DNA of 64,000 nt, taken from positions 1 to 64,000 of the forward strand of contig JAUYHF010000004.1 in NCBI GenBank assembly GCA_030690165.1, in the 5' to 3' direction. Origin of the DNA: Deltaproteobacteria bacterium (GTDB lineage Bacteria; Desulfobacterota; GWC2-55-46; UBA9637). Under the pieces are notes generated by a model. It was not told the origin of the DNA, ran no database searches, and saw nothing but the letters and a program-made list of their open reading frames with translations. The translations under genes and the position numbers were made by a program. This document shows positions 1 through 64,000 of this stretch, one piece after another. Each line of letters starts with the position of its first letter. Positions within the stretch are counted from its first letter, which is position 1.

Positions 1-54
1 CTTGACTATCCTTACTGCCTGTGCATAATTCTCTATTGTGGCTCTTTGAGTCAT
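1..54 (-). CDS. Transposase-like protein, N-terminal fragment (cut by window edge)
   Basis: Only the first 18 codons are in the window. They read from an ATG at 54-52 on the minus strand, preceded by a strong Shine-Dalgarno (GGAGGA, complement of 61-66). The peptide begins MTQRATIENYAQAVR. From memory this resembles the N-terminus of DDE/integrase-core transposases that often start with an ATIENYAQA-like stretch, but 18 residues cannot prove it. The upstream DNA carries two copies of TGTGTCA (minus strand), as an insertion-sequence end might. If this is not a transposase it is an unidentified gene transcribed divergently from pyrK. Confidence 0.45.
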   Translation of the reverse strand, partial: MTQRATIENYAQAVRIVK

Positions 55-160
55 GGGGTATCCTCCTTTTGTTTTGGTATTGGCTTACCATGGAGATACC
101 CCTTTCTTGCTTCTGACACAAGAAATAATACATTACCGAAAACAAATACGAATTGACACA
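1..160 (-). mobile_element. Possible insertion-sequence end
   Basis: Upstream of the transposase-like start, the minus-strand motif TGTGTCA occurs at 160-154 and again at 120-114. Terminal and subterminal repeats of this kind are common in IS ends. If the outer copy is the tip, the element ends at about position 160 and the pyrK promoter straddles the junction. The other end lies outside the window, so neither inverted repeats nor a target duplication can be checked. Confidence 0.3.
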
Positions 161-181
161 ACCGGTTAATTTTATTATAGT
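153..181 (+). promoter_or_regulatory. Sigma-70 type promoter for pyrK-pyrD
   Basis: A perfect -35 TTGACA (153-158), a 17-nt spacer and a -10 TATAGT (176-181) precede pyrK by about 75 nt. The -35 overlaps the TGACACA motif of the putative IS end, so this may be a hybrid promoter made by insertion. Confidence 0.55.
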
Positions 182-255
182 TACGCAGTCGGATAATACG
201 CCATTTTTCGTGTTTGTCCGGTTTCCGGATATCATTCGCTTCTTTAACCTATTTT

Positions 256-1116
256 ATGCAAACCAAAATTCTCTACAACAAACAAATACTTCCTCTCTAC
301 TATAAGATAGGAATCAATTGGCAGCCTTTGCCGAATATTCAGCCGGGACAGTTTGTCATGCTCCATTTTACAAATTATATTGATCCTCTGCTGAGGAGAC
401 CGTTTGGGGTGTATAGGATTATAGACGAAGGCATTGAAATCCTTTATAAGGTGGTTGGAAAAGGAACGAGGCTGATGACAGGTTTAAGGCAAGGTGATAT
501 GGTAGACATGCTTGGCCCTTTAGGCAATGGCTTTCCTAACTCCCTTTCATCCCCCTTTGCTAACGGGGGACAGAGGGGGTTGAATATACTCATGGTTGCC
601 GGCGGCATTGGCATTGCGCCATTTTATTTGTTGGCTGAAAGCTGTCAGCTATCAGCTATCAGCTTGAAACTTCTATTTGGCGGAAGGGGCAAAGATGATT
701 TGCCGGATTTAGAGGATTTTAAGAAACTTGATATTGCAATGGAAATTTCCACGCAAGACGGAAGCGTGGGAAAAAAGGGATTGGTAACGGATCTGCTCAA
801 AAAGGAAGTTACAAAAAAAGATGATTGTGTCGTGTACGCATGCGGCCCAAAAGGTATGTTGAAAGAGGTTGCAAAAATAGCTGAAGATGCAGATGTTCCC
901 TGCCATGTATCTTTAGATAACGCAATGGCATGCGGCATGGGAGCCTGCCTTGGATGTGCTGTAAAAGTCAGGAGTCAGAAGTCAGGGGTCAGGGGTCAGG
1001 GGTCAGAAGGTTTAAACATCGATCCCCGATCCCCGATCCCCGACCCCGTCTATAAAATGGTCTGCAAGGACGGGCCAGTGTTTGACGCAAGGGAGATAGA
1101 ATGGGAAAAGGTGTAA
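256..1116 (+). CDS. pyrK: Dihydroorotate dehydrogenase electron transfer subunit PyrK
   Basis: PyrK carries FAD and a [2Fe-2S] cluster and passes electrons from class 1B dihydroorotate dehydrogenase (PyrD, next gene) to NAD in pyrimidine synthesis. An N-terminal FAD-binding barrel (GQFVMLHF, then [10 protein letters not shown]) is followed by an NAD-binding domain (VAGGIGIAP) and the cluster loop CGMGACLGC. The ATG at 256 gives 286 residues; a TTG at 214 is possible but less likely. Cluster ligands are Cys226, Cys231, Cys234 and Cys270. As I recall, the Lactococcus protein has Cys226, 231, 234 and 249, so this loop is about 21 residues longer. The extra segment is encoded by tandem 7-nt repeats (967-1050). 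Two further repeat-like stretches lie at about 541-590 and 640-665. The frame stays open throughout. The stop overlaps the probable pyrD start. Confidence 0.88.
548..585 (+). repeat. Dispersed palindromic repeat inside pyrK
   Basis: A CCCCC-TTTG-TAA-GGGGG palindrome followed by ACAGAGGGGGTTG. The same sequence with a few changes recurs at 40695-40732 between the two ACL genes, so it is a dispersed family. Here it is read through in frame as part of PyrK, between the GPLGNGF motif and the NAD-binding glycine loop. Confidence 0.65.
967..1051 (+). repeat. Tandem 7-nt repeat hairpin inside pyrK
   Basis: The left arm has about six 7-nt units of type GTCAGGG or GTCAGAA. A short spacer follows, then a right arm with about four units of type GATCCCC. 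The G-rich and C-rich arms are roughly complementary. The block spans 84 nt, a multiple of both 7 and 3, and is translated within the PyrK cluster loop. Confidence 0.75.
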
Positions 1117-2069
1117 AGACAGTGGACAGTGGACAGTGGTTAAGGGTCAGTGAAAGTAAACCTGATATGTCCGTAAACATAGCGGGCATTCAGCTCAAAA
1201 ACCCCGTAATGACCGCATCCGGTACATTTGGTTACGGCGAGGAATTTGCGCCATATCTGGATTTAAACAGACTCGGCGCTGTGGTTGTAAAAGGGCTGTC
1301 TCTAAAACCGCGGCAAGGCAATTCTCCGCCACGGATTGTGGAAACAGCAGCAGGCATGCTTAATTCCATCGGCCTGCAAAATGTGGGTGTTGAGGCATTT
1401 ATAAAAGATAGACTGCCATTTCTTAAAAAATTTGACACAAAAGTGATTGCAAATTTTTTCGGCGACTCTATTGATGAATATTGCGAGGCGGCAAGGGCTT
1501 TAGATGGTGCGGATGGCATTGCTGGTTTAGAGATGAATATATCTTGCCCTAATAAGCAGGAGGGCTGGCTTGAGTTTGGCACAAACCCTGATATGACGCT
1601 TAAGGTTGTAAGCGCAGTCAGAAAATACACCAAGCTTCCGCTGATTGTAAAGCTTTCTCCAAATGTCACGGATATAACGGCAATAGCAAAGGCCGCAGTG
1701 GATGCAGGCGCCAACGCCATTTCGCTCATAAACACCATTTCAGGCATGGCTGTGGATGTAAACACACGGAGACCTAAACTCGGCAATATAATAGGCGGAC
1801 TCTCAGGCCCTGCAATAAAGCCTGTTGCTTTAAAAATGGTGTGGCAAGTGGCTAAGGCAGTAAAGACGCCTCTGATAGGCATAGGCGGAATTATGACGGC
1901 AGAGGACGCAATAGAGTTTATGCTCGTCGGCGCATCCGCAGTTCAGGTGGGGACGGCGAATTTTATAGACCCGGAGGCAAGCATAAAGATGATAGAAGGG
2001 ATAGAGGATTATTGCAGGAAGAATGGTGTTAAACGAGTGAGTGAACTGGCAGGAAGTTTGAGGATTTGA
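1101..2069 (+). CDS. pyrD: Dihydroorotate dehydrogenase, class 1B catalytic subunit
   Basis: PyrD oxidises dihydroorotate to orotate using FMN in the cytoplasm, the fourth step of UMP synthesis. It works as a heterotetramer with PyrK. The TIM-barrel sequence has the class 1 landmarks: [16 protein letters not shown] near the N-terminus, MNISCPN with the catalytic Cys, and the phosphate-binding GIGGI and [10 protein letters not shown] motifs near the C-terminus. The ATG at 1101 overlaps the end of pyrK and has GGGAG upstream, giving 322 residues. The family homology begins at the ATG at 1167 ([14 protein letters not shown]). The 22 residues before it are encoded by CAGTGGA-type 7-nt repeats, so either the protein has a repeat-derived N-terminal tail or the true start is 1167. 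Confidence 0.93.
1119..1141 (+). repeat. Short tandem 7-nt repeat at the pyrD 5' end
   Basis: Three consecutive 7-nt units of the form CAGTGGA or CAGTGGT. The same unit recurs at 34705-34735 beside tadA. It lies between the two candidate pyrD start codons. Confidence 0.65.
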
Positions 2070-2147
2070 GTTTAATCAGTTTGTATGTTAGTCTAATTTA
2101 GACTTTAGACTTAAGTCTGGTGTCTGTATTTTGAATAAGGGGAGCGT

Positions 2148-3398
2148 ATGGCAATAAAAAGGGTTGGAGAGGCAATTAAGGATATAAAAGAGGGGCGGAT
2201 GATCATCCTCGTTGACGACGAGGACAGGGAAAACGAGGGCGACCTGACAATGGCCGCAGAAAAAGTGACGCCTGAGGCCATAAACTTTATGGCAAAATTC
2301 GGCCGCGGGCTTATATGCCTTACCCTGACAGAGGAAAAGGCAGATGAACTTGATTTAAGGCCAATGGTAGCGGAGAATACCTCTCCGCTCAAGACAGCGT
2401 TTACAGTATCCATAGACGCCAGAACAGGTGTTACAACCGGAGTCTCTGCCCATGACAGGGCGCATACTATCCTCACAGCTATTAAAGACGAGGCAAGACC
2501 TGATGAACTGGCAAGGCCTGGCCATATCTTTCCATTGCGCGCCAGAAAGGGCGGGGTATTGGTAAGGATAGGACAGACAGAGGGTTCGGTTGATATGGCA
2601 AGGCTTGCCGGATTAAAGTCGGCCGGGATTATATGCGAAATTATGAAGGATGACGGCACAATGGCAAGGATGCCTGATCTGGAAGTCTTTGCAAAGGAGC
2701 ACGGCCTTAAGATAGTTACTATCGCCGATATTATTGAATACAGATTAAGAAAAGACAGGCTCGTCAGAAGGGTTGCAGAGGCAGTAGTGCCTACCCGATA
2801 TGGCGGAGATTTTAAGGCAATAGTTTATGAGAATGATGTGGATGTACATGAGCATATGGCTCTGGTTAAAGGTGAAATAATCCCCGAAGAGCCTGTTCTG
2901 GTCAGGGTTCATTCCGAATGTCTTACAGGCGATGTGTTTGGTTCGGAAAGATGCGACTGCGGAGACCAGCTTAAGTGCGCCATGAAGCTAATTGAAAAAG
3001 AAGGGAAAGGGGTAATCCTTTACATGCATCAGGAGGGCAGAGGCATAGGTCTTGCAAACAAGATTAGGGCATATGCCTTGCAGGATAAGGGTATGGATAC
3101 TGTAGAGGCAAATGAAAAACTCGGTTTTAGGGCAGACCTTAGGGATTACGGAATAGGGGCGCAGATACTTCTTGACCTTGGCGTAAGAAAGATGCGCCTT
3201 ATGACCAATAATCCTAAAAAGATAGTGGGCCTTGAAGGCTATGGCCTTGAGGTTGTTGAAAGGTCACCGCTTGAGGTTGTTCCTCATGAGCGGAATATCA
3301 GCTACCTAAGGGTTAAAAAAGAGAAGATGGGGCATATGATAGGTAATCTTGAAGCGGTTGTTGAAGACGAGAAAAAGGATATTTCGTGTAAGCGCTAA
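2148..3398 (+). CDS. ribBA: Bifunctional DHBP synthase / GTP cyclohydrolase II
   Basis: This enzyme makes both riboflavin precursors: 3,4-dihydroxybutanone 4-phosphate from ribulose 5-phosphate, and the pyrimidine intermediate from GTP. Residues 1 to about 200 are the RibB domain with the acidic metal-binding motif DDEDRENEGDL and the downstream HTGxT-like THE region. Residues from about 205 are the RibA domain with the zinc cysteines in SECLTGDVFGSERCDCGDQL and the HQEGRGIGL motif. The 416-residue length is normal for a fused RibBA. The ATG at 2148 has AGGGGAG upstream. ribH and nusB follow, a common riboflavin operon arrangement. I saw no FMN riboswitch in the 78-nt gap upstream. Confidence 0.95.
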   Translation: MAIKRVGEAIKDIKEGRMIILVDDEDRENEGDLTMAAEKVTPEAINFMAKFGRGLICLTLTEEKADELDLRPMVAENTSPLKTAFTVSIDARTGVTTGVSAHDRAHTILTAIKDEARPDELARPGHIFPLRARKGGVLVRIGQTEGSVDMARLAGLKSAGIICEIMKDDGTMARMPDLEVFAKEHGLKIVTIADIIEYRLRKDRLVRRVAEAVVPTRYGGDFKAIVYENDVDVHEHMALVKGEIIPEEPVLVRVHSECLTGDVFGSERCDCGDQLKCAMKLIEKEGKGVILYMHQEGRGIGLANKIRAYALQDKGMDTVEANEKLGFRADLRDYGIGAQILLDLGVRKMRLMTNNPKKIVGLEGYGLEVVERSPLEVVPHERNISYLRVKKEKMGHMIGNLEAVVEDEKKDISCKR

Positions 3399-3399
3399 T

Positions 3400-3471
3400 G
3401 ATAGAAAAGCTGATAGCTCATAGCTGATAGTTTTTACTATGAGCCATGAGCTACGAGCCATGAACTAAACA
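3400..3471 (+). repeat. Tandem 7-nt repeat hairpin between ribBA and ribH
   Basis: The left arm has units AGCTGAT or AGCTCAT. The loop contains TTTTT. The right arm has units of type GAGCCAT or GAGCTAC. The arms are largely complementary and would form a long imperfect stem just upstream of the ribH ribosome-binding site (AGGAGG at 3471-3476). Confidence 0.75.
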
Positions 3472-3480
3472 GGAGGTTTT

Positions 3481-3957
3481 ATGCCAAAAATAATAGAAGG
3501 TGGTCTATCAGCAAAGGGATTAAAGTTTGGGCTGGTGGTAAGCAGATTTAATGACTTTATAGGCAACAAGCTTTTGGAAGGCGCTGTTGACACGCTTTTA
3601 CGGAGCGGCGCATCAGACGGCGATATAGATGTGGTCAAGGTCCCCGGTTCTTTTGAGACGCCTGTTGCAGCGCAGGCCATGATAAAGAACGGCAGATACG
3701 ACGCAGTTATATGTCTTGGCGCCATAATCAGGGGTTCCACGCCGCACTTTGATTACATTGCATCTGAGGCTGCGAAAGGTATTGCAAAGTTATCTTTGGA
3801 GGCAGGGCTTCCGATTTCCTTTGGCATTATAACCGCCGATAATCTGGAGCAGGCGATAGAGAGGGCAGGCACAAAATCAGGGAATAAAGGGAGGGATGCT
3901 GCCTTAAGCGCCATAGAGATGGCAAATTTATTTAAGGAGCTTGGAAAGAGGAAGTAG
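3481..3957 (+). CDS. ribH: 6,7-dimethyl-8-ribityllumazine synthase
   Basis: RibH condenses the RibB product with 5-amino-6-ribitylaminouracil to form lumazine, the penultimate step to riboflavin. It usually forms pentamers or 60-mer capsids in the cytoplasm. The 158-residue sequence has the standard motifs: the N-terminal VVSRFN strand, [22 protein letters not shown] (many homologues have GET here) with the catalytic His, and [15 protein letters not shown]. The start is the ATG at 3481 after AGGAGGTTTT. The stop abuts nusB, whose ATG begins at the next base, so the two are probably translationally coupled. Confidence 0.95.
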
Positions 3958-4404
3958 ATGGCTTTAAGCAGGCGTAAGGCAAGGATAGCGGCGTTGGAGA
4001 TGCTTTATCAACTTGATATGGCTGACGGTGATATCAAGGATATAACCGCAATGCAGTTCGAAGAGAAAAATCTTGCAAAGGATGCAGAAGGATTTATTTT
4101 AAGATTGGTAAACGGCGTGTGGGAGCATAGAAGAGAGATAGACAGGTTGATAGAGACGAATGCAGAGAATTGGTCAGTATACAGGATTACCCTTATAGAC
4201 AGGAACATCCTGAGGCTTGCGGCCTTTGAAATGGTTTATTGTCCTGATATCCCGTTTAAGGTGGCTATTGACGAGGCAATAGGGCTTGGAAAGATATACG
4301 GGGCAGAGGATTCAGGGGCGTTTATAAACGGGATATTGGATAAGATAGGGCAAGGGCTTTCTTTAAAAAAAGAGGAGATTGGTAGCCGTGGGACTTCGGC
4401 GTGA
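3958..4404 (+). CDS. nusB: Transcription antitermination protein NusB
   Basis: NusB binds boxA RNA with NusE (ribosomal protein S10) and suppresses termination in rRNA operons. The all-helical sequence starts SRRKARIAALEMLYQLD and has the conserved IDRNILRLAAFEMVY and KVAIDEAIGLGKIYG segments, ending in GAFINGILDKI. The 148-residue length is normal. The last few residues (SRGTSA) and the stop lie in a palindromic stretch containing TGAGCTCA, so the C-terminal tail looks altered by a repeat. The gene follows ribH with no gap. The ribH-nusB pair is widely conserved. Confidence 0.93.
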   Translation: MALSRRKARIAALEMLYQLDMADGDIKDITAMQFEEKNLAKDAEGFILRLVNGVWEHRREIDRLIETNAENWSVYRITLIDRNILRLAAFEMVYCPDIPFKVAIDEAIGLGKIYGAEDSGAFINGILDKIGQGLSLKKEEIGSRGTSA

Positions 4405-4447
4405 GCTCAGTCGAACGCTTTAGCCTGCGAAACCACGCACCCTAAAG

Positions 4448-5203
4448 GTGAATATATTAGACGGACTTATAAAAGAGAGGCTTCCCCAACACATCGCCAT
4501 TATCATGGACGGCAACGGCAGATGGGCGGAAAAGCGGCATCTTGGGAGAATAAACGGCCACAAAAGAGGCATTGAAGCTGTGAAGGACACAGTTGAGTTC
4601 TGCCGCGAGATTGGCATCGGCTGTCTCACCCTCTATACATTTTCAAAAGAAAACTGGAACAGGCCGCGTTCAGAGATCAGTGCGCTTATGGGACTCTTGG
4701 AACGGCATTTGAGGGGCGAGATCCTGAAACTTGTTAAGAACGGCATAAGATTTAAGGCAATAGGCAGCCTCTGGGAACTTCCCACGAATATCCAGAAGAT
4801 TATAAAAGAGGTGGAAGAGAAGACAAAAGACAACAGCGAAATGGTCTTAAATCTTGCGCTTAGCTACGGCGGAAGGGCCGAGATAGTAGAGGCTGCAAAA
4901 AGGGTCGCTTTAGGGGTAAAAGAGGGCAGGATTGATATAGACGATATCACAGAGGAGTTTTTCGCAAGGCATCTCTATACTGCCGGCTGTCCGGACCCGG
5001 ATCTTCTCATAAGGACGAGCGGCGAGTTCAGAATAAGCAATTTTCTTCTCTGGCAGATGGCCTATACCGAGATATATGTAACAGATGTACTGTGGCCCGA
5101 TTTCACAAAACAGCATCTTATTGAAGCGCTCCTGGATTTTCAGGACAGGGAAAGAAGGTTCGGCCTCACAAGGGACCAGCTTAAAGTCAGGCAGATAGGA
5201 TAG
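4448..5203 (+). CDS. uppS: Isoprenyl transferase (undecaprenyl diphosphate synthase)
   Basis: UppS condenses farnesyl diphosphate with isopentenyl diphosphate units in cis to make the C55 lipid carrier for cell-wall synthesis. The cis-prenyltransferase motifs are all present: IIMDGNGRWA with the catalytic Asp, TLYTFSKENWNRP, SYGGRAEIVEA and DLLIRTSGEFRISNFLLWQ followed by YTEIYV. The start is a GTG at 4448 after a weak AAAGG, giving 251 residues. It heads the isoprenoid and envelope group uppS-cdsA-dxr, followed in many genomes by rseP. Here the metal efflux island separates dxr from rseP. Confidence 0.95.
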   Translation: MNILDGLIKERLPQHIAIIMDGNGRWAEKRHLGRINGHKRGIEAVKDTVEFCREIGIGCLTLYTFSKENWNRPRSEISALMGLLERHLRGEILKLVKNGIRFKAIGSLWELPTNIQKIIKEVEEKTKDNSEMVLNLALSYGGRAEIVEAAKRVALGVKEGRIDIDDITEEFFARHLYTAGCPDPDLLIRTSGEFRISNFLLWQMAYTEIYVTDVLWPDFTKQHLIEALLDFQDRERRFGLTRDQLKVRQIG

Positions 5204-5215
5204 GGGGGGAATTAT

Positions 5216-6016
5216 CTGACAAGGGTAATCACCGGTCTTTTACTCGGCGTTTTATTTGTATTTTTGGCGCTCTATGCCGCTGCCTTCTGGTTTTTCGCGA
5301 TAGTTGTTTTAATAATTTGCCTTGCCATGTTTGAATATTACAAAATAACCATCGGCTATGATAAGATTTTTTTGGTTATCGGAACTTTGTTAGGGGCAAT
5401 TGTCCCTGTTATAATTTATCTGTTTGAGCATAAAGGGTTTTCCGGATATTTAATCTTTTATTTAATCTTTGCAGTTTTTTTTATCTTCATAGACTCCCTT
5501 TTTAGACACAACCTGCTTGCCTCTGTTACCACCCGCATAGGCGCAGGGGTTCTGGGGATCATATATATAGCCTTTCCTATTTCCCATCTTATACTGATAA
5601 GGGATCTGGAGCAGGGAAGGTTCTGGGTTTTATTTCTTGTTTGTATTATAGCCGCAAACGATACATTTGCATATTATGCGGGCAAAGGGCTTGGAAAACA
5701 TAAACTCTCTCCGGTGGTTAGTCCCAAAAAAACTGTGGAGGGCGCATTAGGCGGGCTCATAGGGGGGGTTGCAGTTGCTCTCATATTTCATCATTTTTTT
5801 TTAACCCATATTTTGCTGAAAGAAATTAGCGTGCTGGCGATATTCATAGGAATATTGGGACAATTAAGCGATCTCTTTGAGTCGCTTATCAAGAGAAGCG
5901 CGGGAGTAAAGGATTCAGGAAGCATCCTTCCCGGTCATGGCGGGATGCTGGACAGGATAGACAGCCTCATCTTTCCAATCCCGTTTTTGTATTATTACCT
6001 TATTTTTCAAACCTAA
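5216..6016 (+). CDS. cdsA: Phosphatidate cytidylyltransferase
   Basis: CdsA makes CDP-diacylglycerol from phosphatidic acid and CTP, feeding PssA and other phospholipid enzymes. The protein is strongly hydrophobic with about seven or eight membrane segments. It ends with the family signature SDLFESLIKRSAGVKDSG...PGHGGMLDRIDSL. The family N-terminus (TRVITGLLLGVLF) extends upstream of the first ATG or TTG-like codons. The only start that includes it is CTG at 5216, placed just after a run of seven G residues, giving 266 residues. A TTG at 5264 would remove the first membrane helix. The stop codon lies inside a 16-bp palindrome (6008-6023). Confidence 0.9.
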   Translation: MTRVITGLLLGVLFVFLALYAAAFWFFAIVVLIICLAMFEYYKITIGYDKIFLVIGTLLGAIVPVIIYLFEHKGFSGYLIFYLIFAVFFIFIDSLFRHNLLASVTTRIGAGVLGIIYIAFPISHLILIRDLEQGRFWVLFLVCIIAANDTFAYYAGKGLGKHKLSPVVSPKKTVEGALGGLIGGVAVALIFHHFFLTHILLKEISVLAIFIGILGQLSDLFESLIKRSAGVKDSGSILPGHGGMLDRIDSLIFPIPFLYYYLIFQT

Positions 6017-6080
6017 AGGTTTGAGTTACATAACGCAGGCTAAAGCTTGCGGTTACCCGTAACTCAAGGCTTTAGCCTTG
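6008..6080 (+). repeat. Cluster of short palindromes between cdsA and dxr
   Basis: Two perfect 16-bp palindromes (7-nt arms and a 2-nt centre) stand at 6008-6023 (CAAACCT arms) and 6065-6080 (CAAGGCT arms). An imperfect one lies between them. Relatives of the same design stand after aclA at 43578-43661. Confidence 0.7.
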
Positions 6081-6105
6081 ATTGATGTGTATTTTTGAGT
6101 AAAAA

Positions 6106-7293
6106 GTGGCTAAGATAAAAAAACTTGCAATCCTCGGTTCCACAGGCTCTATAGGTCAAAATGTTCTTGAGATTGTCAGAAGATACCCTGGCAGATTTAA
6201 GATATTGGCGCTTGCGGCAGGCAGAAATAAGGGGTTGTTCAGAAGACAGGCAGAGGAATTTAAGCCGAAAATCATATCTCTTTCAGACGAAAAAGATATA
6301 AATGAATTAAAACGCGATTTATCTTACAAGCCGAAAGTTTGTTGCGGAGATGATGGTTTGCTTGAGGTGGCTGTCTGCAATGGTGTAGATTTGACTGTCT
6401 CTGCGCTGGTTGGAGCAAGCGGCCTTGCGCCAACCCTGGCGGCAATAAAGGCGGGCAAGGACATTGCCCTTGCAAATAAAGAGGTTCTTGTAATGGCAGG
6501 AGGATTGGTAATGGAGGAGGTTAGAAAAAACAATATTAATCTTCTCCCTATTGACAGCGAGCACAGCGCTATATTTCAATCTCTGGTAGGGCATAAAAAA
6601 AAGGATATTAAAAGGCTGATACTCACGGCATCCGGCGGGCCGTTTTTAAATCTGCCTATCAAAAAATTATTAGGCATTAAGCCAAAACAGGCATTGAACC
6701 ATCCAAAATGGAAGATGGGGAAAAAGGTGACCATAGACTCAGCAACTCTGATGAATAAAGGGTTGGAGGTAATTGAGGCTATGTGGCTTTTTGACATGCC
6801 GCCGGAAAAGATCAGCGTGCATGTTCATCCTCAGAGCATTGTTCATTCTATGGTTGAATATGTGGACGGTTCAATTATGGCACAGCTTGGACCAACTGAT
6901 ATGAAAGGGCCTATATCCTACGCCCTTACATACCCTGATGACAGAATTAACTGCGGTGTTGCGCCGCTTGACCTTTGCAAAATGGATAAGCTTATATTCA
7001 TGGAGCCGGATGAAAAAAGATTTCCAGCGCTGCAATTGGCATATCAGGCAATAGAGGCAGGTGGTGTTATGCCGGCAATTTTGAACGCCGCAGATGAGGT
7101 TGCGGTGGAGGCGTTTTTAGCGCAAAAAATAAAATTTACGGATATACCAAAGATTGTGAAAACAACGATGGAGAAATTCAACAATCCTAAATCCAAAGTC
7201 CATCCAAAACTGAAAGAAATTTTGGATGCGGACAGAAAGGCGCGGGAAAGGGCAAAAGAGATAATAAGCGCGCATCTTTATTGCTTAAATTAA
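6106..7293 (+). CDS. dxr: 1-deoxy-D-xylulose 5-phosphate reductoisomerase
   Basis: Dxr rearranges and reduces DXP to methylerythritol 4-phosphate with NADPH, the committed step of the MEP isoprenoid pathway that supplies UppS. The N-terminal NADPH fold begins LAILGSTGSIGQNVLEIVRRY. The metal and substrate site has ALANKEVLVMAGG, LLPIDSEHSAIFQ and TLMNKGLEVIEAMWLF, and a C-terminal helical domain follows. The length is 395 residues, normal for the family. The start is GTG at 6106. The spacing to cdsA is 89 nt, filled by palindromes. Confidence 0.95.
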   Translation: MAKIKKLAILGSTGSIGQNVLEIVRRYPGRFKILALAAGRNKGLFRRQAEEFKPKIISLSDEKDINELKRDLSYKPKVCCGDDGLLEVAVCNGVDLTVSALVGASGLAPTLAAIKAGKDIALANKEVLVMAGGLVMEEVRKNNINLLPIDSEHSAIFQSLVGHKKKDIKRLILTASGGPFLNLPIKKLLGIKPKQALNHPKWKMGKKVTIDSATLMNKGLEVIEAMWLFDMPPEKISVHVHPQSIVHSMVEYVDGSIMAQLGPTDMKGPISYALTYPDDRINCGVAPLDLCKMDKLIFMEPDEKRFPALQLAYQAIEAGGVMPAILNAADEVAVEAFLAQKIKFTDIPKIVKTTMEKFNNPKSKVHPKLKEILDADRKARERAKEIISAHLYCLN

Positions 7294-7408
7294 ACTTTAC
7301 TTTACTTTATATCTGATTATATCGGATTATATAGCTGTTCGAAACAGCTTCTGATTTGATTTGTCATCGAAACACAAATGTGATATAAATATTTCTAACG
7401 ATTAGGAG

Positions 7409-7909
7409 TTGTCCACGAAAATACCGCGTCAGAAAAAGAGCCGAACTCAACCATTCATAGTATCCTTATGTCTGCTGGCCTATCTTCTGGTCTGGGCGGG
7501 AAGCGCTCAGGGGTTGCCCTTGCTTTTCGTGATGACAGGAAATACCCACAAAATCTTCTTAAGCCAAAGCCATGGCATAATTCATCTCGTCCTTCATCAT
7601 CCAGGAAATCAAGATGAGCATGAGTCGCCAGCGGGTGATGATCGTAAACATGAACATGATATACTGGACAAAGTCCTCTCCACCGCGGCCGGGCAAGATG
7701 ACCATTCGGACCACGAATTCCACGTTTCAGAAGAGAAGCAACTGGTCATTGCGGCGGTAAAAACGATTGGGGCATCCAAAACCGATTTAGCAATCGCCAA
7801 GATAAGACCTGTTTTTATTAAGTCTATTTCAACCCATTTCTTATCAGATCCCCCACCCAAAGCAAATCCTACTCTTGTTTCTCTCCACACCACTATTCTT
7901 TTGATTTAA
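7409..7909 (+). CDS. His-rich exported protein heading the metal efflux operon (CzcI/DUF2946-like)
   Basis: This 166-residue protein opens with basic residues and a hydrophobic segment (about residues 18-40) that looks like a signal peptide or membrane anchor. A His- and Asp-rich stretch follows (HESPAGDDRKHEHD, then DDHSDHEFH), with a Pro-rich region and the C-terminus SLHTTILLI. Small His-rich periplasmic proteins with such a C-terminus often precede heavy-metal RND operons, and I infer a metal-sensing or metal-buffering role. The start is uncertain: TTG at 7409 directly abuts AGGAG. It lies 113 nt before czcC on the same strand. Confidence 0.6.
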   Translation: MSTKIPRQKKSRTQPFIVSLCLLAYLLVWAGSAQGLPLLFVMTGNTHKIFLSQSHGIIHLVLHHPGNQDEHESPAGDDRKHEHDILDKVLSTAAGQDDHSDHEFHVSEEKQLVIAAVKTIGASKTDLAIAKIRPVFIKSISTHFLSDPPPKANPTLVSLHTTILLI

Positions 7910-8022
7910 ATCTTCCGAAACAGTGATCCCATCGCCCGTCTCTATTTTGGCTCAGAGACGGCAACCTGTAGAGACGCGAGATGTCGCCTCTCTATGGAGA
8001 GAAAATTTTTCGGAGGATATTC

Positions 8023-9423
8023 ATGCATTCAAAAACAATTATTTTAGGTGTTGTGTTGCTATTCGGGCTTACTGGCTGCGTCATCTATCGTTCAGATACC
8101 GCTTTTCCAGAACCCCGTCCACTTGGGAGAGCTCTCCCCGTATTTCACCCTCCCGCCGAGACGGAAGAAACAGCGCAAAAAGCGATTGAGATAGAAGAGC
8201 TGACCGGTGCCGTCACGCTGCTGCAGGCCCTGGCTCTGGCGTTAATGAGAAACCCGGAGTTGGCGGCCTTCTCGTGGGAAGTCCGCGCCCAGGAAGCGGC
8301 AACACTTCAGGCCGGGCTTCTTCCCAATCCGACGATCGGGGCTGACCTGCAAGACATCGGGGCGACGGACGCCTCAGTCGAAAGCGTCCCACAGCCGCAG
8401 TCGACCCTCCAACTCAGCCAGCTCATCGAGTTGGGAGGAAAGCGCTCTAAAAGAAAAGAAGTCGCTTCCCTCACGCGCGATCTGGCGGGATGGGATTACG
8501 AAACCAAACGGATCTATGTCGCCACCCAGGTTTCTCAGGCATTTACCGCTCTTTTGAGCGCGCAGCAACAATTGGCGCTTACGGAGGAAACGGTACGCCT
8601 GGCGGAGCAGGTTGCGGGAGTGGTTTCTGAAAGGGTGAAGGCAGGAAAGGTTTCCCCCGTGGAAGAGACGAAGGCGAATGTCGCTCTTTCATCCACCCGG
8701 ATAGAGATGGAGCGGGCCAAACGGGAATTGGAGGCCTCTCGTAAACGCCTGGCCGCGACATGGGGAAGCACACACTCCCTTTTCAAGAGGGCGGAAGGGT
8801 ATCTCGGTCCTGTCTACGAGATACCTCCACTTTCGCAATTAGAACAACATCTCTCACAGAATCCGGACCTCGCCAGGTGGGCGGCTGAGATCTCGCAGCG
8901 TAAGGCAGTTATTGACATGGAAAGGTCGAAGGCCATTCCAGACATCACCCTGATGGGGGGATACAGACGATACAACACGACGGATGACAATCTCTTTGTC
9001 TTTGGCCTTTCCATCCCTTTGCCCTTATTTAACTGGAATCAGGGAAACATCCAGGAGGCGCGCTTCCGGCTGACGAGGGCGGAAGAGGAGCGACGGGCTG
9101 CCAAGGTGCGGGTCGCCACAGCACTCGCCGAGGCCTACCGCGCCCTCTCCACGGCATATATAGAGGTTACCTCTTTAGAAGAGACGGTTCTTCCCGGAGC
9201 AAAGACAGCATTTGAGGCGGTGAACGAAGGATATCGCCTGGGGAAATTCGGCCTTTTGGATGTTCTTGACGCGCAGCGGATCTTTTTTGCTTCCCGCGCT
9301 CAATTGCTTCGCGCGTTGACTGACTACCACCATGCCGTGGCCGATGTGGAACGGTTGATTGGGGAAAGGTTGGACGCTGTCCAGAACGCTCCAGAAGAAA
9401 ATAAATTAGGAGTCATAAAATGA
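8023..9423 (+). CDS. czcC: Outer-membrane channel of heavy-metal RND efflux (CzcC-like lipoprotein)
   Basis: This TolC-family protein is the outer-membrane exit of the three-part pump formed with CzcB and CzcA. The start is the ATG at 8023 after GGAGGAT, giving 466 residues. The protein then begins MHSKTIILGVVLLFGLTGC, a lipoprotein signal with lipobox LTGC. Two outer-membrane efflux repeats follow (helical stretches around residues 65-250 and 265-450), with typical motifs such as GLLPNPTIG and VDAL/LLDVLDAQR. GC content is visibly higher than in the flanking genes. The stop overlaps the czcB start (ATGA). Confidence 0.88.
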   Translation: MHSKTIILGVVLLFGLTGCVIYRSDTAFPEPRPLGRALPVFHPPAETEETAQKAIEIEELTGAVTLLQALALALMRNPELAAFSWEVRAQEAATLQAGLLPNPTIGADLQDIGATDASVESVPQPQSTLQLSQLIELGGKRSKRKEVASLTRDLAGWDYETKRIYVATQVSQAFTALLSAQQQLALTEETVRLAEQVAGVVSERVKAGKVSPVEETKANVALSSTRIEMERAKRELEASRKRLAATWGSTHSLFKRAEGYLGPVYEIPPLSQLEQHLSQNPDLARWAAEISQRKAVIDMERSKAIPDITLMGGYRRYNTTDDNLFVFGLSIPLPLFNWNQGNIQEARFRLTRAEEERRAAKVRVATALAEAYRALSTAYIEVTSLEETVLPGAKTAFEAVNEGYRLGKFGLLDVLDAQRIFFASRAQLLRALTDYHHAVADVERLIGERLDAVQNAPEENKLGVIK

Positions 9424-10928
9424 AAAATAAAAATGCAATACCGGTCATCGCTGTCCTATTGGTGGGGATCGTCATGGCATTCCTCACGTTGCGCACAGAC
9501 AAAAACTCGATGGAGAGAAATACTCAGGAGAATGAAGGCTCTGAAAAGAAGGCGGCCGATGTGGTGAAAGGGCCTCACGGAGGAAGACTCCTCTCCAAGG
9601 ACGGTTTTCAGGTTGAGGTCACGATTTACGAAAAGGGGGTTCCGCCGCAGTTTCGGGTCTATCTCTTTGAGAAGGGAAAGCCGTTTGATCCGAATGAGGT
9701 GAAACTCAATATCGCGCTGCACCGGCTGGGGGGAAAGGTCGATGAGATTAGCTTCCAAAAAGAGGGAGATTATCTCCGGGGAGATAAGGTGGTCGAAGAG
9801 CTGCACTCATTCGATGTGAGGGTCGCTGCAGAGTGGAAGGGGCAGTCCTACCAATGGGAATACTCCCAGGTCGAAGGAAGAGTGGAAATGGCCCCCGAAG
9901 CGGCGGCGGCCGCCGGAATTGAGATTCAGACCGCCGGACCGATCCGGATGAAAATGATTCTGGAGCTTCCCGGCAAGATAGGGCTCAACAAAAATAAGGT
10001 GGCGCATGTCGTCCCCAGACTATCGGGAGTTGTCACAGAGATACGGAAGAACTTGGGAGATCAAGTCAAGAAGTGGGAGGTCATCGCTGTTCTCAATAGT
10101 CGGGAGTTGGCCGATTTAAAGAGCGCTTATCTATCCTCGGCAAAACGAGTGGAACTGGCCAAAGCGAACTTTGAACGGGAGGAGAGCCTTTTTAAAAAGA
10201 AGATCTCCCCTGAGCAGGATTTTCTTGCCAGCAAGCAAGGATTGGCCGAGACAGAGATCGAGTCACAAGCGGCTATCCAAAGATTGCTCGCCTTAGGTCT
10301 TTCCAAGGCGGACATGGAGAACATCTCAAAAATGACGGAAGGAAACCTGGCCCGCTACGAATTGCGGGCGCCGTTTAACGGGATGATTGTCGAAAAGCAG
10401 GTTGCCGTCGGCGAGGCGATCAAGGAGGACGCCGACATCTTTGTCATTGCCGACCTCTCTACGCTTTGGGGGGAAATTACGGTCTATGCCAAAGATCTTC
10501 GTGTCGTCCGCCTGGGTCAGAAAGCAACGGTGAGGTCGAAAGAATTGGGCTTGGAAGCCACAGGCAATCTCTCGTATCTGGGGTCCATGGTCGGCGAACA
10601 GACCCGTGCTGCCACGGCCCATGTCGACATCCCGAATCCCAAAGGGCTCTGGCGTCCTGGTCTTTTCGTCACGGTCGAGCTGTTTCAGGAAGAGGCGCCA
10701 GTGCCGGTCGCTGTGTCGGCCGACGCAATCCAGACCTTCCGGGACTGGAATGTCGTATTCGTCCAATACGGCAATCAGTTTGAAGCGCGTCCATTGGAGC
10801 TGGGGCGAAGCGATGGAAAATGGGTGGAAGTCCTCTCCGGTCTCTCGCCCGGAGAGAAATATGCCGCGAAGAACAGCTTTGTGTTGAAGGCCGATCTCGG
10901 CAAGACGGGGGCCACGCACGATCATTAA
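9420..10928 (+). CDS. czcB: Periplasmic adaptor of heavy-metal RND efflux (CzcB-like)
   Basis: This membrane-fusion protein bridges CzcA and CzcC in the periplasm. An N-terminal membrane anchor (residues 8-24) is followed by an acidic linker and a GPHGGRLL domain with EVTIYEKGVPPQFRVY (about residues 50-150), typical of CzcB proteins and thought to bind or sense metal. Next come the lipoyl and hairpin domains (VVPRLSGVVTEI, then a coiled coil at about 235-300 and RAPFNGMIVEKQVAVGE) and the beta-barrel region. The 502-residue length suits CzcB-type adaptors. The ATG overlaps the czcC TGA. The C-terminus HDH is His-containing. Confidence 0.9.
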   Translation: MKNKNAIPVIAVLLVGIVMAFLTLRTDKNSMERNTQENEGSEKKAADVVKGPHGGRLLSKDGFQVEVTIYEKGVPPQFRVYLFEKGKPFDPNEVKLNIALHRLGGKVDEISFQKEGDYLRGDKVVEELHSFDVRVAAEWKGQSYQWEYSQVEGRVEMAPEAAAAAGIEIQTAGPIRMKMILELPGKIGLNKNKVAHVVPRLSGVVTEIRKNLGDQVKKWEVIAVLNSRELADLKSAYLSSAKRVELAKANFEREESLFKKKISPEQDFLASKQGLAETEIESQAAIQRLLALGLSKADMENISKMTEGNLARYELRAPFNGMIVEKQVAVGEAIKEDADIFVIADLSTLWGEITVYAKDLRVVRLGQKATVRSKELGLEATGNLSYLGSMVGEQTRAATAHVDIPNPKGLWRPGLFVTVELFQEEAPVPVAVSADAIQTFRDWNVVFVQYGNQFEARPLELGRSDGKWVEVLSGLSPGEKYAAKNSFVLKADLGKTGATHDH

Positions 10929-10989
10929 AAGACGAAGGCCGGGACCAAGGGTCAGATGCCAGAGAAAAAAATAAAAGGAGGATAACGGG

Positions 10990-14564
<3,575 letters not shown>

Positions 14565-14604
14565 ACCTTTGCCCCGGCTATTACATGAGGAGGGAATAGA
14601 AGAA

Positions 14605-14775
14605 TGGACACATTGCTTCCAGATTATGCTGAAAGATGAATTGGTGGATAAGGTTGTTGAGACTATCACAAAGACAGCCCACACCGGAAATCCAGGGGAT
14701 GGGAAGGTCTTTGTCTACGATATAGAAAAGGCTGTCAGAATAAAAACCTTTGAACATGGAGAGGAGGCGATTTAA
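14605..14775 (+). pseudogene. C-terminal fragment of a second PII-like gene
   Basis: The frame open here reads a C-terminal half of a PII protein: a strand THCFQIMLKDELVDKVVETI, then KTAHTGNPGDGKVFVYDIEKAVRI. Unlike the complete PII-like gene at 10990, this copy keeps the classical GDGK. The N-terminal half with the T-loop is missing. A well-placed ATG at 14604 with AGGAGG upstream is in a different frame and stops after eleven codons. I read this as a decayed or truncated paralogue at the island's edge. Its end overlaps the ribosome-binding site of the next gene, so it may still be translated from an internal start such as ATG 14626. Confidence 0.55.
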
Positions 14776-15306
14776 ATGAAAAAGATATCTAAGTTTCTAT
14801 GTTGCTTATCTGTTGCAGTTATTTTTACAGGATGCTACAAGCATACGCCGAAAGAGATAGCAGCGCTGGCAGATGTCAAAGAGGTCGCTTTAGACATGGC
14901 ATCACTCTCCAAAGAAGAAGTAGATGTCATCATAATAACCCACGTTAAGAAACGGCAAACAAAAGATTCATATACCTTTACCTTTTTTGTAGATGGGAAG
15001 GAAATCAAGGAATCGGTCAAAGGTGAAAAGGAAAAAGAATCCAACCTTGCTGAGGAAAGAGGCGAAGGGATTCATTATACGTTAATAAAAAGACTGCGGG
15101 TTAAACCCGGTGTTCACGAGATAGCTCTAAAATCAGAGGAAGGGCATAGTTCTAAAATTGAAAGAGAGCTAATAGGGGGAAAAACTTATACTGTGCGGTT
15201 TGATCCGATATATGGCCCCGCGAAGTTCGGCCGTCCAAAGAATTTTTGGGAGGGGGTGATAGATTTCGAAGCATCTTTCGAGATAGGAAATCACTTAAGG
15301 GAATAA
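14776..15306 (+). CDS. Predicted lipoprotein of unknown function
   Basis: The 176-residue protein begins MKKISKFLCCLSVAVIFTGC, a lipoprotein signal with lipobox FTGC. The mature part is charged and rich in Lys and Glu, with beta-strand-like stretches such as YTFTFFVDGKEI and HEIALKSEEGH, then ERELIGGKTYTVRFD. I do not recognise a family. It starts directly after the PII fragment's stop behind GAGGAGG. Its AT-leaning composition matches the chromosome rather than the efflux island, so the island probably ends just before it. Confidence 0.7.
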   Translation: MKKISKFLCCLSVAVIFTGCYKHTPKEIAALADVKEVALDMASLSKEEVDVIIITHVKKRQTKDSYTFTFFVDGKEIKESVKGEKEKESNLAEERGEGIHYTLIKRLRVKPGVHEIALKSEEGHSSKIERELIGGKTYTVRFDPIYGPAKFGRPKNFWEGVIDFEASFEIGNHLRE

Positions 15307-15530
15307 GAATTTCGTTCAAATCTCGGAACCATTTGCAACATTTGTCATAACAGTGTATGATTATAAACCTAAGCTTAATCCTCTTTATTTGCCAATGGTC
15401 TTGGCATGGTTTGTGGTTGATTCTCATCACCATTATAGAGATAAGATTTAGGATATTTCAATTCGTAATTTGAACACAAGTAATATCAAGCAGTTTTAAA
15501 ACTGCTCACCAAATAAAAAAAGGGGATACA

Positions 15531-16862
15531 ATGACAACATTAATATCATTTTTGGTGGTTCTCGGCATTTTAGTCTTTATCCACGAGCTTGGCCATTTTA
15601 TTATGGCAAAGCTTTCAGGGGTGGGGGTATTGAAATTCTCTCTCGGGTTCGGGCCCAAAATAATCGGCATAAAACGAGGTGAGACAGAATATCTTATTTC
15701 CGCGCTTCCGCTCGGCGGTTATGTAAAAATGGTCGGCGAATCAACCGATGAAGAGGTCAGCCAAGAGGATAATGAAAAATCATTTGCCAATAAGCCTCTT
15801 TCAAAAAAGGCGGCAATAGTAGTAGCAGGGCCGATAATGAATCTTGTTTTGGCGTTTGCGCTTCTGCCGCTTATATACCTCATCGGAATTCAAATACCCG
15901 CATATTTAGATAAAGAGCCGATAATCGGCTATGTTGTAAAGGGTGAAATTGCTGATAAGGCAGGCTTAAAAAAAGGAGATATAATACTATCTATTGATGA
16001 CGAATCAATAAAAAACTGGGAAGAGTTGAATACTGCCATTATATCTAATCCGAATAGATCCCTCAAACTCAAGATTAAAAGGGATGGGGCGTTAAAAGAG
16101 ATACTATTTACACCTGAGGCGTCTTCCCGGACAGGTGGAGGGATTGCAGGATTTCTCCCTCCCGTGATCCCTGCGGTAGGCGGTCTGAATAAGGGATTGC
16201 CTGCTGAAAAGGCAGGGCTTAAGATCGGCGACACAATCCTCGCTGTAAATGGAGTAAAGATAGACCACTGGATAGAACTTCAGCAGGCCATTCAAAATAA
16301 AAAGGCAGAAGAAAAGTTGCTGCTGATAAAAAGAGGAAATGAAACTTTTACCGTCGGCATTAAACCTGAGTTGAATGAGGATATAAAGGCATATGTCATA
16401 GGCATATCGCCTCTTCAGGAGACGATTACACGACGTTATGGTCCGGTAGGGGCAGTAATAGAAGGAACAAAAAAGATGGGAGAGCTGACCATTATGACCT
16501 TTGTGATTATAAAAAAGCTCTTTATAGGAGAGATATCTATCAAGACCCTTGGCGGACCTTTGATGATTGCCCAGGTGGCCGGCCAGGCCGCAGAATCAGG
16601 TCTGACAGCGCTTCTCTCGCTTACGGCCTTCCTGAGTCTCCAGTTGGGCATATTAAACCTTTTACCAATACCTGTCTTAGACGGCGGTTTTTTTGTATTC
16701 TTTGGCATAGAGGCTTTAAGGGGTAAACCGCTTAGCGAAAAGGTCATGACTATTGTCCAGAATATAGGCATCGGTCTCTTGGTTTTATTGATGGTATTTG
16801 TAACATATAATGATGTGATGCGGCTTGATATAATCGGATTTCTGCGCAGATTGATAAATTGA
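15531..16862 (+). CDS. rseP: RIP zinc metalloprotease RseP
   Basis: This inner-membrane site-2 protease cuts transmembrane segments of anti-sigma factors and clears signal-peptide remnants. The first helix carries the zinc motif HELGH. Two PDZ domains follow (VKGEIADKAGLKKGDIILSI and KGLPAEKAGLKIGDTILAVNG), and the C-terminal membrane segment has LNLLPIPVLDGG, which provides the third zinc ligand. The 443-residue length is typical. The ATG at 15531 follows AAGGGG. tsaB starts within its stop codon region. In many genomes rseP directly follows dxr; here the metal island appears to have split that pair. Confidence 0.94.
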   Translation: MTTLISFLVVLGILVFIHELGHFIMAKLSGVGVLKFSLGFGPKIIGIKRGETEYLISALPLGGYVKMVGESTDEEVSQEDNEKSFANKPLSKKAAIVVAGPIMNLVLAFALLPLIYLIGIQIPAYLDKEPIIGYVVKGEIADKAGLKKGDIILSIDDESIKNWEELNTAIISNPNRSLKLKIKRDGALKEILFTPEASSRTGGGIAGFLPPVIPAVGGLNKGLPAEKAGLKIGDTILAVNGVKIDHWIELQQAIQNKKAEEKLLLIKRGNETFTVGIKPELNEDIKAYVIGISPLQETITRRYGPVGAVIEGTKKMGELTIMTFVIIKKLFIGEISIKTLGGPLMIAQVAGQAAESGLTALLSLTAFLSLQLGILNLLPIPVLDGGFFVFFGIEALRGKPLSEKVMTIVQNIGIGLLVLLMVFVTYNDVMRLDIIGFLRRLIN

Positions 16863-17656
16863 AGATACTTGCTATAGATACATCCGCATCATCGGGAAGC
16901 ATCGCGCTGCTTGAGGATGACCAAGTTATTGCTGAATTAACAACCTGCACCCAAAAGACCCATGTGGAGAGACTGCTGCCTTTGATAAAGACCCTTCTCA
17001 GCAGTATCAACACAAAGATAGAAGATGTAGATGGTTTTGCGCTGACTATCGGCCCGGGTTCTTTTACAGGACTGCGGATCGGGCTTGCTGCCATAAAGGG
17101 GCTTGCATGGAGTTTAAATAAACCTGTTGTTGGGGTTTCAACATTAGAAGCCCTTGCAATGAATATCCCGTATTCTGATAAACCAATTTGCCCTATATTA
17201 GATGCGAGAAAAAAAGAGGTTTACGCAGGGATTTACAAGTTTCAGGATGCAAATCAACCCCACCCTCACCTTACTCCTCTCCCTGATGGAGAGGAGAATA
17301 TTTTACCCCCTCCCCTTCAAGGGGAGGGTAGGGGTGGGGATGGGGTAAGGAAGGCATTTTCGGAGCAAAATCTTGAAACATATAACTTACAATATGCAAC
17401 TTGTTTTATGCCTGATACAGCAATAAGCCCTGATGTCCTTATAAAGATGGTAAAAGAACCTACAATATTTCTTGGCAACGGCATAAAGGTATACGGAGAT
17501 GTTATTAAAGATGCCTTAAAGGATTTGGCAATATTTGCCCCCCCTCATCTCTGGTCAATAAGGGCATTAAACATTGGTTTGCTTGCATGGAAGAGGTTTA
17601 AGAAAGGAGATGCCGGCATCCCTGAAAAGATAAACTTGAATTATCTGAGGCCTTAG
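16859..17656 (+). CDS. tsaB: tRNA threonylcarbamoyladenosine modification protein TsaB
   Basis: TsaB is the scaffold partner of TsaD in making t6A at position 37 of ANN-decoding tRNAs. The ASKHA-type N-terminus reads KILAIDTSASSGSIALL, with THVERLLPLI and GPGSFTGLRIGLAAIKGLAW. The TTG start at 16859 overlaps the rseP stop. At 265 residues it is about 30 longer than usual. The excess maps to about residues 133-164, encoded by a palindromic C/G-rich repeat (17257-17347) that is read in frame as HPHLTPLPDGEE and PPPLQGEGRGGDG. The downstream part (YNLQYATCFMPDTAISPDVL) resumes normal TsaB sequence. Confidence 0.88.
   Translation: MKILAIDTSASSGSIALLEDDQVIAELTTCTQKTHVERLLPLIKTLLSSINTKIEDVDGFALTIGPGSFTGLRIGLAAIKGLAWSLNKPVVGVSTLEALAMNIPYSDKPICPILDARKKEVYAGIYKFQDANQPHPHLTPLPDGEENILPPPLQGEGRGGDGVRKAFSEQNLETYNLQYATCFMPDTAISPDVLIKMVKEPTIFLGNGIKVYGDVIKDALKDLAIFAPPHLWSIRALNIGLLAWKRFKKGDAGIPEKINLNYLRP
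17257..17347 (+). repeat. Palindromic repeat element inside tsaB
   Basis: Two internal hairpins (CTCCTCTCC/GGAGAGGAG at about 17274-17296, and CCCTCCCCTT/AAGGGGAGGG at 17308-17327) are flanked by outer C-rich and G-rich arms. It is read through in frame. A related sequence lies at 47906-47941. Confidence 0.75.
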
Positions 17657-17671
17657 GAGGCAGAGATTAAA

Positions 17672-17700
17672 TTGACAAGATAGGAATGTTGTAATAATAT
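17672..17700 (+). promoter_or_regulatory. Sigma-70 type promoter before the DUF465 gene
   Basis: TTGACA (17672-17677), a 17-nt spacer and TAATAT (17695-17700) stand 39 nt upstream of the start codon at 17739. This is the best promoter-like sequence in the gap. Confidence 0.6.
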
Positions 17701-17738
17701 CTATCATTGTAATCTAAAATAAAAAGGAGGCCATTCTT

Positions 17739-17963
17739 ATGAACGAATCAGGCGGAAACTTTTTAAAGGGATTACTTGAAGGAGATTCAGAATTTAGAAG
17801 GATTTACGAGGCTCATAGAAACTATGAAAAAAGGGCTGCAAAGCTCAGCAAGAAAATTTATCTAACAGCAGCAGAAGAGGTTGAAGAAAAAAGGCTTAAG
17901 AAGATGAAATTGACGCAGAAGGACAGGATGGAAGAGATAGTTTTAAGGTATCCGGATAGATAG
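17739..17963 (+). CDS. DUF465 (YdcH-like) small protein
   Basis: A 74-residue charged, mostly helical protein with the pattern of DUF465/YdcH: FRRIYEAHRNYEKRAAKLSKK, then VEEKRLKKMKLTQKDRMEEIVLRY. Family members are small, predicted coiled-coil proteins of unknown function. It has a strong ribosome-binding site (AAGGAGG) and its own promoter, and precedes ilvD by 77 nt without obvious coupling. Confidence 0.8.
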   Translation: MNESGGNFLKGLLEGDSEFRRIYEAHRNYEKRAAKLSKKIYLTAAEEVEEKRLKKMKLTQKDRMEEIVLRYPDR

Positions 17964-18040
17964 TTCGCAGTTCGTAGTTACACATCCCTGCCCCTCTCAA
18001 GAAGGGATTAACATGTCTAAAGACCTGTTTCTATAAATAT

Positions 18041-19693
18041 ATGCGAAGCGACAGAATAAAAAAAGGGCTTGAAAGGGTTCCACACAGGGCGCTCCTTTAC
18101 GCAACCGGTCTTACAAAAGAGGAGATGGAGAGGCCATTTATCGGCATTGCCACATCTTTTAACGACCTTGTGCCGGGACATATCGGTATGAGAACCCTCG
18201 AAAGGTTTATTGAAAAAGGCGTGCATACAGGCGGCGGCCATTCATTCTTTTTCGGTGTGCCTGCTATATGCGACGGTATTGCAATGGGGCATACAGGCAT
18301 GCACTATTCCCTGCCGAGCAGAGAACTTATTGCCGACATGATTGAGTCTGTTACAATGGCGCATGCCCTTGACGGACTTGTGCTCCTTACAAATTGCGAT
18401 AAGGTTACCCCCGGTATGCTCATGGCTGCTGCGCGGCTTGATGTGCCTTCAATAATTGTTACAGCAGGGCCGATGCATACAGGCGTGTATAAGATGAAGC
18501 GCCGCTCGTTTGTCCGCGATACATATGAGGCAATAGGCAGGTTTAAAAACAAAGAGATAACAGAGGAAGAGCTTTCTGACCTTGAGGTCTGCGCATGCCC
18601 CGGCGGAGGCTCATGCCAGGGGATGTATACTGCAAATACAATGGCATGTGTTACGGAAGCGCTCGGTATGTCCCTGGCCGGGTGCGCAACCGGTCTTGAA
18701 GGCTCTGCGGATAAGAGGCGGATTGCGTTTGATTCCGGTGTGCGGATAGTGGGCATGGTAGAGGAAGATTTGACACCCAGAAAGATTATGACAAAGGATG
18801 CGTTTGAGAATGCTATTCGGATTGACATGGCGCTTGGCGGCTCAACAAATACAGCGCTGCATATCCCGGCCATTGCACATGAGGCAGGGATAGAACTGCC
18901 ACTTGAACTGTTTGACATGATAAGCAGAGAGACGCCCAATATCGTTAAATTGGAGCCAGCAGGTGACTATTTTATGGAGGACTTAGAATACGCAGGCGGA
19001 ATTCCTGCTGTTATGAGCAGGCTGAAAAATTCTTTGAAAGATACTATAACTGTCTCCAAAAAAACTATAAAAGAGATTGCCTCCCGCGCCAGGGTTATTG
19101 ACAGCGATGTGATAAGGACAATGGAAAATGCATATTATAAAGAAGGCGGTATAGCGGTTTTAAAAGGTAATTTGTCCCCCAATGGCTGTATTGTAAAGCA
19201 GACCGCGGTAAATGAAAAGGCAAAACATTTCATAGGCAAGGCAAGGTGTTTTGATTCCGAAGAGGCCTGCATGCAAGCGATACTAAATGGAAAGGTAAAG
19301 GCAGGCGATGTTGTTGTTGTGAGATATGAGGGCCCAAAAGGCGGGCCCGGCATGAGAGAGATGCTTGCGCCCACAGCAACAATAACAGGCATGGGCATGG
19401 CAGACAAGGTTGCGCTTATAACTGATGGCAGATTTTCCGGAGGCACACGTGGTCCCTGCATAGGTCATATATCGCCTGAGGCAATGGAGGGCGGGCTAAT
19501 AGCGTTTATTCAGGATGGCGATGAGATAGAGATAGATATTCCAAACAGAAAGATAGACTTGAGGGTTGAGAATAGTGAGTTGAATAAAAGAAAAGCAAAC
19601 TGGAAGCCACCTGAACCAAAGATTAAAAAAGGCTGGCTTGCAAGATATGCAAAGATTGTAACATCTGCAAATACAGGGGCTGTGGTGAAATAA
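18041..19693 (+). CDS. ilvD: Dihydroxy-acid dehydratase
   Basis: IlvD dehydrates dihydroxy acids to 2-keto acids in valine and isoleucine synthesis, using an iron-sulfur cluster. Cluster and metal residues sit in [27 protein letters not shown] and the conserved GGSTNTALH segment. The C-terminal part has [12 protein letters not shown] and [21 protein letters not shown]. The 550-residue length is normal for the bacterial/archaeal short form. The ATG at 18041 has no clear Shine-Dalgarno. It heads the branched-chain amino acid run, and I saw no leader peptide or T-box upstream. Confidence 0.95.
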
Positions 19694-19723
19694 AAATATA
19701 TCTTTGTAACTATAAGAGTCGTT

Positions 19724-21424
19724 ATGAAAAAAACAGGCGCGCAAATATTCATTGAAAGCCTTTTAAAAGAAGGGGTGGATACCATCTTCGGTTATCCGGG
19801 CGGCGCTGTATTGCCTGTATATGATGCGCTTTATGGCGTAACTGCCTTGAAGCATATATTAGTGCGCCATGAGCAGGGCGCTGTTCACATGGCAGACGGC
19901 TATGCAAGGGCATCAGGAAAACCGGGGGTTGTTTTGGTTACCTCTGGTCCTGGCGCAACGAATACTGTGACAGGGATTGCAACGGCATATATGGATTCTA
20001 TTCCCATTGTTGTCTTTACAGGGCAGGTGCCCACTCCACTTATCGGCAACGATGCCTTTCAGGAGGCGGATATTGTGGGCATCACAAGGCCATGCACAAA
20101 ACACAATTATCTGGTTAAGGATGTGAGAGATCTGGCAAAGATTATCAAAGAGGCATTTTATATAGCCGCAACAGGCAGGCCAGGGCCTGTGCTTGTTGAT
20201 ATGCCGAAAGATGTGCTTAGCGCGTCGTGTGAATTTAAGTATCCGGAAAAGGTCGAGCTGAAAAATTATCAACCGACTTACAAAGGACATCCGGGACAGA
20301 TCAAGAAAGCCGTTGAGATAATCCTCAAGGCAAAGCGGCCTGTGCTATACACTGGCGGCGGAGTTATCTTATCGGATGCGACAGATGAACTGAAAACACT
20401 TGCAGAGAAGCTGCATATTCCGGTTACCAATACGCTTATGGGTCTCGGCGGGTTTCCCGGCACACATCCGTTATTTCTGGGCATGCTTGGCATGCACGGG
20501 ACATATGTCGCAAACATGGCTGTCACAAACACGGACTGTCTCATCGCTGTCGGAGCCAGGTTTGATGACAGGGTTACCGGAAAGATAGATGAATTTGCGC
20601 CGTATGCAAAGATAATCCATATTGACATTGACCCGACATCTATCAGCAAAAATGTCAGGGTGGATGTGCCGATTGTCGGCGATGTAAAATCGGTTCTCAG
20701 GGATATAATTAAGGCGCTGGACGAAACAAAGGGACACCATGCCCACAAACAGACATTATCGGAATGGCATGACCAGATAAAAAAATGGGCGGAGACCCAT
20801 AAACTTTCTTACAAACTGAATGAGAAAAAGATAAAACCCCAGTATGTCATAGAAAGGATTTATGAGCTGACAAAGGGCAAGGCTATTATCACAACAGAGG
20901 TGGGACAGAACCAGATGTGGGCGGCGCAGTTTTATAAATTTGACAGACCGAGAACATTTCTGACATCAGGCGGCCTTGGCACCATGGGTTTTGGCTTCCC
21001 TGCCGCTATCGGCGCTCAACTTGCATTTCCCGATAAGATTATTATTGACATTGCAGGCGATGGCAGTATACAGATGAATATTCAGGAGCTTGCAACAGCG
21101 GTTCAATACAAACTGCCGGTCAAGGTGGCAATACTCAATAATAGATTCCTTGGCATGGTCAGACAGTGGCAGGAGTTTTTCTATGAGAAGAGATATTCCT
21201 ACACCTGCATGAATGATGTCGCCCCTGATTTTGTCAAAGTGGCAGAGGCATACGGCGCTGTCGGACTCAGGGCAACTAAACCAAATGAGGTGGATGCTGT
21301 TGTAAAAGAGGCGCTTGCTGTAAAGAACAAGCCTGTGTTCATGGACTTTCAGGTTGACAGCGAAGAAAATGTCTATCCAATGGTTCCAGCAGGGCAGCCG
21401 TTGAATAAAATGCTGTTGGTGTGA
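19724..21424 (+). CDS. ilvB: Acetolactate synthase large subunit
   Basis: This thiamine-diphosphate enzyme makes acetolactate or acetohydroxybutyrate from pyruvate at the start of branched-chain amino acid synthesis. The N-terminal domain has [14 protein letters not shown] with the catalytic Glu in [16 protein letters not shown]. The C-terminal ThDP-Mg motif runs [12 protein letters not shown] to AILNN. FAD-domain elements lie between them. The length is 566 residues. The small regulatory subunit ilvN follows 15 nt later. Confidence 0.95.
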
Positions 21425-21439
21425 GAGGTAAATAAATAT

Positions 21440-21928
21440 ATGCGTCATACAATATCTGTTCTTGTAGATAACGAGTTCGGGGTTTTGAGCAAGGTTAGCG
21501 GCCTTTTTTCCGGCAGGGGCTTCAATATTGAGAGCCTCTGCGTTGCTGAGACCCTTGACCTAAAGGTCTCAAGGATGACGATTGTTACCACAGGAGACGA
21601 TCAGGTTGTTGAGCAGATTACAAAACAGTTGAATAAGCTTATAAATGTTATCAAGGTCTCTGACCTTACCGCGGAGGAGCATATCGAGCGGGAACTTGCC
21701 ATGATAAAGGTGAATGTGGACGCAAAGGACAGGGCTGAAATACTGAGCATAGTTGACATATTCAGGGCAAAGGTCATTGATGTAAGCCCTATCACATACA
21801 CGATTGAAATGACCGGCGACAATGAAAAGGTAAAGGCAATCATGGAGCTTTTAAAGCCGTTTGGGATAAAGGAGATAGTCAGGACTGGAAAGATTGCAAT
21901 GGCAAGGAGCCCGAAGACAGGGAAATAA
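21440..21928 (+). CDS. ilvN: Acetolactate synthase regulatory subunit
   Basis: The 162-residue small subunit has an N-terminal ACT domain (HTISVLVDNEFGVLSKVSGLFSGRGFNIESL) that usually binds valine, and a C-terminal domain (IVDIFRAKVIDVSPITYTIEMTG). It activates IlvB and confers feedback inhibition. The length and order IlvB-IlvN are standard. It is followed by an 8-nt-periodic hairpin and then ilvC. Confidence 0.95.
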   Translation: MRHTISVLVDNEFGVLSKVSGLFSGRGFNIESLCVAETLDLKVSRMTIVTTGDDQVVEQITKQLNKLINVIKVSDLTAEEHIERELAMIKVNVDAKDRAEILSIVDIFRAKVIDVSPITYTIEMTGDNEKVKAIMELLKPFGIKEIVRTGKIAMARSPKTGK

Positions 21929-21930
21929 AA

Positions 21931-23041
<1,111 letters not shown>

Positions 23042-23056
23042 TTGGAGCGAAGCGAG

Positions 23057-23689
23057 ATGAGGATTCCTTTGGCCAGGGAGGGTTACCCCTTTATCCTGGC
23101 CTCAATTTTTGTTACGATAACTTTATGTCTGGCTGGTTTAAGAGCTGTAAGTTACCTATCAGGCGGATTGACTATTTTCATTGTCTCCTTTTTCCGCGAC
23201 CCTGAAAGAGACATACCTTCTGAAACCGATGACATAATATCTCCTGCAGACGGCAGGATAATTATTGTTGACAGTGTATTTGAAAACCGTTTTATGAAAC
23301 AGGACGCGATAAAGATAAGCATATTTATGAATGTCTTCAATGTTCATGTCAACAGGGTTCCGGCATCAGGCAAGGTATCAGGTGTTTTTTATAATCCCGG
23401 CAAGTTTTTCTCGGCTGATAAGGATAAGGCGTCTCTTGAGAATGAGCAGAATGCCTTGCTTATAGAGGCAAAAAATGGCAAGAGATTTGTTGTAAACCAG
23501 ATTGCCGGGCTTATTGCGAGAAGGATTGTGTGCTATGCAAAAGAGGGAGATAAAATAGAAAGAGGAAAACGATTCGGCATGATAAGATTCGGCTCAAGAT
23601 TAGATGTATATCTGCCTGTGGATTGCAGGATAAATGTCAAAGTGGGTGATAAGGTAAAGGCTGGGAGTTCAATATTGGCATATTGGTGA
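23057..23689 (+). CDS. psd: Phosphatidylserine decarboxylase proenzyme (short form)
   Basis: Psd converts phosphatidylserine to phosphatidylethanolamine at the membrane after self-cleavage creates a pyruvoyl group. The short-form motifs are present: FFRDPERDIP, the central DGRI segment, MNVFNVHVNRVP, and the self-cleavage site in RFGSRLD, between Gly and Ser. The ATG at 23057 behind GGAG gives 210 residues; a TTG at 23042 would add five. It sits between ilvC and pssA, whose enzyme makes its substrate. Confidence 0.93.
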   Translation: MRIPLAREGYPFILASIFVTITLCLAGLRAVSYLSGGLTIFIVSFFRDPERDIPSETDDIISPADGRIIIVDSVFENRFMKQDAIKISIFMNVFNVHVNRVPASGKVSGVFYNPGKFFSADKDKASLENEQNALLIEAKNGKRFVVNQIAGLIARRIVCYAKEGDKIERGKRFGMIRFGSRLDVYLPVDCRINVKVGDKVKAGSSILAYW

Positions 23690-23692
23690 GAG

Positions 23693-24484
23693 ATGATAGA
23701 TCATGAGATCAAAATAAAACAAAAAGGGAGCGGCATTAAAAAAGGGATATACCTTCTTCCTAATCTGATTACATCTGCCAGCCTTTTCGGCGGTTTTTAC
23801 TCTATTATTGCGTCCATTGACGGACATTTTCAAAAGGCGGCAATTGCCATCTTCATATCCGCGATATTGGACGGCATGGATGGAAGGGTTGCCAGGCTGA
23901 CCAAGTCAACAAGCAAGTTTGGCGTGGAATACGATTCGCTGGCAGATTTGGTGGCATTTGGCCTTGCGCCCGGCATATTGATATTTACATGGGCGCTCAG
24001 ACCTTTCGGCAGATACGGCTGGCTGGCTGCATTTCTCTATGTTGTATGCGGGGCATTAAGGCTTGCGCGGTTCAACATACAGATAGATACTCTTGAGAGC
24101 AAAAGGTTCAACGGGCTGCCGATACCTGCATCGGCATCGCTTGTGGCTGCAACTGTCCTGCTATTTTTCCATTTTGGCCATGACGAAACCACGAAGCATA
24201 TAACTATATTGGTTATGGTCTATGCGCTTGCATTTCTTATGGTCAGCAATGTCAAGTTTTATAGTTTTAAAGAACTCAGCCTTATCAAACGTATGCCGTT
24301 CAGGCTGCTGGTTGGATTGATACTGCTGTTGATTGTCGTAGCGGCAGAGCCGCAGGTGACATTATTTATTTTGACATTGGGTTACGCATTGTCAGGGCCG
24401 GTTATTACATTATTTGACAGACGCGCAAAAAAGGCTGTCGTTCAAAATATCCAGCGCAAGGAAGAGGAGATTTTTAAGAAGTGA
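23693..24484 (+). CDS. pssA: CDP-diacylglycerol-serine O-phosphatidyltransferase
   Basis: PssA makes phosphatidylserine from CDP-diacylglycerol and serine. It has the CDP-alcohol phosphotransferase motif as [26 protein letters not shown], spread over helix 2. About seven membrane segments follow. The length is 263 residues. The gene starts 4 nt after psd, and its stop overlaps the leuA GTG. The psd-pssA-leuA order within an ilv/leu run is a known arrangement in Desulfobacterota and neighbours. Confidence 0.93.
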
Positions 24485-26019
24485 CAGAACATGTAAAGAT
24501 ATTTGACACAACACTCAGGGACGGAGAGCAGTCTCCCGGCGCCTCCATGAATGTGGAGGAAAAGTTAATAATTGCCAGACAGCTTGCAAGGCTTGGCGTG
24601 GATATAATTGAGGCAGGCTTTGCAATAAGCTCGCCCGGAGATTTTGAGGCTGTTAAAAGAATTGGCAGCGAGGTTGAAGGTCCTGTTATTTGCAGTCTTG
24701 CAAGGGCAAAGCCTGAGGATATTGACAGGGCATGGGAGGCATTAAAAGACGCGGCCAGACCCAGGATACATACATTCATCTCCACCTCGGATATACATCT
24801 CAAACATCAGTTCAGGATGACGAGAGGAGAGGCTAAAAAGCGGGCTGTTGAGATGGTCAGGAGGGCAGAGGGCTATGTGGATGATGTAGAGTTTTCTCCA
24901 ATGGATGCGAGCCGTTCTGACAGGGAATATCTCTACGAAGTAATTGAGGCTGTTATAGATGCGGGCGCAACAACCGTTAATATACCTGATACAGTTGGCT
25001 ATTCAATCCCTTCTGAATTTGGCGCATTGATAAAGGGCATAAAGGAAAATGTCTCCAATATAAAAAAGGCGATAATATCGGTCCACTGCCACAATGATCT
25101 GGGGCTTGCAGTTGCAAATTCTCTTGCTGCTGTAATGAACGGCGCCAGGCAGGTGGAATGCACCATAAACGGCATTGGAGAGAGGGCTGGGAACGCATCG
25201 CTCGAAGAGATAGTAATGATATTACGGACCCGGAAGGATATCCTTAATATTGACACAAGGATAGTTACAGAGCATATATATCCGACAAGCAGGCTTATAA
25301 GCAGCATTACAGGCATAATGGTTCAGCCGAATAAGGCAATTGTGGGGGACAATGCCTTTGCCCACGAATCAGGGATTCATCAGGACGGCCTTTTGAAAGA
25401 GAAGACCACCTACGAGATAATGAGGCCTGAATCCATCGGTCTTGCCAAGTCAACGTTGGTCATGGGAAAACATTCAGGAAGGCACGCCTTTAAAATAAGG
25501 CTTAAGGAATTGGGCTATGAATTATCTGATGAAAATTTAAATAAGGCATTTGAAAGATTTAAAGTCCTTGCTGACCGGAAAAAGGAGGTTTTTGACGAGG
25601 ATATTGAGGCCATTGTTGCTGATGAGGTTTTGAGGATAGAGATACCTGAGAGATTTAAACTGGATAAGTTAAATGTTGTAAGCGGCACAGAATCAACCCC
25701 TACTGCAACAGTGGAGATGTATATAGACGGCAAACATGTAAAAGAGGCAGGGTTTGGCGACGGGCCGGTTGATGCTGTTTATAAGACCATTGCAAAGATG
25801 ACAAAGACAAAGAGCAAACTCCTGCGCTATTCAGTGAATGCCATAACAGGCGGCGCTGACGCGCAGGGAGAGGTTACCGTTCGCTTGCAGGAAAATGACC
25901 ATATAGTGTTGGGACAGGGCGCGCATACCGATATTATAGTCGCCAGCGCCAAGGCGTATATAAATGCGTTGAATAAACTGGAGTATAAAAAGAGAGAGAA
26001 GAAGGAGCGGGTGGTGTAA
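24481..26019 (+). CDS. leuA: 2-isopropylmalate synthase
   Basis: LeuA condenses acetyl-CoA with 2-oxoisovalerate, committing carbon to leucine. The catalytic barrel starts [16 protein letters not shown] and has [18 protein letters not shown] and [12 protein letters not shown]. The C-terminal allosteric domain (about residues 390-500) is present, so leucine inhibition is likely. The 512-residue length is normal. It starts at GTG 24481 inside the pssA stop, and its own stop overlaps leuC. Confidence 0.95.
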
Positions 26020-27287
26020 TGCCAATGACCATTACCGAAAAAATCCTTGCAAAACATGCCGGGCTTAAAGAGGTTAAACCAGGCCAGCTCATAAATGCAA
26101 AGGTGGATATTGCCCTGGGCAATGATATTACTGCGCCTATTGCAATAAAGGAGTTTAAGGCAAGCGGCGCAAAAAATGTTTTCAATAAAAATAAGGTTGT
26201 GCTGGTGGCTGACCACTTTACGCCGAATAAGGATATAAAATCTGCTGAGCAGTGCAAGATTTTAAGAGAATTTGCAAAGGATCAGAAATTGACGCATTAT
26301 TTTGACGGCGGGGATGTAGGCGTGGAACATGCGCTGCTTCCTGAAAAGGGAATAGTTGTGCCTGGCGATCTGGTTATAGGCGCGGACAGCCATACCTGCA
26401 CCTATGGCGCGCTGGGGGCATTTGCAACCGGTGTCGGTTCAACTGATTTGGCTGCTGCAATGATTACAGGCGAGGCATGGTTCAAGGTGCCTGAATCAAT
26501 GAAGTTTATATTTAAAGGCAAGCTGAATAAATGGGTTGATGGAAAAGACCTTATACTCTACACCATAGGCGATATCGGCGTTGACGGCGCATTGTATAAG
26601 GCAATGGAATTCTGCGGCCCGGCTATTGAAAGGCTTTCTATGGACAGCCGCCTCTCTATGTGCAATATGGCTATTGAGGCAGGGGGGAAGAACGGGATAA
26701 TCGTGCCTGATAAGATTACAAAGGCATATGTGGATAAAAGGGCAGAGAGGCCGTATAAATTCTATGCAAGTGACGAAGATGCAGTTTACTGCAATGTGAG
26801 AGAATACGATTGCGCAAAGATAGAGCCTCAGGTGGCATTTCCCCATCTTCCAGAGAACACAAAAAATATCACAGAGGTTGGAAATATACCAATTGACCAG
26901 GTAGTCATCGGCTCCTGTACAAACGGGAGGATGGAAGATTTGAGAATAGCCGCAAAGATATTAAAGGGGAAAAGGGTTGCGCCTTATGTGAGATTGATTG
27001 TAATACCCGCAACCCCGCTTATCTACAAACAGGCAATGGAAGAAGGACTGTTTGATATTTATCTTAAGGCAGGGGCGATAATCAGCCCGCCTACATGCGG
27101 CCCGTGCCTCGGCGGACATATGGGGATACTTGCAGAGGGAGAGAGGGCTCTTGCAACAACGAACAGAAACTTTGTAGGCAGAATGGGGCATCCAAAGAGC
27201 GAGGTATATCTTGCCAATCCAGCGATTGCCGCAGCAACAGCCGTAAAGGGCAGGATTGCGCACCCGGATGAGGTAGTTAAGAAATGA
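26019..27287 (+). CDS. leuC: 3-isopropylmalate dehydratase large subunit
   Basis: LeuC with LeuD isomerises isopropylmalate through a [4Fe-4S] cluster. The cluster cysteines sit in IGSCTNGR and TCGPCLGG. The substrate region has [21 protein letters not shown]. The 422-residue length is the short, archaeal-type homoaconitase-related form. The ATG at 26019 overlaps the leuA stop; the ATG at 26025 is an equally good start. Unusually, its partner leuD is separated from it by two other genes. Confidence 0.94.
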
Positions 27288-27290
27288 ATT

Positions 27291-27521
27291 ATGAAGATTA
27301 CCAAAGACATGATAGTTGAAGACGTATTAACCAAACATCCGGAAACCATGGATGTGTTTGTTAAACAGGGGCATTGTTTCGGGCTTTTGGCAAATCCGGT
27401 GGCAAGGAAATCCTTGGCAAAACTGGTTACCATTGGACAGGCCTGCAAGCTCCATTTTATAGATGTGGAGAGGCTTTTAGAAGATTTAAACAAGGCGGTA
27501 TCAGGAAGGGAGGAGGGTTAA
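27291..27521 (+). CDS. DUF1858 domain protein
   Basis: A 76-residue protein with the DUF1858 pattern: ITKDMIVEDVLTKHPETMDVFVKQGHCFG, then ARKSLAKL and the helix VERLLEDLNKAV. The domain often stands near hybrid-cluster or redox proteins; its function is not known. It sits 3 nt after leuC, and its TAA overlaps the ATG of the diguanylate cyclase gene, so the two are probably co-translated. It contains one conserved Cys in the HCFG turn. Confidence 0.85.
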   Translation: MKITKDMIVEDVLTKHPETMDVFVKQGHCFGLLANPVARKSLAKLVTIGQACKLHFIDVERLLEDLNKAVSGREEG

Positions 27522-28540
27522 TGGCGCTCTTAAAGGACAACAATCTCTTAAAGATATATTATCTCATGGAACGGGTGGTTGTCTTTGAAGATATAGACGA
27601 GGTGTTACAGCATATCATCAAAACCGCCATATCACTAACCAGGGCAGACGCCTCAACCATTAGACTCTTTAACATCAAGACAGGAAAGCTGGAGATTAAA
27701 ACAGGCTGGGGTCTATCCAATGGTTTTTTAAAACAACCGCCTCTAAGTTTGGGGGAGGGGATAGTGGGGAGGGTGGTGCTCAGTGGAGAACCGTTTATGA
27801 CAACGGATGTAATGAAGGTAAAGCGCTGTGTCCACAAGGAGCTGGCGCAGATGGAGGGGATAAAGGCCCTTCTTTCTGTGCCTCTCAAGACCAGGGAAAC
27901 AACCATAGGGTGTATAACGGTCTATCGTAAGATGGAGGGGGCATTTACAGATACAGAGGCCCTCTTTCTGAATATCCTCGCCGCCCAATCGGTAGAGGCG
28001 ATTGAGAAGACCCATCTCATAGAGGATCTACAAAGACAGGCCACCTTTGATTATCTAACCATGATATACAACAGAGGGGCGATTATGAGGAGGTTCCGGG
28101 AGGAGATTGCAAGGGCGTCCAGACAGAACCTTATCCTTTCTGTTGTCTTTATTGACATAGATGATTTTAAGGGGTTTAACGATACACATGGCCACCTCAT
28201 GGGGGATAAATTGCTGGCCGATTTTGCTGACATCTTAAAGAGACTTTTAAGGAAGAGCGATATTATAGGAAGGTATGGAGGGGAAGAGTTTATCATTATC
28301 ACCCCAGGAAACGATAAAAAGGGGGGGAAGGTCCTGGCGGAGAAACTTCTGGAAACTATCCATTGTAAGGGGTTCATGGGGAAGGAAGGAGATGTAGTAG
28401 GGCTATCCTTCAGCGCTGGCATATCCTCCTTTCCAGAGGATGGAAAGAGCCCCGAGGAACTCATTGAAAGGGCAGATAAGGCTATGTATATGGCAAAAAA
28501 AGAAGGGAAGAAGAAGATAAATGTATGGGGGCAGGCATGA
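27521..28540 (+). CDS. GAF-GGDEF diguanylate cyclase
   Basis: A cytoplasmic 339-residue protein with an N-terminal GAF sensor domain (about residues 15-160; [34 protein letters not shown]) and a C-terminal GGDEF domain. The active site reads GRYGGEEF, so cyclic di-GMP synthesis is likely. An RKSD inhibitory site stands five residues before GGEEF, so product inhibition is likely. The start at ATG 27521 behind GGAGGG overlaps the DUF1858 stop, and its TGA overlaps the leuD ATG. A signalling gene coupled inside the leucine operon is unusual. The signal sensed by GAF cannot be told. Confidence 0.92.
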
Positions 28541-29049
28541 AATTTACAGGCAAGGCATGGAAATTCGGGGCTGATATTGATACCGACCAGATTATACCTG
28601 CAAGATATTTAAATACATCCGACCCAAAGGAACTGGCAAAACACTGCATGGAAGATGCAGACCCGCAATTTGTCAATAAGATAAAGGCTGGCGATATTAT
28701 CGTTGCTGATAAAAATTTCGGCTGCGGTTCATCAAGGGAACATGCGCCCATTGCCATAAAGGCAGCGGGGGTATCCTGCGTTATAGCAAAGAGCTTTGCA
28801 AGGATATTTTACCGCAACTGCTTTAATATGGGGCTGCCGATATTTGAATCGCTATTTGCAGTTGACAATATAAATGAGGGTGATGAGTTAGAGGTTGATA
28901 TGGACAGTGGAGAGATTAAAATTACAAAATCCTCAGTCTCCCATAATTACACAGTCTTTAAGGCTCAGCCAATCCCGCCATTTATGCAGGAACTTGTGCA
29001 TACAGGCGGATTGATGGAATGGGTAAAAAAGAAAGTTCATGGTTCATAG
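28537..29049 (+). CDS. leuD: 3-isopropylmalate dehydratase small subunit
   Basis: LeuD supplies the swivelling substrate-recognition domain to LeuC. It has [20 protein letters not shown] and the signature [11 protein letters not shown], then [14 protein letters not shown]. The ATG at 28537, overlapping the preceding TGA, gives 170 residues. An ATG at 28525 would add four. The short length pairs with the short LeuC. A 7-nt-repeat hairpin follows its stop. Confidence 0.94.
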
Positions 29050-29097
29050 CTCATAGTAAAAACTATGAGCCATCAGCTATGAACTATCAACTATACA
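29036..29097 (+). repeat. Tandem 7-nt repeat hairpin after leuD
   Basis: The left arm has units GTTCATG, GTTCATA and GCTCATA. An AAAAA-containing loop follows. The right arm has units such as CTATGAG, CCATCAG and CTATGAA. The arms are complementary. It begins at the last codons of leuD and ends at the ribosome-binding site of the next gene. Confidence 0.75.
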
Positions 29098-29106
29098 GGG
29101 GGTGTA

Positions 29107-29325
29107 ATGAAGAAGGAAGGCGTAAGAAGCAAAACAATATCCAGTGAGAGGATCAATATAGAAAACAAGACCATCTGGGTGGACTTGAAGGAAAATGAAG
29201 GTGGTAAATTCCTGCAGATTGCAGAGCTTTCCAATGATAGGAGAAGCACGGTAGTAATACCTCACAGCGGCCTGTCTGTTTTTCTTGAAGCGGTGCAGAA
29301 AATATCAGTAGATAGCAAGGAGTAA
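29107..29325 (+). CDS. Small PUR-domain-like protein
   Basis: A 72-residue protein reading [19 protein letters not shown], then KFLQIAELS and [17 protein letters not shown]. The strand pattern (xxKxIxVDLKEN, GRFLxIxE, IxIPxxGLxxFxxAL) resembles one repeat of the PUR-alpha family of single-strand nucleic-acid-binding proteins, which occurs as short single-repeat proteins in bacteria. This is pattern recognition, not a search result. It sits between leuD and leuB, 2 nt before the latter. If correct it may bind RNA or DNA. Confidence 0.5.
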
Positions 29326-29327
29326 AA

Positions 29328-30407
29328 ATGACAAAAAGTTACAGAATCGCTGTCCTGCCGGGAGACGGTATCGGGCCTGAGATAGTCGGAGAGGCTGTTA
29401 GGGTTTTGCGTGTAATCGGCAAGAGGCATAAGATATGCTTTGAGCTGGAAGAGGCGCTTGTGGGCGGCGCATCTATTGATAAATACGGTGTTCCGCTTAC
29501 CCATGAGACTTTGAAACTTGCAAAGGAAAGCGATGCGGTTTTATTGGGCGCTGTCGGAGGGCCAAAATGGGAGGGGCTTGATTATTCCATAAGGCCGGAG
29601 AGGGCTTTGCTGGCGCTAAGAAAAGAACTCGGGCTTTTCGCAAATCTCAGGCCGGTAAAGATATATCCTGTTCTTTCAGATGCGTCAACGTTAAAAAAAG
29701 AGGTTATTGAGGACGTTGATATTATGGTTGTAAGGGAGCTTACCGGAGGTCTGTATTTCGGCGCGCCAAGAGGCGTTGAGAAACTCCCGGATGGCACGGA
29801 GCGCGGGATAAACACTATGATATACACCACACCTGAAATAGAGCGGATTGCAAAGGTTGCCTTTGATGTGGCGCGAAAGAGAAGGAAAAAGGTTACATCT
29901 GTTGACAAGGCAAATGTGCTTGAGACCACCGAGTTATGGAGAAAGGTTGTTACAAAGGCGCATAAGGACTATCAGGATGTGGAGCTAAATCACATGTATG
30001 TGGACAACTGCGCCATGCAGCTTATAAGAAATCCAAAACAGTTTGATGTGATAGTAACAGAGAATACATTCGGAGACATTCTTTCTGACGAGGCAGCAAT
30101 GCTCACCGGCTCTATCGGTATGCTCCCGTCAGCAAGCATCGGCGGCAAAGTGGGGATGTACGAACCCATTCACGGCAGCGCGCCGGACATTGCGGGCCAG
30201 GACAAGGCAAACCCCATTGCCACTATCCTGTCTGCGGCAATGATGCTCAGATTTTCATTCAACCTCATAGATGCAGCGAGTGATATTGAAAGGGCTGTGG
30301 AGAAGGTATTGAATAAAGGCTTTCGCGCGGCGGATATAAACCAGCATGGAATGAAACTTGTTGGATGCAAGGATATGGGTGAGGCGATAATTTCTTTACT
30401 TACCTGA
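29328..30407 (+). CDS. leuB: 3-isopropylmalate dehydrogenase
   Basis: LeuB oxidatively decarboxylates isopropylmalate with NAD in leucine synthesis. Motifs include [39 protein letters not shown], and the metal and substrate site in [17 protein letters not shown], then [13 protein letters not shown]. The length of 359 residues is standard. It ends the leucine group. Its stop overlaps the convergent secF stop by a few bases. Confidence 0.95.
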
Positions 30408-31308
30408 TTAACCTTCCCCTTTTACCCTTCCACAATAGAAGCAGCGGACTTGCAACAAAGATTGACGAATATGTGCCGACAAGCACACCGAGAAAGAGCG
30501 CAAGCGAGAAATCATGTATTACCTCGCCGCCTGCTGTAAGGAGCGCTGCCAAAACCAAAAGTGTTGTGCCTGATGTAACAACTGTCCTTCTCAGAACCTC
30601 ATTTATACTTCTGTTAATTAAACCCTCAAGTGTCTCCTTGCCTCTTTTTCTTAAGTTTTCCCTTATCCTGTCAAAAACAACAACTGTATCAGTCATGGAA
30701 TAACCTGCAAGGGTAAGCAGGGCTGTGATTATTAAAAGATTTATCTCTTTATTTAACACATAAAACACACCCAATACCGCAAGCACATCGTGAAAGGTGG
30801 CAATTACAGCCGCAATTCCGAATATAAGCTCAAATCTCAGCGCCAGATATATAAGGATGCCCAGAAGCAATATGCCAACCGCCCATAATGCGTCCTTTTG
30901 GAGTTTTTTACCTACTGTCGGGCCAACGGCAGTGGTTGATTCTATAATGAATTTATTATCGGCAAATCCTCTTGTAAAGGCTTGCGACAGCCTGTCTGAT
31001 GTTGCCTTTAATTCGCCTTCTGTATTTTTGAACCTTATAAGCAATTGATTGCCGCCGGCGAACTGCTGAAGCTCAGCATCTTTAAAATTCTCTTTATCCA
31101 ATATCTTTCTTGCGTCTTCAAGGGCAAATGGTTTTTCAAACTTAAGCTGTATCGCCATGCCGCCTGTGAAATCAATCCCCATATTTGCCTTGCCGAGCGG
31201 TATAAGCACAGCCGCAATAATTCCCATGATAGCCAGTATTATTGACAACCAAAAGGCATAATGCCTCTTTCCTATAAAATCTATCTTTGTATCTTTTAAG
31301 ATATCCAT
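30400..31308 (-). CDS. secF: Protein translocase subunit SecF
   Basis: SecF with SecD uses the proton gradient to pull exported proteins across the inner membrane. It has a first membrane helix, a periplasmic domain with the signature [14 protein letters not shown], and five further membrane helices with the conserved [20 protein letters not shown]. The length is 302 residues. It is 18 nt downstream of secD on the minus strand and convergent with leuB. Confidence 0.95.
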
Positions 31309-31326
31309 TTATTTTAAAAACCCCCT

Positions 31327-32913
31327 TTATATGCTCAGTCTCTCTATTCTTCTCCTCTGTGTTATAAAGTCAAAAACCACTTTTGTCCCAACAAGGGCGG
31401 TAAAGAGGTTTATCAATATGCCGATGCTTAAGGATACTGCAAAACCTTTGATAGGGCCGCTGCCGAACTGAAACAATATGGCTGCTGTGATAAGTGTTGT
31501 CACATGGGAGTCTATGATAGTCCACCACGCCCTGTCATATCCTGCGTCAATGGCTGACCTGACTGTCCTGCCTGTTTTAAGCTCCTCCTTTATTCTCTCA
31601 AATATCAGGACATTGGAATCAACACCCATGCCGATTGTTAAGATAATGCCGGCAATGCCTGGCAGGGTAAGTGTTGCATTGAACCATGCCATAGCGCCAA
31701 GCAGCATTGTAATATTAAGAGCCATTGCAAAATCAGCGATAAGGCCTGAAAGCCTGTAATAAAAAAGCATAAAGCCGAGGACGAGAATGCCGCCTATGAT
31801 TGCCGCATTAACACCTGCCTTGATAGAATCTTCACCGAGGGAAGGCCCCACCGTAACATTCTGGATTATATTTACAGGCGCAGGCAAGGCGCCGGCCCGA
31901 AGCACAATTGCCAAATCTGTCGCTGTTTCATGCGTAAAACTCCCTGAAATCTGCGCCCTGCCGCCGCCTATCTTTTCCCTTATTACTGGCGCTGAATAAA
32001 CATTTCTGTCAAGAATAATCGCCATCCGCTTATTTATATTTTGATTCGTAACATCCTCAAATATCCTTGAACCTTCGCTGTCAAATGTTATGGACACATA
32101 CGGCTCGTTAAACTGAGAATCTATTGCAACCCTTGCATCGGTTAATAGATCGCCGGTAAGAACAGCCTCTTTTTTTATAAGAAATGGCGTTTGCCGGACA
32201 GCGCCGCTCTCTATATCTACTCTTCTTTCGTAGAGAAGCTCGTCCCCTTCAGGAACCTGGCCGTCCAGGGCCTTTTTTAAATCTCCTGCCTCGTCCACCA
32301 TCTTGAACTCCAGCACTGCGGTTTTGCCTATCAGGGCTATGGCTCGGTCAGGGTCTTTTAATCCGGGAAGCTGAACCACAATCTCATCTTTTCCCTGCGC
32401 ATGGATGAGCGGCTCTGTTACGCCGAACTTATCTATCCTGTTCCTTATGGTTTCAATAGCCTGAGATGTGCTCCACTCTTTTATCCTCTTTGTTTCGGTG
32501 TCTGTAAGCGTATATGCTGTGCTGTTTCCCTTTTCAGATACTTTTTGAAATATCGGATAGTTATCTCCCATAGCCTTTTCTACCGCTGTCTTTGCAGCTT
32601 CATTCTGATACAATATTAAAACCTCATGGCCTTGAGCCTTTACCTCTGAAAAGGCAACCTTTTTCTCCCGGAACAATCCATCTATGCCTTTACTCATCCT
32701 TTGCAAATGGTTCTCAATCCCTTTTTCAGTATCAACCTGAAGAACAAGATGCATGCCGCCCTGCAGGTCAAGTCCAAGGGCTATCTTTGGAAAGTTATCT
32801 TTATACCATGAAGGAAGGGATTTGGAAAATGGCGTTGAAGGCAGAAAAAGCACGACAGCCAGCAAAAAGAAAAAGCCGATCAAAACAAGACGTCCAATTA
32901 TGCTCTTTGGCAT
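31327..32913 (-). CDS. secD: Protein translocase subunit SecD
   Basis: SecD is the large partner of SecF. The 528-residue sequence has one N-terminal helix, the conserved GLDLQGGMHLVLQVDTEK, a long periplasmic P1 domain, and C-terminal membrane segments with GMGVDSNVLIFERIKEEL. It is transcribed with yajC upstream and secF downstream. The 92-nt gap to yajC holds a 7-nt-repeat hairpin. Confidence 0.95.
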   Translation of the reverse strand: MPKSIIGRLVLIGFFFLLAVVLFLPSTPFSKSLPSWYKDNFPKIALGLDLQGGMHLVLQVDTEKGIENHLQRMSKGIDGLFREKKVAFSEVKAQGHEVLILYQNEAAKTAVEKAMGDNYPIFQKVSEKGNSTAYTLTDTETKRIKEWSTSQAIETIRNRIDKFGVTEPLIHAQGKDEIVVQLPGLKDPDRAIALIGKTAVLEFKMVDEAGDLKKALDGQVPEGDELLYERRVDIESGAVRQTPFLIKKEAVLTGDLLTDARVAIDSQFNEPYVSITFDSEGSRIFEDVTNQNINKRMAIILDRNVYSAPVIREKIGGGRAQISGSFTHETATDLAIVLRAGALPAPVNIIQNVTVGPSLGEDSIKAGVNAAIIGGILVLGFMLFYYRLSGLIADFAMALNITMLLGAMAWFNATLTLPGIAGIILTIGMGVDSNVLIFERIKEELKTGRTVRSAIDAGYDRAWWTIIDSHVTTLITAAILFQFGSGPIKGFAVSLSIGILINLFTALVGTKVVFDFITQRRRIERLSI

Positions 32914-32936
32914 TTAAGAACCCCCAATAATACAGG

Positions 32937-33002
32937 CAAGAGGTTATAGGCTATGGGCTATAGTTTTTCCCCATTGCCTTTCGCCCATTGCCCATAGCCT
33001 GT
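32937..33002 (-). repeat. Tandem 7-nt repeat hairpin between yajC and secD
   Basis: One arm has units of type GGCTATG or GGTTATA. A TTTTTCCC centre follows. The other arm has units of type GCCCATT or GCCCATA. The arms are complementary. The same unit family recurs at 34508-34560 upstream of tgt. Confidence 0.72.
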
Positions 33003-33005
33003 ACT

Positions 33006-33323
33006 TTATTTATTTTTTTTTGACGCTATGTATTCCTTGCCAACCTTGACCTTGACATTCTCGGCAATCTCTACGGTAACAGTATCCTCTGTCACACCTG
33101 TAATGGCTCCATGTATACCGCCTGATGTAATAACCATATCGCCTTTCTCAAGTTTGGAAATCATCCCCCTGTGCTCCTTTGCCTTTTTCTGCTGAGGCCT
33201 TATGAGGAGAAAATAAAAGATCACAAATAGTATAACCAATGGGGCAAAGCTCAGAAACTGCCCCATCCCTCCTGCTGCCGGCGCCTCATCTGCTGCAAAT
33301 GCGATTGTGGTAAAGTTTAACAC
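33006..33323 (-). CDS. yajC: Preprotein translocase subunit YajC
   Basis: A 105-residue membrane protein that accompanies SecDF. A single helix (about residues 24-42, ending YFLLIRPQQKKAKEH) precedes a small domain with LEKGDMVITSGGIHGAITGV. The start is GTG 33323 behind GGAGGTATCACA. It stands between tgt and secD, the common order tgt-yajC-secD-secF. Confidence 0.94.
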   Translation of the reverse strand: MLNFTTIAFAADEAPAAGGMGQFLSFAPLVILFVIFYFLLIRPQQKKAKEHRGMISKLEKGDMVITSGGIHGAITGVTEDTVTVEIAENVKVKVGKEYIASKKNK

Positions 33324-33342
33324 TGTGATACCTCCTTTTGAT

Positions 33343-34452
<1,110 letters not shown>

Positions 34453-34507
34453 TTATATCCGCCAGATAATATCTTATAGGAAAGTAAAAATAAAGGATAA
34501 AATAATA

Positions 34508-34566
34508 GGAAAGAGGCTATGGGTTTTACCCCTTGCCTATTGCCTATCACCTATAGCCCGTTTTTA
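34508..34566 (-). repeat. 7-nt repeat hairpin upstream of tgt
   Basis: Units of type GCCTATT, GCCTATC and ACCTATA form one arm, and GGCTATGGG forms part of the other. It is related in unit sequence to the block at 32937-33002. It lies in the divergent gap between tgt and the tRNA gene. Confidence 0.6.
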
Positions 34567-34622
34567 TCTTTTTTGAATTGACTCTAATACCTTAAAGATG
34601 TTAAAGGTTATGAAAACGGCCT

Positions 34623-34699
34623 GCGCCCATAGCTCAGTTGGATAGAGCACTTGACTACGAATCAAGGGGTCGGGGGTTCGAATCCCTCTGGGCGCACCA
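34623..34699 (+). tRNA. tRNA-Arg(ACG)
   Basis: A complete cloverleaf of 77 nt: acceptor GCGCCCA paired with TGGGCGC, D-arm GCTC/GAGC, anticodon stem CTTGA/TCAAG with loop CTACGAA giving anticodon ACG, T-arm GGGGG TTCGAAT CCCTC, and an encoded CCA end. A34 of this tRNA is normally deaminated to inosine by TadA, whose gene is the next one downstream. The two may share a transcript. Confidence 0.97.
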
Positions 34700-34704
34700 A
34701 TGAA

Positions 34705-34735
34705 AACAGTGAACAGTGGACAGTGGTCAGTGACA
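34705..34735 (+). repeat. 7-nt repeat between tRNA-Arg and tadA
   Basis: Four successive units CAGTGAA, CAGTGGA, CAGTGGT and CAGTGAC follow the tRNA. The unit is the same as that at the pyrD 5' end (1119-1141). No complementary arm is obvious nearby. Confidence 0.65.
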
Positions 34736-35202
34736 GAGAAAAAGATGAATGGTTCATGAGAGAGGCTCTCAAGGAGGCTGAAAAGGCTGCCCCAAAAGGC
34801 GAAGTCCCTATAGGCGCTGTAATAGTCTCGGATAATAAAATTATAGCAAGAGGCCATAATCTAAAAGAATCTACTGCTGATGCTACTGCCCACGCAGAGA
34901 TAATTGCCATTAAAAAGGCCTCTAAAAAACTCGGCGGATGGCGTCTTACAAATTCAATCATCTATGTTACATTGGAGCCGTGTCTTATGTGCATGGGCGC
35001 ATTGATTCAGGCAAGGGTAGAAAGGCTTGTCTTTGGCTGTTATGACCCAAAGGCAGGGGCGTGCGGCTCTTTATACGATTTGTCGCAGGACAAGAGACTG
35101 AATCATCAGATTAAAGTAACCGAGGGTGTTATGGCCGGGGAATGCGGGAAGATACTGAAGGGGTTTTTTAATGGGCTGCGAAATAAATACCGTAAGGAAT
35201 GA
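34723..35202 (+). CDS. tadA: tRNA-specific adenosine deaminase
   Basis: TadA deaminates adenosine-34 of tRNA-Arg(ACG) to inosine, letting it read CGU, CGC and CGA. The zinc deaminase motifs are HAEIIAI and EPCLMCMGAL. The region FMREALKEAEKAAPKGEVPIGAVIV matches the family N-terminus. The start is GTG 34723 (159 residues) or ATG 34756. The former would translate part of a CAGTGGA-type 7-nt repeat that lies between the tRNA and the gene. The substrate tRNA gene ends only about 23 nt upstream. Confidence 0.94.
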   Translation: MVSDREKDEWFMREALKEAEKAAPKGEVPIGAVIVSDNKIIARGHNLKESTADATAHAEIIAIKKASKKLGGWRLTNSIIYVTLEPCLMCMGALIQARVERLVFGCYDPKAGACGSLYDLSQDKRLNHQIKVTEGVMAGECGKILKGFFNGLRNKYRKE

Positions 35203-35209
35203 GCTGTAA

Positions 35210-36529
<1,320 letters not shown>

Positions 36530-36577
36530 ATGCAGGCAGCAGGCAGTTGATGCCTGCTTTTAAGAAGAGGAGATATT

Positions 36578-37912
36578 ATGTCAGAAGGTATCTGGCTTGA
36601 GGCCATAATAATACTGATATTGGTTTTTGCAAACGGCTTTTTTTCAGGTTCTGAGATAGCCATCATATCTGCGAGAAGAAGCAAGTTAGAGGAACTGTCA
36701 AAAAAGGGGATGCACTCTGCGGATATTGTAAACAGGCTAAAGAGCGACCCCGATAGGTTGCTGGCCACTGTTCAGATAGGTATTACCGTAATAGGCAGTC
36801 TCGCATCTGTTATCGGTGGCGTGGCGGCAATAGAGACATTAAAGCCGCTTTTATTATCCATACCGCTGTGGCCATTCCGGGAATTTGCAGAGCCTATCTC
36901 GGTTGGCATTGTGGTCATTGTCATATCATATGTAACCCTCATATTCGGAGAACTTATACCAAAATCACTGGCTTTGCGATATGCCGAAGAGCTGGCATGT
37001 GTATCTGCGGGACCGGTAGATTTTCTGTCCAGGATATCATATGGATTTGTAAAACTTCTGACCATGTCCACCAATCTTGTGTTGAAGGTTTTCGGGGCAA
37101 AGGGTCTGGAAAAAAGGGCATTTGTGTCAGAGGAAGAAATCAAATATTTTATAAAGGAAGGGAAGCAACAGGGTATATTTGAAGAGACAGAAGAGGCCCT
37201 TATTCATGGCGTATTTGAGTTTGCGGATATGACGGTTAAAGACATTATGATTCCCAAGCACAAGTTTAATGCCATAGAAGTTAATATGTCGTTGGAACAG
37301 GTGTTTAAATTTATAATTGAAAGCGGTTTTTCCAGATACCCTGTCTATCAGGGCGCCAAAGAAAATATTGTCGGCATACTTTACAACAAGGATGTATTGA
37401 AGGCTATGGAAGAGAGAAGGTCTCTGGCGCTGCGGGAATTGATACGGCCGCCATATTTTGTGCCTGACACCGCAATGATAAGCCGTTTATTAAGAGAGCT
37501 GCAAAGAAGAAGGGTTCATATGGCCGTTGTTGTAAATGAGCACGGCGAGGTTGACGGCCTTGTAACAATAGAGGATATCCTTGAAGAGATAGTAGGTGAA
37601 ATAGAAGACGAGTACGATATAGAAAAGGGCGGGCTTGTTGAAAGGCTGAAGGACGGCGCAATGGTAATAGACGCATCCGCGCAATTAAGGGATTTGACAG
37701 ATGTAGGGATCCCCTTTGAAAGCACAGAGGAGTTTAATACCCTGGCCGGTTTTATGTATTCCAAACTCCAGAAAATACCGCGCGGCGGCGAGTTTATTTT
37801 TTACAAGGGCTATAGATTTACTGTTGTAGATGTGGATGGAAGAAGGATTGTAAAGGTCAAGGCAGAGAAGGTACTGGAAGAGGCAAGAGAGCAACATGGC
37901 CATGGTCTTTAA
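36578..37912 (+). CDS. CNNM/CorC family membrane protein (DUF21, paired CBS, CorC-HlyC domains)
   Basis: A 444-residue membrane protein. The DUF21 domain (about residues 5-190, four membrane segments, starts with NGFFSGSEIAIISARRSKL) precedes two CBS domains (about 210-335; VKDIMIPKHKF and EHGEVDGLVTIEDILEEIVGEIEDEYD) and a C-terminal CorC_HlyC domain (NTLAGFMYSKLQKIPRGGEFIFYKGYRF). The family is linked to magnesium or cobalt transport, often wrongly called hemolysin. Substrate is not deducible here. It stands upstream of the ZTP riboswitch on the same strand but is not controlled by it. Confidence 0.93.
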   Translation: MSEGIWLEAIIILILVFANGFFSGSEIAIISARRSKLEELSKKGMHSADIVNRLKSDPDRLLATVQIGITVIGSLASVIGGVAAIETLKPLLLSIPLWPFREFAEPISVGIVVIVISYVTLIFGELIPKSLALRYAEELACVSAGPVDFLSRISYGFVKLLTMSTNLVLKVFGAKGLEKRAFVSEEEIKYFIKEGKQQGIFEETEEALIHGVFEFADMTVKDIMIPKHKFNAIEVNMSLEQVFKFIIESGFSRYPVYQGAKENIVGILYNKDVLKAMEERRSLALRELIRPPYFVPDTAMISRLLRELQRRRVHMAVVVNEHGEVDGLVTIEDILEEIVGEIEDEYDIEKGGLVERLKDGAMVIDASAQLRDLTDVGIPFESTEEFNTLAGFMYSKLQKIPRGGEFIFYKGYRFTVVDVDGRRIVKVKAEKVLEEAREQHGHGL

Positions 37913-37939
37913 AGATGCTGGCATGGGTGTAAAAAATGA

Positions 37940-37968
37940 TTGACAATAGAATCTTTTTTGTGATAGAG
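37940..37968 (+). promoter_or_regulatory. Candidate promoter for the icd riboswitch leader
   Basis: A perfect TTGACA (37940-37945) lies 16-17 nt before a weak -10 (GATAGA or ATAGAG, 37962-37968). This would start transcription about 25 nt before the ZTP aptamer. Confidence 0.4.
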
Positions 37969-37994
37969 AAACATCCAGCTTGTAATTTTATGAG

Positions 37995-38070
37995 GTCTTC
38001 CGCAACTGACGGAATTAAGGTGGTTACCACCGGGGAGCGGAAGTTTATAAGGATAGCCGACCGTCTGGGC
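37995..38070 (+). ncRNA. ZTP riboswitch aptamer (pfl motif) upstream of icd
   Basis: The conserved pfl/ZTP sequence and folds are present. P1 pairs CTTCCG (37997-38002) with CGGAAG (38038-38043). CGCAACTGACGG follows the 5' strand. P2 is GGTGG (38019-38023) with CCACC (38027-38031), and GGGGAGCGG closes the first domain. The second domain, GCCGACCGTCTGGGC (38056-38070), carries the conserved CCGNCTGGGC. This class senses ZMP/ZTP, which builds up when 10-formyl-tetrahydrofolate is short. The next gene is icd, 79 nt downstream. Confidence 0.93.
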
Positions 38071-38120
38071 AAGATTGCAGATTTTAAAAAATCTGTTTTT
38101 TAGCTCCAGGCGGTTTTTTT
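38060..38120 (+). terminator. Riboswitch-controlled intrinsic terminator before icd
   Basis: ACCGTCTGG (38060-38068), part of the aptamer's conserved P3, can pair with CCAGGCGGT (38106-38114), which is followed by seven T residues. A small AT-rich hairpin (38078-38095) sits inside the loop. The mutually exclusive pairing is the usual ZTP on-switch layout: ligand holds P3 and prevents termination. Confidence 0.85.
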
Positions 38121-38148
38121 ATTACAAAAACTTTAGGAGGATTATAAA

Positions 38149-39372
38149 ATGGCAGAAAAGATTAAGGTTAAAAACCCTATTGTAGAGATTGACGGCGATG
38201 AGATGGCGCGGGTTATGTGGGCATGGATAAAAAAGCATCTGATTATGCCCTATCTGGATGTAAAACTTGAATATTATGATTTAGGGCTTCCCAAGCGGGA
38301 GGAGTGCAAAGACCAGATAACCATGGATGCTGCGAAAGCCATTGCCAAACACGGCGTAGGTGTAAAGTGCGCCACTATCACACCTGACAAGGCAAGGGTA
38401 GAGGAGTATAAACTCAGCAAACAATGGCCGAGCCCGAATGGCACCATTAGGGCGCATCTTGACGGGACTATCTTCCGCGAACCTATTATTTGTAAGAATA
38501 TTAAACCTGCTGTGAATTCATGGAAAAAGCCTATAATCATTGGTCGTCATGCCTACGGTGACGAGTATAAGGCGGCTGAATTTACCGTTCCCGGGCCAGG
38601 CACAGTGGAATTGGTTTATAAACCTGCGGATGGTTTACAGTCCACGACATTAACCGTTCATGAGTTTAAAGGTCGTGGTGTAACACTTGGCATGCATAAT
38701 ACTGAAAAATCTGTCCGCTCCTTTGCGCAGGCAAGTATAACATATGCATTACAGCGTAAAACAGACCTCTGGTTTTCTGCTAAGCAGACCATTCTGAAAC
38801 AATATGATTCCTTTTTTATGAATATCTTTCAGGAGGAGGTAAATAAAAGGAAGGGGGATTTTGAAAAGGCAGGCATCACTTACTGGTATACCCTTATTGA
38901 CGATACAGTAGCGCAGATAATGAAACACCCTGGCGGAATCCTCTGGGCTACAAAAAACCGCGACGGTGATGTGATGAGTGATATGATTGCAAGTGGTTTC
39001 GGTTCTCTCGGGCTTATGACATCTGTTCTGGTCAGCCCTGACGGAAAGATGGAGACAGAGGCTGCACACGGCACAGTAACCCGGCACTTTCGTCTGCATC
39101 AGCAGGGGAAAAAGACCTCTACCAATCCAACGGCAAGTATCTTTGCATGGACAGGCGCCTTAAAGCGCCGTGGAGAACTGGACAACACCCCTGATGTGGT
39201 AAAATTTGCCGAGGCTCTGGAAGATGCAAATGTTAAGACAATTGAATCAGGAACTGTTACCGGCGACTTGGCAAGATTGATTCACGAAACCTCTAAACCG
39301 CCAGAGGATTCCTATGTAGATACCGAGCAGTTTATCAAAGCAATTGCCAAAAGATTGGAGTCAAGTTTATAA
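38149..39372 (+). CDS. icd: NADP-dependent isocitrate dehydrogenase, eukaryote-type
   Basis: Icd interconverts isocitrate and 2-oxoglutarate plus CO2. The 407-residue sequence begins [21 protein letters not shown] and reads much like mitochondrial and cytosolic NADP enzymes ([48 protein letters not shown]), i.e. the homodimeric type II clade. The bacterial-type phosphorylation context is absent. The ATG at 38149 follows TAGGAGGATTATAAA. It is controlled by the ZTP riboswitch just upstream. Followed by aclB and aclA, it may run in the reductive direction to fix CO2. Confidence 0.95.
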
Positions 39373-39397
39373 ACTCATGGGGTATTAAGGAGCATTT

Positions 39398-40660
39398 ATG
39401 CAATTAACCGGTTTATTGTGGGGCAGTAAATTATTAAGACGTGTTGAATTCCCTTGTGCGGATGTGCTTGGGCCTGAGGCCAGCGTTGACGAAATTAAAG
39501 ACCTTATAAAGAAGAAGGGACAGGTCTTTATAAAGCCCATTTTTAAAGGCGGTGTGGGCAAGAAGGGGAAATCAGGCCTTATCGGCAGGGCAAGCGATAT
39601 TGCAACAGCTTTAAAGGAAAAAGAGAGGCTATATTTTGCAGAGCATCCTGCTGGCGCAGGAAAGGCAGACGGCGTTACATTTGAGGGCGGTGTTCCAGCA
39701 AAGAATGAGGTATATTTTTCAATAGCAGAAAGCACTGTATTCAGGGCCCCCACAATGACAATCACGCATCACGGCGGCGTTGACATAGAGGAACTTACCA
39801 AGGATAAGATAAAGGAGATTCCCTTTGACCCGCTTACAGGGCTTAAATCATTTCATATAGCAAATGCCCTTGAAGAGCTTGGGGCGCCGAGCGAGATAAT
39901 CAGCCCCCTTGTGCAGAATCTTCCGAAACTCTGGACGCTGTACAATAATTACGGGATGAATGTCATTGAGCTTAATCCCATAAGGATGTCGCCCGACAGC
40001 GCAGGCAGGCTTGTGCCGGTGGCGTGTGATTTTAAAGGTTCTTTTGATATAGACGACCCTGCATGGAAGCGTCTTGAACTGCCGCCGCATCTATTTGCGT
40101 CCGACTATTCAGAGTTTGAGCAGGAGATAAACCAGTTAAGAACATATCAGGGACAAAGCGATGTGTTTGTCATAAATCCCAAAGGGACAATAACAGCCCC
40201 GACATTTGGCGGCGGCGCAAACGCCCTTGTTACAGAGCTTCTTGGCGAGAGGGCGACAATATCCTCTGACTTCGGAGGCAATCCGCCTTATGCCAAGATG
40301 CTGGAGATTTCAAAGATTGTGTTTAAGTATTGGCTCGGCCAGTCCAATGTGCTTTTCATCATAGGCGGCAAGGCAAACAATACAGACATATACGAGACAT
40401 TCAGGGCAATGGCAGATGCGCTCAGATTGTATTTCCAGACTTCGGGGCCAGCGCCGATATTCGTTGTTGTCGGCAGGGGCGGCCCGAATCTTATAAGGGG
40501 TATGGCCTATATGAAGGATACAGTAGAATCCCTCGGCCTGCCGTACAGGTTCTTTGGTTTTGACAGCGCCATGTCAGAGGTTGTCAACTACGCGCTTAAG
40601 GTTGACCATTGGATGGAAAAGGAAGGGAAAAAACAGTTAAAAGAAAAGATGGGAATATAA
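39398..40660 (+). CDS. aclB: ATP-citrate lyase small subunit (ATP-grasp)
   Basis: The 420-residue protein has an N-terminal ATP-grasp domain (FIKPIFKGGVGKKGKSGLIG, NVIELNPIRM) and a C-terminal domain like succinyl-CoA synthetase beta (FGGGANALVTELLGER, FIIGGKANNTDIYETF). ATP-citrate lyase cleaves citrate with ATP and CoA to acetyl-CoA and oxaloacetate, a key reductive TCA step. Green sulfur bacterial AclB is about 400 residues, so the size fits. It follows icd by 25 nt behind AAGGAGC. Its stop lies within a 16-bp sequence repeated at 40828-40843. AclA/AclB naming varies between genomes. Confidence 0.88.
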   Translation: MQLTGLLWGSKLLRRVEFPCADVLGPEASVDEIKDLIKKKGQVFIKPIFKGGVGKKGKSGLIGRASDIATALKEKERLYFAEHPAGAGKADGVTFEGGVPAKNEVYFSIAESTVFRAPTMTITHHGGVDIEELTKDKIKEIPFDPLTGLKSFHIANALEELGAPSEIISPLVQNLPKLWTLYNNYGMNVIELNPIRMSPDSAGRLVPVACDFKGSFDIDDPAWKRLELPPHLFASDYSEFEQEINQLRTYQGQSDVFVINPKGTITAPTFGGGANALVTELLGERATISSDFGGNPPYAKMLEISKIVFKYWLGQSNVLFIIGGKANNTDIYETFRAMADALRLYFQTSGPAPIFVVVGRGGPNLIRGMAYMKDTVESLGLPYRFFGFDSAMSEVVNYALKVDHWMEKEGKKQLKEKMGI

Positions 40661-40843
40661 AAGACTGGGTCAAGTAGCAAGGGGACAACCCCCTTAAATC
40701 CCCCTTTGTTAAGGGGGACACAGGGGGTTGTGTCTCGCTTAGCGGGTTCAAGTTTGTAACTTGAACCCAAACAGTTCGTATAATGTAATAACAAATTTAA
40801 TGGAGCAGGTTACAAACCTGCTCCCGCAAAGATGGGAATATAA
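40645..40843 (+). repeat. Palindrome-rich insertion bracketed by a 16-bp direct repeat
   Basis: AAAGATGGGAATATAA occurs at 40645-40660 (the last codons and stop of aclB) and again, exactly, at 40828-40843. Between lie three hairpins: a CCCCC/GGGGG repeat (40695-40732) like the one in pyrK, an 11-bp stem at 40744-40768, and a 10-bp stem at 40802-40824. The layout looks like an insertion with a target-site duplication. Confidence 0.8.
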
Positions 40844-40860
40844 TTTAGGGAGATTTTAAT

Positions 40861-43572
40861 ATGCACAAGGCAGGAGTTAAGAAATTTCCATATTATGTGG
40901 GGGTTAATTCCCTTGCAGACATAGCAACAAAAGAGGACAGGGTGTGTGTCCTCAATATACTGGGAAACGAGAGCAGGTCTGTTACGCCGGTGAGCCATGA
41001 ATATTCAGGCGGCAATGTTGTGTTCGGCACAGGCCCTGGAAGATCAGGCCAGGTTCTTGATACAAAGCTTGGACCCATTCCGGTCTATAACTCTGTAAAG
41101 GAAGCAAGGGCTGCGGGTCATAAATTTAACACGGCAGTCATCTATCTTCCGCCTTCCGGTGTTAAGGACGGTGTTGCCGAGGTAGTGAGGCAAAACCCTG
41201 ATTTAAAAAAAGTAATAATCCTTACTGAAAAGGTATCTGTCCATGATGCAAGGGTTATAAGGGCAATCTGCCAGACAAACGGCGTTGATATATTTGGCGG
41301 CAACTGCCTCGGTGTAGCTGACGCTTGGAATAAGGTGAGAATCGGCGGAGCGCTTGGCGGCAACAAACCAGAGGAATCCATTGTAAAAGGCTCTATCGCT
41401 ATATTTTCAAATTCAGGCAACTTCACCACAACCATTGCAACCTATCTTCTTACAAATGGGTGGGGGACAACGACATCCATTTCCAGCGGCAAGGATGTCT
41501 ATATACATTTTGCGCCGAAGGAATTTTTCAATGCTATGGATAATGACAACAGGAGCAAAGGCGCTGTAATATATGTTGAGCCGGGCGGATACTATGAACA
41601 TGGTCTTGAGATAAACAAGCCCACAGTTGCCTGTGTTGTGGGCCGCTGGAAGGCAAAGCTTACAAAGGCGTGCGGACATGCAGGAAGTCTTGCAGGCTCA
41701 GGCGATGATGCAATGGCAAAGGAAAGATGGTTCATGGATTATTTTGGGGTAAACGGGATATATACGCCGGAAAAGCCTGTATTCAGCAAAAAGGGGGCTG
41801 TTGTCATAAACATAGCCCATATACCGGAGGCGCTTACAAGGGTAATGGAGCTAAACGGCATAAAGCCGGATTTTGTGTCCATGGGAGACCTCTCATTAAA
41901 GTGCTGGTTCGGGAATAATCAGGGGCTTAAGCTTTCAAAGGAACTTGATGTCAGGATAGCTGAGGCAACCATTCCGTATAATGAGCAGATAGAGGCGATA
42001 AGCAGGCAGATAGGCGCGCACTATCCAAGACAGATAATGAAAGACGCAAGCGGCGCTTCAATGATGGATGCAAAGACACAGGTGACAAAGGTTTACAATA
42101 TCCCTGTCCTTGATGCGTCCAGGAAATCTTTGGAAGAAAACCTCGTATTTTCTTTATTAAAGGAATATCCTGAGGGATACGCAAGAGACCTTGCAAACCT
42201 TGCATTTAATTCCTATGTGAATATGTGCGGCGATGCGGCGCTTATTGCCGCTGATGCCTCAAGGGATTCGGAAAATTCCCCAAATACAGCCATTGCCGCA
42301 GGCATATCCATAATCGGCAAAGGCAGGGTTAAGGTTTCTATGGACATATTATCTGCTTTGCTTGAATTGTTCCAGCATACAAAGATTGAGAATCCTGTGG
42401 CTAAGTTTGATTACAAGGAGATATTAAAAGGGCTGGGCAAGGAAAAGAAAGATACCATGACTGTAAAAAAGGATGATGTGCTTGCCAGCAAGATGCTTAA
42501 GAGAATAGAGAGGCTCGGCATTAACTCAATATTTATAAATTTTGTAAAGGACTCCGCAGCAGGAAAGCCGTCAAGCGATGCGCTTATGGCAGGCATGTGG
42601 GCGACTATCGGCTGGAACGCCCTTATGAGGAAGAAGGTTTCAAAAACAACATTCTTAAGCCTGCCGTGGTATTCAAGGGTGTTCTCGGCATTTGCTGCAT
42701 GCAGTGTGCCTGCCCTTAAGCACAAGGAAGATAGCTTCTGCGGCATTGATATTGACGAGGTCATTGAAAAACTGACATTCACAGAGATTGCTTTCATTGC
42801 TATGATAGGAAGGAAACCCTCACAAAACGAGTTGTTTGAGTTCTCGATGCTGCTTGGCCTTATTATATCAAACGGCCCGGGCACCATATCTGCCCAGGGA
42901 TGCAAGGGCGGGGTGAGCGCAGACGGCCCTGAGGACCCGTCAAGGGTGCAGATAAACAAGGCGTTTGTAGGTTTCCTGACACATACAGGTTTTGCGCATG
43001 GCGGGAACGGCTACGAGGCCATTTCATTCCTGATAAACCGCTTCAGGGACAAAGGGCTCAAAAGACCGGATGATAAGAAACACGGGCTAAATCTCAAGGC
43101 AATTGCAGATGAGTATGCGAAATGGTACGCAGGGTATAAGGCAAAGGAAAAGGCCATAGGTAACATAGAATATATGAAGGTGCCTTGCGTAAACCATCCT
43201 GTATTTAAGGGCAAGGCGGTAAATTATGATCCAAGGGAGCAGTTTGTAAGCAAGGTATTTGAGGAAAAGGGTATATACAATGTATTCCTTGATTTCTACC
43301 GCAGCCTTGTGCAATCTCTTTTTGATAACAAGGTAAGCGAGAATGTCTATTGCGTAAATGTTGATGCCGTGATTGCAGTAATCCTTTTAAAGATGCTTTG
43401 GGAGCCTTTCAGGGCAGGGAAGATTACGGAAAAGGAGATTGAATCCGCCGCATTTACCACATTTTTATTCGGCAGGATGATAGGCTCCGCAGCGGAGATA
43501 GACGACCACATAAACCGGGGCAGAAATATGGACACAAGGACGCCTGTAGGCAACTGCACATTTGTGGGATAG
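40861..43572 (+). CDS. aclA: ATP-citrate lyase large subunit, long divergent form
   Basis: Residues 1 to about 330 resemble succinyl-CoA synthetase alpha, with the phosphorylated histidine in CGHAGSLAGSG (His273). The C-terminal third is citrate-synthase-like (FTEIAFIAMIGRKPSQNE, SNGPGTISAQ, GFAHGGNGYEA, GRMIGSAAEIDDH). At 903 residues it is about 300 longer than the green sulfur bacterial subunit, the excess lying mainly in the middle (about 330-640). Where typical ACL has DHGP in the lyase active site, this protein has SNGP (Asn671), so a key His appears replaced. Divergent ACL forms are reported from Nitrospira-like bacteria, to which this may belong. The ATG at 40861 follows AGGGAG. Confidence 0.82.
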   Translation: MHKAGVKKFPYYVGVNSLADIATKEDRVCVLNILGNESRSVTPVSHEYSGGNVVFGTGPGRSGQVLDTKLGPIPVYNSVKEARAAGHKFNTAVIYLPPSGVKDGVAEVVRQNPDLKKVIILTEKVSVHDARVIRAICQTNGVDIFGGNCLGVADAWNKVRIGGALGGNKPEESIVKGSIAIFSNSGNFTTTIATYLLTNGWGTTTSISSGKDVYIHFAPKEFFNAMDNDNRSKGAVIYVEPGGYYEHGLEINKPTVACVVGRWKAKLTKACGHAGSLAGSGDDAMAKERWFMDYFGVNGIYTPEKPVFSKKGAVVINIAHIPEALTRVMELNGIKPDFVSMGDLSLKCWFGNNQGLKLSKELDVRIAEATIPYNEQIEAISRQIGAHYPRQIMKDASGASMMDAKTQVTKVYNIPVLDASRKSLEENLVFSLLKEYPEGYARDLANLAFNSYVNMCGDAALIAADASRDSENSPNTAIAAGISIIGKGRVKVSMDILSALLELFQHTKIENPVAKFDYKEILKGLGKEKKDTMTVKKDDVLASKMLKRIERLGINSIFINFVKDSAAGKPSSDALMAGMWATIGWNALMRKKVSKTTFLSLPWYSRVFSAFAACSVPALKHKEDSFCGIDIDEVIEKLTFTEIAFIAMIGRKPSQNELFEFSMLLGLIISNGPGTISAQGCKGGVSADGPEDPSRVQINKAFVGFLTHTGFAHGGNGYEAISFLINRFRDKGLKRPDDKKHGLNLKAIADEYAKWYAGYKAKEKAIGNIEYMKVPCVNHPVFKGKAVNYDPREQFVSKVFEEKGIYNVFLDFYRSLVQSLFDNKVSENVYCVNVDAVIAVILLKMLWEPFRAGKITEKEIESAAFTTFLFGRMIGSAAEIDDHINRGRNMDTRTPVGNCTFVG

Positions 43573-43577
43573 GGCCT

Positions 43578-43661
43578 CAAGGCTAAAGTCTTGTAGCCTG
43601 CCGATTTATCGGCGCTTTTAATACGCCCAATAAATTGGGCAACTACAAACCTTCAGGTTTG
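43578..43661 (+). repeat. Cluster of four short palindromes after aclA
   Basis: Four palindromes with 6- to 7-nt arms and 2-nt centres: 43578-43593 (one mismatch), 43600-43613, 43625-43640 and 43646-43661. The last has the same CAAACCT arm as the palindrome at 6008 after cdsA. Confidence 0.7.
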
Positions 43662-43667
43662 AACTTT

Positions 43668-43700
43668 AAAGGCTGTGGCTAACCGCTACGGCCTTTTTTA
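43668..43700 (+). terminator. Intrinsic terminator after the icd-acl operon
   Basis: The stem AAAGGCTGTGGC / GCTACGGCCTTT (two non-Watson-Crick positions) is followed by a T run. It closes the citrate-cleavage operon. Confidence 0.6.
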
Positions 43701-43701
43701 T

Positions 43702-43728
43702 TTGACAAAAATTGGCAAGAAGTATAAC
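43702..43728 (+). promoter_or_regulatory. Sigma-70 type promoter for pilB
   Basis: TTGACA (43702-43707), a 15-nt spacer and TATAAC (43723-43728) lie 33 nt before the pilB start. The spacer is slightly short. Confidence 0.55.
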
Positions 43729-43760
43729 TTAAGACAGGTAAAGAAGAAAGAAGGAGCCTT

Positions 43761-45494
43761 ATGGCCGTAATAAAGAAGGTTAAAAAAATAGGCGAGATTC
43801 TGGTTGACGCTGGTCTCATTACAAACGCACAGCTTGAAGATGCCTTAAATGTAAGCAAAAGGACAGGCGCCAGGCTCGGCAGGACATTAGTCAATATAGG
43901 CGTTGTAACTGAGGAAGGCATTGCCCATGCGCTTGCCCATCAATTTAATATCCCGTATGTATCATTAAGCGGGGTAATTATAGAGCCTCAGATTATTAAA
44001 CTTATACCAGAGGCCCTGGCCAGAAGATACAAGGTTATCCCGTTTACAAAAGAGGGAAATGCCATCAGGGTGGCAATGTTTGACCCCCTGGATGTATTCG
44101 CCACGGATGACCTTAAGAAGGTCAGCGGTTGTCAGATATTGCCTTCTGTGGCAACAGAACGTGATATTCAAAGGGCCATTGACCAGTATTACGGAGCGGC
44201 AGGCTCTATAGAAGAGATAGCGGGGCACATTGAAGGCGCAGAGATAGAACTTCTCAAGGGCGAGGAGGATATGCCGGAGAAGCTTGAAAGGATTGCCGGC
44301 AAGGCATCTGTTATCCAGCTTGTAAACCTTATAATATCTCAGGCCGTAGCAGAAAGGGCAAGCGATATACATATAGAGCCAAGCGGATTACGAACTGAGG
44401 CTGGAGGCCGGGATGAGGACATTTTAAGAGTGAGGATGAGGGTGGACGGTGTTCTGCATGAGATGAGCAATCTTCCTCTTAAACTGCATCCTGCTGTTTT
44501 GTCCAGGGTAAAGATACTTGGCGGATTGGATATTGCTGAAAAAAGGCTTCCCCAGGACGGAAGGTTTAATATCAAGGTCGGCAACAGCGATATTGATATA
44601 CGTCTTTCTACGCTTCCCATCATATTTGGGGAAAAGGCTGTTATGCGGCTATTGGACAAAACCTCGCTTCTCTTAAAACTTGAGGAATTGACCCCTTTCC
44701 CTGACACATTAGAGATATTAAAAAAGATGGTTAAAAAGCCGTTTGGCATGATACTCCTTACAGGTCCTACAGGAAGCGGCAAGACAACAACCGCCTATAC
44801 TATCCTCTCCATGATAAACTCCATAGACAAAAACATTGTGACTGTGGAGGATCCGGTGGAGTATAAACTGAAAATAATAAATCAGGTTCAGGTAAACACC
44901 AAGGTCGGCATAACTTTTGCAAATGCCCTGCGCCATATCCTGAGACAGGATCCTGATATTGTAATGATAGGAGAAATAAGGGACAGGGAAACCGCAGAGA
45001 TTGCCATACATGCGGCGCTCACAGGGCATCTCGTCATATCAACCATACATACCAATAATGCGGTAGGGACAATAACCCGCCTCATTGATATGGGCATAGA
45101 GCCGTTCCTTATATCTTCTGCTATCACCTGTCTTGTCGGACAGAGGTTGATAAGGGGGATATGCCAAAAATGCAAGGTTTCTTATCAGCCTTCACCGAAT
45201 ATGCTTAAAGAACTGGGCATCCCTGCTGCAGAGAAGATTCCATCATTTTACAAAGGTCAGGGGTGCGCTGCATGCAAAGGGAGCGGGCTCAAAGGCCGTC
45301 TTGGAATTTTTGAGACTCTATTGATAAATGAAGACATCAGAAAATTGATATTAGAGAAAAGCGACGCCGGCAAAATATTAGAGGCATCAATAAAACACGG
45401 TTTCAAGACGCTGCGGCATGAGGGCATAAGGGCTGTTTTAAACGGATACACAACAATAGAAGAGGTTTTGCAGGCAACGCAGGAGATAGAATAG
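43761..45494 (+). CDS. pilB: Type IV pilus assembly / type II secretion ATPase (PilB/GspE)
   Basis: This hexameric ATPase powers pilus extension or secretion from the cytoplasmic face. Residues 1 to about 150 form a GspE N-terminal domain (KKIGEILVDAGLITNAQLEDAL). The motor domain has Walker A GPTGSGKTTT, an Asp box, Walker B with DPDIVMIGEIRDRETAEIA, and His-box HAALTGHLV. The zinc-binding tetracysteine CQKC...CAAC is present. At 577 residues it is full length. pilC follows after a repeat hairpin. Confidence 0.93.
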   Translation: MAVIKKVKKIGEILVDAGLITNAQLEDALNVSKRTGARLGRTLVNIGVVTEEGIAHALAHQFNIPYVSLSGVIIEPQIIKLIPEALARRYKVIPFTKEGNAIRVAMFDPLDVFATDDLKKVSGCQILPSVATERDIQRAIDQYYGAAGSIEEIAGHIEGAEIELLKGEEDMPEKLERIAGKASVIQLVNLIISQAVAERASDIHIEPSGLRTEAGGRDEDILRVRMRVDGVLHEMSNLPLKLHPAVLSRVKILGGLDIAEKRLPQDGRFNIKVGNSDIDIRLSTLPIIFGEKAVMRLLDKTSLLLKLEELTPFPDTLEILKKMVKKPFGMILLTGPTGSGKTTTAYTILSMINSIDKNIVTVEDPVEYKLKIINQVQVNTKVGITFANALRHILRQDPDIVMIGEIRDRETAEIAIHAALTGHLVISTIHTNNAVGTITRLIDMGIEPFLISSAITCLVGQRLIRGICQKCKVSYQPSPNMLKELGIPAAEKIPSFYKGQGCAACKGSGLKGRLGIFETLLINEDIRKLILEKSDAGKILEASIKHGFKTLRHEGIRAVLNGYTTIEEVLQATQEIE

Positions 45495-45495
45495 G

Positions 45496-45571
45496 GTCAA
45501 AGAGTCAAAGGGTCAAAGATTTAAAGAAGCGAGGTTTTACTCTGACTCTTTGACTCTCTGACTCTTTGGAG
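45496..45571 (+). repeat. Tandem 8-nt repeat hairpin between pilB and pilC
   Basis: The left arm has units AGAGTCAA, AGGGTCAA and AGATTTAA. A GGTTTT loop follows, then a right arm of units TCTTTGAC and TCTCTGAC. The arms are complementary. The unit closely resembles that between ilvN and ilvC (21931-22008), about 23 kb away. It overlaps the pilC ribosome-binding site (GGAGGA). Confidence 0.75.
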
Positions 45572-45575
45572 GACT

Positions 45576-46790
45576 ATGCCATTCTTTTCATACAGGGCAA
45601 GAAACAGGACAGGGGTATTGGTTACAGGCAGGATGGAGGCTGCAACCAGGACTGCGGCTGAAACCAATATCGACAGGATGGGGCTTATACCCCTATCTGT
45701 CAAGCCTGCAAAAAAATCCATTGAACTCCCTGACATAAACCTTCTCTTTCAGACTATAACCCCGCAGGACACCATTCTCTTCAGCCGGCAGTTGGCTACA
45801 TTATTCACTGCCGGCATTCCTTTAACAAGAGCGCTGTTCACTCTGGAAACCCAACTCAGCAATAAGAAATTAACAAATATCATAAAAACCGTCAGAGAGG
45901 ATGTTGAAGGCGGGGCTACATTCGCGCAGGCCTTAAAAAAACATCCGCATATCTTTGATGAAACATATTACAGCATGGTAGAGGCCGGCGAGGCTGGCGG
46001 TATACTGGACAGTATCCTCGATAGATTGGCCGCCATGAAGGAAAGGATACAGGAGATAAATTCAAAGGTTAAGTCCGCAACGCTTTATCCCAAAATAGTT
46101 GTCGCGGCTATTTTGATAGCCGTAATTATACTTATGACATTTGTTGTTCCAAAGTTTGCAAGGCTATATTCAAATTTCAATGTGCCTCTGCCGCTTCCCA
46201 CAAGGATTCTGATTGCAATGTCAAATTTCTTTTCATCATATTGGTATCTGGCAGCCATTGCCGCTATTCTCCCCATTGTAATCTTCAAATGGTATACAAA
46301 GACCGATGCAGGCCATTACAATTGGGATAAATGGAAGCTTAACATACCAATCTTCGGCCCTTTTTCACAGAAGGCTACCATGTCCAGATTTGCAAGGGTG
46401 TTTGGCTCGCTTTATAAAAGCGGGCTGCCAATACTCCAGTCCCTTGATATAGTGTCAAGGGTGACTGATAACAGGCTTATATCCAGGGCAGTAAAGGATA
46501 TAGAGATAGACATAAGGTCTGGAAAGAGCTTGTCTGAGTTAATGGAGCAAAGCCGTCTTTTCCCCCCGATGGTTGTACAGATGGTTCGGGTTGGCGAGGA
46601 GACAGGCGCTCTTGATGAGATGCTGGAAAAGGTTGCCCAGTATTATGATCAGGAGGTTGATTATACTGTAAAAAACCTGACCACAAGCCTTGAGCCCATC
46701 CTCCTCACCGTTATATTCGGCATGGTTTTATTTCTGGCGCTTGCCATATTCCTTCCTATGTGGGACATAGTAAGTATTGTGAAGAGATGA
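45576..46790 (+). CDS. pilC: Type IV pilus / type II secretion inner-membrane protein (PilC/GspF)
   Basis: The 404-residue integral membrane protein has the GspF duplication: FSRQLATLFTAGIPLTRAL with helices at about 170-190 and 218-240, then ARVFGSLYKSGLPILQSL with the final helix at about 375-398. Each half includes the conserved Gly-Glu (VEAGEAGGILD, VGEETGALDEML). PilC is the platform that PilB turns. The sensor kinase gene begins 1 nt after its stop. Confidence 0.93.
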   Translation: MPFFSYRARNRTGVLVTGRMEAATRTAAETNIDRMGLIPLSVKPAKKSIELPDINLLFQTITPQDTILFSRQLATLFTAGIPLTRALFTLETQLSNKKLTNIIKTVREDVEGGATFAQALKKHPHIFDETYYSMVEAGEAGGILDSILDRLAAMKERIQEINSKVKSATLYPKIVVAAILIAVIILMTFVVPKFARLYSNFNVPLPLPTRILIAMSNFFSSYWYLAAIAAILPIVIFKWYTKTDAGHYNWDKWKLNIPIFGPFSQKATMSRFARVFGSLYKSGLPILQSLDIVSRVTDNRLISRAVKDIEIDIRSGKSLSELMEQSRLFPPMVVQMVRVGEETGALDEMLEKVAQYYDQEVDYTVKNLTTSLEPILLTVIFGMVLFLALAIFLPMWDIVSIVKR

Positions 46791-46791
46791 A

Positions 46792-47955
46792 ATGGAAAAA
46801 TGGCTGTCAAAGAAAAATGTCAGGCTGAGTCTGTATTTTTTCATGCCTGTATTTTTTGCCTCTTTTGCAATAGGACTCGGTCTTACAATAATTGAGGCAA
46901 TGGACAGGCTTCTGCCGGCAGGCACTATCCTGTCATCTCATAGGCAGGATATTGAATATCTGCGCTGGTATGTAAAGGTGGCAACCCTCGGAGGCGCTGC
47001 AATTGCTGTTATTACAGGTCTTTTAATTGCATTTGCCTTAAACAGGCCGCTTAAGAGGCTGGAGGATACATTAAAAAAGATTGCCGCGGGAAACATAGAG
47101 GAATTAAACTTAGACATCACAAATGAGTTTGTCTCTTTAAGCAAAACCTTTAATACCGCTATTTCAACCATAAAACAACGTCTCTTAACGGCAAAGGACA
47201 GCGCATCCGATGAAGCGGTTCATGGCTTGGAAAGATTAGAAAGATTGGCTGTGCTTGGCGGAATATCAGCCATAATCGCCCATGAAATAAAAAATCCGCT
47301 TGCATCCATAAAGGGGCTGACCCAGCTTATGGCTGAGAAGGCGGGCATGGACAGCGATGCAATAAAATACATATCTGTAATGCTTGAGGAAATAGACCGC
47401 CTGAACAAGGTGGCAGATAATCTTCTTTATCTTGCAAAACCTTCTAAAGAGGACTACAGATACTGCGATATAAGGCAGCTTTTAGACAAGGTTGCGGCTA
47501 AGGCGCTCCATGCAATAGATAAAAAAGTTGAAATATTAAAAGACTCTGATAAAGCGCCGGTAGAGATATGGATGGATAGCGATAGATTGGAAAGGGCGTT
47601 TTTAAATCTCATGATAAATGCCCTACAGTCAACCCTTGAAAATAAAGGGCAAGATTCAGGGGGAGCAGTTGCAATTACTGTTGCAAAATATGGAGATACG
47701 GTGTTTGTTAAGATAACCAACAAGGGTTCCTTTATCCCTGCACAAGGCAGGGAGCAAATATTTGAGCCTTTTTATACTACGAAAGGCAGGGGAACCGGGC
47801 TCGGCCTTGCTGTTGCAAAACATATTATATCATCCCACGGCGGAGATATAAGGGTTGAAAGCAATGAAGAAGAGACAACTTTCATTGTAGAGCTTCCGCT
47901 CACATCCCCATCCCTTGACGGGAGGGGGCAGGGGGAGGGTTTTCATCGTGCTTAA
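46792..47955 (+). CDS. Membrane sensor histidine kinase, PilS/NtrB-like
   Basis: Two membrane segments (about residues 15-37 and 62-85), a HAMP-like linker (NRPLKRLEDTLKKIAAGNIEE), a dimerisation helix with the phosphorylated His in AIIAHEIKNPLASIKGL, and an ATPase domain (NLMINALQS, GRGTGLGLAVAKHIISSHGG). Total 387 residues. Its C-terminal tail (about SPSLDGRGQGEGFHRA) is encoded by a palindromic repeat. The response-regulator gene starts inside this tail. With pilB and pilC upstream it may control pilus genes, but that is inferred from context. Confidence 0.9.
   Translation: MEKWLSKKNVRLSLYFFMPVFFASFAIGLGLTIIEAMDRLLPAGTILSSHRQDIEYLRWYVKVATLGGAAIAVITGLLIAFALNRPLKRLEDTLKKIAAGNIEELNLDITNEFVSLSKTFNTAISTIKQRLLTAKDSASDEAVHGLERLERLAVLGGISAIIAHEIKNPLASIKGLTQLMAEKAGMDSDAIKYISVMLEEIDRLNKVADNLLYLAKPSKEDYRYCDIRQLLDKVAAKALHAIDKKVEILKDSDKAPVEIWMDSDRLERAFLNLMINALQSTLENKGQDSGGAVAITVAKYGDTVFVKITNKGSFIPAQGREQIFEPFYTTKGRGTGLGLAVAKHIISSHGGDIRVESNEEETTFIVELPLTSPSLDGRGQGEGFHRA
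47906..47945 (+). repeat. Palindromic repeat at the kinase-regulator junction
   Basis: CCCATCCCTTGACGGGAGGG followed by a G-rich arm, similar to the element inside tsaB (17257-17347). It encodes the kinase's last residues, and its G-rich arm supplies the Shine-Dalgarno for the regulator start at 47948. Confidence 0.6.
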
Positions 47956-49318
47956 CCCCAACATACTCATTGTAGACGATGAATCCAGCATGAGATTTTT
48001 TCTGGCCGAGGCTATGAAAAAGGAAGGCTATTCCTTTGCAACAGCCCCGTCAGGCGAAGAGGCGCTGGAGATATATAAAAAAGAGGCCTTCCCAATTGCT
48101 ATACTTGATATAAAAATGCCGGGCATAAGCGGCATTGAAACATTTGAAAGGATGAAGCATATAAACCCCGATGTAATAGCCATACTCATTACAGCCCACG
48201 GTCTCAAGGATATTCCGATGGAACTCCTTAATAGGGGGATATACGACTACTTTACAAAGCCTTTTGATATAAAGGAGTTACGTGTTGTCATTAAAAGGGC
48301 TGTTGAGAGATGGAAATTAAAAATGGAGGTTAAGGAGCTTCATTCAAGCCTTGAAGAGAAATACAGCTTTGAAGGGATTATTGGAACGAGCCGTAAGATA
48401 AAAGAGGTTTTTAATCTTATGGAAAAAGTTAAGGATGTGGACATAAATGTTCTTATAACAGGCGAGAGCGGAACAGGAAAAGAATTGGTTGCAAAAACCC
48501 TTCATTATATGGGCGCAAGAAAGCATGGGCCTTTTGTAGAGGTAGGCTGTATTGCAATACCTGACACCTTGCTGGAGGCGGAGTTGTTCGGCTATGAAAA
48601 GGGGGCGTTCACAGGCGCGCACAGGCAAAAGGCAGGCAGGATAGAAATTGCTGACAGAGGAACGCTTTTCCTGGACGAGGTAGGCGACCTGTCTCCGTCT
48701 ACCCAGACAAAGCTTTTAAGAATAACACAGGAAAAGACATTCACAAGGATTGGCGGGACAATGCAGATTACTGTGGATTTTCGCCTTATAGCAGCCACAA
48801 ATAAGGATTTGGCAAAGGAGGTTAAAGACGGCAGATTCAGGGAAGACCTTTATTATCGTTTAAATGTAGTTTCCATTAACCTTCCGCCGCTGCGGGAGAG
48901 GAGAGAAGATATTCCACTGCTTGCAAGCCACTTTATAGATAAATACAACATATCGTTTAATAAGAATATAAAAGGTCTGTCTTCCGGGGCTATGGCGCTT
49001 TTTATGGATTATAACTGGTCCGGCAATATAAGAGAACTTGAGAATGTAATCCAGCGCGGCATGGTGCTGGCAGAAGGAGAGACCATAGCTGCTGATGTTG
49101 CGGTGAGGATGTTGAGTAAAGAAGCCGGGGTTGAAGATATGGAGATGTCCTTACGGTCAAAGACAGGACGCATAACAGAAGTGGCTGAAAAAGAGATGAT
49201 AAAAGACGCCCTCGTCAAAACAAGGTGGAAAAAGGGAGAGACGGCAATAATTTTAAATATAAGCAGAAAGAGCCTTTATAATAAAATGAAAAAATATGGA
49301 CTGCTGAAAGAGACCTGA
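47948..49318 (+). CDS. Sigma-54-dependent response regulator, NtrC family
   Basis: A 456-residue activator. The receiver domain has NILIVDDESSMRFFL and the phosphorylation Asp in AILDIKMPGISG. The AAA+ domain has GESGTGKELVAKTLH, the sigma-54 contact loop GAFTGA and the Walker B LFLDEVGDL. A Fis-type helix-turn-helix ends the protein (AIILNISRKSLYNKMKKYGL). GTG 47948 behind GGGGGAGGG is the best start. It overlaps the kinase gene. It should activate RpoN promoters, possibly for pilus genes as PilR does. Confidence 0.93.
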   Translation: MLNPNILIVDDESSMRFFLAEAMKKEGYSFATAPSGEEALEIYKKEAFPIAILDIKMPGISGIETFERMKHINPDVIAILITAHGLKDIPMELLNRGIYDYFTKPFDIKELRVVIKRAVERWKLKMEVKELHSSLEEKYSFEGIIGTSRKIKEVFNLMEKVKDVDINVLITGESGTGKELVAKTLHYMGARKHGPFVEVGCIAIPDTLLEAELFGYEKGAFTGAHRQKAGRIEIADRGTLFLDEVGDLSPSTQTKLLRITQEKTFTRIGGTMQITVDFRLIAATNKDLAKEVKDGRFREDLYYRLNVVSINLPPLRERREDIPLLASHFIDKYNISFNKNIKGLSSGAMALFMDYNWSGNIRELENVIQRGMVLAEGETIAADVAVRMLSKEAGVEDMEMSLRSKTGRITEVAEKEMIKDALVKTRWKKGETAIILNISRKSLYNKMKKYGLLKET

Positions 49319-49325
49319 CATACCC

Positions 49326-50513
49326 CTAACCCCTGCTTTCTAACCCGAAAATTCCTTTCAGCCATCTGACAACGAGTCTCCACGGCATTGCCTCAATCCT
49401 GGATACTATCTCTGCATAAAAATCTTCATACCTTTCTTCCCCTCTTATAACATTATAATATTTTTCCATAAGCAATGGTTCGGATTCCAATATTTCATAC
49501 CACAACACTGGATAAGCATAGACAATATTCCCCAGATTAGCAGCTGCCGATAGTTCCGGGTACAGTTCTGCTGCCATTACTTCCTCATACCGGCTTAAAT
49601 CAATTTTATCATCCCTTATCTTTTCTGATACGACCTTTGCGGCAATCTGGGCGCTTCTTATAGCATAGTATATGCCCTCGCCTAAAAACGGGTCAACCAG
49701 ATGGGCTGCATCGCCGACTGCTAAAACCCTTCCTTTTGCTATCTTCTGTTTTGTATCATGAAAAAATGGTATTGTCCATCCGTGCATGTCATTTATATTC
49801 AGGCCGGAAAGACTCTTTTCTCTTTTAACAAAATCGCCAAAATATTCTTTTACCCTACCTTTTACCTTATGAGAGAGGCCGGCAATACCTACTGAGAGAT
49901 TCTTGCCTTTAGGAAAAATCCATCCGTATCCATGAGGTATACAGCCGAAATCTATAAAAAGCCTTCCTCTTAGTTCTGCCAGTCTTTCCTCTTCAAAAGG
50001 GACCTCAGCCTCAATGGCCACAGCGCACATCTTTGGGCTAAGCCCCAACACATCCCTGCTGACAATACTATTGGCTCCATCAGCGCCTATCAAAATCCTT
50101 GCCCTATATATTCCCCCGGAGGTTTTAACATTTACGTAATCGCCGCATTCTTCAATGCCTGTTACCCTTTCTCCTTCCCTGACAGCAGCGCCGGCCTCTT
50201 TTGCCTTTTCCTTTAAAAGGTTGTCAAATCTATCTCTGTTTACATTATAGCCGATTGGTCTCTGGGATATGACAGGGATGTGTCTTTTTGATCTGTAGGT
50301 AAAAATAACGCCGTAGGTGATATCCTCTGCAACGGATTTGAAGTCAAATGGCAGAACCTTCTCAACCTTTAATGACAGGCATCCACCGCATGGCTTGTAC
50401 CTTGGAAATTTTTCTTTGTCAAAGGCGAGGACATTCAACCCATTCAGGGCAAGCTCATATGCGCAGGTTGCGCCGCCTGGACCAAGGCCGGCTACGATGA
50501 CATCGTATAGCAT
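49326..50513 (-). CDS. Geranylgeranyl reductase family flavoprotein
   Basis: The 395-residue FAD-dependent protein has the dinucleotide-binding start YDVIVAGLGPGGATCAYELA, the family Cys motif PRYKPCGGCLS, and the FAD-ribose motif LAVGDAAHLVDPFLGEGIYYA. Family members reduce isoprenoid chains or act as other FAD-dependent oxidoreductases, so the substrate is open. It is the last gene of a minus-strand redox and iron cluster, and is convergent with the response-regulator gene. Confidence 0.88.
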   Translation of the reverse strand: MLYDVIVAGLGPGGATCAYELALNGLNVLAFDKEKFPRYKPCGGCLSLKVEKVLPFDFKSVAEDITYGVIFTYRSKRHIPVISQRPIGYNVNRDRFDNLLKEKAKEAGAAVREGERVTGIEECGDYVNVKTSGGIYRARILIGADGANSIVSRDVLGLSPKMCAVAIEAEVPFEEERLAELRGRLFIDFGCIPHGYGWIFPKGKNLSVGIAGLSHKVKGRVKEYFGDFVKREKSLSGLNINDMHGWTIPFFHDTKQKIAKGRVLAVGDAAHLVDPFLGEGIYYAIRSAQIAAKVVSEKIRDDKIDLSRYEEVMAAELYPELSAAANLGNIVYAYPVLWYEILESEPLLMEKYYNVIRGEERYEDFYAEIVSRIEAMPWRLVVRWLKGIFGLESRG

Positions 50514-50541
50514 CTTGAATTTAGTTTTGTGTTGGGTCTGT

Positions 50542-51069
50542 TTATTCCAATTCCTTTTCTAAATTAAATTCTATGAAATCAGCCCAGAAGCCGGTATGGA
50601 TAACAGACTCTCTTTCCCATCTTAAAAGTTTGAGGTGGTTTTTTTCCATATCAAGGATCTTTCCGAGGACAGTCTTTTCATCAGGTTCGCGTGCGGCCTT
50701 AAGAAGTCCTGAATAAAAATCCACAGCTTTTTCTTCTGCCCCCATAGCAATTGTTACGGCATTTAATTCGGTTGGATTCTCTTTTAATCTTTTTGTAAGT
50801 TCATTCTCTTCCATAAATATAGGGGCGCTGCTTTTGCCAAAATCCAACGCAACAGCATCCTTATATGCAAGCCAGTTGCCGCCGATTTCTAATGACTTGC
50901 CTATCGCTGTTAATACGTTTATATGTTCAAGCTCTTCCTTGGCAAGATGGCGGAAGACAGTTTTGCCATGTTCATCCTTCAGGGTATTAGAGGCAGTAAT
51001 ATAGAAGTTATAGCCTTTAATTTCTGTGCGGACTGCTATTTTAAGATTCTCTACAGCCTTTTCCTTCAT
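50542..51069 (-). CDS. Rubrerythrin-like diiron protein without rubredoxin domain
   Basis: A 175-residue four-helix protein with diiron ligands in the usual spacing: RTEIKGYNFY, KEELEHINVL, AEEKAVDFYSGLL and DMEKNHLKLL. Rubrerythrins reduce peroxide in anaerobes, receiving electrons from a rubredoxin domain. No C-terminal Cys4 domain is present here. Two genes encoding desulforedoxin-like Cys4 modules lie about 0.3-0.7 kb upstream in the same orientation and may play that role, which is inference. The ATG at 51069 follows AAGGAGG. Confidence 0.87.
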   Translation of the reverse strand: MKEKAVENLKIAVRTEIKGYNFYITASNTLKDEHGKTVFRHLAKEELEHINVLTAIGKSLEIGGNWLAYKDAVALDFGKSSAPIFMEENELTKRLKENPTELNAVTIAMGAEEKAVDFYSGLLKAAREPDEKTVLGKILDMEKNHLKLLRWERESVIHTGFWADFIEFNLEKELE

Positions 51070-51122
51070 ATGTCCTCCTTTTCTATGAAAGCTGCAAATT
51101 ACCGGCAGCCGCAGCCTTAAGG

Positions 51123-51287
51123 CTATCGTCTTCCGGTATCGGTTCTGCCTGCCTTATCTATCTCCTTTTTCCGTTCGAGCGCCTCTCCCCTTATCTTCTC
51201 CTCACACGGATGGCATATGGTAGCCTCGGAAGGCTTGCCGCAGATACTACAGACATGTTTTTTCTCTTTCTCTTTTTTTTCTTCCAT
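51123..51287 (-). CDS. Small two-CxxC zinc-ribbon protein
   Basis: A 54-residue protein read on the minus strand from the ATG at 51287. It begins MEEKKEKEKKHVCSICGKPS and has a second pair in CHPCEEK. It continues as a charged helix to a TAG at 51123. The four cysteines suit zinc or iron binding. A GGTGAG precedes the start. It is short, but the reading frame is supported by the paired CxxC motifs and by its position in a gap otherwise empty for 270 nt. Confidence 0.7.
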   Translation of the reverse strand: MEEKKEKEKKHVCSICGKPSEATICHPCEEKIRGEALERKKEIDKAGRTDTGRR

Positions 51288-51338
51288 ATTTTCTCACCTC
51301 TGTAATTAAGTTTTTATACAGACTGTATGCGTATCTAC

Positions 51339-51602
51339 TTATGATGCTGTGTATAGCCTCATCTTTTTATTGCAGCAGATTGGCTGTAAATTTTCCCCGC
51401 CTTTAATTACCATAAGCTCGCTGCCACACACGGAACATACATACACATGGTTTATAGTCTTAAGCTGAACCATCTCTGTATTACAGCAGACCGGCAGCAG
51501 GCTGCCTCTGCCGCCCCTTATAACAGAGAGTTCAGCGCCGCATACAGGGCATCTGTAAACCCGGCCCAAGGATATTACCCCGAGATTATTACCTGATTTC
51601 AT
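51339..51602 (-). CDS. Tandem desulforedoxin-like protein (two Cys4 modules)
   Basis: The 87-residue protein has two similar modules. The first reads CPVCGAELSVIRGG...CCNTEM, the second CSVCGSELMVIKGG...CCNKKM. The C-x2-C then C-C pattern is that of desulforedoxin and neelaredoxin N-terminal domains, which hold a rubredoxin-like iron centre; zinc is also possible. The ATG at 51602 overlaps the upstream gene's end by 14 nt; a TTG at 51614 is an alternative. The modules are clearly related to the single module in the preceding gene, so tandem duplication is likely. Confidence 0.83.
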   Translation of the reverse strand: MKSGNNLGVISLGRVYRCPVCGAELSVIRGGRGSLLPVCCNTEMVQLKTINHVYVCSVCGSELMVIKGGENLQPICCNKKMRLYTAS

Positions 51603-51792
51603 CTGTTTTCGCAACTAAAGCCATATCTCTGTTGCAGCACTTCGGCTCCATCACGCCGATGCCGCCCTTAGTAACCATAACCATAGCCCCGCATACAGCG
51701 CAGTGGTATGCTCTGCCTACATGTATTGTCCATTCATTTGTCCAATCATCAACAGACCATTCAGCGTCTGCAAGACCTGTCTCCTCTGCCAT
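51589..51792 (-). CDS. Desulforedoxin-like protein (single Cys4 module)
   Basis: A 67-residue protein. An acidic, Trp-rich N-terminus (EWSVDDWTNEWTIHVGRAYH) precedes one module CAVCGAMVMVTKGG...CCNRDM. The ATG at 51792 behind AGGAGGG is better than the upstream in-frame codon at 51843. The module probably binds iron or zinc through four cysteines. It overlaps the tandem-module gene and follows the MidA-like gene by 14 nt. Confidence 0.83.
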   Translation of the reverse strand: MAEETGLADAEWSVDDWTNEWTIHVGRAYHCAVCGAMVMVTKGGIGVMEPKCCNRDMALVAKTDEIR

Positions 51793-51806
51793 AATCCCTC
51801 CTGCCC

Positions 51807-52955
51807 TTACAGCGTATATTTCAAATCCTTGAAACTTAGGCATTTAAGCGCCGGATTTTCTACGCCTTTATGCTGGATGAGAACCTTGAAATCGTCCCCC
51901 ATGCCTCCCGGAAGCGCCAGTTCCTTAATCCCTTGATTCCATTTCAATGTATCTATATCATTGATGCCGATTTCCGCTACTTCTTTCAATTCGTTCCACA
52001 CCCCGATCCCCGTAAGGAAATAAAACTGTGTCGTGAATCCGGTAACCTCCAAACCGGCCTCTCTGCCTGCTAATGCGAGGCTTGTAAAATCAACCTTTGA
52101 TGTTATATCCTGATAGCCGACCCTCTGATAAGGGTTATCGCTCATTGTGTGTCTGTAATAACATTGGATGCCCCCGCCCCTATCTGGATGAAAGAGTTCT
52201 TTTGCGGGAAGACCGTAGTCAATTGTAACAACAAATCCCTTATCAATCAATGCGCCAGCTTTTTTAATCCAGTTCATTGCCCTTAGATTTACCTCTGCGG
52301 TCTGCCCATGCAGAAGCCTTATCCCAAGCCTTTCAAGGTATGCGCTGATTGCAGGGTCTGACAGATCTCCGACTGTTTCTGTAAACCCGCTGTCCTCCAC
52401 ATAGACATAGATTTCCTTTAAACCGTCTGCCTCAATAACGCGATGGATAGGGAATGCGTCAATAAGCTCATTGGAGATAATACAGCCTGTGATACCTGGC
52501 TCTATCTCTTCAATGGCAGAATGGCATGAAAACTCTTCTCTCCGGTCTTTTTCTATCAGGTCTTTTATCAGGGCAGGATTTATATCAACAAGCTTAAACT
52601 CAACAGCGCTGTAAAATTCCTTGAACAACTCCTTGATTGTTCTGCTTATCTGAAATGAAAGCCCTCCACCTCCAGCGCCGGCCTCAACGATTGTAAACAG
52701 CATGGGAGAACCCATTATCTCCCACATCTCTTTAAGCTGTATTGCAATCAGCCTGCCGAATACAGGGCTTATGTCAACATTCGTAAGATAATCGCCTTCT
52801 TTTCCCCATCTTGCGCGGCCGGAGGTATAATATCCCTTGTCAGACCAGTAAAGGGCAGTATCCATAAATTCGGCAAAGGTTATCTTTTCTTTTTCCTGTA
52901 TCCGTCTTTTTATTTCAGAAATGAGCTCAGGATGACCAGAGAAGTTATCAGACAC
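51807..52955 (-). CDS. MidA/NDUFAF7-type SAM-dependent methyltransferase
   Basis: The 382-residue protein has the COG1565 pattern: [40 protein letters not shown], the SAM-binding [29 protein letters not shown] and [19 protein letters not shown]. The mitochondrial relative NDUFAF7 methylates an arginine in complex I during assembly; bacterial roles are mostly unknown. The best start is GTG 52955 with GGAG upstream; an ATG at 53000 lacks a ribosome-binding site. Its leader would carry the large inverted repeat at 53013-53137. Confidence 0.86.
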
Positions 52956-53012
52956 TGTTTGCTCCAAATACAACAAAGAAGGAAAAATACCCAAACACAT
53001 TTATTTTTTTGG

Positions 53013-53137
53013 TAAACTGGCAAGTTGTCTGCCAGACGAGGCAGCGGACAATTTTTGCGACAAGCCGTATGTTCACCGATACGGTGAGGAGCAAAAATTG
53101 TCCGATAACGAAGTATGGCAGACAACTTGCCAGTTTA
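53013..53137. repeat. 125-bp nested inverted repeat
   Basis: The outer arms are 22-bp perfect complements (53013-53034 with 53116-53137). The inner arms are 14-bp perfect complements (53045-53058 with 53091-53104). The apical hairpin has CCGTAT (53065-53070) with ATACGG (53079-53084). It fills the gap between the cytochrome b5-like and MidA-like genes. It could be a MITE or a structured leader RNA. Confidence 0.85.
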
Positions 53138-53139
53138 TC

Positions 53140-53376
53140 TCAGTCTTCCAGTATGCCGACCTTAACAACACCCTCAAATACCTCTTCTCCGTGGGGGGCA
53201 TTGTCAATCTCAGAAGTTAAATCAACACTGGCCGAGTGGGATTCAAAATGATTGCCATCTATCCAGTATAGGTTATCAGTTACATCGTACACAATACCGT
53301 TATACGCTATATAGGCAGGCCTTCCCTCTTTGCCGTCAAACTTTTCTATATCTTTTCTGGAGAACTTTTTTTCCAT
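53140..53376 (-). CDS. Cytochrome b5-like heme-binding domain protein
   Basis: A 78-residue single-domain protein: FSRKDIEKFDGKEGRPAYIA, then YDVTDNLYWIDGNHFESHSASVDLTSEI and APHGEEVFEGVVKVG. The two histidines in the GNHFESH segment are candidate heme ligands, matching small bacterial cytochrome b5 proteins that read WxxGxHxxHxAGxDLT. Here Ser-Ala-Ser stands where AG is common. Likely a cytoplasmic electron carrier. Starts 14 nt after the ferritin-like gene. Confidence 0.83.
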   Translation of the reverse strand: MEKKFSRKDIEKFDGKEGRPAYIAYNGIVYDVTDNLYWIDGNHFESHSASVDLTSEIDNAPHGEEVFEGVVKVGILED

Positions 53377-53390
53377 TTCAGGCTAACCCT

Positions 53391-53816
53391 TTACTTTCGT
53401 ATCCCCAGGGTTGTCTCCCATGTGTCGGCATGGTCTTCTTCGTCAGAGAGTATCTGTTCCAGCATAAGCCTTGTTGCCGGATCGCCCTCTTTTTCACACA
53501 GCTTGATATGTTCCTTATACCGCTTTATAGCGCCGTTTTCCGCGGCAAGGTCATCCTTTATCATCTTTTTAAGCTCTCCGCCCCTTATCACCTCAGTAGG
53601 CTTCTGCACCGGAACGCCTCCAAGATATACAATCTTCTCTGCCAGCATCTCAGCATGTTTCATTTCATCAATGGAGGTTTTCTTGAATATATCAATCACT
53701 GCCGGACTTTCAAGCCCCTCTGCCTCATAGTGATGCCCCATATACTGGACAATAGCGGCCAACTCAAATGCCCTGTCCAGATTTAACGCATCTATAATCT
53801 TTTTGCTCATGTTCAA
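53391..53816 (-). CDS. Ferritin-like / bacterioferritin-like protein
   Basis: The 141-residue four-helix protein has diiron-type ligands: ELAAIVQYMGHHYEAEG, DEMKHAEMLAEKIVYLGG, AENGAIKRYKEHIKLCEKEGD and SDEEDHADTWETTLG. It most resembles small bacterioferritin-type proteins, which store or oxidise iron. The start is the ATG at 53816 (or the second Met two codons on) behind AAGGAGG. It is the first gene of the minus-strand redox and iron cluster. Confidence 0.88.
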   Translation of the reverse strand: MNMSKKIIDALNLDRAFELAAIVQYMGHHYEAEGLESPAVIDIFKKTSIDEMKHAEMLAEKIVYLGGVPVQKPTEVIRGGELKKMIKDDLAAENGAIKRYKEHIKLCEKEGDPATRLMLEQILSDEEDHADTWETTLGIRK

Positions 53817-53921
53817 ATCCTCCTTTTATTTTTAATATCGGGTTTGGTTTTAACATACAACTCTTATTTTTGCAACTAAAAACGATAACCCGAAATCAGA
53901 TTTAGGGTTTTGGGATAAATC

Positions 53922-54773
53922 CTATCCTTTCTTTTCCCTTTCCAATATGGGATAGGCTATATTTGCAATATACGAATTTATGCGCTTAAGATTTGTCAGG
54001 ACATCCAGATGAATGGCGCTTGTATCTATAGATTCTTTTAAGCCGAGATGAAGGCGGTTTATATGCGCCTGCCTTAAATCCCTTTCTATCTCGCCAAGTC
54101 TTGTTTTATGCCTTAATAATTGATGGGCAAGCTCAACATCCCCGCTTGTAAACGCCGATACGCCGAGCTCAAAATTTTCCATAACCTTTTGATGAAATTC
54201 CAGGATCTCCTTTAATCCATCACGGGAAAAGGAGAGTTGATTTTTTATCTTTTTCTTTGCAAGCTCCATAAGATTTTTATCTATCACATCGCCGATATTT
54301 TCAAGATTGTTTGTAAATGTGATTATCTCCATCTCACGTCGCGCCTGCTCTTCAGTCAAACCCTCCTGAGACAGTTTTGTAAGGTAAAGCTTTATCTCCC
54401 TGTCAAGTATATCCACATCGTCGTCTCTTTCCTCTATTTTTTCCTGGAGCGCCGTATTATTGCTTTTAAAAACCTCTATGCTCTGCTTCAGCATATCCTG
54501 CACGATGTCCGCCATCCTGAGCGCCGGAAAACGATTGGGCATGACCCTTACCCACCAGCCGGACGAGTTGGCTTTAGCCCCTTTTTTCCTGAATGCAATT
54601 ATCTCTGGGGGGGTCATTGATTCATTACCGGGACAGAATGGGCATACAGAATGGTTTTTTGTAATTACAGCCTGGGCTTCATGTTCATGCTGAAAATCCG
54701 AGGGCCTTCTGGCCCTTTCAGGGGACATTATAACCCATTCCCTTGTTATGAGGTCTTTTCTTAATTCAGACAT
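53922..54773 (-). CDS. Hybrid protein: GalT N-terminal part fused to PhoU-like domain
   Basis: Residues 1 to about 84 (from ATG 54773) read as the start of galactose-1-phosphate uridylyltransferase: SELRKDLITREWVIMSPERA, HSVCPFCPGNESMTPPEI with zinc-type cysteines, and WVRVMPNRFPAL. Without a break in frame, RMADIVQDMLKQSIEVF then begins a PhoU-like helical domain as found at the C-terminus of Na/Pi cotransporters, continuing to residue 283. The catalytic HPH region of GalT is absent. The join, at about nucleotide 54521, looks like an in-frame deletion fusing two genes, or an assembly chimera. Starts behind GGAG. Confidence 0.8.
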   Translation of the reverse strand: MSELRKDLITREWVIMSPERARRPSDFQHEHEAQAVITKNHSVCPFCPGNESMTPPEIIAFRKKGAKANSSGWWVRVMPNRFPALRMADIVQDMLKQSIEVFKSNNTALQEKIEERDDDVDILDREIKLYLTKLSQEGLTEEQARREMEIITFTNNLENIGDVIDKNLMELAKKKIKNQLSFSRDGLKEILEFHQKVMENFELGVSAFTSGDVELAHQLLRHKTRLGEIERDLRQAHINRLHLGLKESIDTSAIHLDVLTNLKRINSYIANIAYPILEREKKG

Positions 54774-54783
54774 CCGTCGCTTC

Positions 54784-54877
54784 GCTCCATTGAAAATTGC
54801 AAAGTGCAAAATGAAAATTGTAGATTGTATTTTTTAATTTTGCATTCTGCATTTTGCAATCTTCAATTTGCAATTTT
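54784..54877 (-). repeat. Tandem 7-nt repeat hairpin upstream of the GalT-PhoU gene
   Basis: One arm has units ATTGCAA, AGTGCAA, AATGAAA and ATTGTAG. A TTTTTTAA centre follows. The other arm has units TTTTGCA, TTCTGCA, ATCTTCA and ATTTGCA. Both arms show a clear period of 7 and are complementary over most of their length. Confidence 0.78.
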
Positions 54878-55247
54878 AGCCCTTCTTTACCCACTCATCG
54901 ATCTTGTTTCTTATATCTTCAGATAAATCCAGAAATTTTATACCCATGCCTGGCTCATGCTGAGACCTTGGGACAAATTCTCTGCGCCACATAACACAGC
55001 ACTTGCATCTTGCCACAGTTTTGTCAGGGAGGGTAAACTCTATAAAAAACCCTTCTCCAATATTTTTGGGATTAACAGATGTAATGAACATCCCGCCCCT
55101 GCCTATAACCTTTGCGTAGCCGAAAAAACTTTTGCTGTCCGACTCCACCTTGACCTTGAGGACAAGGAGGGGGTTTCTTAAGTTTTTTCTCCTGTCGGGA
55201 CGCAGAAGCACATAGTCCTGTTTGTCTTTTTTGTCACCATTTACCAT
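54876..55247 (-). CDS. PilZ-domain protein
   Basis: A 123-residue protein with an Arg-rich start (RPDRRKNLRNPLLVLKV), a glycine turn GRGGMFITS in place of the usual D/NxSxxG, and a final GMGIKFLDLSEDIRNKIDEWV. PilZ domains bind cyclic di-GMP through the RxxxR and DxSxxG motifs. The first is present, the second is altered, so ligand binding is uncertain. It overlaps the start of the nitroreductase-gene end by a few bases. A diguanylate cyclase and pilus genes are encoded elsewhere in the window. Confidence 0.82.
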   Translation of the reverse strand: MVNGDKKDKQDYVLLRPDRRKNLRNPLLVLKVKVESDSKSFFGYAKVIGRGGMFITSVNPKNIGEGFFIEFTLPDKTVARCKCCVMWRREFVPRSQHEPGMGIKFLDLSEDIRNKIDEWVKKG

Positions 55248-55764
55248 AGTGAATAATACTCTCCAATGTCTTCCTGTTCTTCTCTTCTTTTACAAGAGGG
55301 ACTTTTGGATAACCGATTGCTATTAGCGCAACTACCTCTATATGAGAAGGTATGTCGAGAATATCTTTAACCCTTAATGGGTCAATTGCCGCAATCCAGC
55401 AAGTTCCAAGCCCCTCTGCCGTTGCAACAGCTATCATCTCAGTTAGTGCAATGGTTACATCAACCCACGCATAGTTTTTGCCGTCCGCCTTTCTGACCCA
55501 TGCCTTTGAGGGCTCTGCACATGCGGCAATAATAAGCGGCGCGGCTTTAAACCCTTCTTTTATGAACACATTATCTAATTTTTTTCTATCCGCTTTTTCA
55601 ATTATTATAAAATGCCACGGCTGGCAATTGGCCGCGCTCTGCGCCCTTCTGAGCGCCTCAAGAAGACGCTCAAGCTTGTCTTTTTCTATTTCCCTGTCCG
55701 CAAATTCCCTGATGCTTTTTCTTCGCTCAAACAAATCATAAAAGGTTTTAAGCTTTTCATCCAT
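55234..55764 (-). CDS. Nitroreductase family protein
   Basis: The 176-residue protein fits the FMN-dependent nitroreductase fold: LFERRKSIREFADREI, EALRRAQSAANCQPWHFIII, ALTEMIAVATAEGLGTCWI and LIAIGYPKVPLVKE. Substrates in this family are diverse. The ATG at 55764 behind GGAGG is chosen over an in-frame codon at 55779. ftsY lies 16 nt upstream on the same strand. Confidence 0.88.
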   Translation of the reverse strand: MDEKLKTFYDLFERRKSIREFADREIEKDKLERLLEALRRAQSAANCQPWHFIIIEKADRKKLDNVFIKEGFKAAPLIIAACAEPSKAWVRKADGKNYAWVDVTIALTEMIAVATAEGLGTCWIAAIDPLRVKDILDIPSHIEVVALIAIGYPKVPLVKEEKNRKTLESIIHYGKW

Positions 55765-55780
55765 GGGGTAAGCCTCCAAC

Positions 55781-56677
55781 TCAAATCATCGCCTCAACAA
55801 ACTCCCTTGCATCAAATTCCCTTAAATCTTCCACATCTTCCCCGACACCTATAAATCGGATAGGTATCTTTAATTCATTTGCAATAGCCACTATTATGCC
55901 GCCTTTGGCTGTTCCATCCAGTTTGGTAAGGGCTATGCCGGTAAGACCGACTGCCTCGTTGAATATCCGCGCCTGAGCCAAGGCATTCTGACCGGTGGAC
56001 GCATCCAATACCAAAAGCGCCTCATGCGGGCCGCCGGGAATTTCTCTGGACAAGATCCTTTTAACCTTTTTCAACTCTTCCATTAAGTTTACCTTTGTGT
56101 GCAGCCTTCCTGCTGTGTCTAAAATCACAATATCTACCTTTCTTGCCAGACCGGCCCTTACAGCATCAAAGGCAACCGCAGCCGGATCGCCTCCCTGCTC
56201 CTGTTTGATAATATCGCAGCCTGCCCTTTTTGCCCATACCTCTAACTGTTCTATTGCCGCAGCCCTGAAGGTGTCGCCTGCCGCAAGAAGAACCTTTTTA
56301 CCATCTGACGTAAACCTTGCCGCAAGCTTCCCGATTGTTGTTGTCTTTCCAACGCCATTTACGCCAAGGATCATGATTACGAATGGCTTTGCTGTAATTT
56401 CCAGAGGACGCTGGCAGTCTTTCAATATATTGAAAATAACCTCTCTTAAATAAACCTTAAGCCCGTCTGCATCATAACCCTTAAGCTTATTCCTCATATC
56501 ATCCACAATAAATCCGGATGTCTTTACGCCGACATCAGCAGTTATAAGGGTTTCCTCCAGCATTTCCGCCAATTCCTTCCGTGAAGCTCCTGAAGAAAAA
56601 AGCCCGTCTATTTTGCTGGCAATACTGTTGTGGGTTTTTAAAAGGCCTGTTCTGAGACGTTCTAAAAGGTTTCTCAT
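55781..56677 (-). CDS. ftsY: Signal recognition particle receptor FtsY
   Basis: FtsY docks SRP-ribosome complexes at the membrane using GTP. The N-terminal helical domain is followed by the NG domain: ILGVNGVGKTTTIGKLA (G1), DTFRAAAIEQLEVWA, ILDTAGRLHTKVNLMEEL (G3), TKLDGTAKGG (G4) and FIGVGEDVEDL. The 298-residue length means the acidic A domain of enterobacterial FtsY is missing, as in many bacteria. It is the first gene of this minus-strand group and diverges from the cupin gene. Confidence 0.95.
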   Translation of the reverse strand: MRNLLERLRTGLLKTHNSIASKIDGLFSSGASRKELAEMLEETLITADVGVKTSGFIVDDMRNKLKGYDADGLKVYLREVIFNILKDCQRPLEITAKPFVIMILGVNGVGKTTTIGKLAARFTSDGKKVLLAAGDTFRAAAIEQLEVWAKRAGCDIIKQEQGGDPAAVAFDAVRAGLARKVDIVILDTAGRLHTKVNLMEELKKVKRILSREIPGGPHEALLVLDASTGQNALAQARIFNEAVGLTGIALTKLDGTAKGGIIVAIANELKIPIRFIGVGEDVEDLREFDAREFVEAMI

Positions 56678-56789
56678 GTATGTTTAGATAACACAGAATG
56701 TAAGACAGTTGCAATATGATTAAAATCATATCAAATTCCTCAATATATGATAAATTTTTATAAAGGTTTTAAAAAAAGGAGCAACAATA

Positions 56790-57098
56790 ATGAAAAAACT
56801 GGATACAAAGGAAATGATAGAGTTCACCCCTGACTCAAAGAATTCTTTTCTAATCTTTGACGCTGACGAGGCGCGGCTGGCGCTGTTTTGTTCAGAGCCG
56901 GGTCAGGGTGTTAAAAAATGCCGCAGCAGTTCAAGGGTTATTATGACAGTCATGGAGGGCGAGGGGATATTTCTGACCGATGGAGAAGAAATCGCCGGCG
57001 TACCCGGCTCCGTCATAATATGGGAACCAGGCGAATCCCACGGCTATGTTGCAAAGACAAGGCTTGTGTTTCTGGCTACCATTGCCCCAAGACCGTAG
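56790..57098 (+). CDS. Small cupin-domain protein
   Basis: The 102-residue single-domain protein has cupin features: a first motif region (VIMTVMEGEGIFLTDGEE) and a second motif (PGSVIIWEPGESHGYVA) with the Glu and His used for metal binding. The first-motif His pair is not evident, so metal binding may be partial. Function is not predictable. It has AAAGGAG upstream. An 18-bp palindrome (56714-56731, ATATGATT arms) lies in the divergent gap with ftsY and may be an operator. Confidence 0.75.
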   Translation: MKKLDTKEMIEFTPDSKNSFLIFDADEARLALFCSEPGQGVKKCRSSSRVIMTVMEGEGIFLTDGEEIAGVPGSVIIWEPGESHGYVAKTRLVFLATIAPRP

Positions 57099-57198
57099 TA
57101 ATTTAAAACAGGCCTTTTGACCTTTGCAGTAATAGAGGCTGTTGCAGCAGTTTTATAATCTATAATTGCTGGAAGGGTTTGACTCACACAGGAAAAGC

Positions 57199-57227
57199 TT
57201 GAAATTATCCTCTTTGTCGGATAGTAT
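57199..57227 (+). promoter_or_regulatory. Sigma-70 type promoter for nadD
   Basis: TTGAAA (57199-57204), a 17-nt spacer and TAGTAT (57222-57227). The -10 ends only 9 nt before the nadD ATG, implying a leaderless or nearly leaderless transcript. Confidence 0.55.
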
Positions 57228-57236
57228 ACTAAAACT

Positions 57237-57878
57237 ATGCGAATAGCTATTATGGGCGGGACATTTAACCCGATTCACTTTGGGCACTTAAGGATTGCCG
57301 AAGAGGTCAGAGAGCCCTTTAATTTAGATAAGGTCATTTTTATCCCCACATTCATTCCGCCTCATAAAGACAACGGCTCTCTTATATCCCCGGAACACAG
57401 ACTTGAGATGGTTCAGCTCGCAGTAAAGGGCAATCCATTTTTTGAGGCCTCTGATATTGAGATAAAAAGGAAAGAGCGGTCTTATTCTGTTGTAACATTA
57501 AGGGAGCTCCATGACAAATATACTGGAACAGACTTTAGTTTTATTGTCGGCACAGATTCATTTAATGAAATAACTACATGGTGTGAATATGAAGAACTCT
57601 TCAAGCTTACAAACTTCGTTGTCATACCGCGTCCCGGTTATCCTGTAAAAAAGATTGCGGAGGTTCTCCCTGTTGAACTGGCAAAAAAGTTTTGGTATGA
57701 TGCTGAACATGATGTTTATGCGAATGCCTACGGGAGATTTGTTGCATATATGGAAACTACACTCTTTGGCATATCAGCATCAAGGATAAGAAAGATGATA
57801 AAAGAGGGGAATTCAACACGGTATATACTGCCAAAAGAGGTAGAGGATTATATAACAAAGAACGGATTATATCGCTAA
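57237..57878 (+). CDS. nadD: Nicotinate-nucleotide adenylyltransferase
   Basis: NadD adenylates nicotinate mononucleotide in NAD synthesis. It starts RIAIMGGTFNPIHFGHLRIAEEV with the nucleotidyltransferase GxFxPxHxGH motif. FIPTFIPPHKD, FIVGTDSFNEITTW and the C-terminal ISASRIRKMIKEG signature follow. The length is 213 residues. No Shine-Dalgarno precedes the ATG. rsfS and gpmI follow closely, giving the common nadD-rsfS pair. Confidence 0.95.
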   Translation: MRIAIMGGTFNPIHFGHLRIAEEVREPFNLDKVIFIPTFIPPHKDNGSLISPEHRLEMVQLAVKGNPFFEASDIEIKRKERSYSVVTLRELHDKYTGTDFSFIVGTDSFNEITTWCEYEELFKLTNFVVIPRPGYPVKKIAEVLPVELAKKFWYDAEHDVYANAYGRFVAYMETTLFGISASRIRKMIKEGNSTRYILPKEVEDYITKNGLYR

Positions 57879-57894
57879 AGGAGGGTTAAAAAAA

Positions 57895-58236
57895 CTGGAT
57901 TCGAGAGAAAAGGTATTAAAGGCAGCCGAGCTTGCCATGGATAAAAAGGCAGAAGGGGTTGTCATTCTGAATATAGGCAAACTGTCATCCATTGCAGATT
58001 ATCTGTTGATATGCAGCGCCGCATCGGACAGACAGGTACAGGCCATTACCAATTCAGTGGAAGAAGGGCTTAAGAAAAAAAAGGTAAGGCCTTTAAGCAT
58101 AGAAGGTGTCCGTGAAGGGCACTGGGCTTTGATAGATTATGGCGATGTGATTGCGCACATCTTTCTTGAGCCGGTAAGAGAGTTTTATAACCTTGAAGGC
58201 CTCTGGCCAGAGGCTCCGAGAGTTGAGATAGAGTGA
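57895..58236 (+). CDS. rsfS: Ribosomal silencing factor RsfS
   Basis: RsfS binds ribosomal protein L14 and blocks subunit joining when nutrients are scarce. The core reads GVVILNIGKLSSIADYLLICSA, VRPLSIEGVREGHWALIDYGDVIAHIFLEPVREFYNLEGLWP. The first ATG (57937) would cut the conserved N-terminal helix. The sequence upstream, SREKVLKAAELAMDKK, is typical for the family. The only codon that restores it is CTG at 57895, placed 9 nt after a strong AAAGGAGGG, giving 113 residues. The stop overlaps the gpmI GTG. Confidence 0.92.
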   Translation: MDSREKVLKAAELAMDKKAEGVVILNIGKLSSIADYLLICSAASDRQVQAITNSVEEGLKKKKVRPLSIEGVREGHWALIDYGDVIAHIFLEPVREFYNLEGLWPEAPRVEIE

Positions 58237-59771
58237 GACCTGTCATACTTATTGTCCTCGACGGCTGGGGTATAAACCCGCAAAAAAAAGGGAATGCCCA
58301 GCTCCTTGCAAAAACTCCATTCATAAGTAAAATCTTTAAGGAATATCCTCATACGGAATTGGAAACATCAGGCCTGTCAGTGGGACTGCCGAAAGGCCAG
58401 ATGGGGAATTCTGAGGTGGGACATCTTACTATGGGCGCGGGAAGGATTGTTTATCAGGAGCTTACCAGAATAGATAAAGAGATAGAGACCGGGGCATTCT
58501 TCAAAAACAAAACCCTGTTGGAATCCATGTCTGCAATAAAAAAGAAAAACAGCGCGCTCCACCTTATGGGGCTTGTGTCGGACGGCGGCGTTCACAGCCA
58601 TATAAATCACCTCTTTACATTATTGGATATGGCCAAACAAAATGGTTTAAAGAAGGTTTTTATCCATGCGTTTCTGGATGGAAGAGATACATCGCCGACC
58701 AGCGGCAAGGGCTATATTGAGCAATTGCAGGCGCATCTTGATAAGACAGGCATTGGCAGGATAGCCACAATCTCCGGCCGCTACTATGCAATGGACAGGG
58801 ACAATCGATGGGAGCGTGTAGAAAAGGCATACAAGGCATTGGCACTCGGCGAAGGAAGGCTATCGGCAAATCCTGTTGAGGCGGTTCTTTCAGCCTATGA
58901 GAAGGGCGAGACCGATGAATTTGTGATGCCTGCTGTCATAATGAGCAATAATAAGCCTGTGGCTGTAATAAAAGATGGAGACGGGATAATCTTTTTTAAT
59001 TTCAGGGCAGACAGGGCAAGGGAGCTGACAAGGGCGTTTACGCAGGAAGGATTTAAAGGATTTAACAGGGAGAATAAGTTAAATTTATCCGCCTATGTAT
59101 GCCTTACAGAATACGACGCAACATTTAACATCCCTGTTGCATTTCCCCAGCAGAGTTTAAAAAACATCCTCGGCGAGCTTTTGAGCAAAAATAATATAAA
59201 ACAGCTAAGGATAGCAGAGACAGAAAAATATGCCCATATAACCTTTTTCTTTAACGGCGGGGTAGAAAAACCCTTTCTCATGGAAGAAAGGGTACTCATA
59301 CCCTCGCCGAGGGATGTCCCGACCTACGACAAGAAACCTGAAATGAGCGCATATCTGGTTACAGATGAACTGGAAAAGAGGATAAAAAACGGAGACTATA
59401 AATTTATTCTTGTGAACTATGCCAACGGCGATATGGTGGGGCATACAGGGATTATGGACGCCGCTGTCAAGGCGTGCGAGGTTCTGGATGGGTGCCTTGC
59501 AAAGGTCGTAACTGCTGCCGGAGAAAAAGGATGGATTACGCTAATTACCGCGGATCACGGAAATATTGAGCAGATGATAGACTACGACACGAATGATGCC
59601 TATACAGCCCACACAACAAACCCTGTACCGTTTGTATTGATAGACAATGAGAGGAAAAATGTACGCTTAAGAAAAGGCGGCCTGTCCGATGTAGCCCCTA
59701 CCATACTTGATTTAATGGGCATTGAAAAACCTAAAGATATGACAGGAAAATCACTGGTAAATTGCAGATAG
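58233..59771 (+). CDS. gpmI: 2,3-bisphosphoglycerate-independent phosphoglycerate mutase
   Basis: GpmI interconverts 3- and 2-phosphoglycerate using two manganese ions. It begins PVILIVLDGWGINPQKKGNA, with the nucleophilic Ser in GQMGNSEVGHL. Further motifs are DGRDTSPTSGKGY, GRYYAMDRDNRW and the metal site FNFRADRARELT, then ITADHGNIEQM. The length is 512 residues. The GTG at 58233 overlaps the rsfS stop. With eno it covers lower glycolysis or gluconeogenesis. Confidence 0.96.
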   Translation: MRPVILIVLDGWGINPQKKGNAQLLAKTPFISKIFKEYPHTELETSGLSVGLPKGQMGNSEVGHLTMGAGRIVYQELTRIDKEIETGAFFKNKTLLESMSAIKKKNSALHLMGLVSDGGVHSHINHLFTLLDMAKQNGLKKVFIHAFLDGRDTSPTSGKGYIEQLQAHLDKTGIGRIATISGRYYAMDRDNRWERVEKAYKALALGEGRLSANPVEAVLSAYEKGETDEFVMPAVIMSNNKPVAVIKDGDGIIFFNFRADRARELTRAFTQEGFKGFNRENKLNLSAYVCLTEYDATFNIPVAFPQQSLKNILGELLSKNNIKQLRIAETEKYAHITFFFNGGVEKPFLMEERVLIPSPRDVPTYDKKPEMSAYLVTDELEKRIKNGDYKFILVNYANGDMVGHTGIMDAAVKACEVLDGCLAKVVTAAGEKGWITLITADHGNIEQMIDYDTNDAYTAHTTNPVPFVLIDNERKNVRLRKGGLSDVAPTILDLMGIEKPKDMTGKSLVNCR

Positions 59772-59845
59772 AATTCCATTGCAATTTACGTTAAGAAATA
59801 CTATAAACATAAGAAAATCACTATAAACAACATCTGGAGAAACAT

Positions 59846-60799
59846 TTGAAAAGGCTATTATTAACCATTCTTTTAATCAGTTTTTACATTGAAGGCTGCG
59901 TAAGTGTAAATATCCCCGGACCAGGCCCCCTGACTGAGCATGTAGTAGGCGGCAAAGGGGCCGACAAGATCCTTATCATAGATATATCCGGGATTATTCT
60001 GGATAAGGAAGAAGAGAATTTTATGGGGTTTAAGACAACGCCGCGTCTGACTGCGAGGATAAGAGAAGAACTTGATAAGGCATCGGAGGATAATAGTGTC
60101 AAGGCTGTGGTTTTGAGGATAAACACACCCGGCGGCGCTGTAACTACCTGCGACATAATAAATCACGAGCTTAAAAACTTTAAGAAAAAAACCGGAAAGA
60201 TTATTGTGTCTGAGTTTATGGATATAGCTGCATCAGGCGGATATTATATTGCGGCAGCCTCTGACAGGATAGTGGCGCATCCGACAAATATTACAGGCAG
60301 CATCGGTGTAGTAGCTTACAATATCAATGCCAGCGGCCTTCTTGAAAAGATAGGCATATCCAATGAAACCATAAAGTCAGGGGATAAAAAGGATATAGGC
60401 TCTCCATTAAGGCCGATAACATCTGAGGAAAGAGAGATTCTGCAGGGGATTATAGACAGCTTATACAAAAGGTTTCTTGATGTGGTTTCAGAGGGGAGAA
60501 AGGAAATTGCAAGAGAAGAGCTTAAAAGGATTGCAGACGGCAGGGTCTATACTGCTGAGCAGGCCCTTAAAATAAAACTCATTGACCATATAGGTTATCT
60601 TGACGATGCCATAGAGATTTCAAAAGGCATGGCAGGCATCAAAGATGCTACGATAATTACCTACGCAATGCCCAGTTCTTATAAAAGCAATATCTATGCT
60701 GCACAAAATATGCCCAATACCGTTAACCTTTTAAATATAGACGCAGGTGGTTTTATGGGGCTTCCTGGCATGAGATTTATGTACCTCTGGATGCAGTAA
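59846..60799 (+). CDS. sppA: Signal peptide peptidase SppA, short form
   Basis: The 317-residue S49-family protease starts at TTG 59846 and has a lipoprotein-like signal ending IEGC. The protease core reads VKAVVLRINTPGGAVTTCDII and MDIAASGGYYIAAASDRIVAHP with the catalytic Ser in the SGGYY turn, then TGSIGVVAYNINASGLLEKIG and the Lys region. It clears cleaved signal peptides. The short form lacks the second SppA domain. Upstream GGAG lies about 9 nt before the TTG. Confidence 0.88.
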   Translation: MKRLLLTILLISFYIEGCVSVNIPGPGPLTEHVVGGKGADKILIIDISGIILDKEEENFMGFKTTPRLTARIREELDKASEDNSVKAVVLRINTPGGAVTTCDIINHELKNFKKKTGKIIVSEFMDIAASGGYYIAAASDRIVAHPTNITGSIGVVAYNINASGLLEKIGISNETIKSGDKKDIGSPLRPITSEEREILQGIIDSLYKRFLDVVSEGRKEIAREELKRIADGRVYTAEQALKIKLIDHIGYLDDAIEISKGMAGIKDATIITYAMPSSYKSNIYAAQNMPNTVNLLNIDAGGFMGLPGMRFMYLWMQ

Positions 60800-60944
60800 G
60801 AGGCACATCGGCTTACAGCAATCTGCTATCTACTGTCAGGGGTTTTAAAATTTTGCTTCCTGCAGTAGAGAAGAAACCAATCTTCAGAATTCCAAACAAT
60901 TTAATTGCTCATCCGCGCCAGATAATGGAGGTAGACATAATGCC

Positions 60945-61739
60945 ATGAAAATGCCTGTATTGTTCATAGGACACGGTTCGCCTATGAACGTCATGTTAAA
61001 AAATGATTTTACCCACAGCCTTGCTGAATTAGGGAAAAGCCTGCCAAGACCAACCGCGGTAATGGTTATTTCAGCGCACTGGTTGACAAGCGGCGCTACG
61101 CATGTTGGATGCATGACAAAACCGAGGACAATCTATGATTTTTATGGATTTCCTGATGAGCTGTATCAAATGGATTATCCGAGCCCTGGTTCACCCAGTG
61201 ACGCCAAATTTGTCACCAAATTGATTAAGAAAGCGCCAGTAACGTGTAACAACGATTGGGGATTGGACCACGCCGCATGGGCGATTTTAAAACATATTTA
61301 TCCAAAAGCAGACATTCCCGTATTTGAAATGAGTTTGGATTATTCTTTCAATGAATGGCGTCCTAAACCAATCCAGTATCATTATGATCTGGCCTCAGAG
61401 CTTGTGGAGTTAAGAAAAAGGGGCGTTCTGATTATCGGCAGCGGCAACATAGTGCACAACCTTGGCCTGATTAATTTCAAGGCTATGGGTGCAAAGCCAT
61501 ATGATTGGGCTGTTGAGTTTGATGAAGAGGTGAAATCAAACCTGCTCAGCGGAAATCATAAAGATTTGATAGATTATAAAACCATGGGCAGGGGCGCTTC
61601 CTTAGCGGTTCCTACGCTTGACCATTATTTACCCATGATATACGCGATTGCCTTACAGGAAAAAGGAGATGCTTTCAAATTCATTTTTGAAGGGTTTCAA
61701 CATGCCTCAATATCCATGAGATGTTTTCAGATAGGATGA
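60945..61739 (+). CDS. DODA-type extradiol ring-cleavage dioxygenase (YgiD-like)
   Basis: The 264-residue protein has the class III extradiol dioxygenase pattern: PVLFIGHGSPMNVM, MVISAHWLTSG, YDFYGFPDELYQ, WGLDHAAWAILKHIYP and a late FEGFQHASISMR. The metal ligands are the His residues in GHGSP and SAHW with later His residues. Plant DODA and Escherichia coli YgiD relatives cleave DOPA; the natural bacterial substrate is unclear. The ATG at 60945 follows GGAGGTAGAC. A 145-nt gap separates it from sppA. Confidence 0.9.
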   Translation: MKMPVLFIGHGSPMNVMLKNDFTHSLAELGKSLPRPTAVMVISAHWLTSGATHVGCMTKPRTIYDFYGFPDELYQMDYPSPGSPSDAKFVTKLIKKAPVTCNNDWGLDHAAWAILKHIYPKADIPVFEMSLDYSFNEWRPKPIQYHYDLASELVELRKRGVLIIGSGNIVHNLGLINFKAMGAKPYDWAVEFDEEVKSNLLSGNHKDLIDYKTMGRGASLAVPTLDHYLPMIYAIALQEKGDAFKFIFEGFQHASISMRCFQIG

Positions 61740-62100
61740 AGGCGGAGTATCGCAATGGCGCATTCACCAAATGCAGGCGTGTTAGAAAATAGCACGAAAA
61801 TGCATCGAAGCCATTGAGGAGGCCGGGTAGTGCATCAGGGTTTGGGAGGTAGAATAGGTAGAAAAGGGGGCGGTTCTAATTAGTGAGCATGAACAACCGT
61901 CACTTTTACTTTTATTTCTTTTGTTTGCCTTTATTTGCCCTGTCTTACGCGATTAGCCTGAAGGAATTTGTGAGATTTGAGTAGTATGTTAAATATCTTG
62001 AAGAAAATAGAGAAAGGGGGTGAACGCAGGTTTGCTAAAAAGTCGTACAAAATTATTTAGTTCTGATAAGTAAGTAATCTAATATGAAAGGAGGAGAGCT
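61740..62100 (+). other. 361-nt gap without a recognised gene
   Basis: The plus strand contains a short open stretch from ATG 61755 (20 codons) with no family resemblance. I saw no tRNA-like or riboswitch-like structure and no clear terminator after the dioxygenase gene. A strong Shine-Dalgarno (AAAGGAGGAGAG, 62087-62098) marks the start of the next gene. Confidence 0.5.
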
Positions 62101-62691
62101 ATGAAAAATATTTTAAGCATATTATTTGCAGTAATCGTATTGGCTGGTCTTTCATCGGTGTCAATGGCGGAGGGTAAAGAGAAAGGCATAAAAACAAAAT
62201 CCAAGGAGGAGCAGATAAAAATTGCGCAGAGTGCCGCACCTACAAATATCTCGAAAGATGCAACCATCATGATTTTTGGAGTGGATGGTAAGCTGGTGGA
62301 GGCAAAGAAAGGGACTAATGGTTTTACCTGCATTCCTGAGATTGAAGGTCAGGAGACGCCTGATCCGATATGCGTAGATCCGGCTGGCTGGCAGTGGCTG
62401 AGCGATGCTATGTTTGGTGCGGCAAAACCAACCAATACGGTGTCCGGTATTGCCTATATGGCCCGCGGGGGATGGCACTGGGAAAAGGACGGAAAGATTA
62501 CCCCAACAACAAAGAGTGAACCTGGCGCAAAAAGAGTTAAGGAACCGCCTCATTGGATGGTGATGGGACCTTTTGATTCAAAGGCCAGCGGCCTGCCGTC
62601 ACTACCGAGTAAGCTCGGTACTTATGTTATGTACGATGGTACTGCATACTCTCATTTGATGATTTATCAAGACCCGAATAAGATGAAATAA
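62101..62691 (+). CDS. Predicted secreted protein of unknown function
   Basis: The 196-residue protein begins with a clear signal peptide (MKNILSILFAVIVLAGLSSV, cleavage near SMA-EG). The mature part has two cysteines (FTCIPEI and PICVDP) that could form a disulfide, and a Trp-rich region (GWQWLSDAMFG, ARGGWHWEKDGK, PPHWMVMGPFD). I recall conserved hypothetical proteins of this type but no function. It has one of the strongest ribosome-binding sites in the window and a solid terminator downstream, so it may be well expressed. It stands alone. Confidence 0.8.
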   Translation: MKNILSILFAVIVLAGLSSVSMAEGKEKGIKTKSKEEQIKIAQSAAPTNISKDATIMIFGVDGKLVEAKKGTNGFTCIPEIEGQETPDPICVDPAGWQWLSDAMFGAAKPTNTVSGIAYMARGGWHWEKDGKITPTTKSEPGAKRVKEPPHWMVMGPFDSKASGLPSLPSKLGTYVMYDGTAYSHLMIYQDPNKMK

Positions 62692-62744
62692 AGGAATATG
62701 AGGGCGTTAATAGTTGGGCTTTTGGCCTAATTTGAGAATGTTAA

Positions 62745-62772
62745 AAGCCCCATTGAGGTTTCAATGGGGCTT
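62745..62772. terminator. Bidirectional intrinsic terminator
   Basis: A perfect 12-bp stem (AAGCCCCATTGA with TCAATGGGGCTT) around a 4-nt loop. T-rich flanks lie on both sides, so it can end the secreted-protein gene (+) and the tRNA-Asn transcript (-). Confidence 0.88.
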
Positions 62773-62781
62773 CGATTTTTC

Positions 62782-62856
<75 letters not shown>

Positions 62857-62932
62857 ATACGCAAACAATTCAAACCACAATATACTAATATTTCCATAAG
62901 GGAAAATCAAGCCATTTTACAAGTTAATTTTT

Positions 62933-63607
62933 TTATTTATGGGCAAGATGAATTTTAATACGGTCTATTCTCCTCTTTATTCCAAATACCTCCCCAAGAG
63001 GTTTTGTAAATCTTTTTCTCTCGTGCGGTTTTGAATATTTGATGTAGACTATGCCCATGCCTGCAACAAATGTCCCTCCAATAAGGTCGTTTATAAGATC
63101 CCACATCGTATTGTCAAGGCCGTTTTGCGTGTCTTTAGCAAATATCTTATCAACGGCAAATTCCCCTATTTCCCAAAACCCGCCGACTGCCATTGCAAAT
63201 ATGATTGTAAATAATCCGACAAACGGCAGCGTCAACCTGAGTTTTTTTGTGTAGTGGAGCGTATAGACAATCATGAATGCAAGCATGGAAATAACCGCTG
63301 TGCCGTAGATATGCAATATCTTGTCCCATACCCAGAGCCTGTCATAGAATTTTAACAAGTCACCGAAGAATGTATTCAAAAATATCATGAGGGTTATTAA
63401 GAGGTCTAATTCGAACGGAAGGGTTATGCGGTAATTTCTTTCAACAATGCTCGGCAGAAGCGATAGGATTATTGCAATGGCTGTTGCAAATCCAAAGAGA
63501 TAGCTCCCTTTATAAATCACATAGGGGAGCATGCCTATCATTATAAATTTCATAAGCCAGGAAAGCGCAGTGCTTATGGAGATGTTAAGCCAGCCGTTGT
63601 TTCTCAT
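62933..63607 (-). CDS. Predicted membrane protein (DUF2238/YjdF-like)
   Basis: A 224-residue protein with about six membrane segments. Conserved-looking charged motifs stand between them: FYDRLWVWDKILHIYG, GGFWEIGEFAVDKIF and QNGLDNTMWDLINDLIGG. The pattern (D..LH.yg, W E..E, D...D......G) resembles the DUF2238/YjdF family of unknown function. The C-terminus is basic. The ATG at 63607 overlaps the stop of the upstream nuclease gene. Confidence 0.72.
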   Translation of the reverse strand: MRNNGWLNISISTALSWLMKFIMIGMLPYVIYKGSYLFGFATAIAIILSLLPSIVERNYRITLPFELDLLITLMIFLNTFFGDLLKFYDRLWVWDKILHIYGTAVISMLAFMIVYTLHYTKKLRLTLPFVGLFTIIFAMAVGGFWEIGEFAVDKIFAKDTQNGLDNTMWDLINDLIGGTFVAGMGIVYIKYSKPHERKRFTKPLGEVFGIKRRIDRIKIHLAHK

Positions 63608-64000
63608 TTTTTAAAAAGCTCTAATTCATTCTCAGAGTTTTCGCCTGCAACTTGCTTCTCCTCTTGCTCATGGTATTTCCCTTTATAGATATACCGCTCA
63701 TACAGTTTATGATAGCTTGTCCAGTTGGAGGGCATCTCCTTTTCTTTTTCAATCAATGCCTGCATGGACTGAACCTTGGAATCCATATCGTCCAGATAAT
63801 AGAGTATGATAGCCTCTATTGTCTTTGGTCTTTTGGGCGAGCCAAACTCAAGATAGCCGTGGTGGCTTAAGAGCATGTGTTTCAAAAGTAAGGCCGTTTC
63901 TTCCGGAAAATCAGATATACCCTCAAGTTTTTTATCTATTATGCCTATGCCGATAGTTATATGGCCGAGAAGCCTACCTTCATCCGAATAGTCGCATGCC
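63604..64000 (-). CDS. YhaM-like 3'-5' exoribonuclease, C-terminal part (cut by window edge)
   Basis: The last 132 codons of a gene entering from beyond the right edge. The peptide reads CDYSDEGRLLGHITIGIGII and KHMLLSHHGYLEFGSPKRPKTIEAIILYYLDDMDSK, the HD-domain signature of YhaM-family nucleases (second HD-box His and Asp residues visible). A charged tail rich in Glu and Lys follows. YhaM trims RNA and single-stranded DNA from the 3' end. The N-terminal OB fold would be outside the window. Its stop overlaps the next gene's start by 4 nt. Confidence 0.85.
   Translation of the reverse strand, partial: ACDYSDEGRLLGHITIGIGIIDKKLEGISDFPEETALLLKHMLLSHHGYLEFGSPKRPKTIEAIILYYLDDMDSKVQSMQALIEKEKEMPSNWTSYHKLYERYIYKGKYHEQEEKQVAGENSENELELFKK

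Follow-up and report, generated by a model that had tools for sequence, protein, structure and literature searches.

A ZTP riboswitch in front of an isocitrate dehydrogenase and ATP-citrate lyase operon, and its apparent place in a class-wide regulon

The ZTP riboswitch normally senses a shortage of one-carbon units for purine synthesis, and ZTP has so far been seen as an alarmone of purine and folate metabolism that acts on a few one-carbon genes. The genes reported under its control are purH, fhs, pfl, glyA, folD and those of further purine or folate steps (PMC2864571). A serine-synthesis target in Bacillus, controlled by a tandem ZTP/glycine switch, and one moeA case have also been reported (PMC9481103), and reviews list folate, purine and serine genes together with one moeA (PMC9481103, PMC7266159). 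Binding of ZMP or ZTP stabilises a pseudoknot and stops the terminator, which constitutes the ON mechanism of the family (PMC7337938, PMC2864571).

Here, we have analysed a window of 64,000 nucleotides from a Deltaproteobacteria bacterium and found an RNA of this family in front of the genes for isocitrate dehydrogenase (IDH) and ATP-citrate lyase. It shares with RF01750 riboswitches of the transcriptional on-switch type the fold, the core residues, the pseudoknot between J1/2 and P3 and a terminator that overlaps the P3 strand, but the targets in the window and in the class differ from the reported purine, folate, serine and moeA targets. We consider it quite probable that the element is a transcriptional ZTP on-switch for the icd-aclA-aclB operon and belongs to a ZTP regulon that extends across the class.

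Positions 37992-38077 of the forward strand, on which all features of the window given here lie, match the full length (1-86) of the Rfam family RF01750 (ZMP-ZTP) in cmscan with 64.2 bits (gathering cut-off 39) and an E-value of 4.3e-8; in a scan of its own whole genome the E-value of the aptamer is 3.5e-10. The first-pass annotation had claimed a complete pfl/ZTP aptamer and proposed an Infernal run with the Rfam ZTP model, for which the absence of a covariance-model hit would have spoken against the claim; the match is strong, and the helices and the pseudoknot lie where they had been placed. P1 is formed by 37997-38003 and 38037-38043, P2 by 38020-38023 and 38027-38030, and P3 by 38056-38058 and 38068-38070, while GACGG in J1/2 (38008-38012) pairs with CCGTC in the P3 loop (38061-38065) as the pseudoknot. 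These pairs were counted for the known ZTP structure on an alignment of 45 aptamers, 38 from the class and 7 from elsewhere in the phylum, so that the core and the covarying helices are seen to be common to the window and 44 relatives. In this alignment 97.7% of the cells are paired, 11 of the 21 pairs have changes on both sides, none of 500 shuffles was as good as the real pairing, and sliding the partners by 1-3 columns brought the pairing below 49% (at most 48%). The columns of the binding core (ACUG.C ... CG.CUGGG) are invariant in all 45 sequences. The U of CUGGG lies in the P3 loop, and a U of that loop touches ZMP in crystal structures (PMC7337938). A chance match is ruled out by the E-value and the class-wide conservation, and by its sequence the RNA of the window is an ordinary member of the ZTP riboswitch family.

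The switch layout is completed by an intrinsic terminator at 38059-38120, of which the 5' arm (38059-38070) is the P3/pseudoknot strand of the aptamer, the 3' arm reaches to 38115 and the U-tract occupies 38114-38120. Within it, ACCGTCTGG (38060-38068) is able to pair with CCAGGCGGT (38106-38114), which leads into seven T (38114-38120). The hairpin folds at -28.8 kcal/mol, the fold of the leader has a z-score of -3.8, and from the sequence overlap and the fold, terminator and aptamer P3/pseudoknot would be mutually exclusive. A similar platform of P3 strand and T-run is found in nearly all of 100 class leaders; the null for helix and T-run was a crude shuffle that keeps the T-runs, and the weight is placed on the repeated motif and not on its statistics. 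The alternative pairing of the P3 strand followed by seven T, which the first-pass annotation had taken for the standard on-switch, is thus borne out by overlap, fold and comparison with relatives. By analogy with the family, ZMP or ZTP would be the ligand and binding would turn transcription on. Since OFF-type ZTP switches have been proposed, as for moeA (PMC9481103), homology alone does not settle the direction of switching; the layout in the window is that of an ON switch.

A candidate promoter of the leader consists of TTGACA (37940-37945), a spacer of 16 nt and GATAGA (37962-37967); it scores 9 of 12, a match that is no proof, and begins downstream of the stop (37912) of the preceding CorC-like gene. 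Sigma-70-like sites of at least 9/12 occur within the 70 nt upstream of 96% of 99 class ZTP leaders, compared with 22% of shuffles. Since the T-run is only 28 nt from the icd start codon, there is no space for a separate icd promoter and leader. The sole candidate for such a promoter (38121-38150) has its -10 element on the start codon, and sites of this kind occur at the shuffled rate, so that it was rejected. A search of 20 loci with Rfam at the gathering threshold gave only ZTP riboswitches and tRNAs, with no second riboswitch between the terminator and the monomeric IDH gene.

As had been claimed, the gene behind the switch is icd and both ATP-citrate lyase genes follow. Behind a ribosome-binding site (AGGAGG, 38135-38140), icd (38149-39372) encodes a dimeric, eukaryote-type NADP-dependent IDH (NCBIfam NF006156, 635 bits; TIGR00127, 571 bits), and a first gene of this kind lies outside the purine and one-carbon association of RF01750, which is usual for the family but does not define it. 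The small subunit of ATP-citrate lyase is encoded by aclA (39398-40660), which has ~77-94% identity to orthologues beside the monomeric IDH gene; in the class orthologues at L088 and L050 the Pfam domain Citrate_bind is present. The large subunit is encoded by aclB (40861-43572), with the succinate-CoA ligase alpha and citryl-CoA lyase parts recognised by NCBIfam and 66-80% identity to the aclB of relatives. The gap of 200 nt between aclA and aclB holds palindromes, which might uncouple aclB from the switch. Two of these palindromes have GTTTGTAAC in common, and an exact 16-base direct repeat, AAAGATGGGAATATAA, at 40645-40660 and 40828-40843 borders the palindrome stretch, which has the appearance of an insertion or of a duplicated aclA end.

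To see what ZTP switches control in relatives, as the first-pass annotation had proposed, we read the targets in 100 leaders of the class and checked gene names with NCBIfam and Pfam on representatives. ZTP riboswitches are present in 47 of the 63 class genomes. The first gene is monomeric NADP-IDH in 34 leaders (32, plus L056 and L059, recognised in a broken or truncated frame), rnfC in 30 (29, plus L021 with a shifted frame), a class-V aminotransferase followed by serA-hisZ in 20, a CPA2-type antiporter in 5 (4, plus L028), sucC in 4 and pntA in 2. Single leaders precede ppa then pntA, aclA (L088, in G054), kup and the icd of the window, and one lies at a contig end. Not one of the 100 has a purine or folate gene as its first gene, and purH, fhs, glyA and folD directly behind the leader number 0. 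The survey thus returned IDH-aclAB in six families and no lost purine gene, which would have been the other ground for refuting the first-pass claim. In nearly every contig that extends far enough, aclA and then aclB come after monomeric IDH, and by our count from the survey tables the ZTP-IDH arrangement occurs in 21 genera of the 6 families. These counts are lower bounds, because in G006 a ZTP core upstream of monomeric IDH (L222 6089-6102) was missed by the covariance search, possibly through an insertion. From sequence reading, the rnf operon continues through rnfDGEAB to probable cytochrome assembly genes; the aminotransferase operon reaches serA and hisZ, and also purA in a contig read far enough. 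PurH is nearly universal in the class. The formate route, by FTHFS, is less widespread, with the enzyme encoded in 29 of 63 genomes.

The distribution has limits within and around the class. In G003 no ZTP core accompanies monomeric IDH-aclAB, and no ZTP match was obtained in families f7-f13, most of which have that IDH gene, often beside acl. None of six named genomes from a contig scan with the Icd of the window (matches of at most 61% identity, in scattered groups) has a ZTP riboswitch. Outside the class, ZTP was found in only 7 of the sampled phylum genomes, where gene names read from sequence give glyA, fhs, aminotransferase-serA and one probable transporter gene as targets. As ZTP elsewhere in the phylum precedes the classic one-carbon set (PMC2864571), it seems that the regulon was widened beyond this set within the class.

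The genome of the window carries three ZTP switches in a whole-genome scan, in front of icd-aclAB, sucCD-korABC (L216) and kup (L001). The L216 operon, sucC-sucD-korA-korB-korC, encodes succinyl-CoA synthetase and 2-oxoglutarate:ferredoxin oxidoreductase, so that this enzyme and ATP-citrate lyase are both present and both behind ZTP switches; two of the three switches therefore stand before genes for diagnostic reductive TCA steps. The kup arrangement seems to be a truncated form of the operon pntA-pntA2-pntB-ppa-kup, because its leader most resembles the one in front of this operon in G003, a member of the same genus. PurH is encoded in the genome behind none of the three switches. FTHFS is also encoded, and hence formate could supply one-carbon units there as well.

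How these operons may be joined by one signal is suggested by the known action of the switch. When 10-formyl-THF is short, PurH would stall and ZMP/ZTP would rise and bind the nascent aptamer; the stabilised pseudoknot and P3 would withhold the strand that the terminator needs, and icd-aclAB would be transcribed. The same signal would govern succinyl-CoA synthetase, 2-oxoglutarate:ferredoxin oxidoreductase, IDH and ATP-citrate lyase, the diagnostic reductive TCA steps. Relatives have the switch in front of rnfCDGEAB, pntAB-ppa-kup and aminotransferase-serA-hisZ-purA as well. We argue that low 10-formyl-THF would report low fixed carbon because serine, and through it newly fixed carbon, would be the source of most one-carbon units. 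A one-carbon alarmone could in this way double as a signal of fixed-carbon shortage, and high ZTP would jointly raise CO2 fixation through the reductive TCA steps, the supply of ferredoxin and NADPH, and the synthesis of serine. Of the physiology proposed in the first-pass annotation, the coupling of the switch to IDH and citrate lyase is upheld by comparison; its purpose, either 2-oxoglutarate/NADPH balance or reductive carbon flow, is still a matter of interpretation, and reductive carbon flow, with one-carbon and serine supply, agrees better with the other targets (sucCD-korABC, rnf, pntAB, serA). Evenly poised, in our judgement, is the wider proposal that ZTP is a carbon-fixation alarmone throughout the class, one riboswitch class coordinating the reductive TCA cycle (sucCD, korABC, IDH, ATP-citrate lyase), electron supply (Rnf, transhydrogenase, pyrophosphatase) and serine/purine synthesis, with a foreign IDH gene brought anew under ZTP control in the species of the window.

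The same on-switch could instead serve the oxidative direction, the regulon supplying NADPH and 2-oxoglutarate for folate reduction and transaminations. That IDH is NADP-linked in both enzyme versions and that pntAB and aminotransferase-serA operons are among the targets would agree with this, but the operon partners ATP-citrate lyase and korABC are enzymes of the reductive cycle, Rnf, able to make reduced ferredoxin, is also a target, and an oxidative IDH beside citrate cleavage would be a futile pairing; we regard the oxidative direction as unlikely. It is also conceivable, given a target set so far from purines, that the class aptamer is a ligand-shifted variant sensing another metabolite such as a TCA intermediate or a redox cofactor. 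The second pseudoknot pair is A-U in the window where others, several outgroups among them, have G-C (5 of 45 aligned sequences, both sides changed), yet the same A-U version precedes fhs in two other phylum genomes (L183, L185) and is therefore no marker of a new ligand by itself. With the core and the P3-loop U kept in all aligned sequences and serA among the class targets, a shift of ligand is quite improbable.

That the switch is a relic of a lost purine gene, with icd-aclAB expressed independently, we hold to be extremely improbable. No other genome of the order has the cassette at the site that it occupies in the window, where the gene after CorC in relatives is a different one, as such a relic might lead one to expect; against it stand the ZTP-IDH arrangement in six families with aclAB adjoining where contigs allow, the intact aptamer and terminator, the short distance from T-run to ATG and the absence of any purine gene directly behind a class leader, by which the loss of such a gene from this site was rejected. 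The history of the locus is more evenly balanced. Dimeric icd occurs in only 2 of 63 class genomes, those of the window (G000) and of G008, which are 96% identical in it; the G008 gene has neither ZTP nor acl adjoining, and no ZTP relic was seen by eye upstream of it. Monomeric IDH is found in 52 of 63 genomes, including G001-G003 of the same genus, and is absent from that of the window. The linkage of ZTP, IDH and citrate lyase is thus retained in the window with a different enzyme at a different place. One account is that icd-aclAB kept an ancestral ZTP leader while the IDH gene was swapped and the whole locus moved later, with no new assembly on a foreign icd. By a crude pairwise score the aptamer of the window is most like L006, a ZTP-monomeric IDH leader of G007, as this account would have it. 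Its expression platform is closest to the family's rnfC and kup leaders, not its IDH leaders, and the locus sits between CorC and pilB, away from the neighbours seen in G001, G005 and G006; a swap followed by a move is a real possibility that we place somewhat short of even.

Returning to the regulon, the Bacillus tandem switch acts on the route from 3-phosphoglycerate to serine as a one-carbon source, and the class likewise has ZTP-aminotransferase-serA-hisZ operons, with no glycine aptamer found at the one such locus scanned (L043). The class switch differs in extending to TCA, Rnf and transhydrogenase operons. Gene sets of the reductive TCA cycle with ATP-citrate lyase are likewise present here as aclAB, korABC, sucCD and NADP-IDH, but their control by a ZTP riboswitch elsewhere was not found in the literature searched. 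Nor was a ZTP riboswitch linked to IDH, ATP-citrate lyase or Rnf found there, earlier sporadic sightings being possible. For a known RNA, the genes of a cycle that fixes CO2 and of the electron supply to it thus appear to be a new set of targets. In this bacterial class, the central metabolism of CO2 fixation appears to be under a single signal; how a reductive-TCA organism perceives a lack of fixed carbon thereby gains an answer that can be put directly to the test. Membership of the regulon also offers a clue to the role of genes that one would not expect in it, such as the kup and CPA2 transporters. These two do not fit a simple one-carbon or carbon logic, which counts against the proposed purpose, and they point to monovalent cation transport within the regulon. 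The CPA2-family Na+/H+ antiporter gene behind the switch is a feature of genus g17 (L062, L071, L076, L077, L028).

Several further observations were made at individual loci. Of the five ZTP switches in G029, two stand in front of distinct copies of aminotransferase-serA (L048, L066). The monomeric IDH frame of L056 (G048:C37:60146-62311) has stops (2 TGA, 3 TAA) behind an intact ZTP switch, through decay or assembly error. In G003 and G060, a small gene of ~134 codons with an MGRGPE/K motif precedes monomeric IDH without a ZTP leader (L221 6147-6548, L226 8975-9373). The same palindrome (CCCCCACACCAAA...TTTGGTGTGGGGG) lies within the J1/2 loop of two ZTP aptamers (L013 1528-1556, L014 1566-1594) that front different genes, monomeric IDH in G001 and sucC in G007, and a further copy is present in L234; it seems that a mobile hairpin is tolerated inside the riboswitch.

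Follow-up and report, generated by a model that had tools for sequence, protein, structure and literature searches.

The eight genes at positions 49326-53816 of the window (the 64,000-nucleotide stretch of DNA analysed here) belong to a gene neighbourhood whose order, mBfr-[Rdx or cb5]-MidA-[sDSR-tDSR]-CxxC-RBR-GGR, recurs in 53 fetched loci from 12 families of a single bacterial class. Since these genes are kept together in order across nearly the whole class, they probably form one working unit. We tentatively propose, at slightly less than even confidence, that this unit handles iron and oxygen species and consists of two sub-modules and a methyltransferase. An earlier note made from the letters of the window had described eight genes in one direction that might act as a redox and iron set; the first statement was borne out by ORFs, strand, coordinates and domains, and the association behind the second is supported by the class-wide order. 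The comparison of gene neighbourhoods across genomes, which that note had suggested as a check, returned a repeated association, where its absence would have spoken against a functional set. No description of this cluster was found in the literature searched. The features of the locus are listed below from mBfr onwards, with start codons refined from start-codon context and comparison with relatives.

53391-53816, minus strand: mini-bacterioferritin (mBfr), likely start ATG 53810; PF00210, 110.7 bits; PDB 9qq4
53140-53376, minus strand: small soluble cytochrome b5-like protein (cb5); PF00173; PDB 6nzx
53013-53137, no strand assigned: palindromic interspersed repeat between cb5 and MidA, outside the conserved cluster
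51807-53000, minus strand: MidA/NDUFAF7-family methyltransferase (MidA), likely start GTG at about 52955; PF02636, 183 bits
51589-51843, minus strand: single desulforedoxin-like Cys4 protein (sDSR), likely start ATG 51792 after AGGAGG; PF06397, 27.8 bits
51339-51614, minus strand: tandem desulforedoxin-like protein with two Cys4 modules (tDSR), likely start ATG 51602, overlapping sDSR
51123-51287, minus strand: 54-residue CxxC-x8-CxxC mini-protein (CxxC), a core member
50542-51069, minus strand: putative class-specific ferritin-like diiron protein (RBR); PF02915, 52.6 bits
49326-50513, minus strand: geranylgeranyl-reductase-family flavoprotein (GGR); TIGR02032, 3oz2 fold

An ORF check within the window found all eight on the minus strand, at coordinates unchanged from the earlier note, and the Pfam, NCBIfam and PDB matches were consistent with the labels given there. 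Every gene is under purifying selection (pairwise dN 0.02-0.32 against a dS of about 0.7 or more between same-family relatives, where dS was estimable), with a dN of 0.02-0.08 for the CxxC gene despite its length of only 54 residues. Because dN lies far below dS in all eight, this mini-protein included, they are very likely genuine genes. The window is part of contig 4 of a 2.2-Mb genome in 70 contigs. Its relatives are uncultured “Deltaproteobacteria” metagenome-assembled genomes, many of them derived from groundwater, within a class of groundwater and sediment bacteria that is very probably GTDB GWC2-55-46, to which “Deltaproteobacteria bacterium GWC2_42_11” has been assigned (PMC9751292). 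GWC2-55-46 is described as having only an O2-independent ubiquinone pathway, without a menaquinone pathway, and its members have been suggested to possess high-affinity O2 oxidases (PMC13386864). COX1-family genes give strong matches in most genomes of the class but only a weak one (E=1.5e-8) in that of the window, and no ubiquinone genes were seen among the window ORFs scanned.

RBR orthologues are present in nearly all of the 59 class genomes. Counted only at loci whose contig allows the test, and among related genomes, so that the counts are not independent samples, the core genes accompany RBR at 52/54 (CxxC), 44/47 (MidA), 42/49 (GGR) and 35/44 (mBfr) loci, and the smaller carriers at 33/47 (Rdx, a stand-alone rubredoxin), 6/44 (cb5), 13/50 (sDSR) and 13/51 (tDSR). 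A PDZ/heavy-metal-resistance protein (22/44 loci) and a hemerythrin (23/36) often come after the cluster. Such an arrangement could be mere physical linkage, an order inherited through slow rearrangement by genes of separate function, and its restriction to one class, with counts from related genomes, is in keeping with that explanation. The order is kept, however, at protein identities of 38-50% while the flanks change, and genes outside the cluster show no conservation across families. Gaps within it are tiny or overlapping (median 3 nt for RBR-GGR and 49 nt for CxxC-RBR over the class loci), and accessory genes exchange within a fixed slot; at four loci neither rubredoxin, cb5 nor DSR stands beside the core. 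The set can also be absent as a whole: two near-complete genomes (G032, 97% complete, and G040, 94%) have neither mBfr nor MidA nor an RBR orthologue but retain NuoD, and a less complete one (G055) shows the same pattern. With flanks that vary and a set that goes missing as one, we judge chance or slow rearrangement unlikely.

The neighbourhood also appears specific to the class within the phylum sample. Among its 247 genomes, the RBR profile reaches 243 bits or more within the class and no more than 100 bits elsewhere, and the set was not found at the 20 fetched out-of-class RBR-like loci or at out-of-class mBfr-like loci with fetched flanks. Nor was it seen at the out-of-class GGR-like and MidA loci fetched in the phylum, apart from a different neighbourhood in one family (f20) and one locus (L286), the latter with a single adjacency of MidA and an RBR-like gene. 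In f20, MidA stands with an FMN reductase, a rubredoxin, a 2-oxoacid oxidoreductase subunit carrying a fused cb5 domain, and a rubrerythrin-like protein that has N-terminal Cys-rich ribbons of the CxxC-CxxC type; this adds weight to an association of MidA with redox proteins.

The first gene had been labelled ferritin-like; the ferritin family is right and the label can be refined. The mini-bacterioferritin signature (ferroxidase ligands, Met52, His29, Gly34 and no extensions; PMC13168243) is complete in the class: E18, E51, H54, E93, E126 and H129, the ferroxidase ligands, are invariant in 21 class sequences, as are, in the class, the haem Met52 and the residues His29, Gly34 and Arg15, and the proteins, of about 139-149 residues, have no N- or C-terminal extensions. 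The window's protein of 139 residues aligns end to end with 9qq4 (198 bits, E=6e-58), and by these residues it is a mini-bacterioferritin. It shares the ferroxidase ligands, Met52, His29, Gly34 and lack of extensions with the mBfr of “Ca. Methanoperedens carboxydivorans” (9qq4; PMC13168243), for which that paper gives no gene neighbourhood, whereas the mBfr gene here belongs to a conserved cluster that includes candidate electron carriers. The family was described in 2026, in work that left open what the protein does and which redox partners reduce its iron core (PMC13168243).

The gene adjoining mBfr may speak to that question. In most of the class it is Rdx, a rubredoxin of the rubrerythrin C-terminal type (PF21349) that stands next to mBfr and not next to RBR; in the taxonomic order of the window, where Rdx is absent from the locus, the slot is occupied by cb5, and the two never occur together there at testable loci. 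The only two PF21349 matches in the window's genome are one fused to a half-rubrerythrin and a small ORF adjoining an Fe-S oxidoreductase-like gene. The cb5 assignment rests on a PF00173 match slightly under the cut-off (22.9 against 23.7 bits) and on similarity to a solved cytochrome b5 (6nzx, E=3e-19), with candidate haem histidines in GNH and APHG motifs. A haem ferritin encoded beside a carrier has precedents in the bacterioferritin of Desulfovibrio desulfuricans with rubredoxin-2 and in Bfr with Bfd; a role for Bfd is cited in PMC13168243. The present case resembles these in pairing a haem-binding ferritin with a small one-electron carrier. It differs from them in that the ferritin is an mBfr, presumably of the 12-mer type, the carrier is a rubrerythrin-type rubredoxin or a cytochrome b5, and the operon is larger and includes the diiron RBR, a flavoprotein and MidA. 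In one family (f2) the cluster is broken up and yet the pairs mBfr-cb5, sDSR-tDSR and CxxC-RBR are retained. The carrier slot beside mBfr and the pairs kept in f2 therefore suggest, by adjacency, that Rdx or cb5 serves mBfr and that GGR and CxxC serve RBR.

RBR had been read as a rubrerythrin without its rubredoxin domain, which is correct as to the missing domain and the PF02915 family: the protein has no PF21349 match and ends after its ferritin-like domain. A loss from rubrerythrin, though, does not fit its relatives. A profile search of the PDB returned no classical rubrerythrin chain at E<=0.001, and the nearest solved relatives, 2fzf and 1vjx, are structural-genomics proteins without a function. 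A degraded or truncated rubrerythrin was rejected on the profile scores and PDB matches; RBR is, by these comparisons, a class-specific diiron family within the wider PF02915 family and distinct from classical rubrerythrin. Its predicted model has four long helices (pLDDT 87.5), and E16, E46, H49, E112, E142 and H145, candidate diiron ligands in two E...ExxH pairs, are invariant in 35 sequences. One-domain rubrerythrins found with DUF3501 and an Fe-S oxidoreductase (PMC5114695) are likewise diiron proteins without a rubredoxin domain in conserved redox neighbourhoods; RBR belongs to another family and is accompanied by GGR, CxxC and MidA. In CxxC, which has no Pfam or NCBIfam match, the four cysteines, R33, E35 and A36 are invariant.

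The earlier note had suggested that the diiron protein could receive electrons from free desulforedoxin-like modules, which would replace its missing rubredoxin domain. Both proteins do carry complete Cys4 sites (CxxC...CC, invariant in the alignment) and lie upstream of RBR; PF06397 (cut-off 23) matches tDSR over two stretches (54.2 bits) and sDSR over one, and NCBIfam TIGR00319 is matched by tDSR and not by sDSR. The N-terminal ribbons of the f20 rubrerythrin-like proteins might be seen as a parallel, but they are not of the desulforedoxin type, and a PDB profile search does not place RBR among the rubrerythrins. Most loci that keep RBR, CxxC and GGR have no DSR genes, so the DSR proteins cannot be the obligatory donor of RBR and are, from their occupancy, accessory and not core. 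A stand-alone rubredoxin does exist in the class, but it adjoins mBfr. We regard the proposed wiring as improbable.

GGR matches TIGR02032 at 246 bits, far over the cut-off of 158.8, and has 3oz2 as its best fold match, thus sharing score, fold and FAD-binding region with the geranylgeranyl reductase family. The idea of a unique disulfide in its CGGC motif was dropped: the motif is also seen in GGR proteins from outside the class, and in the f2 copy it reads CGGA. Enzymes of this family are known as prenyl reductases and not as reductases of diiron proteins. What sets the cluster GGR apart from them is that its gene nearly abuts that of a diiron protein, and that its host class is reported to rely on ubiquinone, whose tail is rarely saturated.

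MidA, which had been thought unexpected in such company, is instead a constant core member, normally in one copy per class genome located at the cluster. The family is known mainly from mitochondrial complex I. The protein has PDB matches to 4f3n, 1zkd and the NDUFAF7 homologue 5ztz, and shares PF02636 and the SAM-binding region with the complex I assembly methyltransferase NDUFAF7/MidA (PMC3829151; 5ztz). NuoD is present in 56/59 class genomes, and in the window's genome its motif DIGYLHRGTEK (LHRGTEK) contains the arginine whose mitochondrial counterpart is methylated by NDUFAF7 (PMC3829151); complex I therefore stays a possible target. In contrast to NDUFAF7, MidA is here a fixed part of a cluster of iron and diiron proteins, and in the small sample of the three genomes without the set it tracks the cluster and not complex I.

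These properties of GGR and MidA bear on a different account, in which GGR acts on a prenyl chain or quinone together with the diiron protein RBR, MidA dimethylates NuoD near the quinone site and mBfr gives iron, so that the cluster would serve respiratory-chain assembly and not oxygen defence. The TIGR02032 membership and fold of GGR, the conserved NuoD arginine and the ubiquinone reported for the class (PMC13386864) are all consistent with it. Nevertheless, MidA is missing along with the cluster where complex I remains, reports of saturated tails concern menaquinones almost exclusively (PMC13386864), and mBfr, Rdx or cb5 and the hemerythrin are left unexplained. We consider this account unlikely, if deserving of some weight.

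The unit for iron and oxygen species that we favour builds on the observed conservation, order, ligand and cofactor residues, selection and co-absence. In its first sub-module, mBfr would work with a dedicated adjoining one-electron carrier (mostly rubredoxin; cytochrome b5 in the window's taxonomic order), which would reduce the mBfr haem or core and so control iron storage and release. In the second, RBR and the nearly abutting GGR are preceded by the Cys4 mini-protein CxxC, with the flavoprotein as the supposed electron source for the diiron site of RBR, where peroxide or O2 may be reduced. The DSR proteins would be optional additional carriers, and MidA could methylate either the NuoD arginine beside the quinone site, its classical target, or a member of the cluster. 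The electron-transfer steps, the substrate, the O2 link and the methylation target are all inferred. Against the model one may set the four loci with no rubredoxin, cb5 or DSR beside the core, the prenyl reduction for which the GGR family is known, the solved relatives of RBR that lack a function, and a palindrome that may split the transcript between cb5 and MidA in the window's copy.

This palindrome, a 125-bp inverted repeat, had been overlooked by the earlier note. It has six genomic copies at 85-100% identity, and its RNA hairpin has a computed folding energy of -68.7 kcal/mol (z=-11.8). An Rfam search gave no match, and a promoter consensus scan gave no excess over shuffled sequences. 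Upstream of mBfr, sigma-70-like promoters are visible and no known operator was recognised, both on inspection by eye with no statistic.

The rubredoxin or cytochrome b5 in the fixed slot provides genetically linked candidate reductants of mBfr and makes the carrier question directly testable. RBR and GGR would pair a flavoprotein with a diiron protein, a combination for which we found no described biochemistry in the literature, and bacterial MidA gains a conserved iron and diiron context. GWC2-55-46 has been reported as the first group of non-Pseudomonadota bacteria with an experimentally supported ubiquinone pathway (PMC13386864). MidA methylation and the flavoprotein-diiron pair might together protect or mature the respiratory chain, with mBfr and its Rdx or cb5 as the iron source, a reading that we hold to be improbable. 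Were it true, bacterial MidA would act in iron and oxygen biology and not as a generic complex I assembly factor.

Within the redox cluster, the cytochrome b5-like gene is separated from the gene for the MidA-family methyltransferase by a palindromic repeat of 125-130 bp (window 53013-53137), of which six copies are scattered across the genome at 85-100% identity. Given this dispersal and a predicted RNA fold of -68.7 kcal/mol, the repeat resembles a mobile or repetitive element of the MITE or REP kind. In the ORF at window 53922-54809, the start of a galactose-1-phosphate uridylyltransferase is fused to a PhoU domain. Since relatives carry two full-length genes at this position (~340 and ~540 aa), the ORF looks like the product of an internal deletion that fused two genes.

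Downstream of the gene for the geranylgeranyl-reductase-family flavoprotein (GGR), loci of the class (very probably GTDB GWC2-55-46) carry a hemerythrin gene and a PDZ/heavy-metal-resistance-domain gene in about half or more of the testable cases. Examples are:

L071, 12351-12845
L073, 5728-6714

At the window locus, this pair is absent after the cluster. Window 43761-49318, convergent with the redox cluster, holds type II secretion/pilus genes for an ATPase and an inner-membrane protein; after these come a histidine kinase gene and one for a sigma-54 response regulator. In another genome, G017, the GGR gene itself is divided over two frames (contig 58; loci L081 / L206), which reflects an error in the MAG or else a broken copy.

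Of the six PF02915 matches inspected in the window's own genome, none is a full classical rubrerythrin. Contig 59 of that genome encodes (L231:2949-3593) a half-size rubrerythrin domain that a long linker joins to a C-terminal rubredoxin domain. Outside the class, in family f20 (loci L271-L278), MidA lies in a neighbourhood unlike the class cluster, together with an FMN reductase, a 2-oxoacid oxidoreductase subunit to which a cytochrome b5 domain is fused, DJ-1/PfpI, a rubredoxin and a rubrerythrin-like protein that bears Cys-rich ribbons at its N-terminal end.

Follow-up and report, generated by a model that had tools for sequence, protein, structure and literature searches.

A GalT–PhoU hybrid reading frame in a deltaproteobacterial draft genome, probably left by a recent deletion between two adjacent genes

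Within the window, i.e., the whole analyzed stretch of 64,000 nucleotides, the ORF list, Pfam, and NCBIfam delimit a chimeric reading frame of 283 amino acids on the minus strand (53922..54773), with an ATG at 54773 and a stop codon ending at 53922; an alternative TTG start at 54809 gives 295 amino acids. The first 85 codons (54519..54773, minus strand) are GalT-like and include CPFCPGNE, and the earlier note, made from the sequence alone, was right in describing here about 84 residues of a GalT N-terminus. Residues 1–88 are 88% identical to GalT of the sister genome G003, and residues 4–54 match GalP_UDP_transf (PF01087; E-value 1.7e-4, 22.5 bits vs. a cut-off of 22.1). Residues 84–283 (53922..54524, minus strand), which overlap the GalT part (residues 1–85) at the junction, correspond to the PhoU-like tail of a Na/Pi cotransporter, from residue 340 of the 540-amino-acid parent onwards, with 92% identity to residues 340–538 of the G003 protein. 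PhoU (PF01895) is found in two stretches (E-value 2.4e-23), at 54282–54521 and 53955–54206, each above the cut-off, and residues 84–266 align with the tail (positions 273–456 of 456) of TIGR01013, the NCBIfam model of sodium-dependent phosphate transporters.

Compared with GalT-like proteins (PF01087/PF02744), the fusion has a clear N-terminus and lacks about 250 residues. It retains only the CxxC pair (CPFC) of the N-terminal domain; the second half of this domain, with the HxHxQ stretch of the active site, is missing from the fusion, as is all of the C-terminal domain PF02744, while the HxHxQ stretch and PF02744 are both present in the full-length G003 protein. Compared with Na/Pi cotransporters carrying a C-terminal PhoU (PF02690 with PF01895; TIGR00704, NF037997), the fusion has the PhoU-like tail and neither of the membrane domains (PF02690), of which the G003 protein has two. 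The two PhoU repeats are shared with the PhoU phosphate signalling protein; however, the fusion scores 54.6 bits against the PhoU equivalog TIGR02135, whose cut-off is 130.25, and it derives from a transporter tail.

The upstream neighbor on the minus strand, which we take to be a PilZ-type gene (54876..55247), is kept beside galT in five of six relatives, and the downstream neighbor, presumably ferritin-like (53391..53816, minus strand), is kept beside the Na/Pi gene in four of six. Gene order is largely conserved on both flanks by tblastn: upstream genes (the others being, we assume, FtsY and a nitroreductase) are matched in five of the six fetched relative stretches, all except L037, and downstream genes (the others presumably cytochrome b5-like and methyltransferase-like) in four, all except L038 and L040. 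The gap that separates the PilZ-type gene from the fusion contains an AT-rich inverted repeat (54785–54880), imperfect and about 90 bp long. Copies are dispersed over the genome, with at least 61 matches at E ≤ 1e-3 (counting both strands of the palindrome, and with scores for 40 of the 72 candidates), and a related copy sits in the galT–Na/Pi gap of G003. Rfam gave no match over 53300–55300, the repeat included, and the promoter and terminator scan gave no more sites than shuffled sequence.

The same locus in relatives contains two separate genes. In all six locus-bearing genomes of the own genus and family (G002–G007), a galT gene of 339–340 amino acids is followed on the same strand, after a gap of 73–116 bp, by a Na/Pi cotransporter gene of 540–541 amino acids; in the seventh relative, the 62% complete genus member G001, neither gene has a match. 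Some match to the fusion protein is found in 57 of the 58 other genomes searched. Outside the family, the Na/Pi tail occurs in 37 more of the 58 (counted by hand, one match being partial), in reading frames of 451–578 amino acids, with GalT-like genes located elsewhere.

The GalT-like orthologue adjacent to the Na/Pi gene (4973–5989 of L038, and its counterparts) has HSHSQ as its active-site sequence in five of the six relatives; the sixth gave no match in the active-site motif search. The earlier note had stated that the catalytic HPH motif was lost: the HxHxQ stretch is indeed absent from the fusion, but the parental gene, as seen in these five relatives, reads HSHSQ instead of HPH. The closest solved structure to the orthologue is that of a GalT-like protein, 1z84, which we take to be the Arabidopsis galactose-1-phosphate uridyl transferase-like protein. 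The orthologue may not be a true GalT. Two GalT paralogues in the genome of the window have HPHSQ at this stretch.

Three-way alignments with the six relatives and counts of microhomology place the junction at 54517..54526 (minus strand), a zone that fits both parents and contains the shared codons Ala84–Leu85; the earlier note had rightly set the join near 54521. In the base-level alignment, the window matches galT to codon 85 and the Na/Pi gene from codon 340, and lacks 1865–1907 bp relative to the six relatives. Both break sites carry Ala-Leu codons in the same phase. Agreement between the sites is 9–14 of 18 bases across the relatives: the highest value, 14 of 18, is seen in G003 (8e-6 of all position pairs), while the other five have 9–11 of 18 (0.2–2.5% of position pairs). 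The microhomology at the junction is weak and imperfect, 9–11 of 18 in five of six relatives not being strong. As for a repeat at the breakpoints, the dispersed repeat falls outside the break. In all six relatives the Na/Pi gene starts in a different frame from galT, shifted by 1 or 2; hence, the position of the break decides whether a join is in frame, which would be the case for a third of breaks.

A fusion of two neighboring genes by deletion, one of the origins proposed in the earlier note, is well supported, since all six comparable relatives carry both parent genes intact, next to each other, and in the same orientation, and the flanks are largely conserved. We consider it probable that about 1.87 kb was recently deleted, fusing and disabling the two genes. 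This would be a single event in this lineage, removing the GalT-like codons from about 86 to the end, the intergenic gap, and the first 339 or so codons of the Na/Pi gene, which encode the membrane part. It may have been an illegitimate, slippage-type deletion at the short stretch of imperfect similarity that surrounds the common Ala-Leu codons, with the in-frame outcome due to a one-in-three chance; both parental functions would then be destroyed, and any protein still made would consist of a soluble helical bundle of the PhoU type preceded by a non-catalytic leader from GalT. Illegitimate recombination as a source of small variable segments has been surveyed within bacterial species (PMC2884548). 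The likeness lies in the loss of a short segment where neither a mobile element nor a long repeat marks the break; in contrast to that survey of within-species diversity, the fusion is compared between species and on assembled sequence.

We also searched for the lost parts, as the earlier note had advised, by family, by protein, and by DNA over the entire assembly (70 contigs, 2.2 Mb in total, with a listed completeness of 100%), and found neither the rest of galT nor the transporter membrane part. There is no PF02690 match in all 70 contigs; the G003 Na/Pi protein matches only the fusion remnant, with no membrane part elsewhere; and the G003 GalT protein matches the remnant and two intact paralogues (50 and 45% identity, on contigs C3 and C42), with no galT remainder. 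A PHO4/PiT-type phosphate transporter (contig C7) and a separate two-domain PhoU (contig C62) are retained, so the loss of galT and the Na/Pi gene need not be lethal: phosphate uptake and GalT-type chemistry may be covered by the PiT-type transporter, the separate PhoU, and the two intact GalT paralogues.

The absence of the missing piece elsewhere in the genome is also less expected if the join is an artefact of assembly or binning, i.e., if galT and the Na/Pi gene are both intact in the organism and the contig is misjoined or represents a minor strain variant. It is, however, weak evidence, as a fragment of 1.87 kb could fall below the length limit of binning and so be missing from the bin. 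We regard such an artefact as rather unlikely, while giving it real weight. The genome is a 70-contig assembly, and dispersed AT-rich repeats, which occur in these intergenic gaps in this group, could disturb assembly; on the other hand, the break lies inside both coding regions and not at the dispersed repeat, and the other neighbors aligned to relatives look full length or nearly so. Assemblers normally need overlaps longer than 14 imperfectly matching bases of 18, and the similarity at the junction is at most this, so that some read should span the join.

The uniqueness of the join would also fit an artefact. A search for the same join in other genomes, suggested in the earlier note, was carried out by protein and by a degenerate pattern and yielded none. 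The protein search of 58 other genomes revealed no join, and the degenerate junction pattern, with one mismatch allowed, is absent from all 62 other genomes of the class, the window's own being the sole match among 63. The scan of 84,980 species genomes, from which records of the own genome may have been left out, returned 15 loci, none of which matches anything N-terminal to residue 84 in the joined reading frame. Many GalT matches of the protein search that run past residue 84 (some to 195) were considered and rejected as joins; mostly they lie in frames of about 330–370 amino acids, the normal length of GalT, and have lower identity. Literature searches found no publication on a GalT–PhoU join.

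Neither half of the fusion shows relaxed selection or decay. The dN/dS values of the window against G003 and G004 are 0.053 and 0.053 for the GalT piece and 0.040 and 0.053 for the PhoU piece; for G003 against G004, where both genes are intact, they are 0.060 and 0.073. At otherwise invariant columns the window has no private residues in either piece, the six intact relatives having 0–3 and 1–7, respectively. Most simply, the join arose very recently or is absent from the organism itself. The lack of decay is equally expected for a recent deletion and for an artefact, hence, it cannot tell the two apart, and selection on the fused product would look alike.

Such selection is assumed if the PhoU-like domain, freed from the membrane part, now acts in phosphate regulation as a soluble protein, is expressed from the start and the expression signals of galT, and carries the GalT piece as a leader or a tag that binds metal. 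The frame is open, the PhoU half keeps its character (dN/dS of 0.04–0.05 to G003 and G004, as above), and AlphaFold models it as a confident helical bundle (residues 81–282, pLDDT mostly above 90). The GalT part (residues 1–79), in contrast, is modeled with pLDDT of about 30; this counts weakly against a functional leader, because the input alignment supported that part poorly, with GalT rows of only 19–22% identity to the first row and probably misplaced. The proposal of the earlier note that a new regulator uses the GalT fragment found no support: the join is seen in one genome only, recency explains the retained sequence, the GalT part keeps the CxxC pair with no HxHxQ half of its domain, and the genome already has a separate PhoU gene. 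A selected new protein of this kind is, in our estimate, very improbable, and more doubtful still is its narrower form, a newborn protein of a single lineage in which the PhoU domain released by the deletion would act as a soluble phosphate sensor with a GalT-derived metal-binding leader.

The case serves mainly as a caution, as a striking combination of domains in one draft genome is explained by comparing neighbors in relatives. If real, the recent deletion would provide a clean case of the fusion and simultaneous loss of two adjacent genes, whose remnants have not yet decayed.

Further downstream, two small adjacent proteins, which have paired Cys motifs and by eye resemble rubredoxin/desulforedoxin, are encoded at 51339–51843, near two proteins that by eye are ferritin-like (50542–51069 and 53391–53816, the latter being the downstream neighbor of the fusion). 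Together these genes look like an oxidative-stress cluster, which is matched in four of the six fetched relatives.
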